From: Bacteroidota bacterium | GTDB lineage: Bacteria; Bacteroidota; Bacteroidia; SXHM01 | Assembly: GCA_947479755.1 (NCBI GenBank) | Contig: CANKAM010000003.1 | Coordinates: 94,001-158,000 of the forward strand | Direction: 5' to 3' | DNA length: 64,000 nt | Shown: positions 1-64,000 of the stretch, piece after piece | How the letters are laid out: every line of letters starts with the position of its first letter | Position numbering within the stretch: position 1 is the stretch's first letter | The notes under the pieces: model-generated | What the model was told of the DNA's origin: nothing | Databases searched by the model: none | Seen by the model: only the letters and a program-made list of their open reading frames with translations | Program-made: the position numbers and the translations under genes

Positions 1-2547
1 TTTCGTTTGCTTTTCTCAAAAGCCAACGATGCAATTTTAATAATGAGCGGAATGGTTTTTATTGATTGCAATGATAAAACCAGTGAAATGTTCGGTTGTT
101 TGCCAGAAGAAATTAAAGAAAAAACACCCTTTTATTTCTCACCTGAGAAACAGCCTGACGGAAGGAATTCGGTTGAAAAAGGAATGGAGAAAATAAAAGC
201 CTCACTGGAAGGAAAATCTCAATTTTTTTATTGGAAACATAAAACCAAAAATGGAACATTGTTTGATGCTGAAGTAAGCTTAAACGCTTTTATTGTTGGC
301 ACACAAACATTTCTACAAGCTATAGTCCGCGATATCAGCGATCGCAAAGAGTCAGAACGATTAATAAAAGAAAGCGAAGAGCGCTTCCGTCTGCTTTCTG
401 AGGCTACCATGGAAGGAATTGTGATGAGTGAAAACGGAGAAATAATTGATGCAAATGATCAGTATGCGCGCCTCCACGGCTTTATAAACAAAGAAGAAAT
501 AATCGGCAAAAAAACCGAAGAGTTTATTGCGCCCGACTTTATTGACATTGCCCAACATAATTTAGAAAGCGGATATCACCGACCTTTTATTATTAAAGCG
601 CTTAAACGCGATGGTTCCACATTTACGGTTGAGGTGCGCGGACAAAGCATTCCATGGTATGGAAAGAGAATAAAAATTGCAACATTTACAGATATTACTG
701 AGCGCATATCCTATGAAAATGAGTTGCGCGAAAGCCAGGAGCGTTACCGTAATCACATCGAATCTCTGCCCGATGGAATATTGATTATTGAAAATAACAA
801 AGCGGTATTTGCCAATGCCAGCGCGTTAAAAATTCTGGGAACAACAAGCGCAAAAATTAAAAGTTCGCCTCTTAACGAATTTGTTTTGCCGGAATATAAA
901 AATGAATACGAGAAACTTTTTTCAAGCGTGCGCGATGATAAAGCAACCGACTTTATTGAAATAAAAATTAAGCGTCACCTCGATAATAAAATAGCCGATA
1001 TACAAGCCAACGGACGACTTGTTAAATTCAAAGGAGAAGAGTCTATACAACTGGTTATAAGTGATATTTCAACACGCAAAGCGTTGGCGCGCGAACAAAT
1101 GCGCGCGCAGATTGCAGAAGAAACAAACTTGCAATTACAGCGCGAAATTGTTGAGCGTAAGAAAACACAAACAAAACTTGCAACCACACAAAAATTCAAT
1201 AAGAGTATCATTGAGAGTTCGCTGGATATGATTGTGGCAACCGATATTGACAGTCGCATCAACGAGTTTAACCTTGCCGCACAAAAAACTTTTGGCTACA
1301 ATCGTGATGAGGTAATAGGAAAACCGGTTTCTATAATTTATGCAGATGAAGAAGAATACAAACAGGTGCAGGATGTTTTACATAAAGAAGGTGTTTGTGC
1401 TCAGGAGATAGTTAACAAGCGCAAAGATGGCTCGTTGTTCATTTCATTCTTGTCCGCATCAACACTTAAAGACGAAGAAGGAAAAGTGTTTGGAGCCATG
1501 GGTGTTTCACGCGATATTACTGCAGCTAAAAAAGCAGAAGAAGAATTGCGACTGAGTGAAGAACGCCACCGCGCAGTTTATGACCAGGCATATATCGGTA
1601 TTGCGCGTATTGGTAGAGTAGGTCGATTCTTATTGGTAAACCAACGCCTGTGTGATATGTTTGGCTATGCTTCAGAGGAACTTTACAAAAAAGCGTTCTT
1701 TGAATTAACACATCCATCGGAAGTAGGTGAGAGTTTGAAAAAATGGGATGCTTTGCTAAGTGGCGAAATAAAAAATTTCACATCAGAACAAATTTACTTG
1801 CACAAAAATGGTTCGCAGATTTATGCCAACCTTACAGTTTCGTTGGTGCGCGATACAACCGGTTCCCCAAATTATTATGTTGCTGTATTTGAAGATATAA
1901 CCGTGCGTAAACAACAGGAAAAAGAACTACAAGAATCGTTGAAGGAAAAAGAAGTGTTATTGAAAGAAGTGCACCATCGCGTGAAAAATAATATGCAGGT
2001 TATCTCAAGTATTTTAAATCTGCAATCTTCATACATTAAAGACGAAGCAGCTATTGAAATGCTGAAAGAAAGCCAGGACAGGATTAAGTCAATGGCGTTT
2101 ATTCACGAGAGTTTGTATCAGGGCAAAAACCTTTCGCACGTTAAATTCTCGGAATATGTGCGCAACCTTGTGGGCAACCTGTTTCATACCTACGGCATAA
2201 ACAAAAAAGGGTTAAAACTAAAGTTTGATTTGGATGAAGTATTCCTGAATTTAGATACTTCTATTCCCTGCGGATTAATACTTAACGAGCTTATTTCAAA
2301 TGCGCTTAAATATGCATTTAAAGACAGAGAGACGGGAACACTTTCGGTAACTCTGAAAAAATTAGAAGGCGGAAAACTGAAGCTTGAAATAGCTGATGAC
2401 GGAAAAGGTTTCCCGAAAGAAATAAATTGGAAAGACACCGAATCGCTAGGCTTACAATTGGTGGTAACGCTGGCCGGACAAATACGCGGAGATATTCAAA
2501 TGGAAACAAAAAAAGGAACTACATTTACCATCGTTTTTAAAGAATAA
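1..2547 (+). CDS. Multi-PAS sensor histidine kinase (HisKA_2 type), 5' partial
   Basis: Soluble sensor kinase cut by the left edge: the frame is open to base 1 and the first visible residues already lie in a PAS domain, so the N-terminus is missing. About five PAS domains follow one another (roughly residues 1-115, 125-235, 245-355, 395-510, 520-640), with a coiled-coil linker near 360-390. The dimerisation/phosphoacceptor segment has the HisKA_2 signature EVHHRVKNNMQVI with the histidine near residue 656, followed by an HATPase_c domain with an N-box (LNELISNALKYAF) and a G-box (DDGKGF). No membrane segment is visible, so it probably senses a cytoplasmic signal. It is 12 bp upstream of a LytTR response regulator, its likely partner. 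Ligand unknown. Confidence 0.93.
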   Translation, partial: FRLLFSKANDAILIMSGMVFIDCNDKTSEMFGCLPEEIKEKTPFYFSPEKQPDGRNSVEKGMEKIKASLEGKSQFFYWKHKTKNGTLFDAEVSLNAFIVGTQTFLQAIVRDISDRKESERLIKESEERFRLLSEATMEGIVMSENGEIIDANDQYARLHGFINKEEIIGKKTEEFIAPDFIDIAQHNLESGYHRPFIIKALKRDGSTFTVEVRGQSIPWYGKRIKIATFTDITERISYENELRESQERYRNHIESLPDGILIIENNKAVFANASALKILGTTSAKIKSSPLNEFVLPEYKNEYEKLFSSVRDDKATDFIEIKIKRHLDNKIADIQANGRLVKFKGEESIQLVISDISTRKALAREQMRAQIAEETNLQLQREIVERKKTQTKLATTQKFNKSIIESSLDMIVATDIDSRINEFNLAAQKTFGYNRDEVIGKPVSIIYADEEEYKQVQDVLHKEGVCAQEIVNKRKDGSLFISFLSASTLKDEEGKVFGAMGVSRDITAAKKAEEELRLSEERHRAVYDQAYIGIARIGRVGRFLLVNQRLCDMFGYASEELYKKAFFELTHPSEVGESLKKWDALLSGEIKNFTSEQIYLHKNGSQIYANLTVSLVRDTTGSPNYYVAVFEDITVRKQQEKELQESLKEKEVLLKEVHHRVKNNMQVISSILNLQSSYIKDEAAIEMLKESQDRIKSMAFIHESLYQGKNLSHVKFSEYVRNLVGNLFHTYGINKKGLKLKFDLDEVFLNLDTSIPCGLILNELISNALKYAFKDRETGTLSVTLKKLEGGKLKLEIADDGKGFPKEINWKDTESLGLQLVVTLAGQIRGDIQMETKKGTTFTIVFKE

Positions 2548-2559
2548 CAAAAACCCTAT

Positions 2560-3312
2560 ATGTCGAAAATAAATATTCTTGTTGTAGAAGACGAAAGCAT
2601 CGTTGCTAAAGACATTCAGAATAGTCTACGCAAACTTGGTTATAATGTGCCGCTTACAATTTCTTCGGGAGAAGAGGCCATTGTTGCTGCCGAAGAACAC
2701 AGACCCGATTTAGTGTTGATGGATATTATGCTGAAAGGTGAGCTAAGCGGTATAGAAGCAGCCGACCAGATACGTCAGCGTTTTGAAATTCCTGTTATTT
2801 ATCTCACAGCTTATGCAGATGAAAGCACGCTGGCAAAAGCAAAAATTACAGAACCTTACGGCTACATTATTAAGCCTTTCAAAGAAATTGATTTGCACAC
2901 CACTATTGAAATGGCGCTATACAAACATGGTAAAGAAGCGTTGGTGCGCAAAGAGCGCGACTTGTATTCATCTATTGTGCGAGACACAAACTCAAACGAT
3001 TCTATTTTTGTAAAATCAAATTCTCGTTTGGTAAAGGTTAAATTAGCTGATATCATGTATGTGGAAGCGCTGAAAGACTATGTAATTATTCATTGTGTTG
3101 GTGCAAAATATACCATACACTCTACCATGAAAGATATTCAGGAAAACCTGCAGGACAAAGAGTTTATTCGCGTACACCGCTCTTTTATTGTGCGCATTGA
3201 TAAAATTGCAGCTATTGATTATCCCAACCTGGTAATGGAAGATGATAAAAAACACATACCTATTGGAGGATCGTATAAAGACGACTTGGTAAACCGGTTA
3301 AAGTTTGTGTAG
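2560..3312 (+). CDS. LytTR-family response regulator
   Basis: A 250-residue two-component output protein. The receiver domain (about residues 4-120) has the acidic pocket at E10/D11, the phosphoacceptor D55 (LVLMDIM) and the conserved K105 (IIKPF). The C-terminal LytTR DNA-binding domain (about 145-248) shows the usual VEALKDYVIIH and FIRVHRSFIVRIDKI blocks. Such proteins bind direct repeats in promoters. It directly follows the multi-PAS kinase in the same orientation and most likely forms one operon and signalling pair with it. A strong hairpin terminator follows the stop. Target genes cannot be read from the sequence. Confidence 0.95.
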   Translation: MSKINILVVEDESIVAKDIQNSLRKLGYNVPLTISSGEEAIVAAEEHRPDLVLMDIMLKGELSGIEAADQIRQRFEIPVIYLTAYADESTLAKAKITEPYGYIIKPFKEIDLHTTIEMALYKHGKEALVRKERDLYSSIVRDTNSNDSIFVKSNSRLVKVKLADIMYVEALKDYVIIHCVGAKYTIHSTMKDIQENLQDKEFIRVHRSFIVRIDKIAAIDYPNLVMEDDKKHIPIGGSYKDDLVNRLKFV

Positions 3313-3333
3313 TTTTTCCCAAGCATTTAGTAC

Positions 3334-3370
3334 AACGCCTGCGGAATTTTCTGCGGGCGTTGTTGTTTAT
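3334..3370 (+). terminator. Rho-independent terminator of the kinase-regulator operon
   Basis: Arms AACGCCTGC (3334-3342) and GCGGGCGTT (3353-3361) pair over 9 bp with one G-U, followed by the T-rich stretch TTGTTGTTT. It lies 22 bp after the response-regulator stop codon and just upstream of the tRNA promoter. Confidence 0.75.
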
Positions 3371-3377
3371 ATCTTTG
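3370..3377 (+). promoter_or_regulatory. Bacteroidota -7 promoter element for tRNA-Arg
   Basis: TATCTTTG matches the Bacteroidota consensus TAnnTTTG exactly and ends 9 bp before the first base of the tRNA. A TTTT at 3347-3350 sits at the expected -33 spacing but is only a partial match to TTTG. Confidence 0.7.
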
Positions 3378-3386
3378 CCGCAAATT

Positions 3387-3458
3387 GGTCCTGTAGTACA
3401 ACGGATAGTATGGGGGTTTCCGAAACCCTTGATCCAGGTTCGATCCCTGGCGGGACCA
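3387..3458 (+). tRNA. tRNA-Arg (anticodon CCG)
   Basis: Full cloverleaf: acceptor stem GGTCCTG/CGGGACC with one U-G pair, discriminator A, anticodon stem GGGGT/ACCCT enclosing the 7-base loop TTCCGAA (anticodon CCG, reads Arg CGG), and T-arm CCAGG-TTCGATC-CCTGG. The D-loop contains the A expected of an arginine tRNA. The 3' CCA is not encoded. The gene stands alone with its own promoter. Confidence 0.93.
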
Positions 3459-3471
3459 CAGGAAAAAAAGT

Positions 3472-3532
3472 AATGACTAATCAGTAATCGGTTGGGTTGT
3501 TACCGATAACTGATTACCGAATACCGATTACC
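3472..3532. repeat. Intergenic palindromic repeat (AATCAGTAATCGGT family)
   Basis: AATCAGTAATCGGT (3479-3492) and ACCGATAACTGATT (3501-3514) form an inverted repeat with one mismatch, followed by a further related copy ACCGAATACCGATTACC. Conceptual translation gives the ITDYRIPIT-like motif that I recognise from dispersed repeats in many genomes. A related copy sits inside the coding sequence at 27707-27739. Confidence 0.6.
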
Positions 3533-3571
3533 TGTTTTTCAACTACTTTCGCAGCACTAAAAATAAAAAAT

Positions 3572-5380
3572 ATGAGCACAGAACTATTAAAAGGCGGAGA
3601 ATTTATAATCAAAGAAACCGATTACAACAACATTTTTGTTGCCGAAGAATGGAATGAGGAACAGCTCATGATTCGCGATATGGTGAAGGATTTCTGTATG
3701 AAAGAAATTCACGGAATGGGAATTGAAAAAGCCGCTTCGTTGGATGCTTCCAAAGATATGGATGTGATTGTAGGCTTGCTCGAAAAATCAGCAGAACTTG
3801 GGCTTTGCGGACTTTCCATTGATGCCGAATATGGAGGAATGGATTTGGATTTCAACACCGGACTTTTGTTTGGTGAAGCTATTGCGTTGGGCTTTTCCTT
3901 TGCCACAACTATTGGCGCACAAACTTCTATCGGCTCGTTGCCTATTGTTTTTTACGGAACAAAAGAACAGAAACAAAAATACCTTCCCGGAATAGCCACA
4001 GCAAAATTAAAAGCATCGTATTGTCTTACCGAACCCACATCGGGCTCTGATGCCAACTCTGCAAAAACAAAAGCTACGCTTTCTGCAGACGGAAAATATT
4101 ATTTGCTTAACGGTCAAAAGATGTGGATTACCAACGGAGGCTTTGCCGATATTTTTATTGTGTTTGCAAAAATTGAAGAAGATGAAAATCTTTCGGCTTT
4201 TATAGTGGAGAAAAATTTTGGCGGCATCCAATTAGGTAAAGAAGAAAAGAAACTGGGTATCAAAGGCTCGTCAACTGTTCAGGTATTTTTTAACGATTGC
4301 AAAGTGCCGGTTGAAAATCTATTGTCGGAACGTGGAGCAGGATTTAAAATTGCGCTGAACATCTTAAATACAGGTAGAATAAAATTGTGTGCAGGTTCAG
4401 TAGGTGGTAGCAAATTTGCAATCGGGCGTGCGGTAGTGTATGCCAATGAGCGCTTCCAGTTCAAAAAGCCAATCAGCGATTTTGGCGCCATGAAATATAA
4501 AATTGGCGAAATGATTATGCGCGCGTTTGCCACCGAATCTGCCGTTTACCGCACAGGAAATAATATAGACCGCAAACAAAAAGAATTTGAAGCGCAGGGC
4601 ATTGAAAAAAGCGAAGCCAAATTAAAAGCCGTTCGCGAATATGCTGTTGAGTGTGCGATTTTAAAAGTGTATGGCTCTGAGGTGTTAGATTATACAGTTG
4701 ATGAAGCTTTGCAAATTCACGGAGGAATGGGTTATGCTGTTGAAACTGGCGTAGAGATGGGTTACCGCGATGCACGCATTACCCGCATTTACGAAGGAAC
4801 AAACGAAATCAACCGTATGTTAGCCATTGCAGAATTGATGAAGCGTTCGTTCCAAAGCAAAGAAATTAATCTTCTGGATGGCGGAAAAAAATTACCCGGT
4901 TTTTTGTTCATGCAAACACTTCCCCTTAAAAGCAAAGCAGGTTTTGACGAAGAAAGAAGAATAGTGCAAGGTTTGAAAAATGCGTTCTTGCTTATTTCCG
5001 GTTCAGCAGGAAATAAATTGAAATTAAAGTTAGTTGATGAGCAGGAAATAATAATGAACATGGCCGATATATTGGCTGAAGCATACATTGCAGAGTCATT
5101 ATTATTGCGCGTTCAAAAACTTTCTGCCAAAAAAGACTTTGATAAAGAACAGTTAGAGGTGATGAAAAAACTGTTGCGCGTTTTCTTATTCGAGGCTTTA
5201 GCAAAAGTGCGCAGAACAGGACAAGAGGCTATTGCAAGCTATGCAACCGGTGCTGAAAAAAGTTTGATGACCCGTTTGCTGAAAATGCTTACGCCAAAAT
5301 TTGATGTAAATCCAAAAGACTTACGCAGAGCGGTTGCTGAGTATGCAATTAAGAAAAACGGATATCCGTTTATCGGGTAA
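3572..5380 (+). CDS. Acyl-CoA dehydrogenase (long, Bacteroidota type)
   Basis: A 602-residue flavoprotein that oxidises acyl-CoA to trans-2-enoyl-CoA in fatty-acid beta-oxidation. N-terminal, middle (CLTEPTSGSDANS, WITNGGFADIF) and C-terminal helical ACAD domains are visible; the catalytic glutamate lies in RIYEGTNEINR. About 170 further residues form the extra C-terminal domain found in the ~600-residue Bacteroidota forms. The first ATG with family-like sequence (MSTELLKGG) is at 3572; a longer in-frame start at 3497 would translate the upstream repeat and is rejected. A near-consensus -7 element (TACTTTCG, 3544-3551) precedes it. No thiolase or hydratase gene is adjacent, so chain-length specificity is open. 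Confidence 0.94.
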   Translation: MSTELLKGGEFIIKETDYNNIFVAEEWNEEQLMIRDMVKDFCMKEIHGMGIEKAASLDASKDMDVIVGLLEKSAELGLCGLSIDAEYGGMDLDFNTGLLFGEAIALGFSFATTIGAQTSIGSLPIVFYGTKEQKQKYLPGIATAKLKASYCLTEPTSGSDANSAKTKATLSADGKYYLLNGQKMWITNGGFADIFIVFAKIEEDENLSAFIVEKNFGGIQLGKEEKKLGIKGSSTVQVFFNDCKVPVENLLSERGAGFKIALNILNTGRIKLCAGSVGGSKFAIGRAVVYANERFQFKKPISDFGAMKYKIGEMIMRAFATESAVYRTGNNIDRKQKEFEAQGIEKSEAKLKAVREYAVECAILKVYGSEVLDYTVDEALQIHGGMGYAVETGVEMGYRDARITRIYEGTNEINRMLAIAELMKRSFQSKEINLLDGGKKLPGFLFMQTLPLKSKAGFDEERRIVQGLKNAFLLISGSAGNKLKLKLVDEQEIIMNMADILAEAYIAESLLLRVQKLSAKKDFDKEQLEVMKKLLRVFLFEALAKVRRTGQEAIASYATGAEKSLMTRLLKMLTPKFDVNPKDLRRAVAEYAIKKNGYPFIG

Positions 5381-5393
5381 ATAACTTAGGGGC

Positions 5394-5804
5394 TTATTTT
5401 ATTTTAAAATAGAGAGAACTCACCATTCTCGGAATACCATCATCCCCTCGCGCCATAATATCTTCCGCTACAAAGATAGCTCCGGGTTTAAGTTTTCTTA
5501 ATGCAGCTATCATCTCATTTGTAAGCGAATTACCTATTGCTGTATAACTCATTAAATCGCCTTGCCCTTTTATTGTAAGTGTATAGGATGATACGCTCAG
5601 GTCGCTGCGATTAATAATAAGGCAACACGATGTTATTGCTTCGCTCACAGTTATATATCCACCTGTTTTTCCTCCCAATGTTACAAACGTAGATTCAAAT
5701 TTCTTTACAGCTTGCTGCCCTTGTTTCACTACCCTGAAGGTATCTGTCTGTTGTGCTTGTGAAGAGCATGAAAACAAAACAAAAAAAAGCAACAGCTTAT
5801 TCAT
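5394..5804 (-). CDS. Small secreted protein with GldM C-terminal-like domain
   Basis: A 136-residue protein with a short N-terminal signal sequence (hydrophobic LLLFFVLFSC then SQAQ). The C-terminal part (LKPGAIFVAEDIMARGDDG followed by IPRMVSSLYFKIK) closely resembles the last domain of the gliding/T9SS protein GldM, but the rest of GldM is absent. Its start overlaps the ridA-like stop by 8 bp on the same strand, so the two are probably cotranscribed. A periplasmic or outer-membrane-side role is inferred from the signal; function is unknown. The GldM-C resemblance is from motif memory, not an alignment. Confidence 0.75.
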   Translation of the reverse strand: MNKLLLFFVLFSCSSQAQQTDTFRVVKQGQQAVKKFESTFVTLGGKTGGYITVSEAITSCCLIINRSDLSVSSYTLTIKGQGDLMSYTAIGNSLTNEMIAALRKLKPGAIFVAEDIMARGDDGIPRMVSSLYFKIK

Positions 5805-6189
5805 TTTGCAAAATTGCTGTTACTTCCATTTCAATCACCAGATCTATGTGAATAAGTGCTTTTACTTCAACCATAGTTGAGGCAGGTTTTATTGCCCTGA
5901 AAAACTCTCCGTGAGCTTTTCCAGCTTCTTCCCACTTTGAAATGTCTGTAACAAACATCCGTGTGCGAACTACATCATTTAAAGTTGCCCCTGCTTCATT
6001 TAAAGCGTGTTCAATTTTCTGAATGATATATTTTGTTTGTTCGTAAGCATTGCCGGGAGCAATTATTTCTTCTCCTTCTGTTGCTGTTGTTCCTGCTACT
6101 TCAATAATGTTTCCAATCCTCACGGCACGACTATAGCCAACAACATTTTCCCACTTTCCTCCTGAAGAAATATTTTTTCTTTTTACCAT
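5797..6189 (-). CDS. RidA family (YjgF/UK114) enamine/imine deaminase-like protein
   Basis: A 130-residue single-domain protein of the size and pattern of the RidA superfamily, trimeric enzymes that hydrolyse reactive enamines/imines made by PLP enzymes. Seen here: GNIIEVAGTTA, the central DVVRTRMFVTDI segment carrying the conserved arginine, and the C-terminal EMEVTAIL with the conserved glutamate. It differs from canonical RidA in several loops, so it may be one of the Rid subgroups without proven deaminase activity. It precedes, and overlaps by 8 bp, the small GldM-C-like gene. Confidence 0.88.
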   Translation of the reverse strand: MVKRKNISSGGKWENVVGYSRAVRIGNIIEVAGTTATEGEEIIAPGNAYEQTKYIIQKIEHALNEAGATLNDVVRTRMFVTDISKWEEAGKAHGEFFRAIKPASTMVEVKALIHIDLVIEMEVTAILQNE

Positions 6190-6198
6190 TTTGGCTAT

Positions 6199-6369
6199 TT
6201 ACTCCCTCTCCTTTGGAGAGGGCTGGGGTGAGGCTTCTTTTATTTCTCTAGCAATGGTTGAAAAATATTCCACCTCTCCCTTCTCATTTTTGTGTGCAAT
6301 AATTACCTGCGAAACAGGAATTTCTTCTAATATAAAGATCTTGAGTTTTTTGTTGCCCATTAGAGCCAT
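6199..6369 (-). CDS. Small hypothetical protein ending in a genomic repeat
   Basis: A roughly 56-residue reading frame (MALMGNKKLKIFILEEIPVS...). The ORF could be opened 27 bp further upstream, but that ATG lies inside the terminator of the preceding gene, so I place the start at 6369 (6360 is also possible). The last ten or so residues (SPQPSPKERE) are encoded by the palindromic repeat at 6202-6236. No family recognised. It may be a real small gene trimmed by repeat insertion, or not translated at all. Confidence 0.35.
   Translation of the reverse strand: MALMGNKKLKIFILEEIPVSQVIIAHKNEKGEVEYFSTIAREIKEASPQPSPKERE
6202..6236. repeat. Palindromic intergenic repeat CCCTCTCC-TTT-GGAGAGGG
   Basis: Perfect 8-bp arms CCCTCTCC/GGAGAGGG around TTT, followed by CTGGGGTGAGG. 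This is a dispersed repeat type that I know from many bacterial genomes, read in frame as SPQPSPKERE. Related GC-rich hairpins occur at 12531 and 28743. Confidence 0.7.
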
Positions 6370-6375
6370 AAAGAT

Positions 6376-6405
6376 AAAAAAAGCCCGCGAATTCATGCGG
6401 GCTTT
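6376..6405 (-). terminator. Rho-independent terminator after the SiaB-like gene
   Basis: On the minus strand AAAGCCCGC and GCGGGCTTT form a 9-bp perfect stem around ATGAATTC, followed by more T residues. It lies 31 bp past the SiaB-like stop codon. The longest reading of the next small ORF starts in its loop, which argues for a downstream start. Confidence 0.85.
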
Positions 6406-6435
6406 CTAATTTAATAACGTTAAAGAAAATAATCT

Positions 6436-7026
6436 CTATGCGGCAGCGCTTGCCGGTATGTTAACTTTAAGTGTGAAATAAGTTTTCTTATCACTTAGTT
6501 TGCGAAAATCATATTCAAATTTGTTGGCTGATTTGCGCGCTATATCAAATAAGCCTATACCCGCCCCGCCTTTATCACTGAACTCCATATTGGACATGAG
6601 CTCTTTGTATTTATCTCTTATTTCGTCTGGCTTCAGATTATTAATATGTTCAAGTTTCTCTTTCAAATAATCGGTTTTGTCATTATTCATCATGTTTCCG
6701 GTGATGATGAAAAAGCTGGTCTCATTTCTGCCAATAAGCAGAATAGACGATTCGTGGTCTTTGCCTTTTTCGGGCTCTGCATGTCGACTTACATTTTGTA
6801 AGCACTCTACCAAAACATTAAAAACCTTTTTCTTTATTTTTTTCTCCTCGTCAAAACCAATCATTTTGGAGTCGACCATAGCAATAAGCTGGTAAGAGGT
6901 TTCTTCGTTGATATTGTCTTTATAGGCAAGCAGCAGCTGGTTTTCAACCATCATGCGCTCAATACCATATATCTGGTCAACAAGTTTAAAGTACTTGTTG
7001 TGTTCAGGGTTATTCTGTGTGGGCAT
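6436..7026 (-). CDS. SiaB-family protein kinase (DUF6272-like)
   Basis: A 196-residue GHKL-type ATPase/kinase related to SiaB, an anti-sigma-factor-like serine kinase that phosphorylates a small SiaC partner. An N-box (VFNVLVECLQNVSRHA, about 88-103) and a G-box (DKGGAGIGLFDIARKS, about 152-167) are clear. In Bacteroidota such genes are usually next to a SiaC-like (DUF1987) phosphoprotein gene or a PP2C phosphatase; neither is present here, so partners must be elsewhere. The gene is monocistronic with its own terminator. Confidence 0.85.
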   Translation of the reverse strand: MPTQNNPEHNKYFKLVDQIYGIERMMVENQLLLAYKDNINEETSYQLIAMVDSKMIGFDEEKKIKKKVFNVLVECLQNVSRHAEPEKGKDHESSILLIGRNETSFFIITGNMMNNDKTDYLKEKLEHINNLKPDEIRDKYKELMSNMEFSDKGGAGIGLFDIARKSANKFEYDFRKLSDKKTYFTLKVNIPASAAA

Positions 7027-7128
7027 ACAGTATAACGATTATGTTAATTCGGGAATAAAACTATCTATAAAATCGATACTTTAACTGAATTCGTCTAAAT
7101 AATGTTTCAACATTTAATTCTGTGCATA

Positions 7129-7779
7129 TCAAAACCCGGGAATGGCATAGAAGAAAACTGCAAAATAATGAAGTATGCTTCCTGCCAGAACAAACAAATG
7201 CCAGATGCTGTGGCTGAAGGGCAAAGTCTTCCATTTGTAGAAGATAAGACCCGACATATAAAACAATCCGCCAAGCGAAATTAAAATCAACCCTCCTGTT
7301 TGTATATGTTCAACAGCCGGACCATAAAAGAAAATAAAAAGCCAGGCCATAAACACATACAGCGAGGTTGAAAACGTTTCAAATCTTCCGGTAAAGAACA
7401 GTTTGAAAATAATTCCGCCCGCTGCCATAGCGCCCATTATTAAAGCAAACATTAATCCTCCGCTGTGTTTCAGGTTCACGAAAAGAAAAGGCATATACGA
7501 GCCAGCTATCAAAACATAAATAGCAGCATGGTCAAACACGCGAAGTTTTAGTTTTACATGTGGCTTGTGAAAACTGTGATAAAGTGTAGAGGCTGTGTAA
7601 AGTACAATCAGTGAACCCCCGAAAATGCTTACTGCAACTAAATGCGAAAACTCATCAAATCCAATGGATTTATAAAGTAATGCAATAAGCCCGATAATAC
7701 TAAGAAACAAGCCCGCGCCATGGGTAAGGCTGTTTACCAGTTCTTCATTTTTCGTTTGCGGATGGTCGTTTAATCTCAT
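7129..7779 (-). CDS. Hemolysin III / PAQR family membrane protein
   Basis: A 216-residue seven-helix membrane protein of the HlyIII/PAQR/YqfA family. Conserved motifs: NSLTHGAG near the N-terminus, STLYHSF, DHAAIYVLIAGSYMPF, and a C-terminal SIWHLFVLAGSILHY, which supply the histidine/aspartate metal site of the family. I start at the ATG at 7779 (MRLNDHPQTKNEE); the longer frame to 7833 runs into the palindromic repeat and gives no family sequence. Proposed roles are membrane-lipid homeostasis or hydrolase activity; hemolysis is not implied. Confidence 0.9.
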   Translation of the reverse strand: MRLNDHPQTKNEELVNSLTHGAGLFLSIIGLIALLYKSIGFDEFSHLVAVSIFGGSLIVLYTASTLYHSFHKPHVKLKLRVFDHAAIYVLIAGSYMPFLFVNLKHSGGLMFALIMGAMAAGGIIFKLFFTGRFETFSTSLYVFMAWLFIFFYGPAVEHIQTGGLILISLGGLFYMSGLIFYKWKTLPFSHSIWHLFVLAGSILHYFAVFFYAIPGF

Positions 7780-7797
7780 GGTAATTATAATTTTAAC

Positions 7798-7873
7798 GTC
7801 ATTGCGAGGGTTTTTCACCCGAAGCAATCTCATAATTTAAGAAGAGATTGCTTCGCTATCGCTCGCAATGACG
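7798..7873. repeat. 76-bp nested inverted repeat (CGTCATTGCGAG element)
   Basis: Outer arms CGTCATTGCGAG (7798-7809) and CTCGCAATGACG (7862-7873) are perfect 12-bp complements; inner arms GAAGCAATCTC (7821-7831) and GAGATTGCTTC (7844-7854) are perfect 11-bp complements. This is a dispersed element common in this lineage. A half copy lies at 26893-26925. It forms the last codons of the upstream oxidoreductase gene. Confidence 0.85.
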
Positions 7874-9486
7874 AACTTTCCTTTTTCAACCTGTTTTCTT
7901 ACTTCATTCACTAATCCCGGATTTTTTAAAACCGCTGACGCGGTTATTAGTCCGGCAAATAAGGCGCCTCCGATACCAACGGTAACAATATCCTGTCCTG
8001 TTAGGAAAAGATTTTTCACAGGAGTGTGTGCTCTTAGGAATTTATGTCTGAAACGGTCAGTAGTATGGTCAATTCCGTAAATCTCACCGCTTGCATACGA
8101 AGTAAAATGTTTAGTAGAAAGGGGAGAAGACAATTCGTAAAAATCAATCTTGCCTTTCAGTTGAGGAACAGTTTTATAAAGTTGTTCCAGCAAACGGTTC
8201 GAGAAATTCTCTTTCAGTTTTTCATATTCATCACCACGTTTTTTCCAACGTGCATCTTCCCAGTCTTTAAACCATTCGTAAGGAGCAAGTGTGATAATTT
8301 CAACCGTTGATTTCCCCGGATAGCGGTTTTCCCAATCAGGGTCTTTGGCAGAAGGGAATGAAATATAAACCACAGGAAATTCTTTGCTCGGGTCAGCAAT
8401 AAAATCCTTTACTGCTTTATCGTGATCGTAATGCGGATAAATCCAATAGTTGGCATTTCCCAGATTAAGATTTTTCCAGCTTTCTTTTATGCCGATGTAA
8501 AGACAAACGTGCGCAACCGATGGCTGCACCAATTTCAATTTTTCACGCATCCCGTGTTTGTCGGCAACCTCATTGTTTACCAGATGTCCGAAAGTGTTTT
8601 CAATCCCTGCGTTGCTGATAATAATAGGAGCAAACAACTCGCTTCCGTCTTCCATTTTCACGCCAACAGCTTTGTTGTCTTTGATAATAATTTCCTGAAC
8701 GCCAGCGTTCACATAAACTTCACCACCCGCGTTTTTTATAATCGGATAAATAGTTTCTGCTATGCGTTGCGCACCGCCAATCGGATAAGCGCCACCATTG
8801 ATATAATGCTTCGCCACCATAGCGTGAATAGCAAAGCTGCTCGATGCAGGCGGCAAGCCGTAATCACCGTATTGTCCTGCAAGTACGCCAATCAACTCTT
8901 TGTTACTGGTAAGGCTTTGAAGAACTTCTAATGTTGTCCTGTCGCTTTGTTTTAAAAATGGTGGCTTGAAAAATAATCCGGCAATGCTCCCCAAAAACGG
9001 GGGCAGAGCCCGCTCGCTGAAAAAATTTGCTGCACTATGTGCGGTTTTGTAAATCAGGTAAACATACTCGTCAATTGCATCTTCCTCGCCCGGAAAATAT
9101 TCCTTCATCTTCCTCAGGAAATTTTCTTTGCCCGTCACGTAATCGTATTGTTTACCGGCAATAACCATTTTGTCATAAACAGCATCCATTTCAGCCCACT
9201 TCAATTCGCCATCGGTAACGTAATTGAAGAGTTGATAAAGAAATGTTTTTTCGCGGTTTACTTCGCCTACATAATGTAAGCCTACATCCCACTCATAATC
9301 TCTGCGTTTGAAAACGTGGGTAAAACCACCTGCCACATAATGCTTCTCCAGCACCAATACTTTTTTCTTCGCTTTTTTTGCAAGAATGGCTGCTGTTCCT
9401 AAACCGCCAAGTCCTGAACCGATTACAATGGCATCGTAGTTTTCGCTTGAATGTTGTTTTTTGTATGAAGGCCAGGTTTTTGACAT
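7837..9486 (-). CDS. FAD-dependent oxidoreductase, carotenoid isomerase/retinol saturase-like
   Basis: A 549-residue flavoprotein of the phytoene desaturase superfamily. The N-terminal FAD-binding motif (VIGSGLGGLGTAAIL, about 21-35) is followed by LEKHYVAGGFTHVFKRR and YEWDVGLHYVG, a pattern closest to CrtISO and all-trans-retinol 13,14-reductase. The C-terminal FAD segment (LFLTGQDIVTVGIGGAL) is present. The substrate may be a carotenoid or another polyene; no carotenoid genes are nearby. The last residues (ASDSEAISS) come from the palindromic repeat at 7798-7873, whose loop holds the stop codon, so the original C-terminus was likely altered. Confidence 0.88.
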   Translation of the reverse strand: MSKTWPSYKKQHSSENYDAIVIGSGLGGLGTAAILAKKAKKKVLVLEKHYVAGGFTHVFKRRDYEWDVGLHYVGEVNREKTFLYQLFNYVTDGELKWAEMDAVYDKMVIAGKQYDYVTGKENFLRKMKEYFPGEEDAIDEYVYLIYKTAHSAANFFSERALPPFLGSIAGLFFKPPFLKQSDRTTLEVLQSLTSNKELIGVLAGQYGDYGLPPASSSFAIHAMVAKHYINGGAYPIGGAQRIAETIYPIIKNAGGEVYVNAGVQEIIIKDNKAVGVKMEDGSELFAPIIISNAGIENTFGHLVNNEVADKHGMREKLKLVQPSVAHVCLYIGIKESWKNLNLGNANYWIYPHYDHDKAVKDFIADPSKEFPVVYISFPSAKDPDWENRYPGKSTVEIITLAPYEWFKDWEDARWKKRGDEYEKLKENFSNRLLEQLYKTVPQLKGKIDFYELSSPLSTKHFTSYASGEIYGIDHTTDRFRHKFLRAHTPVKNLFLTGQDIVTVGIGGALFAGLITASAVLKNPGLVNEVRKQVEKGKFVIASDSEAISS

Positions 9487-9507
9487 AACTGCAAACGTTG
9501 GAGTTTT

Positions 9508-10359
9508 TTAATATCCGTAATCTTTATACCCCTTAGTAAACTCTTCGGGAGCTATCACAGGATTTACCACTAAGTTATGGTACTCATAAGTAGCCATCAA
9601 ACCTTTGGTGTCATAAAGCTCCTGATAAATGGGCAGGTACGTTAGTTTATCAATATAAACAACAATTCTTTTAGCATACGTAATCGGCACTTTTATCACC
9701 TGTCCGGCTTTTACAGATGTAAAATTCTTCAGCCCGTTTATTTCCATCAGATTGTATTCACCCACCTTTTTCTTGCGGGCAATTTTTATTAAATCTTCAC
9801 CGGCAAGCACCGTATAATCAACATATTTGTACTCTTTGTTATCCAGCACAATTTTATAAACATCTCTGCCATCCCATTTTATAATTCCTTCGTTTTTCAT
9901 AAACTCATCGATCTTTGCTTTGTAGCGGTCGTGGGCATCTTTCAATAGTTCGCCCGTATAAACAAAACCAAGTTCGTGAATAGTGTGGTGCTGATCCGTT
10001 CTTAAAATATCTCCGTAGGGGTCAAGGTTAAGATTGATATAAGGAAATGCATTTGGATTTACCAATGCATTGTTATTATTTGTACCGCTGATATATAAAA
10101 CCTCAGCACCGGCATTAGGCTTTGCAATTTTCAGGTAACACTTAAAAGGAGTTGTACTCATTTTCACCTGTTGGTCACCGGGAGCCATTTTCCCGTTTGC
10201 CATCCGCTCATTTTTTACTAATCGGAATTTCAATGTTTTCACATTGGCAATGGAAGCCATCATTTTATCAAATAGTTCGGTGTGTGCAGGCATCGGTTGC
10301 GCCCAAACACTTGAAAAGGCTAAAGAAAATGCAATAAAGAGGAAAATCAGTTTTCTCAT
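9508..10359 (-). CDS. Secreted DUF1571 protein with inserted LysM module
   Basis: A 283-residue exported protein: signal peptide MRKLIFLFIAFSLAF...WAQ, then a DUF1571-like fold (KTLKFRLVKNERM, TPFKCYLKIAKP, later RIVVYIDKLTYLPIYQELYD). Between about residues 178 and 225 there is a LysM-like segment (YTVLAGEDLIKIARKKKVG, then LMEINGLKNF, VKAGQVIKVP), which in other proteins binds peptidoglycan N-acetylglucosamine. This suggests a periplasmic, wall-associated location. It lies between the oxidoreductase and the EEP phosphodiesterase genes on the same strand, with 21-bp gaps, so an operon is likely. Confidence 0.82.
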   Translation of the reverse strand: MRKLIFLFIAFSLAFSSVWAQPMPAHTELFDKMMASIANVKTLKFRLVKNERMANGKMAPGDQQVKMSTTPFKCYLKIAKPNAGAEVLYISGTNNNNALVNPNAFPYINLNLDPYGDILRTDQHHTIHELGFVYTGELLKDAHDRYKAKIDEFMKNEGIIKWDGRDVYKIVLDNKEYKYVDYTVLAGEDLIKIARKKKVGEYNLMEINGLKNFTSVKAGQVIKVPITYAKRIVVYIDKLTYLPIYQELYDTKGLMATYEYHNLVVNPVIAPEEFTKGYKDYGY

Positions 10360-10380
10360 TTCGGTATTTAAATTTAATAA

Positions 10381-11292
10381 TTAGTAGCGGATTACAGCAG
10401 CCACGGCATAGTGGTCGCTCAGGTCTTTTCTGGTTCTGGTTTTATCCCAGGCCTGTTGAATAACTTCAATCGTGCGGTCAATCCATGCCGAGCATTTCCC
10501 GTTTTCTTTTATAAGAATATAATCCAGCAATTGTGGTGTGCGGTTAGCATCTGCCTCAAACAAATCGTTCTCTCTTCCGCCCCAGGTTCCAAGGTCTTTC
10601 AGCCACGATTTTGTTTTGCGAGGAGCACAATCTTCAGCATTTAATAGTGTAAGCATATCACAGTATCCGGCTTCCTCGGGCATTGTATTCAAATCGCCAA
10701 CAATAAACTGTGGCACATTTTCTTTTTCATAAGGCTTCAGCAATTTTTCAGCAATATCCTGAAATTGTTCTTTGCGCACTTCCGGATAATTCTCCGCCTG
10801 TAAATGGGTTCCTATCACCTGAAAGATTTTTCCGTTTTTTGTCAGCTCAACAAGTATCGCGCCTTTTTTAGATATGCAGTCCGCAATTTTGCAGGTGTTA
10901 AATTCAATAGTGGCAACGGAAGTAAACTCCAGCTTGCTCAAAATCCAGACACCGCTGTTCAATTTAAGAAAACCACCATCGCCCGGCCCTGTCGAAAAAG
11001 GAAACTTCTCTTTCAAACCCTCCCACAAAATTTCTCTTGCCTTTTTTTCAAATGCTTCCTGAAAAACAATTACATCATACGCCTCATTTTTCAATTGTTC
11101 TGCAATCGCTTCAGCCCTTTCCAGTTGTCCTATTTTAGGGAAAAATACGTTGGGTAACATATAAATATTCCAGGAAAGAATGCGAAGCTCGTCAGCTCCC
11201 GTTGTAACAACGGAATGGCTTTGTGCCTGTGCGAAAACAGAGCACAATACAAAGCAGCAGATGCTTATGTATTTTAGAAACAGATTTTTCAT
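10381..11292 (-). CDS. Secreted endonuclease/exonuclease/phosphatase (sphingomyelinase-like)
   Basis: A 303-residue exported EEP-fold hydrolase. Signal peptide MKNLFLKYISICCFVLCSVFAQAQ, then LRILSWNIYMLPN (first metal-site asparagine), VIVFQEAF (metal-binding glutamate), VIGTHLQAENY, FIVGDLNTMPEE and the C-terminal SDHYAVAAVI with the catalytic histidine. The layout resembles bacterial neutral sphingomyelinase/phosphodiesterases, though the substrate cannot be fixed. The ORF extends 69 bp further upstream, but only the ATG at 11292 gives a proper signal peptide. Confidence 0.87.
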   Translation of the reverse strand: MKNLFLKYISICCFVLCSVFAQAQSHSVVTTGADELRILSWNIYMLPNVFFPKIGQLERAEAIAEQLKNEAYDVIVFQEAFEKKAREILWEGLKEKFPFSTGPGDGGFLKLNSGVWILSKLEFTSVATIEFNTCKIADCISKKGAILVELTKNGKIFQVIGTHLQAENYPEVRKEQFQDIAEKLLKPYEKENVPQFIVGDLNTMPEEAGYCDMLTLLNAEDCAPRKTKSWLKDLGTWGGRENDLFEADANRTPQLLDYILIKENGKCSAWIDRTIEVIQQAWDKTRTRKDLSDHYAVAAVIRY

Positions 11293-11339
11293 GGAGAAAT
11301 TACTACCTTGCAAAAGTACGAAGAAAAGGCCATATAAAA

Positions 11340-11374
11340 AATCCCCCTTGCAACTAACCAATGCAAGGGGGATT
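11340..11374 (-). terminator. Rho-independent terminator after the 328-residue hypothetical gene
   Basis: On the minus strand AATCCCCCTTGCA pairs perfectly over 13 bp with TGCAAGGGGGATT around a 9-base loop and is followed by TTTTTAT. It separates the hypothetical gene from the EEP gene. Confidence 0.9.
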
Positions 11375-11376
11375 AA

Positions 11377-11405
11377 CGCAATGCCAACAAGAAAGGCACT
11401 GCGTT
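11377..11405 (-). terminator. Second hairpin in front of the terminator
   Basis: On the minus strand ACGCAGTGCC and GGCATTGCGT form a 10-bp stem with one G-U-type mismatch around TTTCTTGTT, starting 8 bp after the stop codon. It has no U-run; together with the next hairpin it makes a tandem 3' end structure. Confidence 0.55.
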
Positions 11406-11412
11406 TTTTGCC

Positions 11413-12399
11413 TTAAATCACCTTCACCTCATAGCTGATAACCACACCGTTCGGGTTATAGCAGTTTACAAAAGGTTTTTCGCCTCCCAATTGAGCCCAT
11501 GTAAATGTATCCGCATTGGCGTTGGTAACATAAACACCCGAACCGCTGAAACCTTCCAGCTCGCTGTTTGCCGAAAACAACCAGAAGCCCGGACCATCTG
11601 TACAGTCTGCTTTAAAAGCGCTGTCAGTTTCTAAATCCTCTTCTTTAAACAAATTCAACGTGTTTCCGCTGTTAAGAGTTCCTGTTTTTAATAGTCCGCT
11701 TTCGCCCGGTGTACCAACCAACTCAAGCAAATTCACCAATACAAATTGTTTTTTAACCGCAGCATTATTTTTAAAATACGCTACACCATCATCCATCATC
11801 AGGCGCATCTTTTCATAAATCAGATCATTCGCATCGCTTTTGGTTTGTGTGCCTGTTTGCGCGCCTTCTTCTGCCTGCAAAAAAGCTAAGTGTGCAGTAT
11901 CAAAATCATTCTTGATACCCAGAAACTCAGCAGCAAAACCTGCAGGCATATTATCCGGTGTTCCGGTTTCTAAGTTTATGGCAAGCACAGCACTGTTATC
12001 CAATATAAACTGATAAGCATTGCTCATCATCAGCGCAATCATATCCCAGTCACTCTCTCCCCCAAGGTCATACTGGTCTTTCCCGGCAGCTTCCGTTTTA
12101 GGCTTGCGCTCGGCTTTCACGTAAGCCGATACAATATACCGCTCCAGATAATTCCAGTATTCGCGGCATATTCCCGCTTTCACCTTCAGCTGTATGCGCA
12201 GCGTTTCGTGCGCATCATCCCGCGCCTGTTCGTCAGGCAGGTTTTCGGCAGCATCTATTTCTGCCATGCGTGCAGCTATATAAGCAGCGTTGTAAAATCC
12301 TTTGCGTGCTGCAAACACAGCAACATTGTTTAGGCAGTTCTGCCATGCTAAGCGGCACACTGTATAAAGCACCGCCATTGAAAAATTATAGTTACTCAT
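11413..12399 (-). CDS. Conserved hypothetical protein, 328 residues
   Basis: A soluble 328-residue protein without signal peptide or membrane segments. The N-terminal two thirds look helical (VCRLAWQNCLNNVAVF, ARKGFYNAAYIAARMAE), while the C-terminal third is rich in Gly/Asn/Thr/Phe and looks like beta-structure (GFSGSGVYVTNANADTF). I do not recognise the family. It is flanked by a strong terminator and by the repeat-rich region, so it stands alone. Codon use looks normal for the window. Confidence 0.75.
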   Translation of the reverse strand: MSNYNFSMAVLYTVCRLAWQNCLNNVAVFAARKGFYNAAYIAARMAEIDAAENLPDEQARDDAHETLRIQLKVKAGICREYWNYLERYIVSAYVKAERKPKTEAAGKDQYDLGGESDWDMIALMMSNAYQFILDNSAVLAINLETGTPDNMPAGFAAEFLGIKNDFDTAHLAFLQAEEGAQTGTQTKSDANDLIYEKMRLMMDDGVAYFKNNAAVKKQFVLVNLLELVGTPGESGLLKTGTLNSGNTLNLFKEEDLETDSAFKADCTDGPGFWLFSANSELEGFSGSGVYVTNANADTFTWAQLGGEKPFVNCYNPNGVVISYEVKVI

Positions 12400-12530
12400 G
12401 ATTTCTACTTTTTGTGTCAGTCAGCCCCTGACTATGCAGGGCTTTTTGCCTCCCAACGGTTAAACAATTAAATTGAATAGTTAATGTGCGTAGAAATCAT
12501 TTCATATTTTTCTTTTTTGTGCGGTTGCAG

Positions 12531-12575
12531 CTCCCCTCCTTTTTTCAAGGAGGGGTGGTCGCAGACCGGGGTGGT
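12531..12575. repeat. Palindromic repeat CCCCTCCTT-GGAGGGG type
   Basis: CTCCCCTCCTT and AAGGAGGGG form a hairpin followed by TGGTCGCAGACCGGGGTGG. It belongs to the same general class of dispersed GC-rich hairpins as 6202-6236. It is the first of two repeats in the 372-bp gap between 12400 and 12771; the rest of that gap shows no gene. An 87-residue plus-strand frame across it is a translation of repeats. Confidence 0.65.
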
Positions 12576-12597
12576 ATTTGAAGTAGTTTTATTTTCC

Positions 12598-12628
12598 GTC
12601 ATGTTGAACTCGTTTCAGCATCTCAAAC
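12598..12628. repeat. Dispersed repeat CGTCATGTTGAACTCGTTTCAGCATCTC
   Basis: Half of the TGCTGAAACAAGTTCAGCATGACG-type element also seen at 40252-40279. TGAACTCGTTTCAGCAT is a partial palindrome. Single copies of this kind occur in the intergenic spaces of Bacteroidota genomes. Confidence 0.6.
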
Positions 12629-12771
12629 TTTCAGCATTCTCTTTCCTGTTTCCTGCCTCTTTCCTCTTGCATCTTTTTGCTGATGTAAAGTTCCCCCAAA
12701 AACCACCACCCTCCATCACATCTTTTCCATTACAACTTTTCAATTAGTAGAAAACCACTAATCAAAAACCT

Positions 12772-13029
12772 TCACAAAATCCTCCTCCTTTTAAACCTCC
12801 CCTTAGTATCAAAGCCATTTTCCACAGCTACCGCTGCCAGCCTAGCAGCATTATTAACTTGCAAAATCTTAAACAAAATTCCCATCTCCGTATTAAGCGT
12901 ACTCTCAGCAATACCAAGCTTTTCAGCTATTTCCTTGCGTTCAAAACCCAAAATCACTAATGCTATTATCTTAGCGTTATGCAGCGTTATGCTTGTTTTT
13001 CCGAATTTCAGATACTCAATTGTTTTCAT
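12772..13029 (-). CDS. LuxR-type HTH-only transcriptional regulator
   Basis: An 85-residue protein consisting almost entirely of a LuxR/FixJ-type four-helix HTH: IIALVILGFERKEIAEKLGI, AESTLNTEMGILFKIL, then QVNNAARLAAVAVENGF. No receiver, PAS or other sensory domain is attached. The C-terminus is strongly basic (KGRFKRRRIL). Such stand-alone HTH proteins usually act as DNA-binding partners or are remnants of larger regulators. It borders the truncated vsr gene and the accessory cassette, transcribed away from them. Confidence 0.82.
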   Translation of the reverse strand: MKTIEYLKFGKTSITLHNAKIIALVILGFERKEIAEKLGIAESTLNTEMGILFKILQVNNAARLAAVAVENGFDTKGRFKRRRIL

Positions 13030-13146
13030 GATGTTTTAAATTTAAAAAGGTTCGTTATTCTGTTTTCTGCACAAAACGGTAAAACCCGTTCTTAATCCGA
13101 TAACGAAAAACAACACAGATTTATTGTGTTAACAAATGTTAAAAAA

Positions 13147-13232
13147 TCATTGTCGTTGGGGCGGGGCTCGCCCCCGCCCATTCCGCCCCCGCCCATCCTG
13201 TCCCTCACCTGTCTCGCCTTTGGCGAGAGCCC
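13147..13232. repeat. GC-rich repeat block upstream of the vsr remnant
   Basis: GGGGCGGGGCTCGCCCCCGCCC forms an imperfect palindrome and is followed by a second CCGCCCCCGCCC copy and by TCGCC-TTT-GGCGA. GC content is far above its surroundings. The upstream part of an 87-residue frame reads through this block and is not considered coding. Confidence 0.55.
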
Positions 13233-13257
13233 TTTCCATTACAAAACATCATACATG

Positions 13258-13265
13258 GTATCTTT
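13258..13265 (+). promoter_or_regulatory. -7 promoter element of the vsr remnant
   Basis: TATCTTTG matches TAnnTTTG and ends 5 bp before the ATG of the truncated vsr gene, implying a nearly leaderless transcript that could also read into the cassette. Confidence 0.55.
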
Positions 13266-13270
13266 GCCCT

Positions 13271-13351
13271 ATGGACATCCACTCCACCCAAACCCGCAGC
13301 TATAATATGGCCCGCATCAAAGGCAAAGACACTAAGCCCGAAATGCTCGTA
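13271..13351 (+). pseudogene. Truncated very-short-patch repair endonuclease (vsr), 5' fragment
   Basis: The first 27 codons (MDIHSTQTRSYNMARIKGKD, then TKPEMLV) match the conserved N-terminus of Vsr-type endonucleases, which nick at T:G mismatches arising from 5-methylcytosine deamination. After the valine codon the frame runs into unrelated AT-rich sequence and stops 15 codons later; the nuclease core is missing. No 3' part was found after the neighbouring two-gene cassette. The gene was evidently cut by deletion or insertion. Its promoter is still intact. Confidence 0.8.
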
Positions 13352-13398
13352 ATAAATAATTTGTTATTGTTTTTAAATAATATCTCATCTTTGGCTTA

Positions 13399-15372
13399 AT
13401 GAGCAGGTATTATTATTCAGATACGATTTCCAACTTCTTATTAGCTACAACAGAGCAAATCTTAGGCTCGTTGTCAGGTAATAGTGAATTTGCAGATGAG
13501 CAAACACAAAAAGAAGCTTGGAAGCTACAAATCAAAATCCTAAAGCAGGTATTAAAGAACTACGAGGGAGAAATCTTCTTTGAATATTCTATTCCAAGAA
13601 TGGGTAAAAGAATTGACGTATTGTTAGTTATTGAACACGTCATTTTTATATTAGAATTTAAAGTTGGAGAGAAAGAATTTACCGGAAGTGCTATTGAACA
13701 AGTATGGGATTATGCGCTCGATCTTAAAAATTTCCACGAGACAAGTCATGAGCATTTAATTGCGCCAATTCTTGTTGCAACAGCAGCAAAAAATATTTTA
13801 CCGTTTGTTTCACTAACACCTCATAGCGATCAAGTATTCTTTCCAATTAAATCAAGTGAAGAAACATTGTCGCAAACAATAAAAAGTGTTCTTGAATATT
13901 CAGAAGGGAAGAAGATAAATACAGACGAGTGGAAAAAGGGGCGTTATTCACCAACGCCAACTATTATTGAAGCTGCAATGGCTTTGTATAATAAGCATTC
14001 AGTCACAGAGATTTCCAGAAGTGATGCGTCAGCAAGAAATTTAAGTCATACAAGTAACGCAGTTTCAGAAGTTATAAAACAAGCTAAAGAAAAAAATCAG
14101 AAAGCAATTTGTTTTGTCACAGGTGTTCCAGGTGCAGGTAAAACTTTAGTGGGTTTAGATGTAGCTACTAAACATTTAGAAAAGGAGGAGGGATTAACAA
14201 GTGTATTTCTTTCAGGTAACGGACCTTTGGTTGCTATTCTTCGTGAAGCATTAACTCGCGATAAAGTAAAACGTGAAAAGGCAAAAAAGAAAAAAGTTAG
14301 AAAGGGCGAAGTAATGAGCCAAGTAAAGTTATTTATTCAGAATGTTCATCATTATCGAGACGCCTATTTAGCTGACCAAACAGCACCATTTGATCATGTT
14401 GCAATCTTTGATGAAGCTCAACGAGCATGGAATTTAACGCAGACAGTTAATTTTATGCAGCGCAAAAAAAATATGCCTAATTTTTCTCAGTCAGAACCTG
14501 AGTTTCTTATTTCGTGTTTAGACAGACATAAAGATTGGGCAGTTGTTGTTTGTTTGGTGGGAGGGGGACAAGAAATTAATACAGGTGAAGCTGGCATAAG
14601 CGAATGGATTGATTCTTTGAATCGTTCATTTCCTGATTGGCATGTTTATGTTTCATCAAAACTTACCGATAGCGAATATGCAGCAGGTGATGCGTTTGTT
14701 GCCTTAGATAAAAGAAGTAATGTTTATAAAAAAGATGATTTACATCTTTCTGTTTCCTTGCGTTCATTCAGAGCAGAGCATCTTTCTTCTTTAGTTAAAA
14801 ATTTGTTAGACCTTAATATTGAGGAGGCAAAGAAAAATTATGAGAAAGTAAAAAGGAAATATCCTATTGTAATAACACGTGACATTTCTAAAGCAAAGGA
14901 ATGGTTGATAGAAAAGGCAAGAGGAAGTGAGCGTTATGGAATAGTAGTTTCTTCACAAGCGCAACGGCTAAAGCCTTATGCAATTGACGTAAAATCTCCA
15001 ATGGATCCTATTCATTGGTTTTTGGATGGAAAGGAGGATGTTCGTTCTTCTTTTTATTTAGAAGATGTTGCAACTGAATTTCACGTTCAAGGTTTAGAAT
15101 TAGATTGGAGTTGTATTGCTTGGGATGCTGATTTTCGCTACTCACCTAAAGGATGGGGATTTTATTCGTTTGTAGGTGATCGATGGAACTTTATTCGCAA
15201 AGAAGAACGTAAGCAATATTTGAAAAATGCCTATCGGGTTCTATTAACTAGAGCAAGACAAGGGATGGTAATTGTTGTACCTCCCGGTGACCTTACTGAT
15301 GCAACTCGTCCGCCCGAGTTCTATGATGCAACCTTTGAATATTTAAAAGAGATTGGTTTCACGGTTTTGTAA
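13399..15372 (+). CDS. RecB-like nuclease fused to Schlafen-group-3/DUF2075 helicase
   Basis: A 657-residue protein. The N-terminal region has a PD-(D/E)XK pattern of the RecB/Cas4 kind: E62, D73 (RIDVLL), E86-F-K88 (ILEFK) and Q101xxxY105. The C-terminal two thirds is the DUF2075 (PF09848) SF1-like helicase domain with Walker A GVPGAGKT (242-249), Walker B IFDEAQ (336-341) and a late LLTRARQGM motif. It probably cuts and unwinds or translocates on nucleic acid. It starts 47 bp after the broken vsr fragment, is AT-richer than its neighbours, and is convergent and abutting with an unknown gene. A role in DNA restriction or phage defence is an inference from domain content and location only. 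Confidence 0.88.
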
Positions 15373-15945
15373 TTATTTGCAAATAATCTTTAAGCACAAT
15401 TTCACTTGGTGCTTTGTAATAGATGATGACTTCAAATCTATTTCAAGTTTTATCTTCTTTAGCAATAGGAGTTGAAGTTTATTTCTTTCCAAGGCTGAAT
15501 AAAATTCGTATTCTCCAGTGTCATTTATAAAGCAATAAACTTTATTCATAAAAGTTTCTCCATTACATAGTTCATTCAAAGCTATTTCTGAATAGAGTAA
15601 TAAATGAATAAAATTGTAGAGTTTATACTTGAAACAACTCTTCTCCTGTTGAGTGTCAATAATTTTAATTTTTTCTTTTGAATTAATGTATTGATTAAAG
15701 GTTTCAATCTTATTCACAAGAACTTCTAAGGCAACATCAGCAAGTATGTTAGGGAATACACTATCAATAAGGAGTAGATTCATTTGCTGTATTTTGCTTT
15801 CAAATTTTTGAAACAGCAATTGAAACTTACTGTGGAACTTTGATAATTCCTTTACTGAATAGCAATCATTAATGCGATAAATGATTGTATAGCTTGCTAA
15901 TGGCATTTCATTTAGGTTTATGAACTCTGGTTTCTGAAAAGGCAT
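15373..15945 (-). CDS. Hypothetical protein of the nuclease-helicase cassette
   Basis: A 190-residue, AT-rich, Lys/Ile/Leu-rich protein with predicted mainly helical structure (LLFQKFESKIQQMNLLLID, FIHLLLYSEIALNEL). No signal peptide, no known catalytic motif; I do not recognise a family. Its stop codon abuts the stop of the nuclease-helicase gene on the opposite strand without a spacer. Base composition matches that gene, which suggests the two arrived together. Confidence 0.65.
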   Translation of the reverse strand: MPFQKPEFINLNEMPLASYTIIYRINDCYSVKELSKFHSKFQLLFQKFESKIQQMNLLLIDSVFPNILADVALEVLVNKIETFNQYINSKEKIKIIDTQQEKSCFKYKLYNFIHLLLYSEIALNELCNGETFMNKVYCFINDTGEYEFYSALERNKLQLLLLKKIKLEIDLKSSSITKHQVKLCLKIICK

Positions 15946-16200
15946 AAATAATTTTGGCTAAAAGTAAAGTGGTCCTTTTAATTACAATTTGCTTTTAAGA
16001 CACGTTACCCACTCGCGCGAGGCTCTTTGCCTCGTGCCCTCTATTCCTTTGCCTCACTTGTCAAGCCTCAGGCCTCCGGCAAATTAATTCCCCCCTGGCA
16101 AAATAATTTCATACTTATTTCCCCTGGAAGAGATTTGCAATCTCCTCCTTTGAGCTAAGGATTTTTAATCCTTTTTAGCCATCAACCCATCCACGCGTGC
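15946..16200. repeat. Composite intergenic repeats after the cassette
   Basis: No convincing gene. The segment contains several short hairpin-forming units: GCGCGAGGC-TCTTT-GCCTCGTGC near 16015-16043, GAGATTTGCAATCTC (16130-16144), and AAGGATTTTTAATCCTTTTT (16157-16176). These resemble dispersed intergenic repeats. The whole 15946-17084 interval (1139 bp) is made up of such elements and the arrays listed next. Confidence 0.5.
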
Positions 16201-16216
16201 ATCGCCTGTGGGCGGC

Positions 16217-16357
16217 TGTCCACGCTGAGTGCGAACCATAAGTTTTGCGGCTGCTAAGCGCAGGCATGTGCGAAAAGCAACTTAGCGAAGCGTTCTCATT
16301 TTAGCTTCTAAAAAACAATTACACTAAATAAAAGCTTATGGTTGGTCAGCGTGGTGC
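16217..16357. repeat. Long imperfect inverted repeat, about 140 bp
   Basis: Left arm CCACGCTGA (16220-16228) plus AACCATAAGTTTT (16234-16246) is complementary to AAAAGCTTATGGTT (16330-16343) plus TCAGCGTGG (16346-16354). The 83-bp interior contains further short complementary stretches. It could be a MITE-like element or a structured RNA; it is not coding. Confidence 0.6.
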
Positions 16358-16400
16358 CTTTTCTTTTGTTACTTTTCTTTGGGCAAGCAAAGAACCGCGT
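16355..16400. repeat. Dispersed repeat TTCTTTTGTTACTTTTCTTTGGGCAAGCAAAGAA
   Basis: Contains TTCTTTGggcaagCAAAGAA, an 7-bp inverted repeat, in the sequence context typical of a Bacteroidota intergenic repeat that I recognise from memory. Confidence 0.5.
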
Positions 16401-16568
16401 AGCGCTCATGAACACCTTAAAAACAAACAACCTGTGAATAAAAGTAAAGCACCTAAGAGCACCTGATTAAAATTGATTAAATACTAAGCAACCCCGCTAC
16501 GCTTACTTTAACCGGCATCCTGCCGCACATTCGCCCTGCTAACAAATTTATAACTAAGCGCAATCTTC

Positions 16569-16648
16569 TCCTGAGCTCCTCCGTGCTACCTCCTTCCTCC
16601 TCAGTGTAACAACTCCACGTTCTGTGTAAATCTGTGTAATCTGTGGCA
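16569..16648. repeat. Dispersed repeat with CTGTGTAATCTGTGGCAA motif
   Basis: GTTCTGTGTAAATCTGTGTAATCTGTGGCAA is a well-known dispersed repeat type (reads as LPQITQIYTE on the minus strand). It adjoins the 21-bp array. Confidence 0.6.
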
Positions 16649-16658
16649 AAAAAAACCT

Positions 16659-16973
16659 TCTCCCTAACCCTTCCCCACCAATCCCTAAACCCCTAACACC
16701 AATCCCTAAACCCTTAGTGACAATTCCGTAAACCATAATGACAATTCCTAAACCCATAATGACAATTCCGTAAACCATAGCATCAATTCCTAAATCGTTT
16801 GCAATCCTTCCTCAAAAGTCCGCAACATATCCTCAAAAGTCAGTGCAGCCTCCTAAACCCTTCCCAACTATTCCTAAACAGTCCAAGCCTATTCCTAAAT
16901 TCTCCAAACCCATTCCTAAACTGTTTTAAACAGTTCCTAAATTGCCAAAAACTGTCCCTAAGTTCTCCCCACA
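16659..16973. repeat. Degenerate tandem array, 15 units of 21 bp
   Basis: Fifteen contiguous 21-bp units can be laid out with no length change (16659, 16680, 16701 ... 16953). Nearly all contain the core TTCCTAAA or TCCCTAAA at the same place; the rest of each unit is variable. Read on the minus strand the unit is a heptad x-L-G-I-x-x-x, but three or more units contain stop codons. No ORF of the right length covers the array, so it is either a decayed repeat-coding region or a non-coding periodic element. Confidence 0.8.
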
Positions 16974-17084
16974 CATAAACCTTTCTATCCTGCCCGTTTC
17001 GGTCTGACCTGTCCCGCTAAAAACCAAAAATTTGTTTTCAATTAATTAAATCATAATATTGCAGTAACTAATTCATAATACGCA

Positions 17085-20000
17085 ATGAAAAAAATCTTAC
17101 TCACACTGCTTACTCTTTGCAGCATTCTGCCCACTGTTTCAGCCCAGCAACCTTGGGAAAACAACGGAAAGCTTGACGATTTCAGCGAACTCTCCAGCAC
17201 CATCACTCTTCCGATGGAAATGCCCGATGGCGTTAAATTAATGACAGATATCTATTTGCCCATCACCCAGGATTGTCTTATGGTAGTCATCAGCGACCAG
17301 CCCATTTTTGGTATGGAAGTGCTCCCTATTGAATTCATCCGCAAAGGAACACAGCTTATTTTGTACGATTCAACCTACACCATCAGCGGTGGCGATACCA
17401 TTGGTACAGCAAATGCTAATCCCTACAAACTGCCAATGATTCTTCAGCGTACCCCTTACGACAAAGGAGATGGTAATGATCCCGTAGGTTCACTGGTTTC
17501 TATTTTAGGATATGCCTTCTCTGTTCAGGATATGCGCGGACGTTATGCCTCTGAAGGTGTTTACTTTCCGCTGCAAAGCGATGGCTGGGAAAAAAATACC
17601 TACCACGCAAACTGGCAGCACGTCTTAGACGAAACAGATCCTAGCGACCCTAAAAACGGAAACCGTCACGAAGATGGGTACAACACCATCAAATACATTG
17701 TAAACGATTTCAAACGTGATTACGATTATGATTTGGATGGCATTGCAGATACCAACGATTTTGTGGTAAACGGTTGGATTGCCATGTTTGGTGGTTCTGC
17801 ACTTGGCTACAATCAATACCAGGCAGCAGCAGCTCATAAAATTGACCCTTCTGCTCCCGGATTAAAAGCCCTGCTTCCTATTGTTGCCCCTAACGAGTTC
17901 TTTAAAAGCACTGGTTTCCAGAACGGAGTATTACGCGACCGTCTTGTAACAGGCTGGCTCAAAGGACAAATCTTCACCGGCACCGATGATGACCTCATGG
18001 ACATTGACAACGAGATGCAGAATAACATTCATACTTCTAAAGATTACGATCTTCCGAAATCAATGTATGTAAACAACATCTTGCAGAGCTATCAGGAAAA
18101 CAAGTTTGATGCAGCAGCACTTGCCATCGACCACTTTGTTTCTATGCGTTACGAAGATCAGAACGGAAACATTGGCCCTTGCGGATACTATCCAAACTCG
18201 GTAGGCAGAAAAGATATGGATGCCAGCCGCGGAATGATTGATTCGGCAGGTAACTGCAAAATGGAACAACCCGGTGATGTGCTTGGTCAGGACATTTTCA
18301 GCCGTTATAGCAACATGGACGTGCCTGCTTATCACTTAACCGGATGGTGGGATATTTTCATTGACGGACAAATTGAAACATGGGCATTCATGCGCAAGTT
18401 CATTGACCCTGCACACGGTAACAACAAAAAACAAAAACTGGTAATCGGTCCTTGGGCTCACCAAACCATCGGTTCAAAAACTACCGGTGACAGAACCTAT
18501 CCTGATAACATCAGCGACCTGCTTGGTTTTGACTTTGATGAAGTTTCTGCTACCAATACTCCTATCAGCAAAATCTTAACATCAGAAGTTATCGCATGGT
18601 TCCGTTACAACCTCAACTATCAAAACGATAATTACCTGGGCGAACCTAAATGTGTTATTCCTGAAAATACAGCTTGGCAAAATGTTGTTGCCAACGGTTT
18701 AATTAAAGTGCGTGTTCCTTCTGAGGATTATGTGATGAGTTTTAATGAGCTGCTCGGCTTATTGAATGGAACCTCTGGTCTCACTAATATTAAAGCCGAG
18801 ATAGATATTGGGGGAAATGTTCAGGATACCGTGTTCGATTTCCCTGCATTTGGAGAGCCTGTTATTCCGGGCTTAGACTCGGGAGCTATCGTAACTATCC
18901 CTTACCGCGATTTCTCGGATGAAACAGATGTTGCTAACGTTCGTTTCTATGTTGTAGGTCCAAATGATGATGGTATGCCTGAGAATGAAGGCAAAGGATG
19001 CTACTGGTTTAAATCAGATACTTTCCCTCTTCCTGAATCAGCAATTGAAAGACACGACTGGTTCCTGCACGCTGACGGAACGTTGAACGAAACAGCACCG
19101 GTAGAAGATGAAGGCGTGAACATTTTTGTACACGATCCCGATGATCCTATTTATGGTATCGGAGGTTCTAACATGATTGTTCGCACACCTGATGGAGAAC
19201 GTACTTCACAAGGTCAGTTCAATATCAAAGACGAGCGTTATGCCTCTTATACTGTAGACCGTCAGGGCGTATTGCAATACAGCTCTGAACCGGTAGTGGA
19301 TTCAATGTGCGTAATTGGTTTCCCTCACGTAAGATTGTATGCTAAAACCAATCCGGGCGGGGCTGCAGAAGGCGACCCAACCGATACCGATTTCATGGTT
19401 CGTGTAATTGACGTCTATCCTGACGGACACGAGTATTTTGTAATTGAAGGTTGTGTAAACGCACGCGCAAGAGATTATGTGCGCAATCTGGTGGATCATC
19501 CGGAGATGGATTTGAACTTCCCTTATCCAAATGACCAGACTCCTTTCACTAACATTGAAGCAGGTAAAATTTACGAATACGTTTTCCCGATGCCTCCTAT
19601 TGCTTATACATTCGGTCACGGTCACAAAATGAAAATCCTTATTTCAAGCAGTATTTATACACGTTTTCAGGTTAATCCTAATATTCCTATCGAACCGGGT
19701 GATTTCTTCCGCAGAAAACCGGGTGATGGTCGCAGCTATCGTTTTCAGGGAGTGGATATGTTCCCACGTGTAGCTGTTCAGCGTGTTGCTTTTGCACCGG
19801 AATACCCAACACATATCAACCTGCCTATTTACACACAGAACTATACCAATGTTGATAAGCCAACTGTTGTAAAAGACGAATTGAAGGCTCTTGTATTCCC
19901 TAACCCTACTGATGATCTGGTAAATATTTACATGTCAAAAGCAGGACAGTATCAGGTTGATATCATCAGCATTTCAGGAAATATTATTGCAAGCTCTTCT

Positions 20001-20117
20001 TCCTTCAGCGATAAACTTGCTGTTGATGTTAGCAGCCTGAGTGCAGGTATTTATTTTGTAAGTATCAATGATTTGAAAAACAACACCAAAATCACCAAAA
20101 AACTAAGCGTGAAATAA
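17085..20117 (+). CDS. T9SS-exported CocE/NonD-family hydrolase
   Basis: A 1010-residue secreted serine hydrolase of the X-Pro dipeptidyl-peptidase/CocE family. Signal peptide MKKILLTLLTLCSILPTVSA. The alpha/beta core begins near residue 35 (LPMEMPDGVKLMTDIYLP); the nucleophile is probably the serine of MFGGSALGYNQ (about 237), with the aspartate in GWWDIFIDGQIE and the histidine in VIGPWAHQ. A C-terminal jelly-roll region follows, then a type A T9SS sorting domain (VFPNPTDDLVNIYM ... LSAGIYFVSI). It likely cleaves peptides or esters at the cell surface. Monocistronic, followed by a strong hairpin terminator. Confidence 0.92.
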   Translation: MKKILLTLLTLCSILPTVSAQQPWENNGKLDDFSELSSTITLPMEMPDGVKLMTDIYLPITQDCLMVVISDQPIFGMEVLPIEFIRKGTQLILYDSTYTISGGDTIGTANANPYKLPMILQRTPYDKGDGNDPVGSLVSILGYAFSVQDMRGRYASEGVYFPLQSDGWEKNTYHANWQHVLDETDPSDPKNGNRHEDGYNTIKYIVNDFKRDYDYDLDGIADTNDFVVNGWIAMFGGSALGYNQYQAAAAHKIDPSAPGLKALLPIVAPNEFFKSTGFQNGVLRDRLVTGWLKGQIFTGTDDDLMDIDNEMQNNIHTSKDYDLPKSMYVNNILQSYQENKFDAAALAIDHFVSMRYEDQNGNIGPCGYYPNSVGRKDMDASRGMIDSAGNCKMEQPGDVLGQDIFSRYSNMDVPAYHLTGWWDIFIDGQIETWAFMRKFIDPAHGNNKKQKLVIGPWAHQTIGSKTTGDRTYPDNISDLLGFDFDEVSATNTPISKILTSEVIAWFRYNLNYQNDNYLGEPKCVIPENTAWQNVVANGLIKVRVPSEDYVMSFNELLGLLNGTSGLTNIKAEIDIGGNVQDTVFDFPAFGEPVIPGLDSGAIVTIPYRDFSDETDVANVRFYVVGPNDDGMPENEGKGCYWFKSDTFPLPESAIERHDWFLHADGTLNETAPVEDEGVNIFVHDPDDPIYGIGGSNMIVRTPDGERTSQGQFNIKDERYASYTVDRQGVLQYSSEPVVDSMCVIGFPHVRLYAKTNPGGAAEGDPTDTDFMVRVIDVYPDGHEYFVIEGCVNARARDYVRNLVDHPEMDLNFPYPNDQTPFTNIEAGKIYEYVFPMPPIAYTFGHGHKMKILISSSIYTRFQVNPNIPIEPGDFFRRKPGDGRSYRFQGVDMFPRVAVQRVAFAPEYPTHINLPIYTQNYTNVDKPTVVKDELKALVFPNPTDDLVNIYMSKAGQYQVDIISISGNIIASSSSFSDKLAVDVSSLSAGIYFVSINDLKNNTKITKKLSVK

Positions 20118-20131
20118 TTGTTGTAATAATC

Positions 20132-20139
20132 TAATTTTG
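20132..20139 (+). promoter_or_regulatory. Possible -7 promoter element of tsaB
   Basis: TAATTTTG matches TAnnTTTG. A start about 4 bases downstream would place the 5' end of the tsaB message at the base of the hairpin 20141-20171. Confidence 0.4.
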
Positions 20140-20140
20140 C

Positions 20141-20177
20141 GCAGAGCGTTTCGGTCATCGGAACGCTCTGCTTTTTT
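20141..20177 (+). terminator. Rho-independent terminator after the CocE-type gene
   Basis: GCAGAGCGTT and AACGCTCTGC are perfect 10-bp complements around TCGGTCATCGG, followed by TTTTTT. The longest frame of tsaB starts before this hairpin, which is why I use the later ATG. Confidence 0.88.
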
Positions 20178-20187
20178 AAACCACACC

Positions 20188-20892
20188 ATGCCGCGAATAT
20201 TATACATAGAAACCGCTACCGAAGTTTGCTCTGTTGCGTTAAGCTACAACAATGCAAAATTCGCAGGTCTGGAAGAAGACTCCACCGGCTTTGCCCATGC
20301 CGAAAAGCTAACGATGCTGATTGATGCCCTAATGAAAAAAACTAACACAGAATACAGCCAATTAGATGCTGTTGCGGTTAGCTACGGGCCTGGTTCTTAT
20401 ACGGGCTTAAGAATAGGTATGTCGGCAGCCAAGGGCTTTTGTTATGCATTAAACATTCCGCTTATTACCATCAGCACCCTAAAAGCCATGGCGGCCGGTG
20501 CGGTGCATTTACGCGATGTGGAAAATCTCTTCCTTCAACCCGATGTATTGCTTTGCCCTATGATAGATGCCCGCAGAATGGAAGTATATGCCGCCTTCTA
20601 TGATAAAGACCTGAATGAAGTGCGCCTGCCCTCTGCCGATATAATCGATGCCGCTTCTTACAGCGATTGGCTGAAGAAAAACAAACTGCTCTTTTTCGGC
20701 AACGGAGCCGCTAAATGCAAACCGGTATTATCACCTAAAGCCAACACCTATTTCTTTGATGAATTTTTGCCCTCTGCACAGAATATGATAACGCTGGCTC
20801 ATGCTGCTTATAAAGAAAAGCAATTTGCCAACCTTGCTTATTCCGAGCCTTTTTATCTCAAAGAATTTCAGGCAGGGATTGCAAAAGGATAG
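20188..20892 (+). CDS. tsaB: tRNA N6-threonylcarbamoyladenosine biosynthesis protein TsaB
   Basis: A 234-residue ASKHA-fold protein that pairs with TsaD and supports threonylcarbamoylation of A37 in ANN-decoding tRNAs. Typical N-terminus MPRILYIETATEVCSVAL, the DAVAVSYGPGSYTGLRIGMSAA block (about 63-84) and ILLC-PMIDARRMEVYAA. Length fits the family. The start at 20188 is the first ATG outside the upstream hairpin. It stands alone between two terminators; tsaD and tsaE are not in the window. Confidence 0.95.
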   Translation: MPRILYIETATEVCSVALSYNNAKFAGLEEDSTGFAHAEKLTMLIDALMKKTNTEYSQLDAVAVSYGPGSYTGLRIGMSAAKGFCYALNIPLITISTLKAMAAGAVHLRDVENLFLQPDVLLCPMIDARRMEVYAAFYDKDLNEVRLPSADIIDAASYSDWLKKNKLLFFGNGAAKCKPVLSPKANTYFFDEFLPSAQNMITLAHAAYKEKQFANLAYSEPFYLKEFQAGIAKG

Positions 20893-20916
20893 ACATTTAT
20901 AGTTCTCTTTATCACA

Positions 20917-20957
20917 ATAAAAAAGTCCTGCCTCAACCGAGACAGGACTTTTTTAAT
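20917..20957. terminator. Bidirectional terminator between tsaB and rpmA
   Basis: AAAAAAGTCCTGCCTC and GAGACAGGACTTTTTT pair with one internal mismatch around AACC; A-run and T-run on both sides let it serve the two convergent genes. Confidence 0.85.
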
Positions 20958-20975
20958 TTAAACCCAACAAATCGT

Positions 20976-21242
20976 TTACGCTACTGCTGCTACAGGAGCA
21001 ACCGATACGTAAGAAACGTCATCTGCTTTTTTCTTGAAAACTACTACGCCATCAACCAAAGCGAATAAGGTATGATCTTTACCAATACCTACATTCAATC
21101 CCGGGTGGTGTTTAGTTCCGCGCTGACGAACAATAATGTTACCTGCGTTAACCGCCTGGCCGCCAAATATTTTTACGCCAAGACGTTTGCTATGTGATTC
21201 CCTGCCGTTTTTGGTACTACCGGCTCCTTTCTTGTGTGCCAT
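20976..21242 (-). CDS. rpmA: 50S ribosomal protein L27
   Basis: An 88-residue ribosomal protein with the conserved start [20 protein letters not shown], then [18 protein letters not shown] and the family C-terminus. L27 reaches the peptidyl-transferase centre with its N-terminus; no cleavable Firmicutes-type N-terminal extension is present. It lies 20 bp downstream of rplU in the conserved L21-L27 operon. Confidence 0.98.
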
Positions 21243-21262
21243 GTTCTTTTAGTTTTTTAAAA

Positions 21263-21631
21263 TTATTCTTCAGTTTTTTCTACTTTCTCTTTCTTAGGGG
21301 CTGCTTTTTTAGCTGCCTTTTCGCCACCAATGCTCTCAATTTGAATTTGAGTAAGGTATTGACGGTGACCGTTTGATTTCTGGTAGCCTTTTCTGCGTTT
21401 TTTCTTGAAAATAATTACTTTATCATCTTTCAGGTGGCTTAGGATCTTAGCAGAAATTTTAACGCCTTCTACTTTTGGTGTTCCTACGGTTACTTTACCG
21501 CCATCTTCCACTAACAGAACGTTATCAAACTCAACGTTTGCGCCTTCTTTGCCTTCCAAGCGGTGTACATACACTTTCATGTCTTTTTCCACTTTAAACT
21601 GTTGTCCGGCTATATCAACTATTGCGTACAT
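21263..21631 (-). CDS. rplU: 50S ribosomal protein L21
   Basis: A 122-residue L21 with MYAIVDIAGQQFKVEKDM at the start and the KKKRRKGYQKSNGHRQ rRNA-binding block. A lysine/alanine/glutamate-rich tail of about 20 residues (KAAKKAAPKKEKVEKTEE) extends beyond the bacterial average, as is common in Bacteroidota. First gene of the rplU-rpmA operon, with the best-matching promoter of the whole window upstream. Confidence 0.98.
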   Translation of the reverse strand: MYAIVDIAGQQFKVEKDMKVYVHRLEGKEGANVEFDNVLLVEDGGKVTVGTPKVEGVKISAKILSHLKDDKVIIFKKKRRKGYQKSNGHRQYLTQIQIESIGGEKAAKKAAPKKEKVEKTEE

Positions 21632-21682
21632 TTTACTTGTTTTAATGTTAATAACTTGTTCTCAATTTTTTTTGAGGGGCAG

Positions 21683-21713
21683 CAAAGGTAGAAAAAGATT
21701 CATTCTCACCAAA
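21683..21713 (-). promoter_or_regulatory. Full Bacteroidota promoter of rplU-rpmA
   Basis: On the minus strand TTTG (21713-21710), a spacer of exactly 19 bases, then TACCTTTG (21690-21683) match the -33/-7 consensus completely. Transcription should start near 21679, giving a leader of about 48 bases that contains a small CTCAA/TTGAG hairpin (21661-21677). Confidence 0.8.
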
Positions 21714-21796
21714 TGAAAAATTAATGTCTTTAAGGGTTTTGCTACTAAAAAGTGTGCGAAGGTAATAATTAACGGGTGTTTCAGGCGGGCAAAAGC

Positions 21797-22696
21797 CTAA
21801 AAATCCAATGTAGATTTAGCCTTGCTTACTTCCAGTTTTGCGCTTTTGCCTATGTAAATAGCACAATTTGTATCAATATGCCCTGCCGGAAAATTGAAAC
21901 AAACCGGGAAACCATACTCTTTTACCGCATCTAAAATAATTTCTTCCGCATTTTTCCCGAAAGGAATAGTATTATCCTTCATATCACTCATTCCGCCAAT
22001 AACCAAACCTTTCAGCTTGTCTAATTTACCTGCCCGTTTCATGGCCATCATCATGCGGTCTATATGATAGAGGTATTCGTCAATGTCTTCAATGAAAAGA
22101 ATTTTGCCGGCAGTATCAATATCCGAAACCGAACCCAACAGCGAATAAAGAATAGAAAGGTTGCCACCAACCAGTATTCCTTCCGCACTTCCTGTTCTGT
22201 TTAATGGGTGTGCAGGGAATTGATAATCGAGTGCGTTGCCTTTTAAAGATTTAACAAGTGTTTTTGCAGCATCGCTTTCGCCTCCTAATTTCTTCAACTG
22301 CACCGGCATAATAGAATGAATGGTTTCTATTCCAAAATTCTGCCAGATGTGCGAATGCAAAACGGTAACATCGCTAAAACCACAAATCCATTTCGGGTTT
22401 TTTCTGAAAGCAGTGAAATCCAGTTTATCAATAATGCGAACCGTTCCATAGCCGCCCCTTGCACAAAGAATAGCTTTGATTTCAGAATCATCCATCATCA
22501 ACTGAAAATCTTCTGCGCGCTCATCATCCGTTCCCGAAAACTGGTTCAGTTCTTTGAAAAGATTTTTGCCGAACACAATCTCGAAACCTTCTTTTTCGAA
22601 ACACTCAACCGCAGGCTGCAATTCCTCACGACTAATTTTTCGTGCCGTTGAAACAATCCCGATTTTGTCTCCGGGTTTTAAATAAGGTGGTGTCAT
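21797..22696 (-). CDS. LD-carboxypeptidase (peptidase family S66)
   Basis: A 299-residue cytoplasmic serine peptidase that removes the terminal D-Ala from murein tetrapeptides during peptidoglycan recycling. The S66 triad is visible: nucleophile serine in CGFSDVTVLH (about 116), glutamate in IEDIDEYLYHIDRMM and histidine in NFPAGHIDTN. Also typical are the N-terminal LKPGDKIGIVSTAR and ILCARGGYG. Divergent from metG with only 30 bp between start codons, so the two promoters overlap. Confidence 0.93.
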   Translation of the reverse strand: MTPPYLKPGDKIGIVSTARKISREELQPAVECFEKEGFEIVFGKNLFKELNQFSGTDDERAEDFQLMMDDSEIKAILCARGGYGTVRIIDKLDFTAFRKNPKWICGFSDVTVLHSHIWQNFGIETIHSIMPVQLKKLGGESDAAKTLVKSLKGNALDYQFPAHPLNRTGSAEGILVGGNLSILYSLLGSVSDIDTAGKILFIEDIDEYLYHIDRMMMAMKRAGKLDKLKGLVIGGMSDMKDNTIPFGKNAEEIILDAVKEYGFPVCFNFPAGHIDTNCAIYIGKSAKLEVSKAKSTLDF

Positions 22697-22700
22697 TTTA

Positions 22701-22708
22701 TATCTTTG
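22701..22708 (+). promoter_or_regulatory. -7 promoter element of metG
   Basis: TATCTTTG, exact TAnnTTTG match, ends 18 bp before the metG ATG and directly beside the start codon of the divergent LD-carboxypeptidase gene. Confidence 0.6.
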
Positions 22709-22726
22709 CCTGCCGCAACAAAGAAA

Positions 22727-24796
22727 ATGAAAAACTTCAAACGCTATACCGTTACTGCCGCTTTACCTTATGCCAATGGTCCTTTACACATAGGGCATAT
22801 AGCAGGCGCTTATTTACCTGCCGATATTTATGTGCGTTTTCTGCGCCTCCGCGAAAACGATGTTATTTTTATCTGCGGCTCGGATGAGCATGGTGCAGCC
22901 ATTACACTGAAAGCAAAAAGAGAAGGAATTACCCCGCAGCAATTGGTAGATAAATACCACGAGCTGATGAAAAATGCCTTCGCGGATTTTGGAATTGAGT
23001 TCAGCATTTATCACCGCACCTCCAGTCCTTTGCATCACCAAACTGCAGCTGATTTCTTTTCTGTGATGCATAAAAAAGGAAAGTTCACCGAAGAAACTTC
23101 GGAACAATATTATGACGAGGAGAACAAGCTTTTTCTTGCTGACAGATACATCACCGGAACCTGCCCAAAATGCGGAAATGAAAGTGCCTATGGCGACCAA
23201 TGTGAGAAATGCGGAAGCACGTTAAGTCCGACAGATCTTATCAATCCTAAATCAGTATTAAGCGGAAAAACTCCGGTGATGAAAACAACTTCGCACTGGT
23301 ATTTGCCGCTTGGTGAACATGAAGCCTGGCTGAAAGAATGGATAAATAAAGGAACATTGGATGGTGTGGAACAACACAATCCTGCTGAATGGAAAAATCA
23401 GGTAATTGGTCAATGTAACTCATGGTTAGATGCAGGTTTGCAAAGCCGCGCCATGACACGGGATTTAGATTGGGGCGTAAAAGTTCCTTTGCCAAAAGCA
23501 GAAGGAAAAGTATTGTACGTTTGGTTAGATGCACCTATCGGTTACATCTCCGCAACCAAACAGTGGGCAGAAGATAACAAGACAGATTGGGAGCAATGGT
23601 GGAAATCAGAAGATACCAAGTTGCTTCATTTTGTAGGCAAAGACAACATCGTTTTTCATGCATTGATTTTTCCGGTGATGTTGCGCTCGCACGGAGAATT
23701 TATTTTAGAAAATAATGTTCCCGCTAATGAATTTTTAAATCTGGAAGGTGATAAGATTTCTACTTCGCGCAATCATGCAATCTGGTTGCATGAATATTTA
23801 CAAGACTTCCCCAACAGGCAGGATGAATTGCGTTATGTATTGTGTTCCATTGCGCCCGAAAGCAAGGACAGCGAATTCACCTGGAAAGATTTTCAGGCAA
23901 GAAATAACAACGAGTTGGTTGCCATACTTGGCAATTTTGTAAACCGCTCTGTGGTGCTTACTCACAAATATTTTGAAGGTAAAATTCCGGATGTAAAACC
24001 CGACACCAAATTTCTGCTCGGCATAAAAGATGCTTACGATAAAGTGGAACAGAATATTGAAAAATACAGGTTCCGTGAGGCGTTGGCAGAAGCCATGAAC
24101 GTAGCACGTTCAGGTAATAAATACCTTGCGGATAATGAGCCCTGGAAACTGATAAATACCGACAAAGAAAAAACTGCTGAGGTAATTCACACTTCACTTT
24201 TAGTTGCTGCTCATCTTAGTATTTTACTTGAACCGTTTTTGCCTTTCACAACTAAAAAGTTGCGCACGTTATTAGGGATTACAAAACCTGTCTCTTGGTT
24301 TTTTGAAGAAACCGCTTTGCTGAAATCCGGACAGGAAATAGGTCAGCCTGTTCATCTTTTCACCAATATTGATGATGAAACCATTCAAAAACAATTGGAG
24401 AAATTACATGCAATGAAACCGATAGCTATCGAGGTTGCTGCTGAACCTGCTGAAATAAAACCATCCAAGCCGGAAATAACATTTGAGGATTTTGCAAAAT
24501 CAGATATCCGCATCGGAACAATTTTAGAAGCAGAAAAAGTTCAGAAAGCAGATAAATTATTGAAGCTACTTGTAGATACAGGCATTGATAAACGTACTGT
24601 TGTTTCAGGCATTGCAGCGTTTTACAAACCTGAAGATATCATCGGACAAAAGGTTTCTATACTTGTAAATCTTGCTCCACGAAAACTGCGTGGCATTGAA
24701 TCACAAGGGATGATACTAATGGCAGAAGATGTGAACGGAAAGCTTTGTTTTGTTCAGCCTTCGGAGAATATGAGCAATGGGGGAGAGGTAAAATAG
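22727..24796 (+). CDS. metG: Methionyl-tRNA synthetase
   Basis: A 689-residue class I aminoacyl-tRNA synthetase charging tRNA-Met. Signature HIGH box (PLHIGHIAG, about 16-24), a zinc-knuckle region with four cysteines (CPKCGNES ... CEKCGS), KMSKS-like loop GDKISTSRNH, and an appended C-terminal tRNA-binding domain (about 580-689; FAKSDIRIGTILEAEKV) of the EMAP/Trbp111 type that mediates dimerisation. The ATG at 22727 fits the -7 element at 22701; a 7-residue longer start would overlap that promoter. Confidence 0.97.
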   Translation: MKNFKRYTVTAALPYANGPLHIGHIAGAYLPADIYVRFLRLRENDVIFICGSDEHGAAITLKAKREGITPQQLVDKYHELMKNAFADFGIEFSIYHRTSSPLHHQTAADFFSVMHKKGKFTEETSEQYYDEENKLFLADRYITGTCPKCGNESAYGDQCEKCGSTLSPTDLINPKSVLSGKTPVMKTTSHWYLPLGEHEAWLKEWINKGTLDGVEQHNPAEWKNQVIGQCNSWLDAGLQSRAMTRDLDWGVKVPLPKAEGKVLYVWLDAPIGYISATKQWAEDNKTDWEQWWKSEDTKLLHFVGKDNIVFHALIFPVMLRSHGEFILENNVPANEFLNLEGDKISTSRNHAIWLHEYLQDFPNRQDELRYVLCSIAPESKDSEFTWKDFQARNNNELVAILGNFVNRSVVLTHKYFEGKIPDVKPDTKFLLGIKDAYDKVEQNIEKYRFREALAEAMNVARSGNKYLADNEPWKLINTDKEKTAEVIHTSLLVAAHLSILLEPFLPFTTKKLRTLLGITKPVSWFFEETALLKSGQEIGQPVHLFTNIDDETIQKQLEKLHAMKPIAIEVAAEPAEIKPSKPEITFEDFAKSDIRIGTILEAEKVQKADKLLKLLVDTGIDKRTVVSGIAAFYKPEDIIGQKVSILVNLAPRKLRGIESQGMILMAEDVNGKLCFVQPSENMSNGGEVK

Positions 24797-24799
24797 AAG

Positions 24800-24823
24800 C
24801 CCTTCGACAAGCTCAGGGTGACG
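24800..24823. repeat. Dispersed repeat CCCTTCGACAAGCTCAGGGTGACG
   Basis: CCCT-TCGACAAGCTC-AGGG is an imperfect palindrome of a dispersed intergenic family. It lies between the convergent metG and ABC-transporter genes and may act as their shared 3' end. Confidence 0.65.
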
Positions 24824-24829
24824 ATACAT

Positions 24830-26635
24830 TTACACCTTCATCATTTTCTTCGCCTCAATGCTTGCCTGAATATCTTCCAGTCTTCCTTTTGGAATGGCAC
24901 TGATTAGTTTCTGCGTGTATTCGGTTTGTGGATTATCGCAAATTTCGTCTGCGTTGCCCATCTCTTCTACTTTTCCTTTGTTCATCACGACCATGCGGTC
25001 GCTCATGAATTTTACTACCGACAGATCGTGTGAGATGAAAATATAAGTGAAATGGAAATCACGTTTCAACTCGTTGAGTAAATTCAAAACTTGCGCTTGT
25101 ATAGAAACATCCAATGCAGAAACCGACTCATCACAAATAATAAATTGCGGACTTAATGCCAACGCACGTGCAATGCAGATACGCTGACGTTGTCCGCCCG
25201 AAAATTCATGCGGATAACGGTAGAAATGTTTTTCTTCCATGTTCACACGCTTCAGCAATTCCAGCACTTTGCCTTTGCGCTCTTTATCGTTTGCTAAAAT
25301 TTTATGAACCTGCATAGGTTCCATAATAGCCTCACCAATAGTAATGCGTGGGTTGAGTGATGAATATGGATCCTGGAAAATGATCTGCAAGTCCTTGCGA
25401 ACTGCACGCATATCTTCATTATTCAACTGCACTAAGTTTTTCCCTTTGAAAATAATATCGCCTGCGGTGGGCTCTATCAAACGCAGAATGGTTCTGCCTA
25501 ATGTTGTTTTACCGCAGCCGCTTTCGCCTACCAAACCAAGTGTTTCACCCGGGTAAACATCAAAGCTTACATCATCCACAGCCTTTACATAATCTTTTGT
25601 TTTCCCGAAAAAACCTGACTTAATAGGGAAATGAGTTTTGAGGTTTTTAATAGTGAGAATTGGTTCTTTCGCGTAAAGTATTTTATGCGCTTCTGTACGT
25701 TCTTCGCCTGTTACCACGGCTTTGTTCAATACTTCGCTGATGCTGGAAGCAAGTTCAACAATGTTCCCGTTTTCATCGGTTCCCATAAAATCGGCAACGG
25801 TGGGCAGCCATTTTAAGCGTCTGTCCAACGGAGGGCGACAGGCTAACAAGCCTTTGGTATAAGGGTGTTGCGGATTTGCAAAAATTTCCATCACCGGTCC
25901 CTGCTCCACAATTTTTCCTTTATACATCACCACCACTTTATCGGCAAGCTCGGCTATAACACCAAGGTCGTGGGTGATGAACATGATGCCCATATCGTGT
26001 TCCGTCTGCAGCTTCAGCATCAGGTCGAGGATGGTTTTCTGCACCGTTACATCCAGCGCGGTGGTTGGCTCATCGGCAATCAAGATGCTGGGGTTGCAGC
26101 TCATGGCCATGGCAATCATCACGCGCTGCTTTTGTCCGCCAGAAATCTGGTGCGGGTAAGCATCAAAAATAGATTCAGGCCGGGGCAACTGCACTTCCTT
26201 GAACAGCGCAATGGTTTTTTCTTTGGCTTCCTGCTTCTTTACTTTCTGGTGCAGCATAATGGCTTCCATCACCTGGCTGCCGCAGGTAAACACGGGGTTC
26301 AGCGAGGTCATGGGTTCCTGAAAAATCATGGCAATCTCATTCCCGCGTATCTCCCGCATCTCTTTTTCAGAGAGTTTTAATAAATCGATTGCGCCTTTTT
26401 CTTTCGAGTGAAAAATAATTTCACCACCTGAAATTTTTCCGGGAGGATTGGGAATTAACCGCATCACCGAAAGCGAGGTAACCGATTTACCCGAGCCGCT
26501 CTCGCCCACAATACCAATGGTTTCGCCACGGGCAAGGGTAAAGCTGATGTCGTTAACGGCTTTCACCAGTTCGTCATCGGTCTTGAACTCGGTGACAAGG
26601 TTTTTTATTTCTAAAAGGGTTTCTTTCTGCGCCAT
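24830..26635 (-). CDS. Oligopeptide-type ABC transporter, two fused ATPase domains
   Basis: A 601-residue protein joining the DppD/OppD-like and DppF/OppF-like ATPases that power peptide import. Domain 1: Walker A GESGSGKS (about 46), signature ISGGQKQR, Walker B ILIADEP. Domain 2: Walker A GESGCGKT, signature FSGGQRQR, Walker B FIICDES. The OppDF C-terminal zone (NPQHPYTKGLL) is present after the first domain. No permease or binding-protein gene is adjacent, so it must work with membrane subunits encoded elsewhere. A small antitoxin-like gene lies 3 bp upstream. Confidence 0.95.
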   Translation of the reverse strand: MAQKETLLEIKNLVTEFKTDDELVKAVNDISFTLARGETIGIVGESGSGKSVTSLSVMRLIPNPPGKISGGEIIFHSKEKGAIDLLKLSEKEMREIRGNEIAMIFQEPMTSLNPVFTCGSQVMEAIMLHQKVKKQEAKEKTIALFKEVQLPRPESIFDAYPHQISGGQKQRVMIAMAMSCNPSILIADEPTTALDVTVQKTILDLMLKLQTEHDMGIMFITHDLGVIAELADKVVVMYKGKIVEQGPVMEIFANPQHPYTKGLLACRPPLDRRLKWLPTVADFMGTDENGNIVELASSISEVLNKAVVTGEERTEAHKILYAKEPILTIKNLKTHFPIKSGFFGKTKDYVKAVDDVSFDVYPGETLGLVGESGCGKTTLGRTILRLIEPTAGDIIFKGKNLVQLNNEDMRAVRKDLQIIFQDPYSSLNPRITIGEAIMEPMQVHKILANDKERKGKVLELLKRVNMEEKHFYRYPHEFSGGQRQRICIARALALSPQFIICDESVSALDVSIQAQVLNLLNELKRDFHFTYIFISHDLSVVKFMSDRMVVMNKGKVEEMGNADEICDNPQTEYTQKLISAIPKGRLEDIQASIEAKKMMKV

Positions 26636-26638
26636 ATC

Positions 26639-26851
26639 TTAATTAGCCAAAATAGCTTTCAGGGTTTTATTTACTTCTGCGCGGCTTGCTTTGCCTGACT
26701 TGGCAGATTTTTTCATTTGCTCAAGCAACCCTTTATCCTCAACGGTTTCAATCAGGTGAATGCCTTTGGTTGATTTTGAAAGGCTTTTTAAAAAATTAAC
26801 CAGACTTTTTCCGGTTTGTGTGTTGTCGTCTATTTCTACTGTATAGTGCAT
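26639..26851 (-). CDS. Small antitoxin-like protein, orphan
   Basis: A 70-residue protein, MHYTVEIDDNTQTGKSLVNF at the start, then a Lys/Ser-rich helical middle and KASRAEVNKTLKAILAN at the end. The pattern of an N-terminal beta-strand with DDNT-Q-GK-LV-FL resembles small Bacteroidota proteins that accompany RelE-type toxins. No toxin gene is next to it: the gene runs directly into the ABC ATPase with a 3-bp gap. Antitoxin function is only a guess. Confidence 0.6.
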   Translation of the reverse strand: MHYTVEIDDNTQTGKSLVNFLKSLSKSTKGIHLIETVEDKGLLEQMKKSAKSGKASRAEVNKTLKAILAN

Positions 26852-26892
26852 GAGCGTAATTTTTTACAAATATAAATAATCTGCTTTAGCAA

Positions 26893-26925
26893 TTATGAGA
26901 TTGCTTCGCTCTGCTCGCAATGATG
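26893..26925. repeat. Half copy of the CGTCATTGCGAG element
   Basis: GAGATTGCTTC (26897-26907) and CTCGCAATGA (26914-26923) equal the right half of the nested inverted repeat at 7798-7873. Confidence 0.65.
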
Positions 26926-26932
26926 GAAATAC

Positions 26933-26940
26933 TATCTTTG
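26933..26940 (+). promoter_or_regulatory. -7 promoter element directly before the T9SS cargo gene
   Basis: TATCTTTG matches TAnnTTTG and ends 4 bp before the ATG, so the predicted transcript is essentially leaderless. Confidence 0.6.
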
Positions 26941-26944
26941 CTTT

Positions 26945-27892
26945 ATGCGCCCCCCCCTCCTTATTTTTCTTTTTGTTTGGGCTGTTTCTTTAAAGGCGCA
27001 GGTTAATCTAGTGCCGAATCCGAGTTTTGAGATTTGCTCACCTTGCCCGGATAACGTTGACCAGGTGATACGAGCTACAGGTTGGGATAGGGTTCGTGAA
27101 ACTCCAGAGTATTTCAATGCTTGCGCAGGCCCAACAAATAATTTTATTTATGTTCCAACAAATCAAAATGGATATCAATATGCTGCAACTGGTAATGCCT
27201 ATTGCGGCTTTGCAGTTTCATTTACAGCAAACCCTCATGGAAATAGAGAAACTATAGGAGCACAGCTTTTATCAGATTTGGTTATAGGAGAGAAATATTT
27301 AGTATCAGTAAAGTTTTGTCTTGCCAATGATAGCAACCCAACGCGCACTGCATGTAACAATATGGGAGTAAAATTTTCAACTGTTCCTTATAGCCTTAAT
27401 AATCCTGTTCCCATTGATAACATATCTCAGGTATATGCTGCTTCCATTATATCAGATAGCGTTAATTGGATAGAAGTAACAGGTTCTTTTATAGCCGATT
27501 CATCATATCGGTATATAAACGTTTGCAATTTTTTTGACAATGCGCATACCGATACAATTAATCTTATGTCTGTATTGCCTGGGGTGGCTTATTATTATGT
27601 TGACGATGTCTCCGTAACCTTAGACACCACCACTGGCATCCCCGAAACAGAAAAACCAAAACTTAAGATTTTCCCCAATCCTGCCGGCAGCCAAATTACT
27701 ATTGAGCAGTTATCGGTAACCGGTAATCAGTTATCGGTTGAGGTTTATGATGCGCTTGGGCGGCTTGTTACCCAGAGCGTAGCGCAAGGGCAAACATCCA
27801 CCATTCCTTTAAACCTTTCAAAAGGTGTTTACCTGTTGAGGGTAAAAGAAAAAGAGGAAGTGGTGTTTTGGGAGAAGCTGATAATAGAGTAA
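26945..27892 (+). CDS. T9SS-exported surface protein with PNPSFE-type domain
   Basis: A 315-residue secreted protein. After the signal peptide (PPLLIFLFVWAVSLKAQ) comes NLVPNPSFEICSPCPDNVDQ, the start of a carbohydrate-binding-like beta-sandwich found in many Bacteroidota surface proteins, ending with YYVDDVSV near residue 225. The C-terminal T9SS sorting domain (IFPNPAGSQITIE ... SKGVYLLRVKEKEEVVFWEKL) directs export and anchoring. The sorting domain carries an inserted segment EQLSVTGNQLSVEV that equals a dispersed repeat. Ligand unknown. Confidence 0.85.
   Translation: MRPPLLIFLFVWAVSLKAQVNLVPNPSFEICSPCPDNVDQVIRATGWDRVRETPEYFNACAGPTNNFIYVPTNQNGYQYAATGNAYCGFAVSFTANPHGNRETIGAQLLSDLVIGEKYLVSVKFCLANDSNPTRTACNNMGVKFSTVPYSLNNPVPIDNISQVYAASIISDSVNWIEVTGSFIADSSYRYINVCNFFDNAHTDTINLMSVLPGVAYYYVDDVSVTLDTTTGIPETEKPKLKIFPNPAGSQITIEQLSVTGNQLSVEVYDALGRLVTQSVAQGQTSTIPLNLSKGVYLLRVKEKEEVVFWEKLIIE
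27707..27739. repeat. CAGTTATCGGTAACCGGTAATC repeat inside a coding sequence
   Basis: Two CAGTTATCGGT copies flank ACCGGT; same family as 3472-3532. It keeps the reading frame and encodes QLSVTGNQLSV in the sorting domain of the preceding gene. Confidence 0.6.
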
Positions 27893-27912
27893 TTTTTTCT
27901 GCCTTTTTTCAG

Positions 27913-28157
27913 CCTGCTATGATACGACCGGATATCCGCTGGTCACCTTTCACACCTGCTACGATACCAGCAAATATCCGATCGTCAACTTTCAGACTTG
28001 CTATAGTACGGCCAAATATCCGCTGGTCACCTTTCATATCTGCTATTGTACGTCCATATTTCCGATTGTCATCTTTCAGACCTGCTATGGTACGGCAGGA
28101 TATTGGATTGTCAACTTTCGCACCTGCAAGGTGACAACCGAATATTTCGGTGTCACA
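27913..28157. repeat. 42-bp tandem array, five full units and one partial
   Basis: Units start at 27913, 27955, 27997, 28039 and 28081 with exact 42-bp spacing; a diverged partial unit runs from 28123. Shared positions include TGCT at the start, a central ATATCCG-like motif and GTCA.CTTTCA near the end; pairwise identity is roughly 70%. Both strands have an open frame with a 14-residue repeat (minus: GRTIAxLKxDxRIF). The last unit contains the palindrome GTGACAACCGAA-TAT-TTCGGTGTCAC (28131-28156) that overlaps the stop codon of the next gene. Confidence 0.85.
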
Positions 28158-28584
28158 AAGCAGGTTCATAATTGACATCTTTTGAATAGGAAGAAAGCAA
28201 TTGCGAAAGCAGCGGGTCACTTTTATAAACAAAAGCTTCACCCATAATCATAATGGTTTTTAATCTTCCCAACAGAATAGAGCGGTAAAACCTGTCGGAA
28301 GTAATGCCGTTTTTTTGTGCCAGTGTGCTTACCCGTAATAAATCATTCGGGTTAATTCCAGCCGTATTTACCGTTAGGTGTTGTGGCTTAAAATCTCGGG
28401 GAAGCCTTTTTACGGGTGGCGAAGTAAGCGTATCAATAAGGGTAAGCCCGTCAATTATTGTAAAGGCAATGCGTTTTTCACGCACCTGCTTTTGCACACC
28501 CCGCACATTAATGCCGCAAAGTTTTGCATAGGTGGCATAATCCACCAGATTTGGGATAAAAGTTATGCCGATACTATATTCCAT
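28153..28584 (-). CDS. Putative DNA-binding protein with two winged-helix segments
   Basis: A 143-residue protein not assigned to a named family. Two segments each look like an excisionase/MerR-type winged helix: residues about 12-50 (VDYATYAKLCGINVRGVQKQ, VREKRIAFTIIDG) and about 82-130 (LLRVSTLAQKNGITSDRFYR, SILLGRLKTIMIMGEAFV). The linker is proline- and basic-rich (PPVKRLPRDFKPQ). Its stop codon lies in the palindrome that ends the 42-bp array. No partner gene in the same direction is adjacent. Confidence 0.65.
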   Translation of the reverse strand: MEYSIGITFIPNLVDYATYAKLCGINVRGVQKQVREKRIAFTIIDGLTLIDTLTSPPVKRLPRDFKPQHLTVNTAGINPNDLLRVSTLAQKNGITSDRFYRSILLGRLKTIMIMGEAFVYKSDPLLSQLLSSYSKDVNYEPAL

Positions 28585-28742
28585 AGTTGAATTTTCCCGT
28601 AAAAATAAAAAATTATCAAAAATACCAACTCGCGGAAGAGAAAATTATTCAGTCTGTTAGCTTTCAACCGTTGGCGGTTAATAAAATGGTTATCAACCCT
28701 ATTGGAGGTGAAATAAAAGGTTATAGCTTTGTTCTACAACCG

Positions 28743-28765
28743 CTCCCCCGCCTTTGGCAGGGGAC
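28743..28765. repeat. Hairpin repeat CCCCGCC-TTT-GGCAGGGG
   Basis: GC-rich palindrome with TTT loop, in the intergenic space upstream of the small membrane-protein gene; same class as 6202-6236 and 13147-13232. Confidence 0.6.
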
Positions 28766-28782
28766 TCTAAAACCCCATAACA

Positions 28783-29202
28783 ATGAATACAAAAGTTTTA
28801 CTTGGCGCATTAGCCTCAACCGTAGTAGTCTTTTTAGGAGGCTGGCTTATTTTCGGAATGTTATTAATGGATATGATGGCAGGCGAGATGTCGCATGCCT
28901 ATGATGGTTTAATGAAAAACCCGCCCGATTTGCCTATGCTGGCCGGATGGCAGCTTTGTTGGAGCCTTATGCTTGCTTTTGTTCTTGACAAAATGGGCAA
29001 GAAATCATTTATGGATGCTTTGATGACGGGCGCTATGCTTAGCTTTTTGTTGGTGCTAGGCTACGATTTGTCGTTTGTAGCATTTTTTGTTGACATGTAC
29101 ACCACCAAATTGTTGGTTATCGACATAGTGGTAAACACCATTTTGTGGGGACTTGCCTGCGGTGTTATTGGCTTAGTGCTGGGTACAGGAAAAAAAGATT
29201 AA
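28783..29202 (+). CDS. Small four-helix membrane protein, unknown function
   Basis: A 139-residue protein with about four transmembrane helices (VLLGALASTVVVFLGGWLIF, then AGWQLCWSLMLAFVL, ALMTGAMLSFLLVLGYDLSF, and a C-terminal VNTILWGLACGVIGLVLG). The pattern of a Gly-Trp motif in helix 1 recalls DUF1761-like proteins, but I cannot assign it. A hairpin repeat precedes it and a bidirectional terminator follows. A longer frame starting at 28587 in another phase is not supported. Confidence 0.75.
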   Translation: MNTKVLLGALASTVVVFLGGWLIFGMLLMDMMAGEMSHAYDGLMKNPPDLPMLAGWQLCWSLMLAFVLDKMGKKSFMDALMTGAMLSFLLVLGYDLSFVAFFVDMYTTKLLVIDIVVNTILWGLACGVIGLVLGTGKKD

Positions 29203-29221
29203 TGTTTATTTTTCTGTTATC

Positions 29222-29257
29222 AAAAGGGTTTCTCTTAACAAGGGAAACCCTTTTGTT
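29222..29257. terminator. Bidirectional terminator
   Basis: AAAAGGGTTTC and GAAACCCTTTT form an 11-bp perfect stem (loop TCTTAACAAGG region), placed between two convergent genes. Confidence 0.88.
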
Positions 29258-29598
29258 TATACCAGTGTTTCGGCAACTTTCTTTGGCAAGCCCGCCCTCA
29301 CCAATTCATAGCTCTGGCGGATATAATGCTCCCACTCGCGCTCAGAAAAGCGGCTGTCGTTTTCAACTAAAATCCATTTATAACGTGCAAGATAGGGAGC
29401 AGGAATAATGCCCTGCGAGGTAGAGAGCTCTGCAAACTCTTCGTCATTTACCTTTAAGCAAACTTTAAAATTCCCCGACAAGCCGGTAACGCAAAACATT
29501 TTTTTGCCCACGCAAAAACACAGGTCATTTCCCCATTTCACCTCTTCGGTTGCATGAGAAAAAGACAGGCACAGCTTGCGTAGTTTTTCAATGTTCAT
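29257..29598 (-). CDS. MmcQ/YjbR family protein
   Basis: A 113-residue CyaY-like-fold protein of the MmcQ/YjbR family: VEEVKWGNDLCFCVGKKMF-like core (here ATEEVKWGNDLCFCVG), FKVCLKVNDEEF, YLARYKWILVE and the C-terminal LVRAGLPKK. Members are presumed DNA-binding but have no established role. It is the last gene of a four-gene minus-strand run (30737 to 29257) with the exonuclease gene just 3 bp upstream. Confidence 0.92.
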   Translation of the reverse strand: MNIEKLRKLCLSFSHATEEVKWGNDLCFCVGKKMFCVTGLSGNFKVCLKVNDEEFAELSTSQGIIPAPYLARYKWILVENDSRFSEREWEHYIRQSYELVRAGLPKKVAETLV

Positions 29599-29601
29599 AG
29601 A

Positions 29602-30336
29602 CTACAATACTAAAACAATTTCTTTATCCTTCAGCAAATCTTCACCACGGTAAGAGAGATAAAGTTGCGCAACGGTAAGGGTGTCTTTGCAACAATAGGT
29701 TGCTATGCGCGGCAAATTATTTTCCTGCCAGTAAACGCGATGCACATCACTGCCCTGCATATCATCTTTGGGCGTAGGAATATTGAAAAGCGCAGCAAGC
29801 AGCGTTAAAGAAGTATACTGTTTGTAATCGCCAAATCGCCACAACTGCATGGTATCAAGCAAGCTGTTTTCCCAGGGCTTTTTACCGCCCACATCCAACA
29901 CAAACGGAATTTTAATTTTGTTTACCAGCATTCTGCGCGCCAGAAAAGGAAAGTCAAATTCTTTTCCGTTGTGAGCACACAACAAATGCTCGGTGCCGTT
30001 AAAATGTTTATTCAGCAGCGCAGCAAAATCCTGAAGCAATTGTTTCTCATCATCGCCATAAAAAGCGGTAAGACGAAATTCCTTTTTCTTCTTTGCATTC
30101 GAATTAAAAAACCCGACACCTATGCAAATTATTTTTCCGAACTCGGCATAAATACCGGCACGGTTGTAAAGCAATTCGGGTGTTTCTTCTTCTGATTTTT
30201 TTAGAAAGCCTGCTTTATGATTCCACAACTCTTTCATTTGCGGTGAAAGCTTGTTATAACCATTAACGCCCGGAACAGTTTCAATGTCCAGAAACAATAC
30301 ATCGTGTATGTTAATGTTTTCTAACACAGTGCTCAC
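29602..30336 (-). CDS. DEDDy-type 3'-5' exonuclease (PolB exonuclease-like)
   Basis: A 244-residue nuclease of the family related to the proofreading domain of family B polymerases. Exo I LFLDIETVPG, Exo II AHNGKEFDFPFL, and Exo III with Y-x3-D in ATYCCKDTLTV provide the DEDDy metal-binding set. It starts with GTG at 30336, in a 4-bp GTGA overlap with the preceding gene, which signals translational coupling. Likely acts on DNA 3' ends in repair, no polymerase domain attached. Confidence 0.92.
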   Translation of the reverse strand: MSTVLENINIHDVLFLDIETVPGVNGYNKLSPQMKELWNHKAGFLKKSEEETPELLYNRAGIYAEFGKIICIGVGFFNSNAKKKKEFRLTAFYGDDEKQLLQDFAALLNKHFNGTEHLLCAHNGKEFDFPFLARRMLVNKIKIPFVLDVGGKKPWENSLLDTMQLWRFGDYKQYTSLTLLAALFNIPTPKDDMQGSDVHRVYWQENNLPRIATYCCKDTLTVAQLYLSYRGEDLLKDKEIVLVL

Positions 30337-30737
30337 TTAATCATTACACCCTGAGTTTCCAAAACAGGAATGTGCGTGAAATTGTCTTCTATAATACTCT
30401 CCGGCAGGAAAATATACTTCTTGTCGTAAATGGTTTTGCCGATGTAAAAACTCACCCAATACTCATTACTCAGTCCGAAAACATTATCCATAAGCAGCTC
30501 AATTTTCATGGCACTCATGGGCGCAACATCTTCCAGAAAATGGCGCAGGGTAGAGGTTTTTATTTCTTCATTATCCAGCATTCCGTAACCGCGCGAAGTA
30601 ACGAGCACATTTTGTACCGTCACATTTTTCAGGTTCAGAAAATAGGCATACCAGTCTTCTTCGCCCAACTCATTTGTTTGTTTCACCACTGCTACCGCAA
30701 TGTCTTCCACCTCGGGATGTTCAATATCTTTTTTCAT
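30333..30737 (-). CDS. Conserved hypothetical protein
   Basis: A 134-residue soluble protein with alternating beta-strand pattern (DIAVAVVKQTNELGEEDWYA, NLKNVTVQNVLVTSRGYG, KIELLMDNVFGLSNEYWVS). It resembles a conserved Bacteroidota protein I have seen without known function. It overlaps the exonuclease gene by 4 bp and is cotranscribed with it; the SSP411 gene lies 25 bp upstream on the same strand. Confidence 0.75.
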   Translation of the reverse strand: MKKDIEHPEVEDIAVAVVKQTNELGEEDWYAYFLNLKNVTVQNVLVTSRGYGMLDNEEIKTSTLRHFLEDVAPMSAMKIELLMDNVFGLSNEYWVSFYIGKTIYDKKYIFLPESIIEDNFTHIPVLETQGVMIK

Positions 30738-30762
30738 AATCGTGAATCAAAAATAAGAGAAT

Positions 30763-32886
30763 TTAGTTCATCTCTTCCAATGCCTGCAAAACTTCTTCGT
30801 GCGGCAGCCTGCATGTTTTATTAACACAAACATAAATCATTGTTTTGCCGGCAACATATTTTCCTTCCGTAAGCGGGAGAGTGTTGTTATTATCCGGTTT
30901 TATTAAACCGCAGATTAGTTTGTTGGGAATAAAATGTTGTTCCAGTTGCTGAATTTTGTTCATTGTTTTTTCACCACACACCACTACTTCATAAAACGGA
31001 AAAACATGGTTCAGCTCCAGCAATGCCCAGTTGGAATATGCTGGTCCGTATGCCGCGATAGAAGGAATAATATTCTTCAGCATCTGCTCAGAAGTTTGCA
31101 GATAATGTTCGTCATCAAACAATTTTCCCAATATAAACAAACTGCGAGCAAGCGATGAATTGGAGGCAGGAATTACATTGTCGTTTATTTCGCACTTGCG
31201 CGTAATCAATACATCATCTTCATCAGATGTGAAGAAAAACATTCCGCTTTTAGGGTCATGAAAATGTGCGAAACAATAATCTGTTAATTGTTTTGCTTCG
31301 GTCAACCATTTCATATCAAACGTTACTTCATACAACGAAACAAAAGCCTCAATAGTAAAGCAATAATCTTCAAGAAAACCATTGATGTTTGATTTTCCTG
31401 TTTTGTAATTATGCCACAACCCGCCATCCGGTTTCTTTTGTTTTTGCAAAATAAAATCAGCGTTGGCAAGAGCTGTGTTCAAAAACTTCTCTTCGCCAAA
31501 AACGCGATAGGCATCCGCATAACCTTTTAACATCAAGGCATTCCATGAGGTCAGTTGCTTATCATCTAATCCCGGACGAATGCGTTTTGCGCGTTCGGCA
31601 AGCAATGTGTTTTTTACTGATTGCATTTTTTCTTTCAACTCAGGCAACGAAAATCCATGCGCTTTTGCAAATGCATCATCGCTGGTGTTGCGCAATAAAA
31701 TATAGTTGCCGTGTTCCCAAAAACCGGTTTCGTTGATATTGTAGTAGTCCGCAACCCACTTGAAATCACCTTTCAGTAATTTTTGTAACTCTTCTTTTTG
31801 CCACACATAAAATTTTCCTTCCTCACCTTCGCTGTCGGCATCCAGTGCTGAATAAAAAGCATGTTCAGGCGAAGTCATTTCACGTTCAATAAACTCCAGC
31901 GTTTGAAAAACCACCTCTTTGTAAAGTGTTTTTTTTGTGAGTTGGTATGCTTCGGAATAAAGCGAAACTAATTGCGCATTGTCGTATAACATTTTTTCAA
32001 AGTGCGGAACTTTCCAGTAGCGGTCGGTGCTGTAGCGAGCAAAGCCTCCACCTATCTGGTCGTAAATTCCACCATAAGCCATTTTCTCAAGCGTAAGATT
32101 TACATGTTTTGAAAGTGCTTCGTCTTTCTTCAAATGAGCATAGCGCAATAAAAATTGATAGTTATTCGGTATCGGAAATTTGGGTGCTTTGTCAGGACCG
32201 CCATCAAGGTTATCAAAACGTTTTACCCAGTTTTCCATCATCTTTTCCAAATCCGAAACATGGAAATCAGAAGGTGAAGTATTCATTTCTATCAAATCGC
32301 TCTGCTTTATACCAGCACTTAGTTTCTCAGCATATTCAAGCATACGTTCAGGTTGGTTGCGGTAAAGGCTGTCGATGTTTTGCAAAATCTGCATCCAATT
32401 TTGCTTCGGGAAATAAGTGCCGCCATAAACGGGACGGCCATCGGGTAATGCAAAACAATTGAGCGGCCAGCCGCCTTGTCCGTTCATTAGTTGCACGGCA
32501 GTCATGTAAACAGCATCCACATCGGGTCGCTCTTCTCGGTCAACTTTTATGCAAACGAAATGAGCATTCATCACCGCAGCCACTTCTTCGCTTTCAAAAC
32601 TCTCATGTTCCATTACGTGACACCAGTGGCAAGCCGAATAACCGATGCTGATGAGCAAAGGTTTATTTTCATCTTTGGCTTTCTTCAATGCCTCATCGCC
32701 CCAGGGAAACCAGTTCACAGGGTTATGTGCATGTTGCAGCAGGTAAGGACTGCTTTCATTTATAAGTGCGTTGGTGTGTTTATGGTTTGTGTCGGTCATT
32801 TCAGTTCTTTGGGAGCAAGATAACAAAAGAGAAATTGTTGCAAGGCACGAAAGTATTTCAACTAATTTTGTTCGACCAATTTTCAT
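30763..32886 (-). CDS. SSP411-family thioredoxin-domain protein, putative lipoprotein
   Basis: A 707-residue member of the DUF255/YyaL (spermatogenesis-associated protein 20) family: an N-terminal thioredoxin-like domain with [14 protein letters not shown] (CxxC-type CHWC) and [18 protein letters not shown], followed by an (alpha/alpha)6-barrel of the glycoside-hydrolase/epimerase type. Unlike most relatives it begins with what looks like a lipoprotein signal, [11 protein letters not shown] then [12 protein letters not shown] use the ATG at 32886; an internal ATG at 32799 ([10 protein letters not shown]) would give the cytoplasmic form. Function in the family is not established. Confidence 0.9.
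32863..32870 (+). promoter_or_regulatory. -7 element for the DUF4271 gene, inside the divergent CDS
   Basis: TAATTTTG matches TAnnTTTG and lies 23 bp before the GTG at 32894, but within the first codons of the SSP411 gene on the other strand. Confidence 0.5.
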
Positions 32887-32893
32887 CAAAAAA

Positions 32894-33817
32894 GTGTTTC
32901 AACAGCAACAAATCATTCCGCAAGATAGCATAGCAAAGCAAGCAGTGCAGAAAGATTTATTATTGGATAGTTTGAAAAAAGTCCCGACAACTATGGGGGT
33001 TGTAAAAACGGATGCGCCTAAACCAAAGCCGGCACAAGCCGAAGAAATAGTATTAGTTGATACTCTTCCCAAACAGGATACTATTATTGCTGAAATTCCT
33101 GCGGTTTCATTATTCACAGGGCACCAACTGAAACCTGCTAATCAGACTCCGGTAAAAAAAACTGATTTTTTTCCCGGGTGGATAACTGTTTTATTGCTTA
33201 GTTGTGTTTTAATTATTGCATATCTCAGAGCATCATATCCTAAACGATTTACAGAATTTTTTCGCGCAGTTTTAGACATGCGTTTTGCTTCACAATTAGT
33301 ACGTGAAGAAAAGGTGCTTTCGCAACGGGTTTCTGTTTTTCTTACGGTTGTATTTCTGTTCTCGTCTTCGTCTTTTCTTTTTCTTGTCAGCAACTATTTT
33401 AATATACAGTTATTTTCTGGAGAAGGATTTTTGGTTTTCGGCAAAATCGCACTCACCGTTTTTTTGTTATTTGCTTTCAGAATTCTTGTTTCGGAGCTAA
33501 CGGGCTTTGTGTTTAATGCGCAAAACGAATTTTCGTTCTACAACTTTCATGTGTTTCTTTTTAATAAGGCTCTTGGCCTTGCACTTCTTCCAATAATTAT
33601 TTGCCTGATATATGCTACCGCTTTTCCGCAGGCAGTTTTTATTTATACAGGAATTATTCTTTTTGCAACGAGTTATGTCGCCAGATTAATTCGGGGTTTA
33701 AATATCGGCTTGGCCAAACAAGGCTTTAATAAGTTCTATTTATTTTTCTATTTTTGCACCCTCGAAATTTTGCCGGCTGCTGTGTTAGCGAAAATTATTT
33801 TAAGGTACACAGCCTAA
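32894..33817 (+). CDS. DUF4271 membrane protein
   Basis: A 307-residue protein with a proline-rich, charged N-terminal half (about 1-100) and six or so C-terminal membrane helices ([20 protein letters not shown] and onward) ending in [14 protein letters not shown], the DUF4271 pattern. Its gene is next to hemD in many Bacteroidota, as here (28 bp apart). An open frame continues upstream to 32771 but overlaps the SSP411 gene; the GTG at 32894 follows a -7 element. Function unknown; the link with hemD is positional. Confidence 0.85.
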
Positions 33818-33845
33818 AAATGCAAAATTTTGTTGGTTAAGGTGC

Positions 33846-34634
33846 ATGGGTAAACAACTACAAAAGGCTGTAAAAGTAAAGGTTAAGGAGAAGGTTAAGT
33901 CAATTCTTGTTTCGCAGCCCAAACCGGAAACAGATAAATCTCCTTACTTTGATCTGGCAAAAAAGCACAACGTAAAAATCGATTTCCGCCCGTTCATTCA
34001 TGTTGAAGCAATTTCGGCTGCCGAGTTTCGTAAAGACAGAATTCATTTTCCCGATTACACAGCAGTTATTATGACCAGCCGTAATGCGGTTGATCATTTT
34101 TTTCGCATGTGCAAAGAATTGCGCGTTTCTGTTCCCGAAACGCTGAAATATTTTTGCATCTCTGAAAGCACTGCTTTCTATCTGCAGAAATATGTGCTTT
34201 ACCGCAAACGCAAAATATTTTATGGGAAGCAAACGTTTAACGATTTGATTGACATAATCAAGAAACACAAGGTCGAAAAATTTTTGTTGCCTTCTTCCGA
34301 TATTCAAAAAGAAGAAATACCTGTGTTATTGGAAAAAAACCACATTAAATTTACCCGTGCAGTTATTTACCGCACCGTTTGCAGCGACCTGAGTGACCTT
34401 GCAAACGTCAACTACGATGTATTGGTTTTCTTCAGTCCTGCAGGAATAAAATCATTGTTTCAGAACTTTCCGAAGTTCAAACAAAATAAAACACGCATTG
34501 CTGCCTTTGGTCCCACTACTTCACAGGCTGTAAAAGAAGCTGGTTTGTATCTTGACATCAGCGCTCCTGTTCCTGCTGCACCTTCCATGACAATGGCATT
34601 GGAGCAATATATCAAGGAAGCGAATAAAAAATAA
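33846..34634 (+). CDS. hemD: Uroporphyrinogen-III synthase
   Basis: A 262-residue enzyme that closes hydroxymethylbilane to uroporphyrinogen III in haem/tetrapyrrole synthesis. Sequence is poorly conserved in this family; support comes from the KSILVSQPKP start, YTAVIMTSRNAVDHF, the domain-joining AVIYRTV and the VLVFFSPAGIKSLFQNF ... RIAAFGPTTSQAVKEAG blocks. It has a basic N-terminal extension (KAVKVKVKEKVKS). Probably cotranscribed with the DUF4271 gene. Followed by a strong terminator. Confidence 0.9.
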   Translation: MGKQLQKAVKVKVKEKVKSILVSQPKPETDKSPYFDLAKKHNVKIDFRPFIHVEAISAAEFRKDRIHFPDYTAVIMTSRNAVDHFFRMCKELRVSVPETLKYFCISESTAFYLQKYVLYRKRKIFYGKQTFNDLIDIIKKHKVEKFLLPSSDIQKEEIPVLLEKNHIKFTRAVIYRTVCSDLSDLANVNYDVLVFFSPAGIKSLFQNFPKFKQNKTRIAAFGPTTSQAVKEAGLYLDISAPVPAAPSMTMALEQYIKEANKK

Positions 34635-34650
34635 ACCCAAAGAAATTGTG

Positions 34651-34690
34651 AAAAGCCCCATCGCTTAAAAACGATGGGGCTTTTATTTTT
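34651..34690 (+). terminator. Rho-independent terminator of hemD
   Basis: AAAAGCCCCATCG and CGATGGGGCTTTT pair perfectly over 13 bp, then ATTTTT. Confidence 0.92.
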
Positions 34691-34704
34691 CAAATGTTTA
34701 TGCA

Positions 34705-34744
34705 ATAAAAAAGCCCCGCTGTGAACCTAAAACACAGCGGGGCT
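34705..34744 (-). terminator. Rho-independent terminator of the LytTR gene
   Basis: On the minus strand AGCCCCGCTGTG and CACAGCGGGGCT pair over 12 bp, followed by TTTTTTATTG. Confidence 0.92.
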
Positions 34745-34765
34745 AACACATCAAACCTAAACCAA

Positions 34766-35143
34766 CTAAGAATTCAATGTTGCTTTTAATGCTTTTTTGT
34801 AAACTCTTCCGATAGGAACAGTAAACTGAATATTGTTGTCGCTGATGATAAGGCTTGAACCTTTAATCAGGTGAATTTTTTCCATGTTCACGATAAATGA
34901 ACGGTGTGTGCGCACAAAGTTATCACTTGGCAAACTATCGCACATATCTTTCATAGTGCTAAGTGTTATATACTTTCCGGTAGTGGTTTTTATGATAACA
35001 TAATCCGCTAGCGCTTTAATAAAAAGAATGTCGTCAGTTTTTAACTGGATAAGCTGGTAATTAGCTTTAATCATCAGGTTATCCGTTTGCTGTCTGCGCT
35101 CAGGCATTTGCTGGGGCATGTAGTTTGTTAGTGCTTGTCTCAT
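34766..35143 (-). CDS. Stand-alone LytTR DNA-binding protein
   Basis: A 125-residue protein consisting of a short N-terminus and one LytTR DNA-binding domain (KTDDILFIKALADYVIIK, TLSTMKDMCDSLPSDNFVRT, HRSFIVNMEKIHLI, IPVGR-like TVPIGRVYKKAL). There is no receiver or membrane domain, so activity must be set by expression or by a partner. It is alone on the minus strand with its own terminator; the 266 bp before the next gene hold its promoter region and nothing else I can identify. Confidence 0.92.
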   Translation of the reverse strand: MRQALTNYMPQQMPERRQQTDNLMIKANYQLIQLKTDDILFIKALADYVIIKTTTGKYITLSTMKDMCDSLPSDNFVRTHRSFIVNMEKIHLIKGSSLIISDNNIQFTVPIGRVYKKALKATLNS

Positions 35144-35350
35144 CTTCTTATTTTATTAAATCGTTAATACTTATTTTATGTTGAAGAAGCTTTGCGTGTG
35201 TTTAAAACCAAATCACTTCAATTGCCTCTTATTACACATCGGGTTGTGGATAAGTTTTAGAAATTAGACTAATCAGGTTAATAACAAGACAAAAAACACC
35301 ATTCTTTCCGTCCGAGTTTTAGATACCTTCCGATGAATGCCTCTTTTTTG

Positions 35351-35358
35351 TATTTTTG
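35351..35358 (+). promoter_or_regulatory. -7 element of the coiled-coil protein gene
   Basis: TATTTTTG, exact TAnnTTTG, 51 bp before the chosen ATG at 35410. A longer frame starting at 35356 begins inside this element and is rejected. Confidence 0.55.
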
Positions 35359-35409
35359 CCCGTTCCAAGCGGAAAACAAGACGAAAACCTGCTATTATTA
35401 CGACCAATA

Positions 35410-37095
35410 ATGAATTGCTTTAGCCTAAACTTCTTTTTAGTAGCCATATGGGTGGTTTCTGCGTTTTCGGGTTTTGCTCAGGAAGGCGGCTCATTGATGG
35501 TTGACGGCATTGTAACCAGTGCCGGAAAGCCCGTGGATGGCGCAGAAGTGAAGATTTTCAGGGATAAAGGCAAACTATTATATCGCACTACCAATTCAGC
35601 CGGCAAGTTCAAAGCCAAACTGGAGTTGGGCGCTGAATACGTTATTAGTGCAGGACTTCCCGGTTCCACTACCAAAACGTTTAATTTTATTACGGAGGTT
35701 CCCAAGAACAAGCAAAATGAAACATTCACCAAACAAATAGAAATAGACCTAAATCCTCTGACAGCCGATGCTAAAGGCAAGAAAAAATGGGAACAAAGCG
35801 CAGGTGGTGTGCTTTATAAAGAAAACGAGGGAGGCTTTGTAACGGTTAATTACGACCTTGATGAATGGAAGAAGCAAATGGCTGATGCCGCTGAACGCGA
35901 ACGTTTAAGAAAAATTGAAGAGGATAAATTGCGTGCCGCTGCTGAGAAACGCAGATTGGAAGCCGAAGAACTGGCAAAACAGGAACAGGCTAAACACGAT
36001 GCCGAAAATGCAGTATTGCTTGCTGCACAGGCAAAAGAACAGGCAAAATTAGATTCATTGGCTGCTGTGCAAGCACACTTAGCCAAAATGATGGAAAAGC
36101 GCAAACAGGAAGAAAACTTTAAGAAAACAGAAGAAGATAAGCTAAATGAATTGGTGAAAGCTGAACAAGCACGCAAGCGTGCGGAAGCTGAGAAACTCGT
36201 CCGTCAGCAGTTTATTACTGATTCAATTGCCAATGCTAAATACGAAGCAATAAAACTTGCAGCAGAAGAAAAATCAAGAAAAGAAGCCGAGGCCGAAGCA
36301 TTAAAGAAAGCAGGAAAAATGCGTGAAAAAGCCGTTGCCGACTCAATTGCCAATGCACGCACACAGGAAAAATTGCAATTAGAGAAACAAAAGATCCGCG
36401 AAAAAGCCGTAGCCGATTCTCTTGTCAATTTGGAAAAGTTGAGAATAAAAGAAGAAGAAGCCCAAAAACTGAAAGCTTTGGAAGAGAAGAAAGCAAAAGA
36501 AAAGGCTGTTGCTGATTCTATTGCCACAGCGAAATTGCAACAAAAACAACTGGAAGATGAAGCAAAAGTCCGTTTCAAAGCCGAAGAAGCAGCTAAGCTT
36601 GAAGCAGAGCGTAAAAAGCGTGAAGCCGAAGAACAAGCCCGTATAAAGGCCGAACAGGAGAAATTGGCAAAAGAAGAAGCAGACCGCTTGGCAAAAATTG
36701 AAGCAGACAGAAAAGCAAAAGAAGAAGCGGAAAAGGCATCAGCCGAAGAAAAAGCTCGCATACTTGCCGAAAAACAGGAACGCGAACGTCTGGAAGCTGA
36801 ACAGGAGGCTGCAGCTATAAAAGCCAAAGAAGAAGAGGCTGTCCGCAAGAAGGAAGAAGCAGCCAAAGCCTTATATGAGTTGCGGAAAAACAATTCTTAC
36901 AAAGAAGAAACAGTTACAGAAACCGGAAAGACTTTTATTGTTACAACCGTAAAAGTAGATGGTGTTCAAACCATTTATAAAAAGCTAACCCACGACTGGG
37001 GCGGGATATTTTATTTTAAAAACGGAGCCGATATCTCAGATGCCCTCTACCTTCAGGAATTAAAAAACGCTAAAGAGCAGGTGAATCCCGAGTAA
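35410..37095 (+). CDS. Secreted coiled-coil protein with N-terminal Cna-B-like domain
   Basis: A 561-residue exported protein. Signal peptide NFFLVAIWVVSAFSGFAQ; then a carboxypeptidase-regulatory/Cna-B-like beta-sandwich (LMVDGIVTSAGKPVDGAEVK ... AGKFKAKLELGAEYV, about 25-110). Residues 145-500 are an almost continuous Ala/Glu/Lys-rich coiled coil with recurring AVADSIANA-type units, and a small C-terminal domain follows (TVTETGKTFIVTTVKVDG, THDWGGIFYFKNG). It may span the periplasm as a structural or tethering protein. Low complexity produces a long antisense frame, which is not a gene. Confidence 0.82.
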   Translation: MNCFSLNFFLVAIWVVSAFSGFAQEGGSLMVDGIVTSAGKPVDGAEVKIFRDKGKLLYRTTNSAGKFKAKLELGAEYVISAGLPGSTTKTFNFITEVPKNKQNETFTKQIEIDLNPLTADAKGKKKWEQSAGGVLYKENEGGFVTVNYDLDEWKKQMADAAERERLRKIEEDKLRAAAEKRRLEAEELAKQEQAKHDAENAVLLAAQAKEQAKLDSLAAVQAHLAKMMEKRKQEENFKKTEEDKLNELVKAEQARKRAEAEKLVRQQFITDSIANAKYEAIKLAAEEKSRKEAEAEALKKAGKMREKAVADSIANARTQEKLQLEKQKIREKAVADSLVNLEKLRIKEEEAQKLKALEEKKAKEKAVADSIATAKLQQKQLEDEAKVRFKAEEAAKLEAERKKREAEEQARIKAEQEKLAKEEADRLAKIEADRKAKEEAEKASAEEKARILAEKQERERLEAEQEAAAIKAKEEEAVRKKEEAAKALYELRKNNSYKEETVTETGKTFIVTTVKVDGVQTIYKKLTHDWGGIFYFKNGADISDALYLQELKNAKEQVNPE

Positions 37096-37103
37096 ATTTC
37101 ATT

Positions 37104-37111
37104 TACTTTTG
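37104..37111 (+). promoter_or_regulatory. -7 element of the epimerase gene
   Basis: TACTTTTG, exact TAnnTTTG match, 17 bp before the ATG at 37129. Confidence 0.6.
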
Positions 37112-37128
37112 CCACCCGACAAAAAACA

Positions 37129-38070
37129 ATGAGAAAAATACTTGTAACAGGCGGAGCAGGTTTTGTAGGCAGTTCATTAGCCGGAAAATTAGCTGAAGAC
37201 CCCGATAATTATGTGGTTATAGTTGATAACCTGCGCACAGGCTCGCTTAAAAAACTTCCTGATTCGCCTTACCGCAATGTAAAGTTTATCAAATGCGATG
37301 TAAATCACTTTGAAGATATCTCCAGCGTTTTTTATGCCTACACCTTTGATTATGTGTTTCATTATGCTGCATTGGTTGGTGTAAAACGTACGCTTTCTAA
37401 TCCTGTAATGGTACTGGAAGATATTACGGGAATAAAAAACATACTTAACCTTTCTAAAAATACAGGTGTAAGACGTGTTTACTTTTCTTCTTCATCAGAA
37501 GTATATGGCGAACCGGTTGAGTTTCCCCAGAATGAAGACACAACACCATTAAACTCACGTTTGCCTTATGCCATTGTTAAGAATGTGGGCGAAGCGTACC
37601 TGCGTTCTTACCAACGCGAATTTGGCCTGGAGTTTACCGTGTTCAGGTTTTTTAATACTTATGGACCAAAGCAAAGCAAAGACTTTGTGATTTCTAAGTT
37701 TATTTATGCGGCCTTGCAAAATGCCGACATCACTATTTATGGTGAAGGAAAACAAACCCGCACTTTTTGTTTTATTGAAGATAATATTGAAGCCTGTACC
37801 AACGCTTTTTACAACAACATGTATATTAATGATGTGGTAAACATTGGCGGAACAAAAGAAGTTACCATTCTGGAACTGGCCAACATCATTATTAAAGTTA
37901 CCGGTTCTTCTTCTAAAATTGTTCACCTTCCTGAATTAACAGAAGGCGATATGACACGCAGACAACCTGATACATCAAAGATGCAGCAATTGCTGAAACG
38001 CGACACCATCTCATTTGAAGAAGGTTTAAAAAGAGTGATTGAGCAGGGACAGTTTATTTCTCTTATCTAA
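37129..38070 (+). CDS. NAD-dependent epimerase/dehydratase (nucleotide-sugar type)
   Basis: A 313-residue extended short-chain dehydrogenase. Rossmann motif TGGAGFVGSSLAGKL (7-21), serine in FSSSSEVYGEP, catalytic Y-x3-K in PYAIVKN, and the nucleotide-sugar tail EVTILELANII. Closest in pattern to UDP-glucose 4-epimerase/UDP-glucuronate decarboxylase and dTDP-glucose dehydratase-like enzymes; the exact substrate is open. It is followed 11 bp later by a polyprenyl synthase gene, suggesting supply of sugars and lipid carriers for envelope glycans. Confidence 0.9.
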   Translation: MRKILVTGGAGFVGSSLAGKLAEDPDNYVVIVDNLRTGSLKKLPDSPYRNVKFIKCDVNHFEDISSVFYAYTFDYVFHYAALVGVKRTLSNPVMVLEDITGIKNILNLSKNTGVRRVYFSSSSEVYGEPVEFPQNEDTTPLNSRLPYAIVKNVGEAYLRSYQREFGLEFTVFRFFNTYGPKQSKDFVISKFIYAALQNADITIYGEGKQTRTFCFIEDNIEACTNAFYNNMYINDVVNIGGTKEVTILELANIIIKVTGSSSKIVHLPELTEGDMTRRQPDTSKMQQLLKRDTISFEEGLKRVIEQGQFISLI

Positions 38071-38081
38071 ACGGTTTTGTG

Positions 38082-39041
38082 ATGCAAAACCTGTTAGAGA
38101 AAATCAATCAGAAAATATGTTCAATAAATATACCAGAGCAACCGGCTGAATTATACGAGCCCGTTACCTATACCTTTTCATTAGGCGGCAAACGCATGCG
38201 TCCTGTACTTGCGTTGTTGGGTTATTCATTGTACAAAGATGATTATGAAAAAGCATTGGATGCAGCAGTTGCATTAGAGGTGTTTCATAACTTTACCTTA
38301 TTGCACGATGATATAATGGACAACGCTCCTCTAAGACGAGGAAAGCCAACTGTCTGGCATAAGTGGGGAAACAGCACAGCCATACTTTCGGGCGATGCGA
38401 TGTTTATTAAATCGTATGAACTATTGTCGGCCTATGAAGGTGAACTGTTGAAAAAATTGCTTCCTGTTTTTAATAAAACTGCATTGGAGATTTGCGAAGG
38501 GCAGCAGTTAGACATGAATTTTGAAACAGCAAAAAATGTTTCCATTGCCGACTACCTTCATATGATAGAATTGAAAACAGCGGTGCTGTTAGGTGCTGCT
38601 TTGCAGATGGGCTCTTTGGTTTCTGGCGCAACGGATGAAGATGCACAGAATTTATACGAATTTGGGAAGAATACCGGCATTGCATTTCAGTTGCAGGACG
38701 ATATTCTGGATGTGTTTGGCGAGACAGAAAAAGTAGGTAAGCAAACAGGTGGTGATATTATTTCCAACAAAAAAACATTTCTACTACTGAAGGCTTTTGA
38801 GTTGGCTGATGAATCAACAACAGAAAAGCTTAATGATTTGCTGAACGAAAAAAATGAACAGAAAAAAGTAGAAGGTGTAAAGGTAGTTTACCATTTGCTG
38901 GAGGTGAAAAAACTGGCTGAAACAGAAATGCAGAGGTATTATAGTAAAGGACTTTCAGCTCTTGAAAAAGTAAACGCCCTTGCTGAAAAGAAAAAAATGC
39001 TGACTGATTTTACCGAACAATTAATGCAACGCCAAAGTTGA
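38082..39041 (+). CDS. Polyprenyl (isoprenyl) diphosphate synthase
   Basis: A 319-residue all-trans prenyltransferase. GGKRMRP, first Asp-rich motif HDDIMD (75-80), RRGKPTVW and second Asp-rich motif QLQDDILDVFGE are all intact. It extends allylic diphosphates with isopentenyl diphosphate; the length (geranylgeranyl or longer, for quinones or carriers) cannot be fixed by eye. A GTG one codon upstream is possible, but ATG at 38082 is more natural. It shares a 4-bp TTGA overlap with the following ferredoxin gene. Confidence 0.94.
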   Translation: MQNLLEKINQKICSINIPEQPAELYEPVTYTFSLGGKRMRPVLALLGYSLYKDDYEKALDAAVALEVFHNFTLLHDDIMDNAPLRRGKPTVWHKWGNSTAILSGDAMFIKSYELLSAYEGELLKKLLPVFNKTALEICEGQQLDMNFETAKNVSIADYLHMIELKTAVLLGAALQMGSLVSGATDEDAQNLYEFGKNTGIAFQLQDDILDVFGETEKVGKQTGGDIISNKKTFLLLKAFELADESTTEKLNDLLNEKNEQKKVEGVKVVYHLLEVKKLAETEMQRYYSKGLSALEKVNALAEKKKMLTDFTEQLMQRQS

Positions 39042-39346
39042 AATTCAAGAAACACATATTCATTTGCACCAACGAGCGTGCAGCCGGTGAACGCATAAGT
39101 TGCGGTGAAAAGCACGGACTGGCATTGGTTGCTGCTTTTAAAAAGTCTTTGCTCGATAAAGGTTTGAAAACCGAAGTACGCGCACAACGTGCCGGTTGTT
39201 TAGATGCCTGCGAAAGCGGTCCAACCTTAGTGGTTTACCCCGAAGGAGTTTATTACCGCAATGTGCAACTCAGTGATGTGGAAGAAATAATTCAGAAACA
39301 CATTATTGAAAATACGCCTGTAGAACGCCTGGTTCTGCAAGCATAA
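39038..39346 (+). CDS. Thioredoxin-like [2Fe-2S] ferredoxin
   Basis: A 102-residue protein with the four-cysteine layout of thioredoxin-fold ferredoxins: ICTNERAAGERISCGEKHG (two cysteines about 13 apart) and GCLDACESGPTLVVYPEG (two cysteines four apart). It has a TTG start overlapping the stop of the prenyl synthase gene; no ATG exists near the conserved N-terminus. Electron-transfer role, partner unknown. Confidence 0.9.
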   Translation: MKFKKHIFICTNERAAGERISCGEKHGLALVAAFKKSLLDKGLKTEVRAQRAGCLDACESGPTLVVYPEGVYYRNVQLSDVEEIIQKHIIENTPVERLVLQA

Positions 39347-39351
39347 TTTTT

Positions 39352-39391
39352 TCTTTGCGAACTTTGCGGAATTCCTTTGCGCTCTTTGCGG
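39352..39391. repeat. Short TTTGCG direct repeats
   Basis: Four TTTGCG copies (CTTTGCGAACTTTGCGG ... CCTTTGCGCTCTTTGCGG) in 40 bp between two genes; a dispersed repeat type. Confidence 0.5.
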
Positions 39392-39402
39392 TAGAATAAA
39401 AA

Positions 39403-39750
39403 ATGCAAACCAATCTTTCCCTTTACAAAAACAACGAGGAGATCATCCGACTCACGGCTGCACAGGTGGAAAAAGATTTTGCTTCCAACGGAATAGACAT
39501 TTCGTTTTCAGGAAATACGGCTACTGCTTATGATGAATTGTTTGTGCAGGTGAAGCCCGTTGTAAAGAATATGCTGGAAAATAACCGCAACAAGTTTTCA
39601 CAATTGCTTTACACCATTGATCTGAGCGAAAAGAAGGCAAACGAACTATTTGCAGACAATTCTTTTGCCGATTCAGTAGAGAAAATCACACAGTTCATTC
39701 TGGAACGCGAACTACTGAAGGTGATTACGCGCAAACATTTCTCGAAGTAA
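39403..39750 (+). CDS. Conserved hypothetical protein, 115 residues
   Basis: A small soluble protein (QTNLSLYKNNEEIIRLTAAQ at the start; EKITQFILERELLKVITRKH at the end), mostly helical, no catalytic motif, no signal. Not recognised beyond similarity in style to uncharacterised Bacteroidota proteins. Follows the ferredoxin gene on the same strand after a short repeat. Confidence 0.7.
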   Translation: MQTNLSLYKNNEEIIRLTAAQVEKDFASNGIDISFSGNTATAYDELFVQVKPVVKNMLENNRNKFSQLLYTIDLSEKKANELFADNSFADSVEKITQFILERELLKVITRKHFSK

Positions 39751-39756
39751 TTTGTT

Positions 39757-39764
39757 TACCTTTG
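39757..39764 (+). promoter_or_regulatory. -7 element of the HYC_CC_PP gene
   Basis: TACCTTTG, exact TAnnTTTG, ends 5 bp before the ATG at 39770 and starts 6 bp after the preceding stop codon; predicts a nearly leaderless mRNA. Confidence 0.6.
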
Positions 39765-39769
39765 TATCA

Positions 39770-40162
39770 ATGAACTTTTTACGCAAATACTTTTCTGTTG
39801 CAATGGCTCTGTTGATGCTCGTATTGAGTATCGGCATTACTGCACACAAAATGGTTTGCTTAGTAAGTGGCGCGGTTAAGATTTCTTTTTTTCAAAGTGC
39901 TGATTGTTGCGTAAAAGAAAGCAAAACCGCTAATGCTGTTGAAGCAAAGTGTTGCGATTATTCTACCGACTACTTTAAGTTGGATATTCAAACCATCGTC
40001 AGCAATTTCAATTTCAAGTTTGATATTGCTGTTGATTATTTTACACTTGCTGTTTTTGTTTTTACTGAAGTTGCAACAGCGCAACTTGTAGAGGTCGCTC
40101 ATGCTCCACCTCTCATTTCAGGGAAAGACATTCTTATTCTCGTTTCGGTTTTTCGTATCTGA
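39770..40162 (+). CDS. HYC_CC_PP family exported protein
   Basis: A 130-residue exported protein with N-terminal hydrophobic signal (SVAMALLMLVLSIGITA) and the signature that names the family: HKMVCLVSG (H..C), the CC pair in SADCCVKES, a second CC in AKCCDYS, and a late PP in HAPPLISG. Such genes typically sit upstream of TonB-dependent receptors, as here (139 bp upstream). The paired cysteines suggest metal binding, inferred only. Start chosen at the ATG after the -7 element. Confidence 0.85.
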   Translation: MNFLRKYFSVAMALLMLVLSIGITAHKMVCLVSGAVKISFFQSADCCVKESKTANAVEAKCCDYSTDYFKLDIQTIVSNFNFKFDIAVDYFTLAVFVFTEVATAQLVEVAHAPPLISGKDILILVSVFRI

Positions 40163-40201
40163 TTCTCTTTTGTTTTTGTAGCTGACATTTTTGTCGGCTA
40201 A

Positions 40202-40279
40202 CGTCACCCTGTCCCGATAGCTATCGGGATGTTTCAGGGTCTTTGACTTTAACGATGCTGAAACAAGTTCAGCATGACG
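40202..40279. repeat. Composite palindromic intergenic repeat
   Basis: CGTCACCCTG, the perfect 18-bp palindrome TCCCGATAGCTATCGGGA (40212-40229), then TGCTGAAACAAGTTCAGCATGACG (40256-40279). Fills the gap between the HYC_CC_PP gene and the receptor gene. Confidence 0.75.
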
Positions 40280-40301
40280 ATACGAGACAAAACAAAAGAA
40301 T

Positions 40302-42551
40302 ATGAAAAACTGGTTTATTAAACTATTAATTGTCTTCCTCTCTTTCCCGGGTTTGGCTTTTGCGCAAACCCTTGAAGGAATTGTTTACGGAATTGACGAA
40401 CAGAAAAAAGCCATGCCTGACGGTAGGCAGGAAGCTCCGCTCTCCTTTGCAAATGTGCATTGGCTGGGGACAAATGAAGGTGCCGTTACTGACATTGACG
40501 GAAATTTTACGCTGAACAGAAACCCAAAAACGCAGATAAAACTGGTAGTAAGTTTCACCGGCTATGTAAGCGACACGCTTAGTATTTCCAACGAAACATT
40601 TCTCACCGTTAAACTGAAAAGCAGTGTTGAGTTAAGTCAGGTAACTATTGAAGGAAAGCAACAAAGCACGTTCCTTTCGCGGATTGATCCGATACTGACG
40701 GAAAAAATAACAGGAGCAGAATTACAGAAAGCCGCTTGCTGTAACCTGAGTGAAAGCTTTACCACCAATGCCTCGGTAGATGTGGTTTACACCGATGCAC
40801 TTTCGGGAGCGAAGAAAATTCAGTTGCTGGGATTGGATGGAATCTACACGCAGATACAAGGCGAAATGATTCCGATGATACGCGGTTTGTCTTCTGCTTA
40901 CGGTCTGGGCTTTGTGCCTGGAACATGGATTGAATCCATTCAGGTCTCAAAAGGAACGGGCTCGGTGGTGAACGGTTATGAGCAGATGGCAGGACAAATA
41001 AATCTTGAATTTCTGAAGCCCGATGCTGAGAAGGCCGATAAACTTTTTGTGAATGTTTACGGTAGTTCGGGAGGAAGGGGAGAGGTGAATATTCATACCG
41101 GAACAAAATTCAACCAGAAACTGAGTACGATGTTATTTCTGCATGGCAATACTGTTTTAAGGCAGAACGATAATAACCACGATGGTTTTATGGATACACC
41201 CAGGCAGCAGCAATACAATTTTTTTAACCGCTGGAAATATCACAGTGGTAAAAGAATTGAAATGCAACTGAACATAAAAGGTGTTTACGAAAACAAAACC
41301 GGGGGACAAACGGATGAGGCTTTTGAAGAACATTCGGGGCATAGCGCGATGGAAAAATACCTGATAAAAGTGCTGACCAAACAATTGGAGGTAAGCAACA
41401 AAACAGGATTGATGTTTCCCGGAAACCTCGACCGCAGCTTGGGATTAATCACTTCGGTGCGCTATCACGAAATGAATTCTTTGTTCGGGTTGAAGAGGTA
41501 TTCAGGGACGGAAAAAACGTTGTATGCTAATCTGATTTATCAGGATAAGGTGGTGAATGGTGATAATAAGATACGCGCAGGGGTTAGTTTTTTGCTGGAT
41601 GATTTTGTGGAAACGTACAATGATTCACTTTTCACGCGCAGGGAAATTGTGCCGGGTGCGTTTGCGGAGTACAGTTATAACAACATGTCAACTTTTTCGT
41701 TTGTTGCGGGTGTAAGAGGTGATTATCACAACCTGTATGGCTTTATGTTTAACCCTCGCGTGAACATTAAGATAAACATTGCCGAAGAAACTATTTTTCG
41801 TGTGGCGGCAGGAAGAGGTTTTCGTGTAGCCAACCCCTTTGCCGAAAATGCTTCGGTGCTGGCAAGTGCGCGCACGGTGATTGTTAAAGAAAAACTGATG
41901 CCCGAAATTGCATGGAACTATGGGGTTTCGCTGAGTCAGAGTTTTCGTTTATTCGGAAGAGATGCCAGCATCAGCGCTGATTATTTCTACACTAACTTTT
42001 TGAATCAGGTGGTGGTTGATCTGGATTACAGTGCACGCGAAGTGAGCTTTTATAATTTAGATGGCAAATCATATTCCAACAGTTTTCAGGTAGAAGCTGC
42101 GATAGAGCCGCTGAAACAGTTTTCAGTAAAAACTGCTTATAAATACTACGATGTGCGCAGTACGTATGCGGGAACATTGATGCGCAAACCGATGACCACA
42201 GCGGGAAGAATGCTGCTGAACTTTGGATACTTCACCCGGTTTGAGAAATGGAAGTTTGATTTAACGTTGCAACGTTTCGGACGTAGCCGACTTCCGGGAA
42301 CAACGGAAAACCCTGCGAAATATCAGCGTGCAAATTATTCTGCGCCATACTTTACCATCAATGCGCAGGTGACCAAAAAATTCAAACGCTTTGAGGTTTA
42401 CCTCGGGGGCGAGAACCTGACCAACTTTATGCAGCGCGGAGCAATTGTAGCGGCTGCAGACCCTTTCGGGCCTTACTTTGATGCCTCTATGGTGTGGGGG
42501 CCAGGGATGGGAGCAGTGGTGTATGCGGGGCTGAGGTTTGCGATAAAGTAA
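40302..42551 (+). CDS. TonB-dependent outer-membrane receptor
   Basis: A 749-residue receptor: signal peptide WFIKLLIVFLSFPGLAFAQ, a carboxypeptidase-regulatory-like domain (PLSFANVHWLGTNEGAVTD, about 50-110), a plug domain (about 130-240, containing AACCNLSESFTTNASVDV and KGTGSVVNGYEQMAGQINLE) and a 22-strand-type barrel to the C-terminus (VVYAGLRFAIK). The AACCN plug motif plus the HYC_CC_PP neighbour suggest metal or metal-chelate uptake, but no substrate is proven. A loop in the N-terminal domain (MPDGRQE) is encoded by a dispersed repeat. Confidence 0.93.
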   Translation: MKNWFIKLLIVFLSFPGLAFAQTLEGIVYGIDEQKKAMPDGRQEAPLSFANVHWLGTNEGAVTDIDGNFTLNRNPKTQIKLVVSFTGYVSDTLSISNETFLTVKLKSSVELSQVTIEGKQQSTFLSRIDPILTEKITGAELQKAACCNLSESFTTNASVDVVYTDALSGAKKIQLLGLDGIYTQIQGEMIPMIRGLSSAYGLGFVPGTWIESIQVSKGTGSVVNGYEQMAGQINLEFLKPDAEKADKLFVNVYGSSGGRGEVNIHTGTKFNQKLSTMLFLHGNTVLRQNDNNHDGFMDTPRQQQYNFFNRWKYHSGKRIEMQLNIKGVYENKTGGQTDEAFEEHSGHSAMEKYLIKVLTKQLEVSNKTGLMFPGNLDRSLGLITSVRYHEMNSLFGLKRYSGTEKTLYANLIYQDKVVNGDNKIRAGVSFLLDDFVETYNDSLFTRREIVPGAFAEYSYNNMSTFSFVAGVRGDYHNLYGFMFNPRVNIKINIAEETIFRVAAGRGFRVANPFAENASVLASARTVIVKEKLMPEIAWNYGVSLSQSFRLFGRDASISADYFYTNFLNQVVVDLDYSAREVSFYNLDGKSYSNSFQVEAAIEPLKQFSVKTAYKYYDVRSTYAGTLMRKPMTTAGRMLLNFGYFTRFEKWKFDLTLQRFGRSRLPGTTENPAKYQRANYSAPYFTINAQVTKKFKRFEVYLGGENLTNFMQRGAIVAAADPFGPYFDASMVWGPGMGAVVYAGLRFAIK

Positions 42552-42562
42552 ACAGAGAGGAC

Positions 42563-43465
42563 TTACTTAAAGCGCAGCGGCAATGCTTCATCTGAACCAA
42601 AGATGTTGATGCTGTTGCGCTTTTTCAGTTTGCGAGGGCAGGCTATAACAACGAGTTTGTTTTCGGTGGTGATGCCTATGCCTGCGGCATAGCGGAAGCT
42701 GCTGCCGTTGGTGCATTCAAAATAACGGGAGCTAAGGAGCGTGAGCCGGTAATTTATAACACTGAACAGGTCGGCACGGTTGTTTTTTCCTTCGCGGCAA
42801 AAGCCGATGAGAAAAACAGCGCCTGCGGTATCGGACAGCAGGTTGATGGATTGGTAGGAACCCCATTTTCCGGAAGCGGTATAGGTTGCAACGGAGTCAA
42901 GGCCTTTAGTGCTCGAGCGGTAGAAATCCAGGTGGCGCGAATCCCAGTCGGCAACGGCTACTAAGTAATTCCCGTTGAGGTAAAGAGCGCCCACGGCAAC
43001 GGCAGTAGAGCGTTTAAAAATTCCGCTGCGCTTTAGAAGGGTTTCAACAGGCTTTATTCCGGGAGCGAACATGACCACATCGGATTTGTCTTTCTGCGCA
43101 TTGTCTTCAATTCCTGTAAACACTTTGTTGTTGGCGAGCTGGCATCCTCCGGCATGGCGCAGGGGCTCATTTGCAATTTTGTGAAGGGTGGCATCTCCTT
43201 TTTCGGGAGCGGTTATATAATAGGAAAAGGAGGAGGCGCTGCCCGTGATGATGAAAGAGGTGCGGGTATCGTGTGTGTAGCCTTGTATGCCCTGGAGGTG
43301 ACCTCCTGAGGGTGTTTTTATGCGGATTTTAAAATGGCAGATACGGGGCTGCTGGTTGGGGATGGCTTCAAATGCTTCGGGTATATTGGATATAACTTGC
43401 TGGGCGCATAGCGCGATGTGGAGGAAGAGGAAAATTATAAGGACAAGGTGGTGCAGATGTTTCAT
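42563..43465 (-). CDS. Secreted hypothetical protein, probably beta-rich
   Basis: A 300-residue exported protein with signal peptide HHLVLIIFLFLHIALCAQ. The remainder is regular beta-strand sequence with aromatic blocks (SFIITGSASSFSYYITAPEK, YLVAVADWDSRHLDFYRSS, AAGIGITTENKLVVIACPRK) and could be a beta-propeller. Not recognised. The ATG at 43465 gives the signal peptide; the frame extends 111 bp further upstream but without export signal and into the divergent promoter. Convergent with the receptor gene (11-bp gap) and divergent from the macroglobulin gene. Confidence 0.7.
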   Translation of the reverse strand: MKHLHHLVLIIFLFLHIALCAQQVISNIPEAFEAIPNQQPRICHFKIRIKTPSGGHLQGIQGYTHDTRTSFIITGSASSFSYYITAPEKGDATLHKIANEPLRHAGGCQLANNKVFTGIEDNAQKDKSDVVMFAPGIKPVETLLKRSGIFKRSTAVAVGALYLNGNYLVAVADWDSRHLDFYRSSTKGLDSVATYTASGKWGSYQSINLLSDTAGAVFLIGFCREGKNNRADLFSVINYRLTLLSSRYFECTNGSSFRYAAGIGITTENKLVVIACPRKLKKRNSINIFGSDEALPLRFK

Positions 43466-43597
43466 GCCGGTGCGAAAATACGGGACTATGCAGCCGCCTT
43501 TGAAAGTTGGACAAAGTTTTTCTATCCAATCAGTAGGATATTTATGGAATCCTCCCCTTTTCCGCATCTTTGTCATATAATTCTGAAAATCCTCCCG

Positions 43598-46500
43598 ATG
43601 AAATCACTTAAATATTCCCTGCTGCCTGCGTCATTGCTCCTGGTTCTGCTAACCGCTTTTAGCATCAACAATACTATGCGCAACAACAAATACAACTACA
43701 TCATTAAAAATGAAGGTTATGAAAAGCAATGGGCACAAATTGATTCCCTCACCCGGAAAGGCCTTACCAAATCTGCGTTGGAAGTAGTGGATGTAATTTT
43801 CAAAGACTCTAAAAAGAATAACAACGCACCGCAGTTCATCAAAGCGGTGATACATAAAATGAAGTTCAGTTCCTACCTCGAAGAAGATGCACTGAAGAAA
43901 AGCATACTTGAACTCGAAGCTGAATTGAAAGATGCGCAGTATCCTGTAAAGCCTGTGCTGCATTCCATACTCGCACAATCCTATTGGAGTTACTACGAGC
44001 AAAACCGCTGGGTATTTATGGACCGCACCGAAACCGTTGACTTTGTGCCCGAAGATTTAAGCACCTGGGATTTAAAGAAGATTGTAGCGCAGGTTGATTT
44101 TCACTACCGCAAAAGTCTGGAAGAAGCCGATAAGCTGAAAGAACTGCCCATCTCCATCTTTGATGCCGTCCTGATGGATAGCCGCAACGCACGCGAGTTG
44201 CGCCCTACTGTGTATGACTTTCTTGCCCACCGCGCCATTGATTTTTACATGAACGAAGAAACAGGTTTAACCCAACCTGCTTTTAAGTTTGAGATAGAAG
44301 GCGCGAAGTATTTTTCTGCTCCGAAAGATTTTGCAGCACTCAACATCACCACTCCCGATAGCACCTCGTTGGAATACCGTGCGGTATTATTACTGCGCGA
44401 TGTTATAAAATTCCACAGCGAAGATAAAAACCCCGATGCCTTGGTAGATGCAGATTTAAAACGCCTGCGTTTTATGCGCAGCCATTCCATTGATGTAGAC
44501 AAAGACAGCCTCTTTCTTGCAGCGCTCGAACGCGCAGAAAAACAACACATTGCTTTTCCGGTCTCCACCGAAATTTCGTATGAGATAGCCAACTACTTTT
44601 TTACCCAAGGCAGCGGCTACAAAAAAGGTGATGACGATGAACTGAAATGGGAAAAGAAAGCGGCCTATGATAAATGCAACGAAGCCATCAGCCGCGTCTC
44701 TTCTTCGTTCGGGGCAAGCAATTGTCGCACCCTGCTCACCAGCATCACACAAAAAAGTATGTCGTTCAATGTGGAACGCGTTAACCTTCCCAATCAACCG
44801 TTTCTGGCATTAATCAATTACGCCAATCTTGCAAAAGCGGGCGTGAAAAGCTCAAAGGTTTATTTCCGCATCGCAACACTTGACTATGAGAAATACAAAA
44901 AATTCCGCAGAAAATATTATGGTGAAGAGCAGATAAAAGAACTGTTCAACATTTCAAAAGTAGTCAGTGAAACTGACTTTATCCTACCCGATGAAGGTGA
45001 TTTCAACACGCACTCCACCGAGTTAAAACTGCCCCCGATGAAAACCGGATTATATGTGGTGTTTGCATCTACATCTGCTGATTTCTCAACAGACGGGAAT
45101 GCAGTAGCCTACAGTATAACATCGTTTTCAGATATTGCTTTCTCCAGCCGCCAGGAAGAAAAAGGCAACCGCGGCTTTGTAGTGGTTTCACGCAGTTCGG
45201 GAACTCCTTTACAAGGTGTGAAAGCACAATTGTGGGAAGAATACTACAACTACACCTCACGTGAATACGACCTGCGCAAGAGCGGTATTTACACCAGCGA
45301 TGCCACCGGACAATTTACCGTGAAAGGAAAACTGGAACGCGAGAATTATGTGGTGCAGCTGAACTACAACGGTGACGAACTTTTCACCGACAATTCTTTT
45401 TACTCCTATTATTACGGTGATCCGCAGAGGCAAAAGGTACAGTCCACCCACTTCTTTACCGACCGCGCTATCTATCGCCCCGGACAAACTATTTACTTCA
45501 AAGGTATCCTGATTGAAAAAGACGGTAACAACCAGAACATTGTTACAAATACCAAAACAACCGTTACTCTTTTTGATGTTAATTACGAGAAGGTAGCTTC
45601 ACTGGATTTAACCACCAATGAATACGGCACTTTTAGCGGCACCTTTACAGCACCCGTGGGCGTGCTCACTGGCAGCATGACCATACAGAACGAAACAGGT
45701 TCGCTTTCAGTGCAGGTAGAGGAATACAAACGCCCTAAGTTTGAAGTAACGTTCAAACCTTTCTCAGGAACATTTAAACTAAGTGAAACGGTAAAAGCAA
45801 AAGGAAGTGCAAAAGCCTACGCAGGCTCTAACATTGACGGAGCAGAAGTGAAATACCGAGTAGTGCGCAGCGCCTACTTTCCTTATCCATGGTATTGCAA
45901 ACGCGGCTGGTTTCCGCCCACCGAAAGCATGGAGATACTGAACGGAACAGCTACCACCGATGCCAACGGAGAGTTTGAAATATCCTTTGAAGCCATCCCC
46001 GATCGCAGCATCAAAAAAGAATACAAACCTTCGTTCACCTACACCATTTATGCCGATGTGGTGGACATCACAGGCGAAACCCGCAGCTCCGAAACATCAG
46101 TAACCATAGGCTATACAGCGCTTAACCTCTCGCTGGATATTCCTGAAACACTTAACCGCGAAGCAAAAAAAGATTTCACCATCAGCACCACCAACCCTGC
46201 CGGAGAATTTGAAGCAGCCAAAGGAACGCTCACCATTTACAGGCTGAAAACTCCGAACGATATTCTCCGCAAGCGCAAATGGGCAGAGCCTGATCTGTTC
46301 ATTTACACCAGAGAACAGTTTAAAGCAGATTTCCCGGATGCGTTTTACAAAGATGAAAACGACAGAGAGAATTTCGCGCGCGAAAAAGAAGTGCTGAAAC
46401 TGAATTTCGATACAGAGAAAGACAAACTTTTGAAAGCGGAGAAACTCTCGTCACTTCCGCAAGGCTTGTATTTAGTGGAAACTATTTCAAAAGATAAATA

Positions 46501-49500
46501 CGGAGAAGAAGTGAAAACACTGAATTACTTCACGCTGTTTTCGGAGAAAGAAACACAAATGCCAATCACCACTGCTGATTGGTTTGCACCACTTAAAATT
46601 ACAGCGGAGCCGGGAGAAGAGGCGAAGATGCTGATAGGTTCTTCTTACAAAGATGTGAAAGTGTTGTATGAAGTTGAACAGTTTGATGCTGTGGCAAACA
46701 AAAGTTTTATCTCGCAAAAACAATGGCTCACACTCAATGATGAACAGCGCCTGATTACTATTCCTGTGAAGGAAGAACACCGCGGAAACTTCACGGTGCA
46801 TCTTACCTATTTCAAAAACAACGAAGTGTTTATTCACTCGCAATTAATCTCTGTTCCTTACACCAACAAAGAGTTAGACATTGAATTTGAGACCTTCCGT
46901 AACAAACTGCAACCGGGAGAAAAAGAACAATGGAAGTTGAAGATAAAAGGAAAGAAAGGCGAGAAGGTTGCAGCAGAAATGGTGGCTGCCTTGTATGATG
47001 CATCACTTGATGCCTTTGCTCCCAACTCCTGGTATTTTGATATCTATAATTACTTCTATTCCAGCATGGGATGGAATGCGGATATGTTCAGCATATCTAC
47101 TTCTAATCTTTATCAGAAGAACTGGAACGCGGTTGGTCCTTACCGCCAGAGCCATATCTATGATCAGTTGAATTGGTTCGGGTATTATTTCAGTAACGGG
47201 TATTACAGAGGCGATTATGATGGGGATGTATTGGTGGCTGGGGCAAGATCTGTGGAGGAGATTTCTGTACAAAGTGTTACCGTTACATCTTCCCGTTTGG
47301 AAAGCAAGAAAAGTAAAAATGCAGAATTTGCTAATGGAATGGCAATGATGGATGCAACAACAGTTGCAACAGGTGAAGATAAAAATGATGTAGCCGGAAA
47401 ATTTCTTCCACCACCACCTAATGAAAAAGCTGGAGGAGAGAAAGGTGCTTTGAGCGGAATACAGGCACGCAGCAATTTCAATGAAACAGCGTTCTTCTAT
47501 CCCCACCTGCAAACCGATGAACAAGGAAATGTAATCATCAGTTTCACTATTCCTGAAGCGCTGACCAAATGGAAGATGCTGGGCTTTGCGCATACCAAAG
47601 ATTTGAAATACTCGGTAACGCAAAACGAATTGGTAACGCAGAAAGAGCTGATGGTGATGCCGAATGCACCGCGCTTTTTCAGAGAAGGAGATAAGATTTC
47701 CTTCAGTGCAAAAGTTTCTAACTTGAGCGAAGCCGTTATGACAGGCAATGCACAATTGTTTTTGTTTGATGCACTCACCATGCAGCCTGTTGATGCAGCA
47801 TTGAAAAATACTTCTGCTACTAAAACCTTCACCTCAGAAAAAGGACAAAGCGCTGCACTGATCTGGAACATTGAAATTCCGGAAGGCATTTCTGCTGTTA
47901 CATATAAGGTAGTTGCAAAAGCAGGGAAGTTTTCTGACGGAGAAGAAATGGCAGTTCCCGTGCTAACCAATCGTATGTTGGTAACTGAATCATTGCCGCT
48001 GCCGGTGAGATACAACCAACCGAAAACCTATAAACTTAACAAACTACTCACGAATACTTCAACAACGTTAACAAATCATAATCTTACATTAGAGTTTACT
48101 GCTAATCCTGCGTGGTATGCAGTGCAGGCATTGCCGTATATGATGGAGTATCCGTATGAATGCTCGGAACAGGTTTTCAGTCGCTATTACGCGAACAGCA
48201 TTGCCACACACATTGCCAACTCAAGTCCGAAAATAAAAGCAGTATTTGATGCGTGGAAGAGAGATTCTGAATCAGACAAAGGCAGCACTGCCTTATTATC
48301 TAACCTTGAAAAGAATCAGGAGTTGAAATCATTGCTGCTGGAAGAAACGCCTTGGGTGATGCAGGCAAAAGATGAAACAGAGCGCAAGAAAAGACTGGCT
48401 TTGCTTTTTGATCTGAACAAAATGAGCAATGAATTAGATGGTGCTTTGCGCAAGCTAGAGAAGGCACAGGTATCTAATGGTGGCTGGCCCTGGTTTCCGG
48501 GAATGCCAGACAGTCGCTACATAACACAGCACATTGTAACCGGCATGGGACATCTTCAAAAGCTGGGTGTAATTGATTTTGAGAAAGACCGCAAAGCATG
48601 GAACATGACTCAGCAAGCTGTGCGTTATCTGGATGACCGTATCCGTGAAGATTATGAGAACCTGAAAAAATACAAAGCCGATTTGAGTAAGAATAATCTT
48701 AGCAGTGATCAGATACAGTATTTGTATACACGTAGTTTCTTCCAAAGCCAGATTGAGATTTCTTCTAACAATAAAGAAGCATTTAATTACTACAAAGGTC
48801 AGTCAGAAAAATTCTGGTTGGAGAACAGCCGCTACATGCAGGGTATGATAGCACTGGCTTTGCATCGTTACGGAACAAAAACAATTCCAACCGATATTAT
48901 GAAATCGTTGAAAGAAAAGTCGCTCCACAGTGAAGAAATGGGAATGTATTGGAAAGATATGTCGGGAGGATTTTACTGGCATCAGGCACCGATTGAAACA
49001 CAGGCATTGCTGATTGAGGCCTTTGATGAAGTTACGAATGACCAGGATGCAGTAGCAGAATTAAAGATATGGCTACTGAAACAAAAGCAAACACAGGATT
49101 GGAAAACCACCAAGGCAACGGCTGAGGCTTGTTATGCATTGTTATTGAAAGGAACAGATTGGTTGGAAGAAACTCCTGAAGTAGAAATCAATGTCGGAAA
49201 ATACCTGGTGTATAACAGCAATCAGTCCAGAGGAATTCGCGAGAATGAAATTTATGTTGGGCACCAGGCTGATGCGGGAACAGGTTATTTTAAAACAGCT
49301 TGGAACGGAAAAGAAATTACTAAAGAAATGGGTGAAGTGAAGGTAAATGTGAAAAGTGAAAAGCAGGACAAAGGAGTTGCCTGGGGTTCATTGTACTGGC
49401 AGTATTTTGAGCAATTAGATAAAATCACACCTGCTCAAACGCCTTTGAAACTGACTAAAAAACTATTCCTTGAAAAGCCTTCAGCTACAGGGCCTGTCAT

Positions 49501-49861
49501 CACTCCGGTAACATCATCAACTGTTTTGCATCCGGGCGACAGAATTAAAGTGCGTGTTGAATTAAGTGTTGACCGTGCCATGGAATTTGTGCATCTGAAA
49601 GATATGCGTGCATCTGGTTTTGAGCCGGAGAATGTAATCTCGCAATACAAATACCAAGGAGGTTTAGGATACTATGAAAGCACACGTGATGCAGCCACTA
49701 ATTTCTTTTTCGCCTACCTGCCAAAAGGAAGTTATGTGTTTGAATATCCGTTGCGCGTTTCGCATAAAGGTGATTTCTCCAACGGTATCACCAGCGTTCA
49801 GTGTATGTATGCGCCTGAGTTTGCAGCACATTCAGAAGGGATTAGGGTAAAGGTGGAGTAA
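43598..49861 (+). CDS. Bacterial alpha-2-macroglobulin family protein
   Basis: A 2087-residue exported protease trap, the largest gene of the window. Short N-terminal signal/anchor (YSLLPASLLLVLLTAFSI), a helical region, then repeated macroglobulin (MG) beta-sandwiches (FFTDRAIYRPGQTIYFKG is the typical MG3/4 start), a bait region probably within 1200-1310, the A2M family segment WKMLGFAHTKD and the thioester site CSEQ at C1522-Q1525 (MEYPYECSEQ). A terpenoid-cyclase-like helical domain and receptor-binding-like domain end the chain. In the family a proteinase cleaves the bait and is covalently trapped. Start at 43598 gives the signal sequence; a longer frame overlaps the divergent gene. Confidence 0.94.
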   Translation: MKSLKYSLLPASLLLVLLTAFSINNTMRNNKYNYIIKNEGYEKQWAQIDSLTRKGLTKSALEVVDVIFKDSKKNNNAPQFIKAVIHKMKFSSYLEEDALKKSILELEAELKDAQYPVKPVLHSILAQSYWSYYEQNRWVFMDRTETVDFVPEDLSTWDLKKIVAQVDFHYRKSLEEADKLKELPISIFDAVLMDSRNARELRPTVYDFLAHRAIDFYMNEETGLTQPAFKFEIEGAKYFSAPKDFAALNITTPDSTSLEYRAVLLLRDVIKFHSEDKNPDALVDADLKRLRFMRSHSIDVDKDSLFLAALERAEKQHIAFPVSTEISYEIANYFFTQGSGYKKGDDDELKWEKKAAYDKCNEAISRVSSSFGASNCRTLLTSITQKSMSFNVERVNLPNQPFLALINYANLAKAGVKSSKVYFRIATLDYEKYKKFRRKYYGEEQIKELFNISKVVSETDFILPDEGDFNTHSTELKLPPMKTGLYVVFASTSADFSTDGNAVAYSITSFSDIAFSSRQEEKGNRGFVVVSRSSGTPLQGVKAQLWEEYYNYTSREYDLRKSGIYTSDATGQFTVKGKLERENYVVQLNYNGDELFTDNSFYSYYYGDPQRQKVQSTHFFTDRAIYRPGQTIYFKGILIEKDGNNQNIVTNTKTTVTLFDVNYEKVASLDLTTNEYGTFSGTFTAPVGVLTGSMTIQNETGSLSVQVEEYKRPKFEVTFKPFSGTFKLSETVKAKGSAKAYAGSNIDGAEVKYRVVRSAYFPYPWYCKRGWFPPTESMEILNGTATTDANGEFEISFEAIPDRSIKKEYKPSFTYTIYADVVDITGETRSSETSVTIGYTALNLSLDIPETLNREAKKDFTISTTNPAGEFEAAKGTLTIYRLKTPNDILRKRKWAEPDLFIYTREQFKADFPDAFYKDENDRENFAREKEVLKLNFDTEKDKLLKAEKLSSLPQGLYLVETISKDKYGEEVKTLNYFTLFSEKETQMPITTADWFAPLKITAEPGEEAKMLIGSSYKDVKVLYEVEQFDAVANKSFISQKQWLTLNDEQRLITIPVKEEHRGNFTVHLTYFKNNEVFIHSQLISVPYTNKELDIEFETFRNKLQPGEKEQWKLKIKGKKGEKVAAEMVAALYDASLDAFAPNSWYFDIYNYFYSSMGWNADMFSISTSNLYQKNWNAVGPYRQSHIYDQLNWFGYYFSNGYYRGDYDGDVLVAGARSVEEISVQSVTVTSSRLESKKSKNAEFANGMAMMDATTVATGEDKNDVAGKFLPPPPNEKAGGEKGALSGIQARSNFNETAFFYPHLQTDEQGNVIISFTIPEALTKWKMLGFAHTKDLKYSVTQNELVTQKELMVMPNAPRFFREGDKISFSAKVSNLSEAVMTGNAQLFLFDALTMQPVDAALKNTSATKTFTSEKGQSAALIWNIEIPEGISAVTYKVVAKAGKFSDGEEMAVPVLTNRMLVTESLPLPVRYNQPKTYKLNKLLTNTSTTLTNHNLTLEFTANPAWYAVQALPYMMEYPYECSEQVFSRYYANSIATHIANSSPKIKAVFDAWKRDSESDKGSTALLSNLEKNQELKSLLLEETPWVMQAKDETERKKRLALLFDLNKMSNELDGALRKLEKAQVSNGGWPWFPGMPDSRYITQHIVTGMGHLQKLGVIDFEKDRKAWNMTQQAVRYLDDRIREDYENLKKYKADLSKNNLSSDQIQYLYTRSFFQSQIEISSNNKEAFNYYKGQSEKFWLENSRYMQGMIALALHRYGTKTIPTDIMKSLKEKSLHSEEMGMYWKDMSGGFYWHQAPIETQALLIEAFDEVTNDQDAVAELKIWLLKQKQTQDWKTTKATAEACYALLLKGTDWLEETPEVEINVGKYLVYNSNQSRGIRENEIYVGHQADAGTGYFKTAWNGKEITKEMGEVKVNVKSEKQDKGVAWGSLYWQYFEQLDKITPAQTPLKLTKKLFLEKPSATGPVITPVTSSTVLHPGDRIKVRVELSVDRAMEFVHLKDMRASGFEPENVISQYKYQGGLGYYESTRDAATNFFFAYLPKGSYVFEYPLRVSHKGDFSNGITSVQCMYAPEFAAHSEGIRVKVE

Positions 49862-49866
49862 AGGTT

Positions 49867-49874
49867 TATTTTTG
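49867..49874 (+). promoter_or_regulatory. -7 element of the GT39 gene
   Basis: TATTTTTG, exact TAnnTTTG, begins 5 bp after the macroglobulin stop and lies 20 bp before the TTG start at 49895. Confidence 0.5.
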
Positions 49875-49894
49875 CGCGGGCTAAACAAATTCTC

Positions 49895-51571
49895 TTGCTG
49901 AGCAAAACGCAATCTTACATTTTCTTTGCTGCAATCATTGCAGTTTACATCATCAGCGGATTTATTGATGTGATGGATGTGGATGCTGCGCAGTATGCCT
50001 CCATTGCACGTGAAATGCTCGAGCGCGGGGATTACCTGCATATTACCAATCGCTATCAGGACTATTTAGATAAGCCGCCTTTGTTGTTCTGGTTGTCTGC
50101 ATTATCGTTTAAGGTAGTTGGCATCTCCAACTTTGCTTACAAGTTGCCATCGTTGTTGTTTGCATTGCTTGGGATTTTCTCAACTTATAAGTTAGGCAAC
50201 CTGTTGTATTCTGAAAAAGCCGGGATGCTTTCAGCACTCATGTTTGCTTCGTGTCAGGCGATGTTCCTTATCACGAATGATGTGAGAACAGATACTATTC
50301 TGACAGGCGCAATTATTTTCTCTATCTGGAATATTGCTGTGTTTAATCAAACCGGAAAATGGATTTCGTTACTGGCAGGATTTACCGGAATTGCATTGGC
50401 GATGCTTGCTAAAGGACCAATAGGATTAATGGCTCCTGCGATGGCTTTTGGCTCACACTTTATTTTAAGAAGAGGATGGAAAAGCATTTTCATGTGGCAA
50501 TGGATTATTGGATTATTGATTGTTATAGTCCTACTATCACCAATGCTGATGGGATTATATCAACAGTTTGATTTGCATCCTGAAAAAGGAATTTCCGGTG
50601 TTCGTTTTTATTTGTGGGACCAGAGTTTCGGAAGGCTGACAGGAGATAATCCTTTTATCAACAGCCAACAGAAACCCCAAACAACAGATCCATTCTTTTT
50701 TGCGCATACGTTTTTGTGGGCGTTTTTGCCGTGGAGTATTTTTTTCATTTGTGGTTATTGGCAAAAACTGAAAATGATTGTTCTCGCAAAATTTAAGTTG
50801 AACGAAAATGAAGAAGCTATTACATCAGGCGGATTTACGTTAGTGTTTATAGCTATGAGTTTATCGGATTACAAACTGCCGCATTATATTTTTATTCTTT
50901 TCCCATTAGCTGCAATAATCACGGCTGATTATCTATTGAGATTATATGAAAACTCAGAAAAGAAAAAGCTGCAACAAGTTTTCAGTGTTGTTCAGAAAAT
51001 TACAATCGTTTTAATATGGTTGATTATTCTAACACTCTGCATTTATTCATTTCCGATTAAAAGCGTTTTGTTGTGGGTGAGTTTAATTGTATTCCTTTCG
51101 TTGACGGTTTACTTCCTCATTAAAAGATTTGAACCACTTCAAAAATTGATTGTGGTTTCTTTAGTCTCAATAATTGGTGCGAACTTTATGTTAAGCTCGC
51201 ACTTTTATCCAACGCTGTTATCGTATCAAAGTAATGTTGAAGCAGGAAGATTCATTGACAGCAAAAATATTCCGAACGAACAATTTGTGTGTTACATCTC
51301 GGGAGGACATTCACTTGATTTTTACAGCAAGAGAATTGTTCCTTGGATTCAATCGCCCAATGGCGTTAATGATAAAATGAAAAATGGTGATGTTTGGGTT
51401 TTTACAAACGATGAAGGAAAACAGAATTTTGAAAAAGAAAACTTTTTGCCCGATAGTGTAATAATGTATGCTGATTACAAAGTGACAATGCTGTCTTTGC
51501 CATTTATGAAACCTGATGAACGGGAAAAGATGTTAAAGAAAAAACATCTTCTACACTTTTCGAAGAATTAA
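49895..51571 (+). CDS. Glycosyltransferase family 39 (ArnT/PMT-like) membrane protein
   Basis: A 558-residue polytopic membrane enzyme using polyprenyl-phosphate sugars. First helix SYIFFAAIIAVYIISG, then the acidic loop DVDAAQYASIAREMLERGD with the catalytic aspartate, the DKPPLLFWL motif, and about ten more helices; a soluble C-terminal part follows. Targets could be lipid A, lipids or proteins. TTG is the first usable start behind the -7 element. Ends in a 4-bp convergent overlap with the alpha/beta hydrolase gene. Confidence 0.9.
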   Translation: MLSKTQSYIFFAAIIAVYIISGFIDVMDVDAAQYASIAREMLERGDYLHITNRYQDYLDKPPLLFWLSALSFKVVGISNFAYKLPSLLFALLGIFSTYKLGNLLYSEKAGMLSALMFASCQAMFLITNDVRTDTILTGAIIFSIWNIAVFNQTGKWISLLAGFTGIALAMLAKGPIGLMAPAMAFGSHFILRRGWKSIFMWQWIIGLLIVIVLLSPMLMGLYQQFDLHPEKGISGVRFYLWDQSFGRLTGDNPFINSQQKPQTTDPFFFAHTFLWAFLPWSIFFICGYWQKLKMIVLAKFKLNENEEAITSGGFTLVFIAMSLSDYKLPHYIFILFPLAAIITADYLLRLYENSEKKKLQQVFSVVQKITIVLIWLIILTLCIYSFPIKSVLLWVSLIVFLSLTVYFLIKRFEPLQKLIVVSLVSIIGANFMLSSHFYPTLLSYQSNVEAGRFIDSKNIPNEQFVCYISGGHSLDFYSKRIVPWIQSPNGVNDKMKNGDVWVFTNDEGKQNFEKENFLPDSVIMYADYKVTMLSLPFMKPDEREKMLKKKHLLHFSKN

Positions 51572-52329
51572 TTCTTTAGAAATTTCATTACAGAGTTATA
51601 AAACTCTTCCGGTTTTTCGGCATGCACCCAATGACCTGAGTTTATGAAAATGATTTCTGAATTCGGATATAATTTCTTTATCTCTGCTTCATCTTCCTGA
51701 TTAATATAATCCGACTTGTCACCACGAATAAACAGAGTGGGGGCAGTTGAACCTCCGGTTGTTTCAACTCCCACCTCGTGAATATTTTTTGCGATAACAG
51801 GGAGATTGAATTTCCATTCAAACGTTGTGTTATCATTTTCTTTGCGAGCTAGATTTTTCAGCAAAAATTGTTTTGTGCCAAAATCGGAAATGTATTTTGA
51901 AAGCAATAAATCTGCCTCATTTCTTGATTTCAGATTTTCTAAATCAACGGAAAGCAATGCATCTAAAATTGTGTCGTGATGAATGGGATAAAATCGAGGA
52001 GCAATATCAACAACTACTAATTTCTTGACTCTTTCAGAATGTTCTCCTATAAAATACATTGCAGTTTTTCCTCCCATGCTGTGACCAATAAGATTTGCTT
52101 TTGTAATGTTGTGCTCATTTAAAAAATTAAGCAAATCATCGCTCATTAATTTGTAATTCCACTCAACACTGTGCGGTGATTGTCCATGATTACGCAAATC
52201 AACAAGGTAAACATTATAGTTTTCGGACAATTTTTTTCCCAGCGTGAACCAGTTATCCAACATGCCGAAAAGCCCGTGCAGAATAACAAGCGGCTCGCCC
52301 TCACCGAGTTTTTTGTAATTAAGCCTCAT
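51568..52329 (-). CDS. Alpha/beta-fold hydrolase (YbfF-like esterase)
   Basis: A 253-residue hydrolase: oxyanion-hole region ILHGLFGMLDNW, VDLRNHGQS, nucleophile elbow GHSMGG with S84, acid in IRGDKSDYI, and histidine in SGHWVHAEKPEEF. The pattern matches the YbfF/ABHD11-like esterase group, whose natural substrates are unclear. The ATG at 52329 overlaps the 3' end of pdxJ by 11 bp, so the pair is translationally coupled. Confidence 0.93.
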   Translation of the reverse strand: MRLNYKKLGEGEPLVILHGLFGMLDNWFTLGKKLSENYNVYLVDLRNHGQSPHSVEWNYKLMSDDLLNFLNEHNITKANLIGHSMGGKTAMYFIGEHSERVKKLVVVDIAPRFYPIHHDTILDALLSVDLENLKSRNEADLLLSKYISDFGTKQFLLKNLARKENDNTTFEWKFNLPVIAKNIHEVGVETTGGSTAPTLFIRGDKSDYINQEDEAEIKKLYPNSEIIFINSGHWVHAEKPEEFYNSVMKFLKN

Positions 52330-53044
52330 CAACCAATTGTCTCAAATAAAGCTGTATTGTATTCTCTAAACCAAAATACAAGGCATCTGAAATCAGTGCA
52401 TGACCAATGGAAACTTCGAGCAAGCAAGGAATATTTTGTTTGAAGAATTTTAAATTTTCTAAACTTAAATCGTGTCCTGCGTTTAATCCAAGTTGTAATT
52501 CATTGGCACATTTTGCAGCAACAATAAAAGGTGCAATCGCTTTTTGTTTGTCCGTCTTAAAATCGTGCGCATACGATTCGGTATATAGTTCTATGCGGTC
52601 CGCTCCCGTTGCTTTTGCACCTTCAACCATTTTTTCATCAGCATCCACAAAAATGGAAGTGCGGATACCGTTTCGTTTGAACTCTGAAATTATTTCAATT
52701 AGAAAATCTTTGTGCTCAATGGTGTTCCAACCGTGGTCGGAAGTTAATTGTCCTGTTCCGTCAGGTACCAATGTTACTTGTGTGGGTTTTACTTCCTGCA
52801 CCAGGTCAATGAATTTCTGGTCGCGCGGATTCCCCTCAATGTTAAGTTCCGTTTTCACTAACTTCTTTAATTCGCGGGCATCATTGTAGCGAATATGACG
52901 CTCGTCAGGACGGGGATGAACTGTTATTCCCTGTGCGCCAAAACGTTCACAATCCATCGCTACTTTCAGCAGATCAGGAACATTGCCACCTCGTGAGTTG
53001 CGAAGGGTTGCAATCTTGTTAATATTGACACTAAGTTTTGTCAT
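52319..53044 (-). CDS. pdxJ: Pyridoxine 5'-phosphate synthase
   Basis: A 241-residue TIM-barrel enzyme condensing 1-deoxyxylulose 5-phosphate with 3-amino-2-oxopropyl phosphate in the DXP-dependent vitamin B6 route. Typical blocks: KLSVNINKIATLRNSRGGN, ITVHPRPDERHIR, VTLVPDGTGQLTSDHGW, LGLNAGHDLSL and LLEVSIGHALISDAL. Length fits. First gene of a two-gene unit with the alpha/beta hydrolase; divergent from the CBS-domain gene with a 179-bp gap that holds no further gene. Confidence 0.97.
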   Translation of the reverse strand: MTKLSVNINKIATLRNSRGGNVPDLLKVAMDCERFGAQGITVHPRPDERHIRYNDARELKKLVKTELNIEGNPRDQKFIDLVQEVKPTQVTLVPDGTGQLTSDHGWNTIEHKDFLIEIISEFKRNGIRTSIFVDADEKMVEGAKATGADRIELYTESYAHDFKTDKQKAIAPFIVAAKCANELQLGLNAGHDLSLENLKFFKQNIPCLLEVSIGHALISDALYFGLENTIQLYLRQLVDEA

Positions 53045-53223
53045 AAGAAATATATTCTGTACAAAAATAGACTTTGAGCAAACTAAACGCGCTTCTTTTG
53101 CGTTTTATATTAAAACACGTAGGTTTGCCAACATCATTTCAGATAAGCAACACAACAATTTAAAGGTTTTAAACGTTTCAGGTATATAGTTTGCAGGTAA
53201 GACAGAGAAAAAGAATAGAAATC

Positions 53224-53886
53224 ATGTTAGTCAGAGAACTTATTACCGATGAAATTCCCCCGCTTAAAACCACTGACACAGGGCGTAAAGCCTTGTCGTG
53301 GATGGAAGAATTTAAGGTGGCTCACCTGCCCGTAATTGACGGAACAAATTATGTGGGAATGGTATCGGAGGCTGACATACTTGACAGCAATATTCCTGAT
53401 CAACCACTTTCAAAACACCCATTAACACTCAATAACCCTGAAAATATTGCCAACCAGCATGTGTATGATGCTATTCGCATGGCAGCAGGAATGAACCTGA
53501 CAGTAATTCCCATTGTGGATGAAAGTCATAAATACCTGGGGATGGTTACCATTAACAACCTGATTCAGAATACCAACAAGATGGCTGCTATCAGCGATCC
53601 GGGTGGAATTCTGGTGCTTGAAATGAATGTGCGTGATTATTCACTGACAGAAGTGGCACGAATAGTTGAATCAAATGATGCAAAAATTCTCAGTTCCTAT
53701 ATCCGAACCTTGCCGGGAACTGACAACATGGAGTTGACTCTTAAAATCAATAAAGAAGAACTTTCAGGAATTATACAGACATTTGAGCGTTACAACTACA
53801 ATATTGTGGCTACGTTCAACGAAACCAAACACCTCGAAGATCTGAAGAATCGTTTCGAGTCGTTAATGAAATTCATTAATATCTGA
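53224..53886 (+). CDS. Two-CBS-domain protein
   Basis: A 220-residue cytoplasmic protein with two CBS domains (MLVRELITDEIPPLKTTDTG to about 60; QHVYDAIRMAAGMNLTVIPI to about 130) and a C-terminal ACT-like region (EMNVRDYSLTEVARIVESND). CBS pairs bind adenine nucleotides and act as energy sensors. The start is the ATG at 53224; the 33-bp longer frame has no family match. Its stop overlaps the start of the next gene (TGATG), so the pair is coupled. Confidence 0.9.
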   Translation: MLVRELITDEIPPLKTTDTGRKALSWMEEFKVAHLPVIDGTNYVGMVSEADILDSNIPDQPLSKHPLTLNNPENIANQHVYDAIRMAAGMNLTVIPIVDESHKYLGMVTINNLIQNTNKMAAISDPGGILVLEMNVRDYSLTEVARIVESNDAKILSSYIRTLPGTDNMELTLKINKEELSGIIQTFERYNYNIVATFNETKHLEDLKNRFESLMKFINI

Positions 53887-55301
53887 TGCAGGGGAAGATT
53901 ATTCCTGCATTATTACTTCTCTTTTTTTCGTTTTCATTTCAACTTTCTGGGCAGGAAAATTTGTTGCCAGCAAATGATACTCTGTTTGTTGTAAACAGCA
54001 TTTCGCTGAACGGAAATAAGCGCACAAAAGAAAGAATAATTTTCCGTGAAATTCCTTTTCATGTAGGAGATACGATTGCCGAAAACAATCTTGAGCACAT
54101 TATTGAACGCACACAGTTCAATGTGTTCAATACGTTGCTTTTTACCATTGTTACGGTTGATACAGCAACAATAGGAAATAAATTAGATGTTACAATAAAC
54201 ATGCAGGAACGTTGGTATATCTGGCCTGTTCCGTTTGTACAAATTGCTGAGCGAAATTTTAATGCGTGGTGGCAGAACAAAGATTTTTCGCGTCTTGATT
54301 ATGGTATCATGACCACCCATTACAATTTTCGTGGAAGAAAAGAAAAACTCATTGGCCTTATTCGCTTGGGTTTTAATACGCAGTTTCGGTTGACCTACGA
54401 AATTCCATATATCAACAAAAAGCAAACGCTCGGCTTGTCATTTACTTCGGGATATTCGCAACACAAAGAAATATGGTATGCAGCTGATGACAATAAACAA
54501 CTTTTTTACAAAGACACCAAACGTCATGTTCGTCAGGAAATTGATGGTGGCGCAGGTTTGCTCTATCGCCACGGATTATATTTCCGCCACCGATTAGATG
54601 TGATGTATTACCATGCAAACGTGCAGGATACATTAGCAAAACTCAACCCTGATTATTTTGCAGGGCATGGAAACAAGACACAATATCTCACAGCGGCTTA
54701 CACCTTTGAGTATGATTTTCGGGATGTGAAAGTTTATCCGCTGAAAGGTCAATATGCTGAAGTTGTTCTTACGAAATATGGTTTGGGAATACTCAACAAT
54801 GAGAAAACGGATATGCTTACAGCAGAGTTGAGTTTCAAAAAATTCTGGGAGTTGAGCAAGAACTTTTATTTCTCTTCAGGGCTGAAAGCAAAAATATCCA
54901 ACCGCTCCTTTCAGCCGTATTACATTCAGCGCGGGCTGGGCTACATGGAAGATCTTGTGCGCGGTTATGAATACTATGTTATTGATGGAAGGCATTATGC
55001 ACATTTCAAATCTGAATTAAAATACGCGCTAGTTTCAACCCGCTTGTGGAATATGAAATTTATCAAGAAGGGAAAATTCAATCCTATGCCATATGCGCTT
55101 TATGTAAAAGGACTTTTTGATGGCGGTTATGTGTATGCCGACCAATACAAAGAAAATAATCCACTCACCAATTCCTGGTTATACGGAGGTGGAATCGGAT
55201 TAGATTTTGTAACCTATTATGACCGTATTTTTCGATTTGAATATTCTATAAATAAGTTGGGCAATCACGGGTTGTATATTCATTTTATTGCCCCGATTTA
55301 A
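53886..55301 (+). CDS. BamA/TamA-like outer-membrane protein with POTRA domain
   Basis: A 471-residue outer-membrane protein: signal peptide IIPALLLLFFSFSFQLSGQ, one clear POTRA domain (FVVNSISLNGNKRTKERIIF to about 115), then a beta-barrel of the Omp85/D15 kind ending in FEYSINKLGNHGLYIHFIAP. It is shorter than BamA, which has five POTRA domains, so it is an accessory Omp85-like protein, not the main assembly factor. Translationally coupled to the CBS gene; the functional link is unclear. Confidence 0.88.
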   Translation: MQGKIIPALLLLFFSFSFQLSGQENLLPANDTLFVVNSISLNGNKRTKERIIFREIPFHVGDTIAENNLEHIIERTQFNVFNTLLFTIVTVDTATIGNKLDVTINMQERWYIWPVPFVQIAERNFNAWWQNKDFSRLDYGIMTTHYNFRGRKEKLIGLIRLGFNTQFRLTYEIPYINKKQTLGLSFTSGYSQHKEIWYAADDNKQLFYKDTKRHVRQEIDGGAGLLYRHGLYFRHRLDVMYYHANVQDTLAKLNPDYFAGHGNKTQYLTAAYTFEYDFRDVKVYPLKGQYAEVVLTKYGLGILNNEKTDMLTAELSFKKFWELSKNFYFSSGLKAKISNRSFQPYYIQRGLGYMEDLVRGYEYYVIDGRHYAHFKSELKYALVSTRLWNMKFIKKGKFNPMPYALYVKGLFDGGYVYADQYKENNPLTNSWLYGGGIGLDFVTYYDRIFRFEYSINKLGNHGLYIHFIAPI

Positions 55302-55365
55302 TTAGTCGCACAATAAATAGTTACATTCTTACGTTCTATCTTCAGAAACCATAAACTCTGAAGAC

Positions 55366-56028
55366 ATGAACAACAAACTTCTATATCTCGCCCCCGTTGT
55401 TTCGCTGGCAGGTATTTCATTTACTAACGAGCAGGCAATGGCACAAGATGTGCAAACAAAAAATCTTTACAGCGGTGATTTACAATTCGGATTGCGCGGA
55501 ACGTTGAATCCATTTTTGAAAAACGCTGCTTCATGGATAAGTTACGGAGCGCAAATGCGTGTGAAAATTTCACGCAGAATAAATACTGAATGGTTTGCTG
55601 ATTATTTTCCCGCTACCATTAAATGGTCAGCAGAGCGAAGAGATATACGAATGGGAAGCGCTATACAATACTACCCGCTTCACGAAATTTATACCGGAAA
55701 AGAATGCGCTCCTTATTTTTCAATCGGACCAACTTCCACTTACACACGTATAAGTTCTCGTGAATTTAATTCACAACAATGGGAAGCAAAACGTTGGAGT
55801 TTTGGAGTAATTGCAGGAATGGGAATGTTGCTGAATGTAAGTCGTAAGTTTACTTTCGGTTTTGTAACGCAATATTGTGCACAGGTAGCCACAGAATTTA
55901 AATTTCGGAATGCAACGATAAGTGATGTTAGTGACTCAAGGACGACAGTACCCGATTCAAAAGTTAGTTACGAGGGGCAACTACTGTTTTGTATGAGCGT
56001 GAATTATACGTTGGGGGATTTGTGGTAA
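55366..56028 (+). CDS. Outer-membrane beta-barrel-like hypothetical protein
   Basis: A 220-residue exported protein with signal-like N-terminus (LLYLAPVVSLAGISF ... AMAQ) and alternating amphipathic strands (SYGAQMRVKISRRINTEWFA, WSFGVIAGMGMLLNV, YEGQLLFCMSVNYTLGDLW) ending in an aromatic residue, typical of small OmpW/OmpX-like barrels. No specific family. Its stop abuts the convergent dusB stop. Confidence 0.75.
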   Translation: MNNKLLYLAPVVSLAGISFTNEQAMAQDVQTKNLYSGDLQFGLRGTLNPFLKNAASWISYGAQMRVKISRRINTEWFADYFPATIKWSAERRDIRMGSAIQYYPLHEIYTGKECAPYFSIGPTSTYTRISSREFNSQQWEAKRWSFGVIAGMGMLLNVSRKFTFGFVTQYCAQVATEFKFRNATISDVSDSRTTVPDSKVSYEGQLLFCMSVNYTLGDLW

Positions 56029-57018
56029 TTACACCAATTCTGCCGAATAGACTCTGTTGATTTCCTCTAATGTTTCCAATACTTCGGAATACAAATTAGA
56101 GGTAACTAGCTTCATGCGGTAATCTTTGAAATTTGGATAGCCCTTGAAGTAATTGCTGTAGTGAGTTCGCATTTCAAGAACGCCCAATACATCTCCTTTC
56201 CAGCGGATAGAAAAATCGAGGTGGCGTTTGCAAACAGCTACACGCTCTTCAATACTTGGTTTATCTAAATGCAAACCTGTTGCAAAAAAATGTTTGATTT
56301 CACGGAATATCCAGGGATTGCCAATGCTTGCTCTGCCAATCATAATACCATCAACACCGTAAGTGTTTTTCATCTGCAATGCTTTTTCGGGACTATCAAC
56401 ATCACCATTTCCGAAAATGGGAATTTGTATACGTGGGTTTTCTTTCACTTTAGCAATGAGTGTCCAGTCGGCAGGACCTTTATACATCTGTGCGCGGGTG
56501 CGACCGTGAATGGTAAGTGCTTTTATTCCAATATCCTGTAAGCGTTCTGCTACTTCAAGAATGTTTTTAGTGTTATCGTCCCAACCGAGACGGGTTTTTA
56601 CGGTTACCGGCAAATGTGTTGCTTTTACAACCGCATCCGTCATTGCCACCATTTTCGGAATGTTTTGTAAAATGCCGGCACCAGCGCCTTTACAAGCTAC
56701 ATTTTTTACGGGACAACCGTAATTAATATCGATTAAATCAGGATGTGCGCCTGTTGCAATCTCAGTTGATTCCCGCATTGATTCAATGTTACTGCCGAAC
56801 AATTGTATCCCAATAGGACGCTCATACTCAAACACATCTAATTTCTTCAGACTTTTTGCTGCATCGCGAATCAAGCCTTCAGAAGAAATAAACTCGGTGT
56901 ACATCATATCTGCCCCACCTTCTTTGCACACAGCGCGAAAAGGGGGATCACTCACATCCTCCATCGGGGCAAGTAACAGCGGGAATTCACCTAAATCAAT
57001 ATTTCCTATTTTCGCCAT
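56029..57018 (-). CDS. dusB: tRNA-dihydrouridine synthase (DusB type)
   Basis: A 329-residue FMN enzyme that reduces uridine to dihydrouridine in tRNA. LLLAPMEDVSDPPFR at the start, DINYGCPVKNVACKGAGAG with the catalytic cysteine, VTVKTRLGWDD, ALTIHGRTRAQMYKG and IFGNGDVDSPEKA are all in place. The ATG at 57018 matches relatives (MAKIGNIDLG); the 30-bp longer frame is not supported. Bacteroidota DusB may modify more than one position; only one Dus is seen here. Confidence 0.95.
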   Translation of the reverse strand: MAKIGNIDLGEFPLLLAPMEDVSDPPFRAVCKEGGADMMYTEFISSEGLIRDAAKSLKKLDVFEYERPIGIQLFGSNIESMRESTEIATGAHPDLIDINYGCPVKNVACKGAGAGILQNIPKMVAMTDAVVKATHLPVTVKTRLGWDDNTKNILEVAERLQDIGIKALTIHGRTRAQMYKGPADWTLIAKVKENPRIQIPIFGNGDVDSPEKALQMKNTYGVDGIMIGRASIGNPWIFREIKHFFATGLHLDKPSIEERVAVCKRHLDFSIRWKGDVLGVLEMRTHYSNYFKGYPNFKDYRMKLVTSNLYSEVLETLEEINRVYSAELV

Positions 57019-57059
57019 CGTTTTTAAAAACCGCGCAAAAATACACAAAAAGCCCGTTT

Positions 57060-57986
57060 ATGGCTCAAATCCACTTCCTCCGCGTCCGTTCGCCATTGTT
57101 TAACATCCTGTTTTTATCATCACTTGCATTATTTTGTACAGGCATTTTTTCTTTACTGGCAATGGTTGTTATTCAGCTGGGCTGGGGAATTCCGGTTTTT
57201 TCAGATCCAACTGCGCTAAGCGATTTCAACAATCCTGCAATTCTGAATCCAATGAAGTTTTTGCAGGCTATGTATTCCATCGGCTTGTTTATTATTCCTT
57301 GTTTTGTGTTTTTAAAGTTAGCTCAGGAAAATTCATTTGAGTTTTTGAAAATGAAAACTTTTCCTGCAATCATCGGTTTGCTCATTGCATTTGGAATTAT
57401 GCTTGTTGTTCAACCTTTGGTTGAGCTTACCGGAAAATGGAATGCTGCATTTCCTTTTCCCGAAGCCTATGGAATTGCAGATTGGATAAAGCAAGCCGAA
57501 GAACAAGGTGCAGTGGTAACTAAAGCATTTTTAAAAGCTGATACTATCGGTGTTTTTCTGTTGAATGTTTTTATTATGGCGTTTCTTCCTGCTTTAGGTG
57601 AGGAGATTTTTTTTCGCGGAATGATTCAACAGTATATGACAAAAGCGGTGAATAACGTGTACATAGCAATTGTAATTACTGCAATAATTTTCAGTGCTTT
57701 TCATTTTCAGTTTATGGGGTTTTTGCCACGCATGTTGTTGGGAATTATTCTCGGCTGCATTTTTGTCTGGAGCAAAAATATCTGGCTGTCGGTCTTTGCA
57801 CACTTTCTCAATAATGGTGCAGCAGTAACACTGGACTATTTGAATCAGCGTAATGTTATAAGTGAAGAACAATTAGAAAGTGTTGCTTCAGATAATGTGT
57901 TGGTGGTTGGGTTGAGTTTGATTCTGCTTGCAGGGTTGATGTTTGTTCTACACAAACAACAAAAAGTAGAGCTACAGCCCCAATAG
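57060..57986 (+). CDS. CPBP family intramembrane metalloprotease
   Basis: A 308-residue membrane protein with about eight helices and the CPBP/Abi signature: EExxxR in [13 protein letters not shown] (about 181-193), a second-motif histidine in [10 protein letters not shown] and a third in AHFLNNGAA. Relatives process prenylated or membrane proteins, or protect against bacteriocins. Its 3' end overlaps the sucB 3' end by 15 bp in convergent orientation. Confidence 0.92.
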
Positions 57987-59213
57987 AATTTCTTCAGGTG
58001 CTTTGCTGCCGAACAAAATTTTCTGAGGATTTTCAAGCATCTCTTTTACTTTCACCATGAAGCCAACAGATTCTCTTCCGTCAATAATGCGGTGGTCGTA
58101 AGAAAGAGCTACATACATAATCGGGCGGATTTCTACTTTTCCGTTTACTGCAACAGGACGTTCAACAATGTTGTGCATACCAAGAATTGCGCTTTGCGGA
58201 GGATTTAAAATAGGTGTGCTGAGCATAGAACCAAATACACCACCATTGGTAATAGTAAATGTTCCGCCCGTCATTTCATCAATACTTAATTTCCCATCGC
58301 GGGCTTTGCCTGCAAGTGCAGCAATAGATTTTTCAATGTCAGCAAGCGAAAGTGTTTCTGCATTTCGGATAACCGGAACCATTAATCCTTTTGGTGCACT
58401 TACTGCAATTCCGATGTCGCAGTATTTGAGGTAAACAATTTCTTCGCCTTCTATCATCGCATTTACAGCAGGAAAATGAAACAAAGCTTCGGTAACTGCT
58501 TTGGTAAAAAACGACATAAAGCCGACACTAACGCCATGTTTTTCTTTGAACTTGTCTTTGTATTTTTTGCGGAGTTCCATAATCCCGCTCATATCTACTT
58601 CATTGAAAGTAGTGAGCATAGCGGTTTGATTTTTCACACCCACCAAACGTTCCGCAAGTTTTCTGCGCAGGCTGCTCATCTTCTGGCGATCGGTTTCGCG
58701 TGAACCTTGCCATGAATTTGAAATACTCTCTGTGCTGAATCCTGCTGACATTGCCTGCAATACATCACCTTTGGTAATGCGACCGTCTTTACCGGTAGCT
58801 TTTATTTTTGAAGAAGGAATTGAGTTTTCGTCCATTAATTTTTTTGCTGAAACAGAAGGAACTCCATCGGCATAGAATTTTGTTTTCTCTTCTTTTACTT
58901 CTTGTTTTTTCTCAGGGGTAACAACAACTTCTGCAACTGCTTTTTCTTTTTTCTTTTCACTTGCAGCAGGTGCTTTTGCATCAGTATCAATCGTGCAGAT
59001 AGTTGCACCTACGGCTACTTTTTCTCCTGCCGCAGCCAGAATTTTTACTGTTCCCGATTCTTCTGCGTTTACAGTCAGCGTTGCTTTGTCTGAGTCTATT
59101 TCACACAATTCATCATCTTTGGAAACGTAGTCGCCATCTTTTACAAGCCAATTGGCGATTTCTACTTCGGTGATTGATTCTCCCGGACTGGGAACTTTAG
59201 TTTCTGCTATCAT
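57972..59213 (-). CDS. sucB: 2-oxoglutarate dehydrogenase E2 (dihydrolipoyl succinyltransferase)
   Basis: A 413-residue TCA-cycle enzyme core. N-terminal lipoyl domain with lipoylation lysine K43 ([10 protein letters not shown]), an Ala/Lys/Glu-rich linker, the E3/E1-binding peripheral domain ([15 protein letters not shown], about 120-155) and the catalytic domain with H374/D378 in [12 protein letters not shown]. It transfers succinyl from lipoate to CoA. Lies 3 bp downstream of the E1 gene in the conserved sucAB operon; E3 is not in the window. Confidence 0.96.
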
Positions 59214-59216
59214 TTT

Positions 59217-61940
59217 TTAAACTCTTACTGTTGACTTCTCAAATACTTTTTCAACTAATTTTCTCTGTGTGTGTGCATGCCGTTCATGTGAACCTGTTGC
59301 AGGTGTTCCTGAATCGGGGCGTGCAATAACTTCTAAATCTATGTTGTGATACAGGCGAACGATATAAGGCCATGCTCCCATGTTGGCAGGCTCTTCCTGC
59401 ACCCAATACCACTTTTCGGCATTTTTATATTTCTGAACAACGTTATCCAATTGTTTTTTAGGCAGCGGAAATAATTGCTCCACACGGATAATTGCTGTTT
59501 CGTTATCAGCTACTTTTTCTTTTTGTTCCAGCAATTCGTAGTAGATTTTGCCTGAGCAGAAAACTACTTTTTTCACATCTTTTATGGTTGCGGTTGCATC
59601 ATCAAAAACTTCGATGAATGAACCTGTTGCTAAATCATCAAGCGATGAAATGCAGGCGGGGTGACGCAGCAAACTTTTTGGTGTAAATACGATTAGTGGC
59701 TTACGGAAATTGCGTTTCATTTGTCTGCGCAAAACGTGAAAAAAGTTTGCCGGTGTGGTGCAGTTAACAACCTGCATATTATAGTCGGCTGAGAGCGAAA
59801 GGAAACGCTCCATTCTGCCGCTGCTGTGTTCTGCGCCCATACCTTCGTATCCATGCGGAAGAAACAAAACCAGCCCGTTCATAACATCCCACTTTTCTTC
59901 GGCACAGCAAAGAAACTGGTCAATAATAATTTGTGCTCCATTGTTGAAATCACCGAATTGCGCTTCCCAAATTGTAAGGGTGTCAGGTGTTGCAAAGGCA
60001 TAACCGTAATCAAAGCCCATTACAGCATATTCAGATAACAATGAATTGTAAATCTGAAATTCAGCCTGCTTTCCGTTGATGTGATTCAAGGGCACATATT
60101 CCTCTTCCGAGTCTTCAACTTTCAATACTGCATGGCGATGCGAAAATGTTCCGCGCTCTACGTCCTGTCCGCTGAAACGAACGGGGTGTCCTTCTTTCAA
60201 CAAACTTGCATACGCCAGTAATTCAGCCATTCCCCAATCCAGTTTGTCAGTTTTAAAAACCATGTCGTGGCGGTCCTGCATGATTTTTTCCATCTTCTTG
60301 AAAAACTTTTTTCCTTCCGGAATGGCTGTAATTTTTTCAGCGATGTCAATCAGTATTTTTTTATCAACTCCTGTTGCAGGCGAGGTATCAAAGTCTTCCG
60401 GTTTTGACCTGCTGAAGTTTTTCCAGATGTCGGATAGGAAAGGAATGATTTCAGCGTTTTTAATTTGCTTTGCTTCATCCAATCGTTCCTGTAAAAATTG
60501 ATTGAATTTCTTCTCCATCTCTTTTACCAGTCCGGCTTCTACAACTCCCTGTTCCGTTAGTTTTTTGTTGTAGATCTCTAACGGATTGGGGTGTGTTTCA
60601 ATGATTTTGTAAAGCAGGGGCTGAGTGAAACGTGGCTCATCACCTTCGTTGTGTCCGTATTTGCGGTAACACAACAGGTCAATAAAAATATCGCGTTTAA
60701 AAGTCTGACGAAATTCAATTGCCAACTGTATGGTATTTACTACTGCCTCTACATCATCGCCATTCACGTGAAAAACCGGAGACAGTGTTACTTTAGCCAC
60801 ATCGGTGCAATAAATACTTGAACGGGCATCCGCAAAATTGGTAGTGAAACCAACCTGGTTATTAATTACTAAGTGAATAGTGCCGCCTGTTTTGTAGCCA
60901 TCAAGCTGAGCCATCTGAACAGTTTCGTAAACTACTCCCTGACCGGCAACTGCAGCATCTCCATGAATAATAATGGGGCAAAGCGCATTGGCATCGTTAT
61001 GATAATCGTTTTCAATTTTTGCGCGGGAAATTCCCTCGACTACAGGTCCAACCGCTTCAAGATGAGAAGGGTTTGGGCACAGATTTAGCTTTACATTTTT
61101 TCCTGTTTCGGTTTTGTCAATGGAAGTAAAACCCTGATGATATTTTACATCGCCTTCAAAATAATCATCCTCATAATCTTTGCCTGCAAATTCTGAGAAA
61201 ATGCTTTCATAGGTTTTATTGAGTGTGTTGGCTAGCACATTCAGTCTTCCGCGGTGTGCCATGCCAATTACAAATTCTGCAATACCCAGTTTTGCGCCAC
61301 GTTCAACAATGGCATCAAGAGCTGGTATCAAAGCTTCAGCACCTTCAAGCGAAAAGCGTTTTTGTCCGGTGAATTTTTTTTGCAGAAAATTTTCGAATAC
61401 AACCGCTTCATTCAGTTTGCTGAGAATTTGTTTTTTCTCTTCAATAGAAAATGAAGGAGTGTTTTTTGTGCTTTCTAATCTTTTTTGAATCCACCCCAAA
61501 ACTTCGGGTTTACGCATATACATAAACTCAGAACCCACGCTGCGGCAATAAGTCTGATAAAGATGCTCAACAATAGTTTGCAATGTTGCAGCACCAATTC
61601 CTATTTCGGAACCTGCCTGAAAAACGATGTTTAAATCAGTTTTATCAAGTCCGAAATTTTCAATAGCAAGAGTTGGTTCGTATTTCCTGCGTTCGCGAAC
61701 AGGATTAGTTTTCGTAAACAGATGACCAACTTTTCGATACGCATTTATGAGGTTAATTACGCGAAACTCTTTCTGAACATTTTCAGGAATTTCAGAGGAA
61801 GAGGAGTATTTTGAAAACTCAAAACCTTCAAAAAATTTTTTCCAGCCAAAATCTACAGAATCGGGATTGGATTTATAGTCTTGATAAAGAGTTTCTAACG
61901 AGGAAATATCAGCGTTACTTAAATAGGAATAGTTGTCCAT
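59217..61940 (-). CDS. sucA: 2-oxoglutarate dehydrogenase E1 component
   Basis: A 907-residue thiamine-diphosphate enzyme decarboxylating 2-oxoglutarate. N-terminal YLSNADISSLETLYQDYKSN, the FVIGMAHRGRLNVLANTL block, the ThDP/Mg site IHGDAAVAGQGVVYETVQM ... NNQVGFTT, and the C-terminal domain with LPHGYEGMGAEHSSGRMERF. Length matches the family (about 900-930). First gene of the sucAB operon, with the HACD-like gene ending 56 bp upstream on the same strand. Confidence 0.97.
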   Translation of the reverse strand: MDNYSYLSNADISSLETLYQDYKSNPDSVDFGWKKFFEGFEFSKYSSSSEIPENVQKEFRVINLINAYRKVGHLFTKTNPVRERRKYEPTLAIENFGLDKTDLNIVFQAGSEIGIGAATLQTIVEHLYQTYCRSVGSEFMYMRKPEVLGWIQKRLESTKNTPSFSIEEKKQILSKLNEAVVFENFLQKKFTGQKRFSLEGAEALIPALDAIVERGAKLGIAEFVIGMAHRGRLNVLANTLNKTYESIFSEFAGKDYEDDYFEGDVKYHQGFTSIDKTETGKNVKLNLCPNPSHLEAVGPVVEGISRAKIENDYHNDANALCPIIIHGDAAVAGQGVVYETVQMAQLDGYKTGGTIHLVINNQVGFTTNFADARSSIYCTDVAKVTLSPVFHVNGDDVEAVVNTIQLAIEFRQTFKRDIFIDLLCYRKYGHNEGDEPRFTQPLLYKIIETHPNPLEIYNKKLTEQGVVEAGLVKEMEKKFNQFLQERLDEAKQIKNAEIIPFLSDIWKNFSRSKPEDFDTSPATGVDKKILIDIAEKITAIPEGKKFFKKMEKIMQDRHDMVFKTDKLDWGMAELLAYASLLKEGHPVRFSGQDVERGTFSHRHAVLKVEDSEEEYVPLNHINGKQAEFQIYNSLLSEYAVMGFDYGYAFATPDTLTIWEAQFGDFNNGAQIIIDQFLCCAEEKWDVMNGLVLFLPHGYEGMGAEHSSGRMERFLSLSADYNMQVVNCTTPANFFHVLRRQMKRNFRKPLIVFTPKSLLRHPACISSLDDLATGSFIEVFDDATATIKDVKKVVFCSGKIYYELLEQKEKVADNETAIIRVEQLFPLPKKQLDNVVQKYKNAEKWYWVQEEPANMGAWPYIVRLYHNIDLEVIARPDSGTPATGSHERHAHTQRKLVEKVFEKSTVRV

Positions 61941-61995
61941 GTCAATTGCAATTCGGGCTGCAAAGGTATGGTTTTAGAAGCGTGTTTTTATGATT

Positions 61996-62577
61996 TTACA
62001 GCTTCTTTTTCCGTTGCGAAAGCATGTGTCCGAACATTCCGGGAAAGAAAACGAAATAGGAGAGGAAGATGATTCCAAAAACAACATCGTTTACTGAAAA
62101 TGTAAATCCATCCTTTGCCATCCATGAATAGATGATGAGCAACTCGCCCATTACGCCCATCGGATAAAGCACCAGAAAAAGTGTGTAGCGAAGAAACACC
62201 AAAATCTTTATTTCTTTACCTATTAATCCTGAAAAGTAAAACGAGTAGCGCACTATTTCAGTAATCCCCCAGGCAAACATTATCAAGTGCAAACCGGTTA
62301 TTCCCCCTACATTAATGTATTCTTCGCTTTTCAATAAATCAATCAGCACCACTACCATAAAGCGTGAGCCAAGTTGTTTAATAGTAGTTACAACGGGCGA
62401 AGAAACAATCTTTAAAGCAGCATGAATTATTTCCAATACCGCTGCAAACTGGCAGATGTTTAAGAGTATAAGCCCAACTTCATTTAACTTGCAGCCGTTT
62501 AGTATGTAGATAATGAGCAATGCCGCCCAGCCGATGGCAAGCGTGAGGTTGTAGAGTTTGAGGTAGGTTTTCAACAT
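61996..62577 (-). CDS. PTPLA/HACD-like 3-hydroxyacyl-CoA dehydratase
   Basis: A 193-residue membrane protein with about six helices. It carries the conserved signature of eukaryotic very-long-chain 3-hydroxyacyl-CoA dehydratases (HACD/Phs1): YLKLYNLTLAIGWA, LEIIHAALKIVSSPV, WGITEIVRYSFYF and LRYTLFLVLYPMGVMGELL, including the catalytic pair Y138 and E145 with the same seven-residue spacing as in the eukaryotic enzymes. It would dehydrate 3-hydroxyacyl-CoA during fatty-acid elongation in the membrane. No elongase or reductase gene is nearby. Divergent from the sialidase-like gene. Confidence 0.88.
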   Translation of the reverse strand: MLKTYLKLYNLTLAIGWAALLIIYILNGCKLNEVGLILLNICQFAAVLEIIHAALKIVSSPVVTTIKQLGSRFMVVVLIDLLKSEEYINVGGITGLHLIMFAWGITEIVRYSFYFSGLIGKEIKILVFLRYTLFLVLYPMGVMGELLIIYSWMAKDGFTFSVNDVVFGIIFLSYFVFFPGMFGHMLSQRKKKL

Positions 62578-62621
62578 GACACAAAAATACTTTTGTTTTT
62601 TAATTCAGGAGTAAAATCAAG

Positions 62622-62629
62622 TACTTTTG
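62622..62629 (+). promoter_or_regulatory. -7 element of the sialidase-like gene
   Basis: TACTTTTG, exact TAnnTTTG, 13 bp before the ATG at 62643. A second identical TACTTTTG occurs at 62588-62595. Confidence 0.55.
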
Positions 62630-62642
62630 AGAAACACTTTTT

Positions 62643-64000
62643 ATGAGCAAATTTTTTATTGCGGCACTTATTTTTTCTCTTTATCTGTCAGAATTGTTTG
62701 CACAATTTCCCAATGTGCTGATTAGTAATTTTAATGACCCCGAAGAAGTCTCCATTTGTATCAATCCAAAAAATCCGCAACAGGTTGTGGCAGGAGCTAA
62801 TATTGACAATTTGTTTTATTCGGCAGATGGCGGGCAAACATGGACAATTGATAGACTTGAAGATACTGTAAACGGTGTTTGGGGCGACCCTGAAATATTT
62901 ACTGATACAGCAGGCCATTTTTATTTTTCACATCTGGCTAATCCGCCACAAAACGGAAGTTGGGTTGATCGCATTGTTTTTTCAAAATCAACAGATGGAG
63001 GAGCAACATGGAGTGCAGGAACATATACCGGACTTAATGGTGCAAAGGTTCAGGATAAAGAGCAGGCAATTGTAAATCCTGCAAATAATGAGATTTATGT
63101 TACATGGACACAGTTTGATAATTATGAAAGCACGGCTCCCGGAGACAGCTCTCTTATTCTTTTTTCAAAATCAACGGACAACGGACAAATCTGGAGTATT
63201 CCACAACGGATAAGTTCGCAGGCAGGAGATTGCTTAGACAGTGATAATACGGTGGAAGGCGCAACACCGGCAGTGGGACCGAACGGTGAAATTTATGTAG
63301 TGTGGGCATGGGGATTTGGTTTGTATTTCAACAAAAGCCTTGATGGAGGAAATACATGGCTGCCCCACGAAACATTTATTACTTCCATGCCGGGCGGCTG
63401 GAATTATAATATCACAGGACTTTTTCGCAGTAACGGACTTCCGGTTACTTTGTGCGATAACAACGGAACCATTTATGTAAACTGGACCGATCAGCGCAAT
63501 GGCACCACTGATACCGATGTGTGGCTTGTAAAATCTACTGATGGTGGTGATAACTGGAGCGCTCCAGTTAAAGTGAATGATGATGCTCCGGGAAAACAAC
63601 AATTCCTTACATGGATGGACATTGATCCTGTGAACGGAAATATTTACTGTGTGTTTTACGACAGAAGAAATTACAGCAGCAGCGATAGCACCGATGTTTA
63701 CCTTGCCCGCTCAGGAGATGGTGGCAACTCTTTTATAAACTACAAAGTAAATGCAGAATCATTTCTTCCCGATTCTGAAATTTTTTTCGGAGACTATACC
63801 GGAATTTCTGTTTACAATAATAACGTGTTGCCAATGTGGATGGCTTACAATAACGACACGCTGAGTGTATGGACCGCCTTGGTTGATGCCGAGCCAATGG
63901 GTATTGAAAATTCAGGAGCAGTGACATTTGCTCCGGTCAATCTTGAGCAGAACGCGCCTAACCCTTTTAATGAAACGACTCAACTAAGTTTTGTTCTTGG
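62643..64000 (+). CDS. Sialidase-like BNR-repeat protein with T9SS domain, 3' partial
   Basis: An open frame of at least 452 residues that runs off the right edge. Signal peptide SKFFIAALIFSLYLSELFAQ; then a six-bladed beta-propeller of the sialidase/exo-alpha-sialidase fold with repeated Asp-box motifs (SADGGQTW, STDGGATW, STDNGQIW, SLDGGNTW, STDGGDNW, SGDGGNSF). The visible end, LEQNAPNPFNETTQLSFVL, is the start of a T9SS type A sorting domain, so only about 60-70 residues are missing. I do not see the sialidase catalytic arginine triad with certainty; many such proteins lack sialidase activity. Confidence 0.87.
   Translation, partial: MSKFFIAALIFSLYLSELFAQFPNVLISNFNDPEEVSICINPKNPQQVVAGANIDNLFYSADGGQTWTIDRLEDTVNGVWGDPEIFTDTAGHFYFSHLANPPQNGSWVDRIVFSKSTDGGATWSAGTYTGLNGAKVQDKEQAIVNPANNEIYVTWTQFDNYESTAPGDSSLILFSKSTDNGQIWSIPQRISSQAGDCLDSDNTVEGATPAVGPNGEIYVVWAWGFGLYFNKSLDGGNTWLPHETFITSMPGGWNYNITGLFRSNGLPVTLCDNNGTIYVNWTDQRNGTTDTDVWLVKSTDGGDNWSAPVKVNDDAPGKQQFLTWMDIDPVNGNIYCVFYDRRNYSSSDSTDVYLARSGDGGNSFINYKVNAESFLPDSEIFFGDYTGISVYNNNVLPMWMAYNNDTLSVWTALVDAEPMGIENSGAVTFAPVNLEQNAPNPFNETTQLSFVL

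Follow-up and report, generated by a model that had tools for sequence, protein, structure and literature searches.

Probable remains of a vsr-led restriction–modification locus, refilled with a solitary defence gene, in a Bacteroidota genome

A short island in a Bacteroidota genome is probably the wreck of a type II restriction–modification (RM) locus that was led by vsr and has since been refilled with a solitary defence gene. Within the window, by which we mean the whole 64,000-nucleotide stretch that was analysed, a candidate anti-phage nuclease–helicase gene lies between the first 27 codons of vsr and the C-terminal half of a restriction enzyme of the HpaII family, and close relatives carry other defence genes at the same place. 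The features of the region are given below by window position and strand.

11413–12399, minus: 328-aa protein, family not recognised and no Pfam match, in the left part of the island
12772–13029, minus: 85-aa GerE/LuxR-type helix–turn–helix (HTH) protein adjoining the vsr stub, also kept in G001, G006 and G003
13259–13266, plus: −7 box TATCTTTG of the Bacteroidota type, with the ATG of vsr 12 bp further on
13271–13350, plus: 5′ stub of vsr, about 27 codons, catalytic portion missing
13271–13399, plus: 42-codon ORF made up of the vsr stub and 15 foreign codons, its stop overlapping the helicase ATG
13351–13369: junction DNA without a match, within a spacer of 17% GC
13370–15362, plus: incoming module, common to G005 at 83% DNA identity, with nothing beyond it in common
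13399–15372, plus: PDC-S41, 657 aa, nuclease-like N-terminus and SLFN group 3 helicase (PADLOC, PF09848)
15373–15945, minus: relic of an HpaII-family restriction enzyme, C-terminal half, 190 aa, 98.6% DNA identity to G006
16658–16937: tandem array of degenerate 21-bp repeats that separates the island from the right-hand conserved gene

The vsr stub, the helicase and the HpaII relic

The ORF at 13271 aligns through its residues 1–30 with positions 1–30 of the Vsr profile PF03852 (E = 2.3e-6; 27.8 bits, just over the curated cut-off of 27). Weak matches were also obtained with TIGR00632 and with a Vsr model that we built from proteins of the class (model positions 3–31, E = 3e-10). The likeness ends after codon 27 and the complete Vsr fold or catalytic region (about 140 aa) is absent; DNA identity to G001 (95%) and G003 (93%) breaks off at 13350. 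Neither a PF03852 profile search nor a C-terminal query found a second Vsr piece anywhere in the genome, and since no 3′ part turned up, we discarded plain insertion into vsr. An earlier note, made from the letters of the DNA, had described a clean Vsr N-terminus with its promoter and had left the name to be overturned by a profile search. The 27 codons do match Vsr, and the promoter is in place: TATCTTTG fits TAnnTTTG and is the sole exact plus-strand match within 12900–13420. The further statement that the frame is lost exactly where AT-rich DNA begins was half right. Vsr does end there, at a 48-base spacer (13351–13398) of 17% GC, as against 51% for the vsr piece and 40.7% for the window, but the frame stays open for 15 more, non-Vsr codons and reaches its stop at 13397–13399. 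This stop shares one base with the helicase ATG, in the sequence TAATG (13397–13401).

The helicase gene matches the PADLOC candidate PDC-S41 over its full length (968 bits, residues 1–656 against 1–652 of 657). Its helicase domain is of SLFN group 3 (PF09848, E = 1e-82), and its motifs, a nuclease-like D-x(n)-ExK, the Walker A GVPGAGKT and DEAQ, are intact; a search by sequence found no solved structure for it. By candidate assignment in the database, PDC-S41 is an anti-phage gene. Of the 36 ORFs in the window that encode 200 aa or more, the helicase has the lowest GC content (36.0%) and ranks third from the top in codon-usage distance; the ORF behind it has 28% GC. The earlier note had remarked on the unlike composition of the two genes. 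The match to G005 fixes the bounds of the module at 13370–15362, that is, the PDC-S41 gene and 28 bp of upstream DNA.

The earlier note had taken a nuclease–helicase and an unknown gene for a two-gene low-GC cassette. Its nuclease–helicase survives as PDC-S41, but the second gene can be named: it is the C-terminus of an HpaII-family enzyme. ORF 15373–15945 matches PF09561 (E = 4e-12, profile positions 201–331 of 359) and aligns with residues 199–328 of a 357-aa full-length homologue in locus L193, which is itself complete (profile 1–359). A full-length enzyme of this family covers about 359 profile positions, and the 190-aa ORF of the window falls short of this; a TAG breaks its frame upstream of the ATG, at a codon that is open in G006. 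The missing N-terminal half is where we would expect the catalytic residues, judging from the L193 sequence. Because the same C-terminus lies beside other cargo in G006, we rejected the two-gene incoming cassette: the helicase alone is incoming and the second gene is a relic.

At L193 the order of genes is vsr, an 85-aa ORF (probably the HTH gene), a Dcm-type methyltransferase and the HpaII homologue. The window resembles such a locus in its vsr start and its HpaII-family C-terminus, but it is a relic only, lacking the methyltransferase and the catalytic half of Vsr and, presumably, of the restriction enzyme. No cognate DNA methyltransferase lies between 13271 and 17084, an interval whose ORFs comprise the stub, the helicase gene and the C-terminal HpaII piece. 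Because the start of vsr and the C-terminus of the HpaII-family gene have been kept, both edges of the old RM locus are still visible, and the earlier proposal of an RM locus in which one module was replaced by another is upheld. The two relics face each other in the window, whereas both genes are co-oriented in L193, and because of this opposed orientation they might stem from different RM loci.

Exchange of cargo within the genus

We compared seven genomes of the genus over the region between an endonuclease/exonuclease/phosphatase-like gene on the left (minus-strand ORF, start 11361) and an X-Pro peptidase-like gene on the right (from 17085), both flanks being named from our reading of their sequences. 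The island is absent from this spot in G003, G004 and G005, where the flanks are directly joined. The flanks of G001 and G006 are about 94–97% identical to those of the window, and both genomes have the HTH gene and the vsr start in common with it. In G001 a stop ends the vsr stub after about 55 codons; behind it come a Nudix gene (PADLOC PDC-S07) and the gene for a PLD/DEAD helicase of 1048 aa (PADLOC mREase_IV). In G006 a 17-codon stub precedes a 275-aa PDC-S36 homologue and then the same HpaII relic. Three cargoes are thus found between the same two flanks in the genome of the window (G000), in G001 and in G006. Since close relatives hold other cargo behind vsr stubs of other lengths, we conclude that the spot is an exchange point; the fragment and its followers do not form the stable ancestral unit that the earlier note had thought might be found in all relatives.

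A second spot adjoins an oxidoreductase-like gene. In G003 it contains the HTH gene, a vsr stub, the Nudix gene and the helicase, and in G005 a frameshifted PDC-S41 (the copy with 83% DNA identity); G000, G001, G004 and G006 have ordinary genes there. From G003 and G005 on the one hand and the window and G001 on the other, it follows that both PDC-S41 and the Nudix–helicase pair are found at either spot, depending on the species. No shared site was evident when the junction sequences at the joins were compared.

The window belongs to a 112-contig assembly, and contigs from different strains might have been joined at 13350 and 15372. We find this very hard to credit, as the left part is common to G001, G003 and G006, the right part to G006, and the end of the module is seen independently in G005; with the left, right and module edges each present in relatives, an artefact would take two independent misjoins.

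The closest known system is the minimal mobile element of Neisseria, in which different whole-gene cassettes lie between conserved flanks (Saunders and Snyder, 2002; PMC3898611). The conserved flanks and three different cargoes of G000, G001 and G006 are alike in this respect. The present case differs in that a truncated gene, with a promoter and start codon of its own, contains the left border, the cargo also shifts between two spots, and a border of this kind recurs in distant lineages.

Some further features accompany the island. G003 has a 336-aa protein, 31% identical to the 328-aa protein of the window, in the same place beside its vsr stub, and minus-strand proteins of 326–336 aa lie beside defence cargo at both spots (window 11413–12399; L063 7063–8073; L328 3049–4029); these may be part of the exchange unit. 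The 21-bp repeats (CAATTCCTAAACCC...) lie upstream of the X-Pro peptidase-like gene, and similar arrays are found in G001 and G006. Two intergenic stretches at or near the island edges, 16164–16530 and 12530–12625, recur in many copies in a DNA search of the genome itself and are possibly REP-like elements.

Truncated vsr genes in other lineages

We searched about 400 genomes of the class for vsr genes that retain their start but have lost their 3′ part, and found them in several other families. A PDC-S36 homologue comes next after the stub in G103 (about 38 codons) and G130 (about 42), a Nudix gene, with its helicase in view or not, in G042 (about 60) and G081 (about 42), and an HNH gene in G050 (about 54). 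An independent sample of named loci consisted of the best 80 vsr-start matches over 44 residues, so that its tally of stubs below about 40 codons is too low. Among these best 80 matches, a 104-codon vsr precedes a Nudix gene and helicase in L214 (a record titled Planctomycetota), a 69-codon vsr precedes HNH in Larkinella punicea (L229), a 74-codon vsr precedes an AAA ATPase and HNH in Mucilaginibacter phyllosphaerae, and a 76-codon vsr precedes a methyltransferase in Ilyomonas limi; in L251 a 41-codon vsr lies beside PDC-S41 on the opposite strand. A defence gene is directly behind the truncated vsr in G103, G130, G042, G081, G050, L214 and L229; some of the truncated loci come from one genus and hence are not independent. 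The gap between stub and cargo elsewhere is about 10 to 65 nt, the TAATG overlap being seen in the window only.

Intact vsr genes usually sit beside a cytosine methyltransferase, as the earlier note had stated: among the best 80 matches, a Dcm-type methyltransferase lies within 1.7 kb downstream of 44 of the 68 intact vsr genes and of none of the seven truncated ones (Fisher p = 0.0013). The same loci bear on the idea that vsr and cargo once formed a single operon, in which vsr has since been shortened from its 3′ end. This would account for the Nudix–helicase pair behind stubs of about 42, 53, 60 and 104 codons. It is nevertheless quite improbable, because in the 68 intact loci among the best 80 matches vsr is never directly upstream of PDC-S41, PDC-S36 or Nudix–helicase on the same strand, and no intact vsr is directly upstream beside relatives of the cargo either. 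In the loci matched by the cargo searches, a recognisable vsr stub accompanies PDC-S36 in 3 of 12 class genomes, PDC-S41 in 1 of 15 (the copy in the window) and the helicase in 2 of 36, and on these counts we rejected the view that the cargo always moves with vsr. The cargo families, being found mostly without vsr, are independent modules rather than parts of a vsr operon.

We also weighed codon 27 as a fixed integration site, an idea prompted by G052, where vsr stops at that codon, and by G001 and G003, whose identity to the window is lost precisely at 13350. We gave it up, since it is the window that diverges at this point, and other break points are spread over codons 17 to 104. In G052 the 27-codon stub stands behind a truncated AbiEii, and both promoter and start codon are gone; the truncation is nested (L066, G052:C1, 9852–11179), with an intact AbiEi, an AbiEii of about half length, 27 in-frame vsr codons and then foreign DNA.

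Several loci show other arrangements of vsr. In L093 (G117:C9:87000-99000, 5046–7048) three tandem vsr 5′ copies lie within 1.6 kb and are alike over about −13 to +97 only, a segment holding the promoter box, the start codon and about 32 codons, with different genes after each copy. Lying between the copies are a gene resembling Zeta toxin and another, small gene; only the last copy is intact, with Dcm and a MORC-like ATPase behind it. In G155 (C1:1802883-1804490) the N- and C-terminal parts of vsr are about 1.3 kb apart, apparently through an insertion within the gene. L225 (around 5001–9700) has an intact vsr and, some 1.2 kb downstream and in the same orientation, Nudix–helicase; it may be a transitional form between RM locus and stub-led cargo.

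RM gene insertion with long target duplication has reportedly been described by the Kobayashi group in Helicobacter pylori, and the triple vsr start of G117 is alike. By such a route, cargo would enter at the vsr start with duplication of about 110 bp, and the intact vsr downstream would later be lost. The three 5′ copies of G117, the last running into an intact vsr–Dcm, fit this, as does a decayed vsr copy upstream of an intact one in G173. For the locus studied here we consider it unlikely: vsr is present in a single copy in G000, none lies downstream of the stubs in G001, G006, G103 and G130, and the break points vary from codon 17 to codon 104.

Proposed history and a possible leader role for the vsr start

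We regard the following history, in which an RM relic was refilled by a defence gene and its cargo exchanged among relatives, as well supported. The relics and the intact loci elsewhere suggest that an ancestor had vsr at this place, together with genes for a cytosine methyltransferase and an enzyme of the HpaII family. Nothing remains in the window of vsr past codon 27, of the methyltransferase or of the 5′ half of the restriction gene, and the PDC-S41 module, of about 2.0 kb with its 28 bp of upstream DNA, lies between both relics. The spot is an exchange point, relatives having PDC-S36 or Nudix and the PLD/DEAD helicase behind stubs of other lengths. Beyond this history, and as a hypothesis, the 5′ end of vsr would persist through the promoter box 12 bp before its start, and the cargo would be transcribed from the vsr promoter; in the window, the 42-codon leader ORF overlapping the helicase start would permit its translation to be coupled to that of the helicase. 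The incoming gene would work by itself, its candidate function being that of an anti-phage nuclease–helicase.

The role of the stub as a leader for the cargo is a hypothesis suggested by the position of the box. An exact TAnnTTTG occurs within 30 bp before the vsr ATG in 22 of 91 genes, as against 0–2 of about 90 in eight control windows, and its commonest position in vsr genes is exactly 12 bp ahead of the ATG. The −7 box of Bacteroidota spans −12 to −5 relative to the transcript start (PMC6847099, PMC9723704), and transcripts would therefore start at or next to the vsr ATG. With the box 12 bp before the start codon, a replacement that keeps the promoter must keep the start of vsr. The helicase also has its own imperfect −7 box, CATCTTTG, 13 bp ahead of its ATG and kept in G005, and so may not need the vsr promoter; and because the G052 stub has lost its promoter and start codon, retention of the stub cannot always serve the promoter.

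A more general version is that the vsr start of Bacteroidota is a docking and start module: its box, its ATG and some dozens of codons stay in place, and different solitary defence genes are taken up behind them and expressed through the module. We put this forward tentatively, and think it rather doubtful. There is a real chance, somewhat short of probability, that ordinary turnover of a defence island, by random breakage and replacement, has left the stub as a passive leftover with no role. Decayed vsr genes of no clean pattern do exist (L100, L101, L103), G052 has a promoterless stub, and the bias towards 5′ fragments is just 11 to about 3 (p = 0.057, marginal). Such turnover accounts less readily for the same-strand defence gene that comes next, within about 65 nt, behind most clean stubs, or for the start of all three G117 copies at the promoter box.

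No description of a defence gene led by a truncated vsr was found in the literature covered, which in general did not extend to bioRxiv preprints or to most subscription papers. Turnover of defence cassettes is already known; what is new here is that the beginning of a truncated gene, together with its promoter, forms one border. The genus thus offers a natural experiment on the movement of solitary defence genes, with three defences at one spot in three relatives, two of them found at a second spot as well. If truncated vsr starts mark docking points, they would be sequence tags for finding undescribed anti-phage genes, and, if the docking proposal is true, one dead repair gene would serve as the common leader for many unrelated anti-phage genes.
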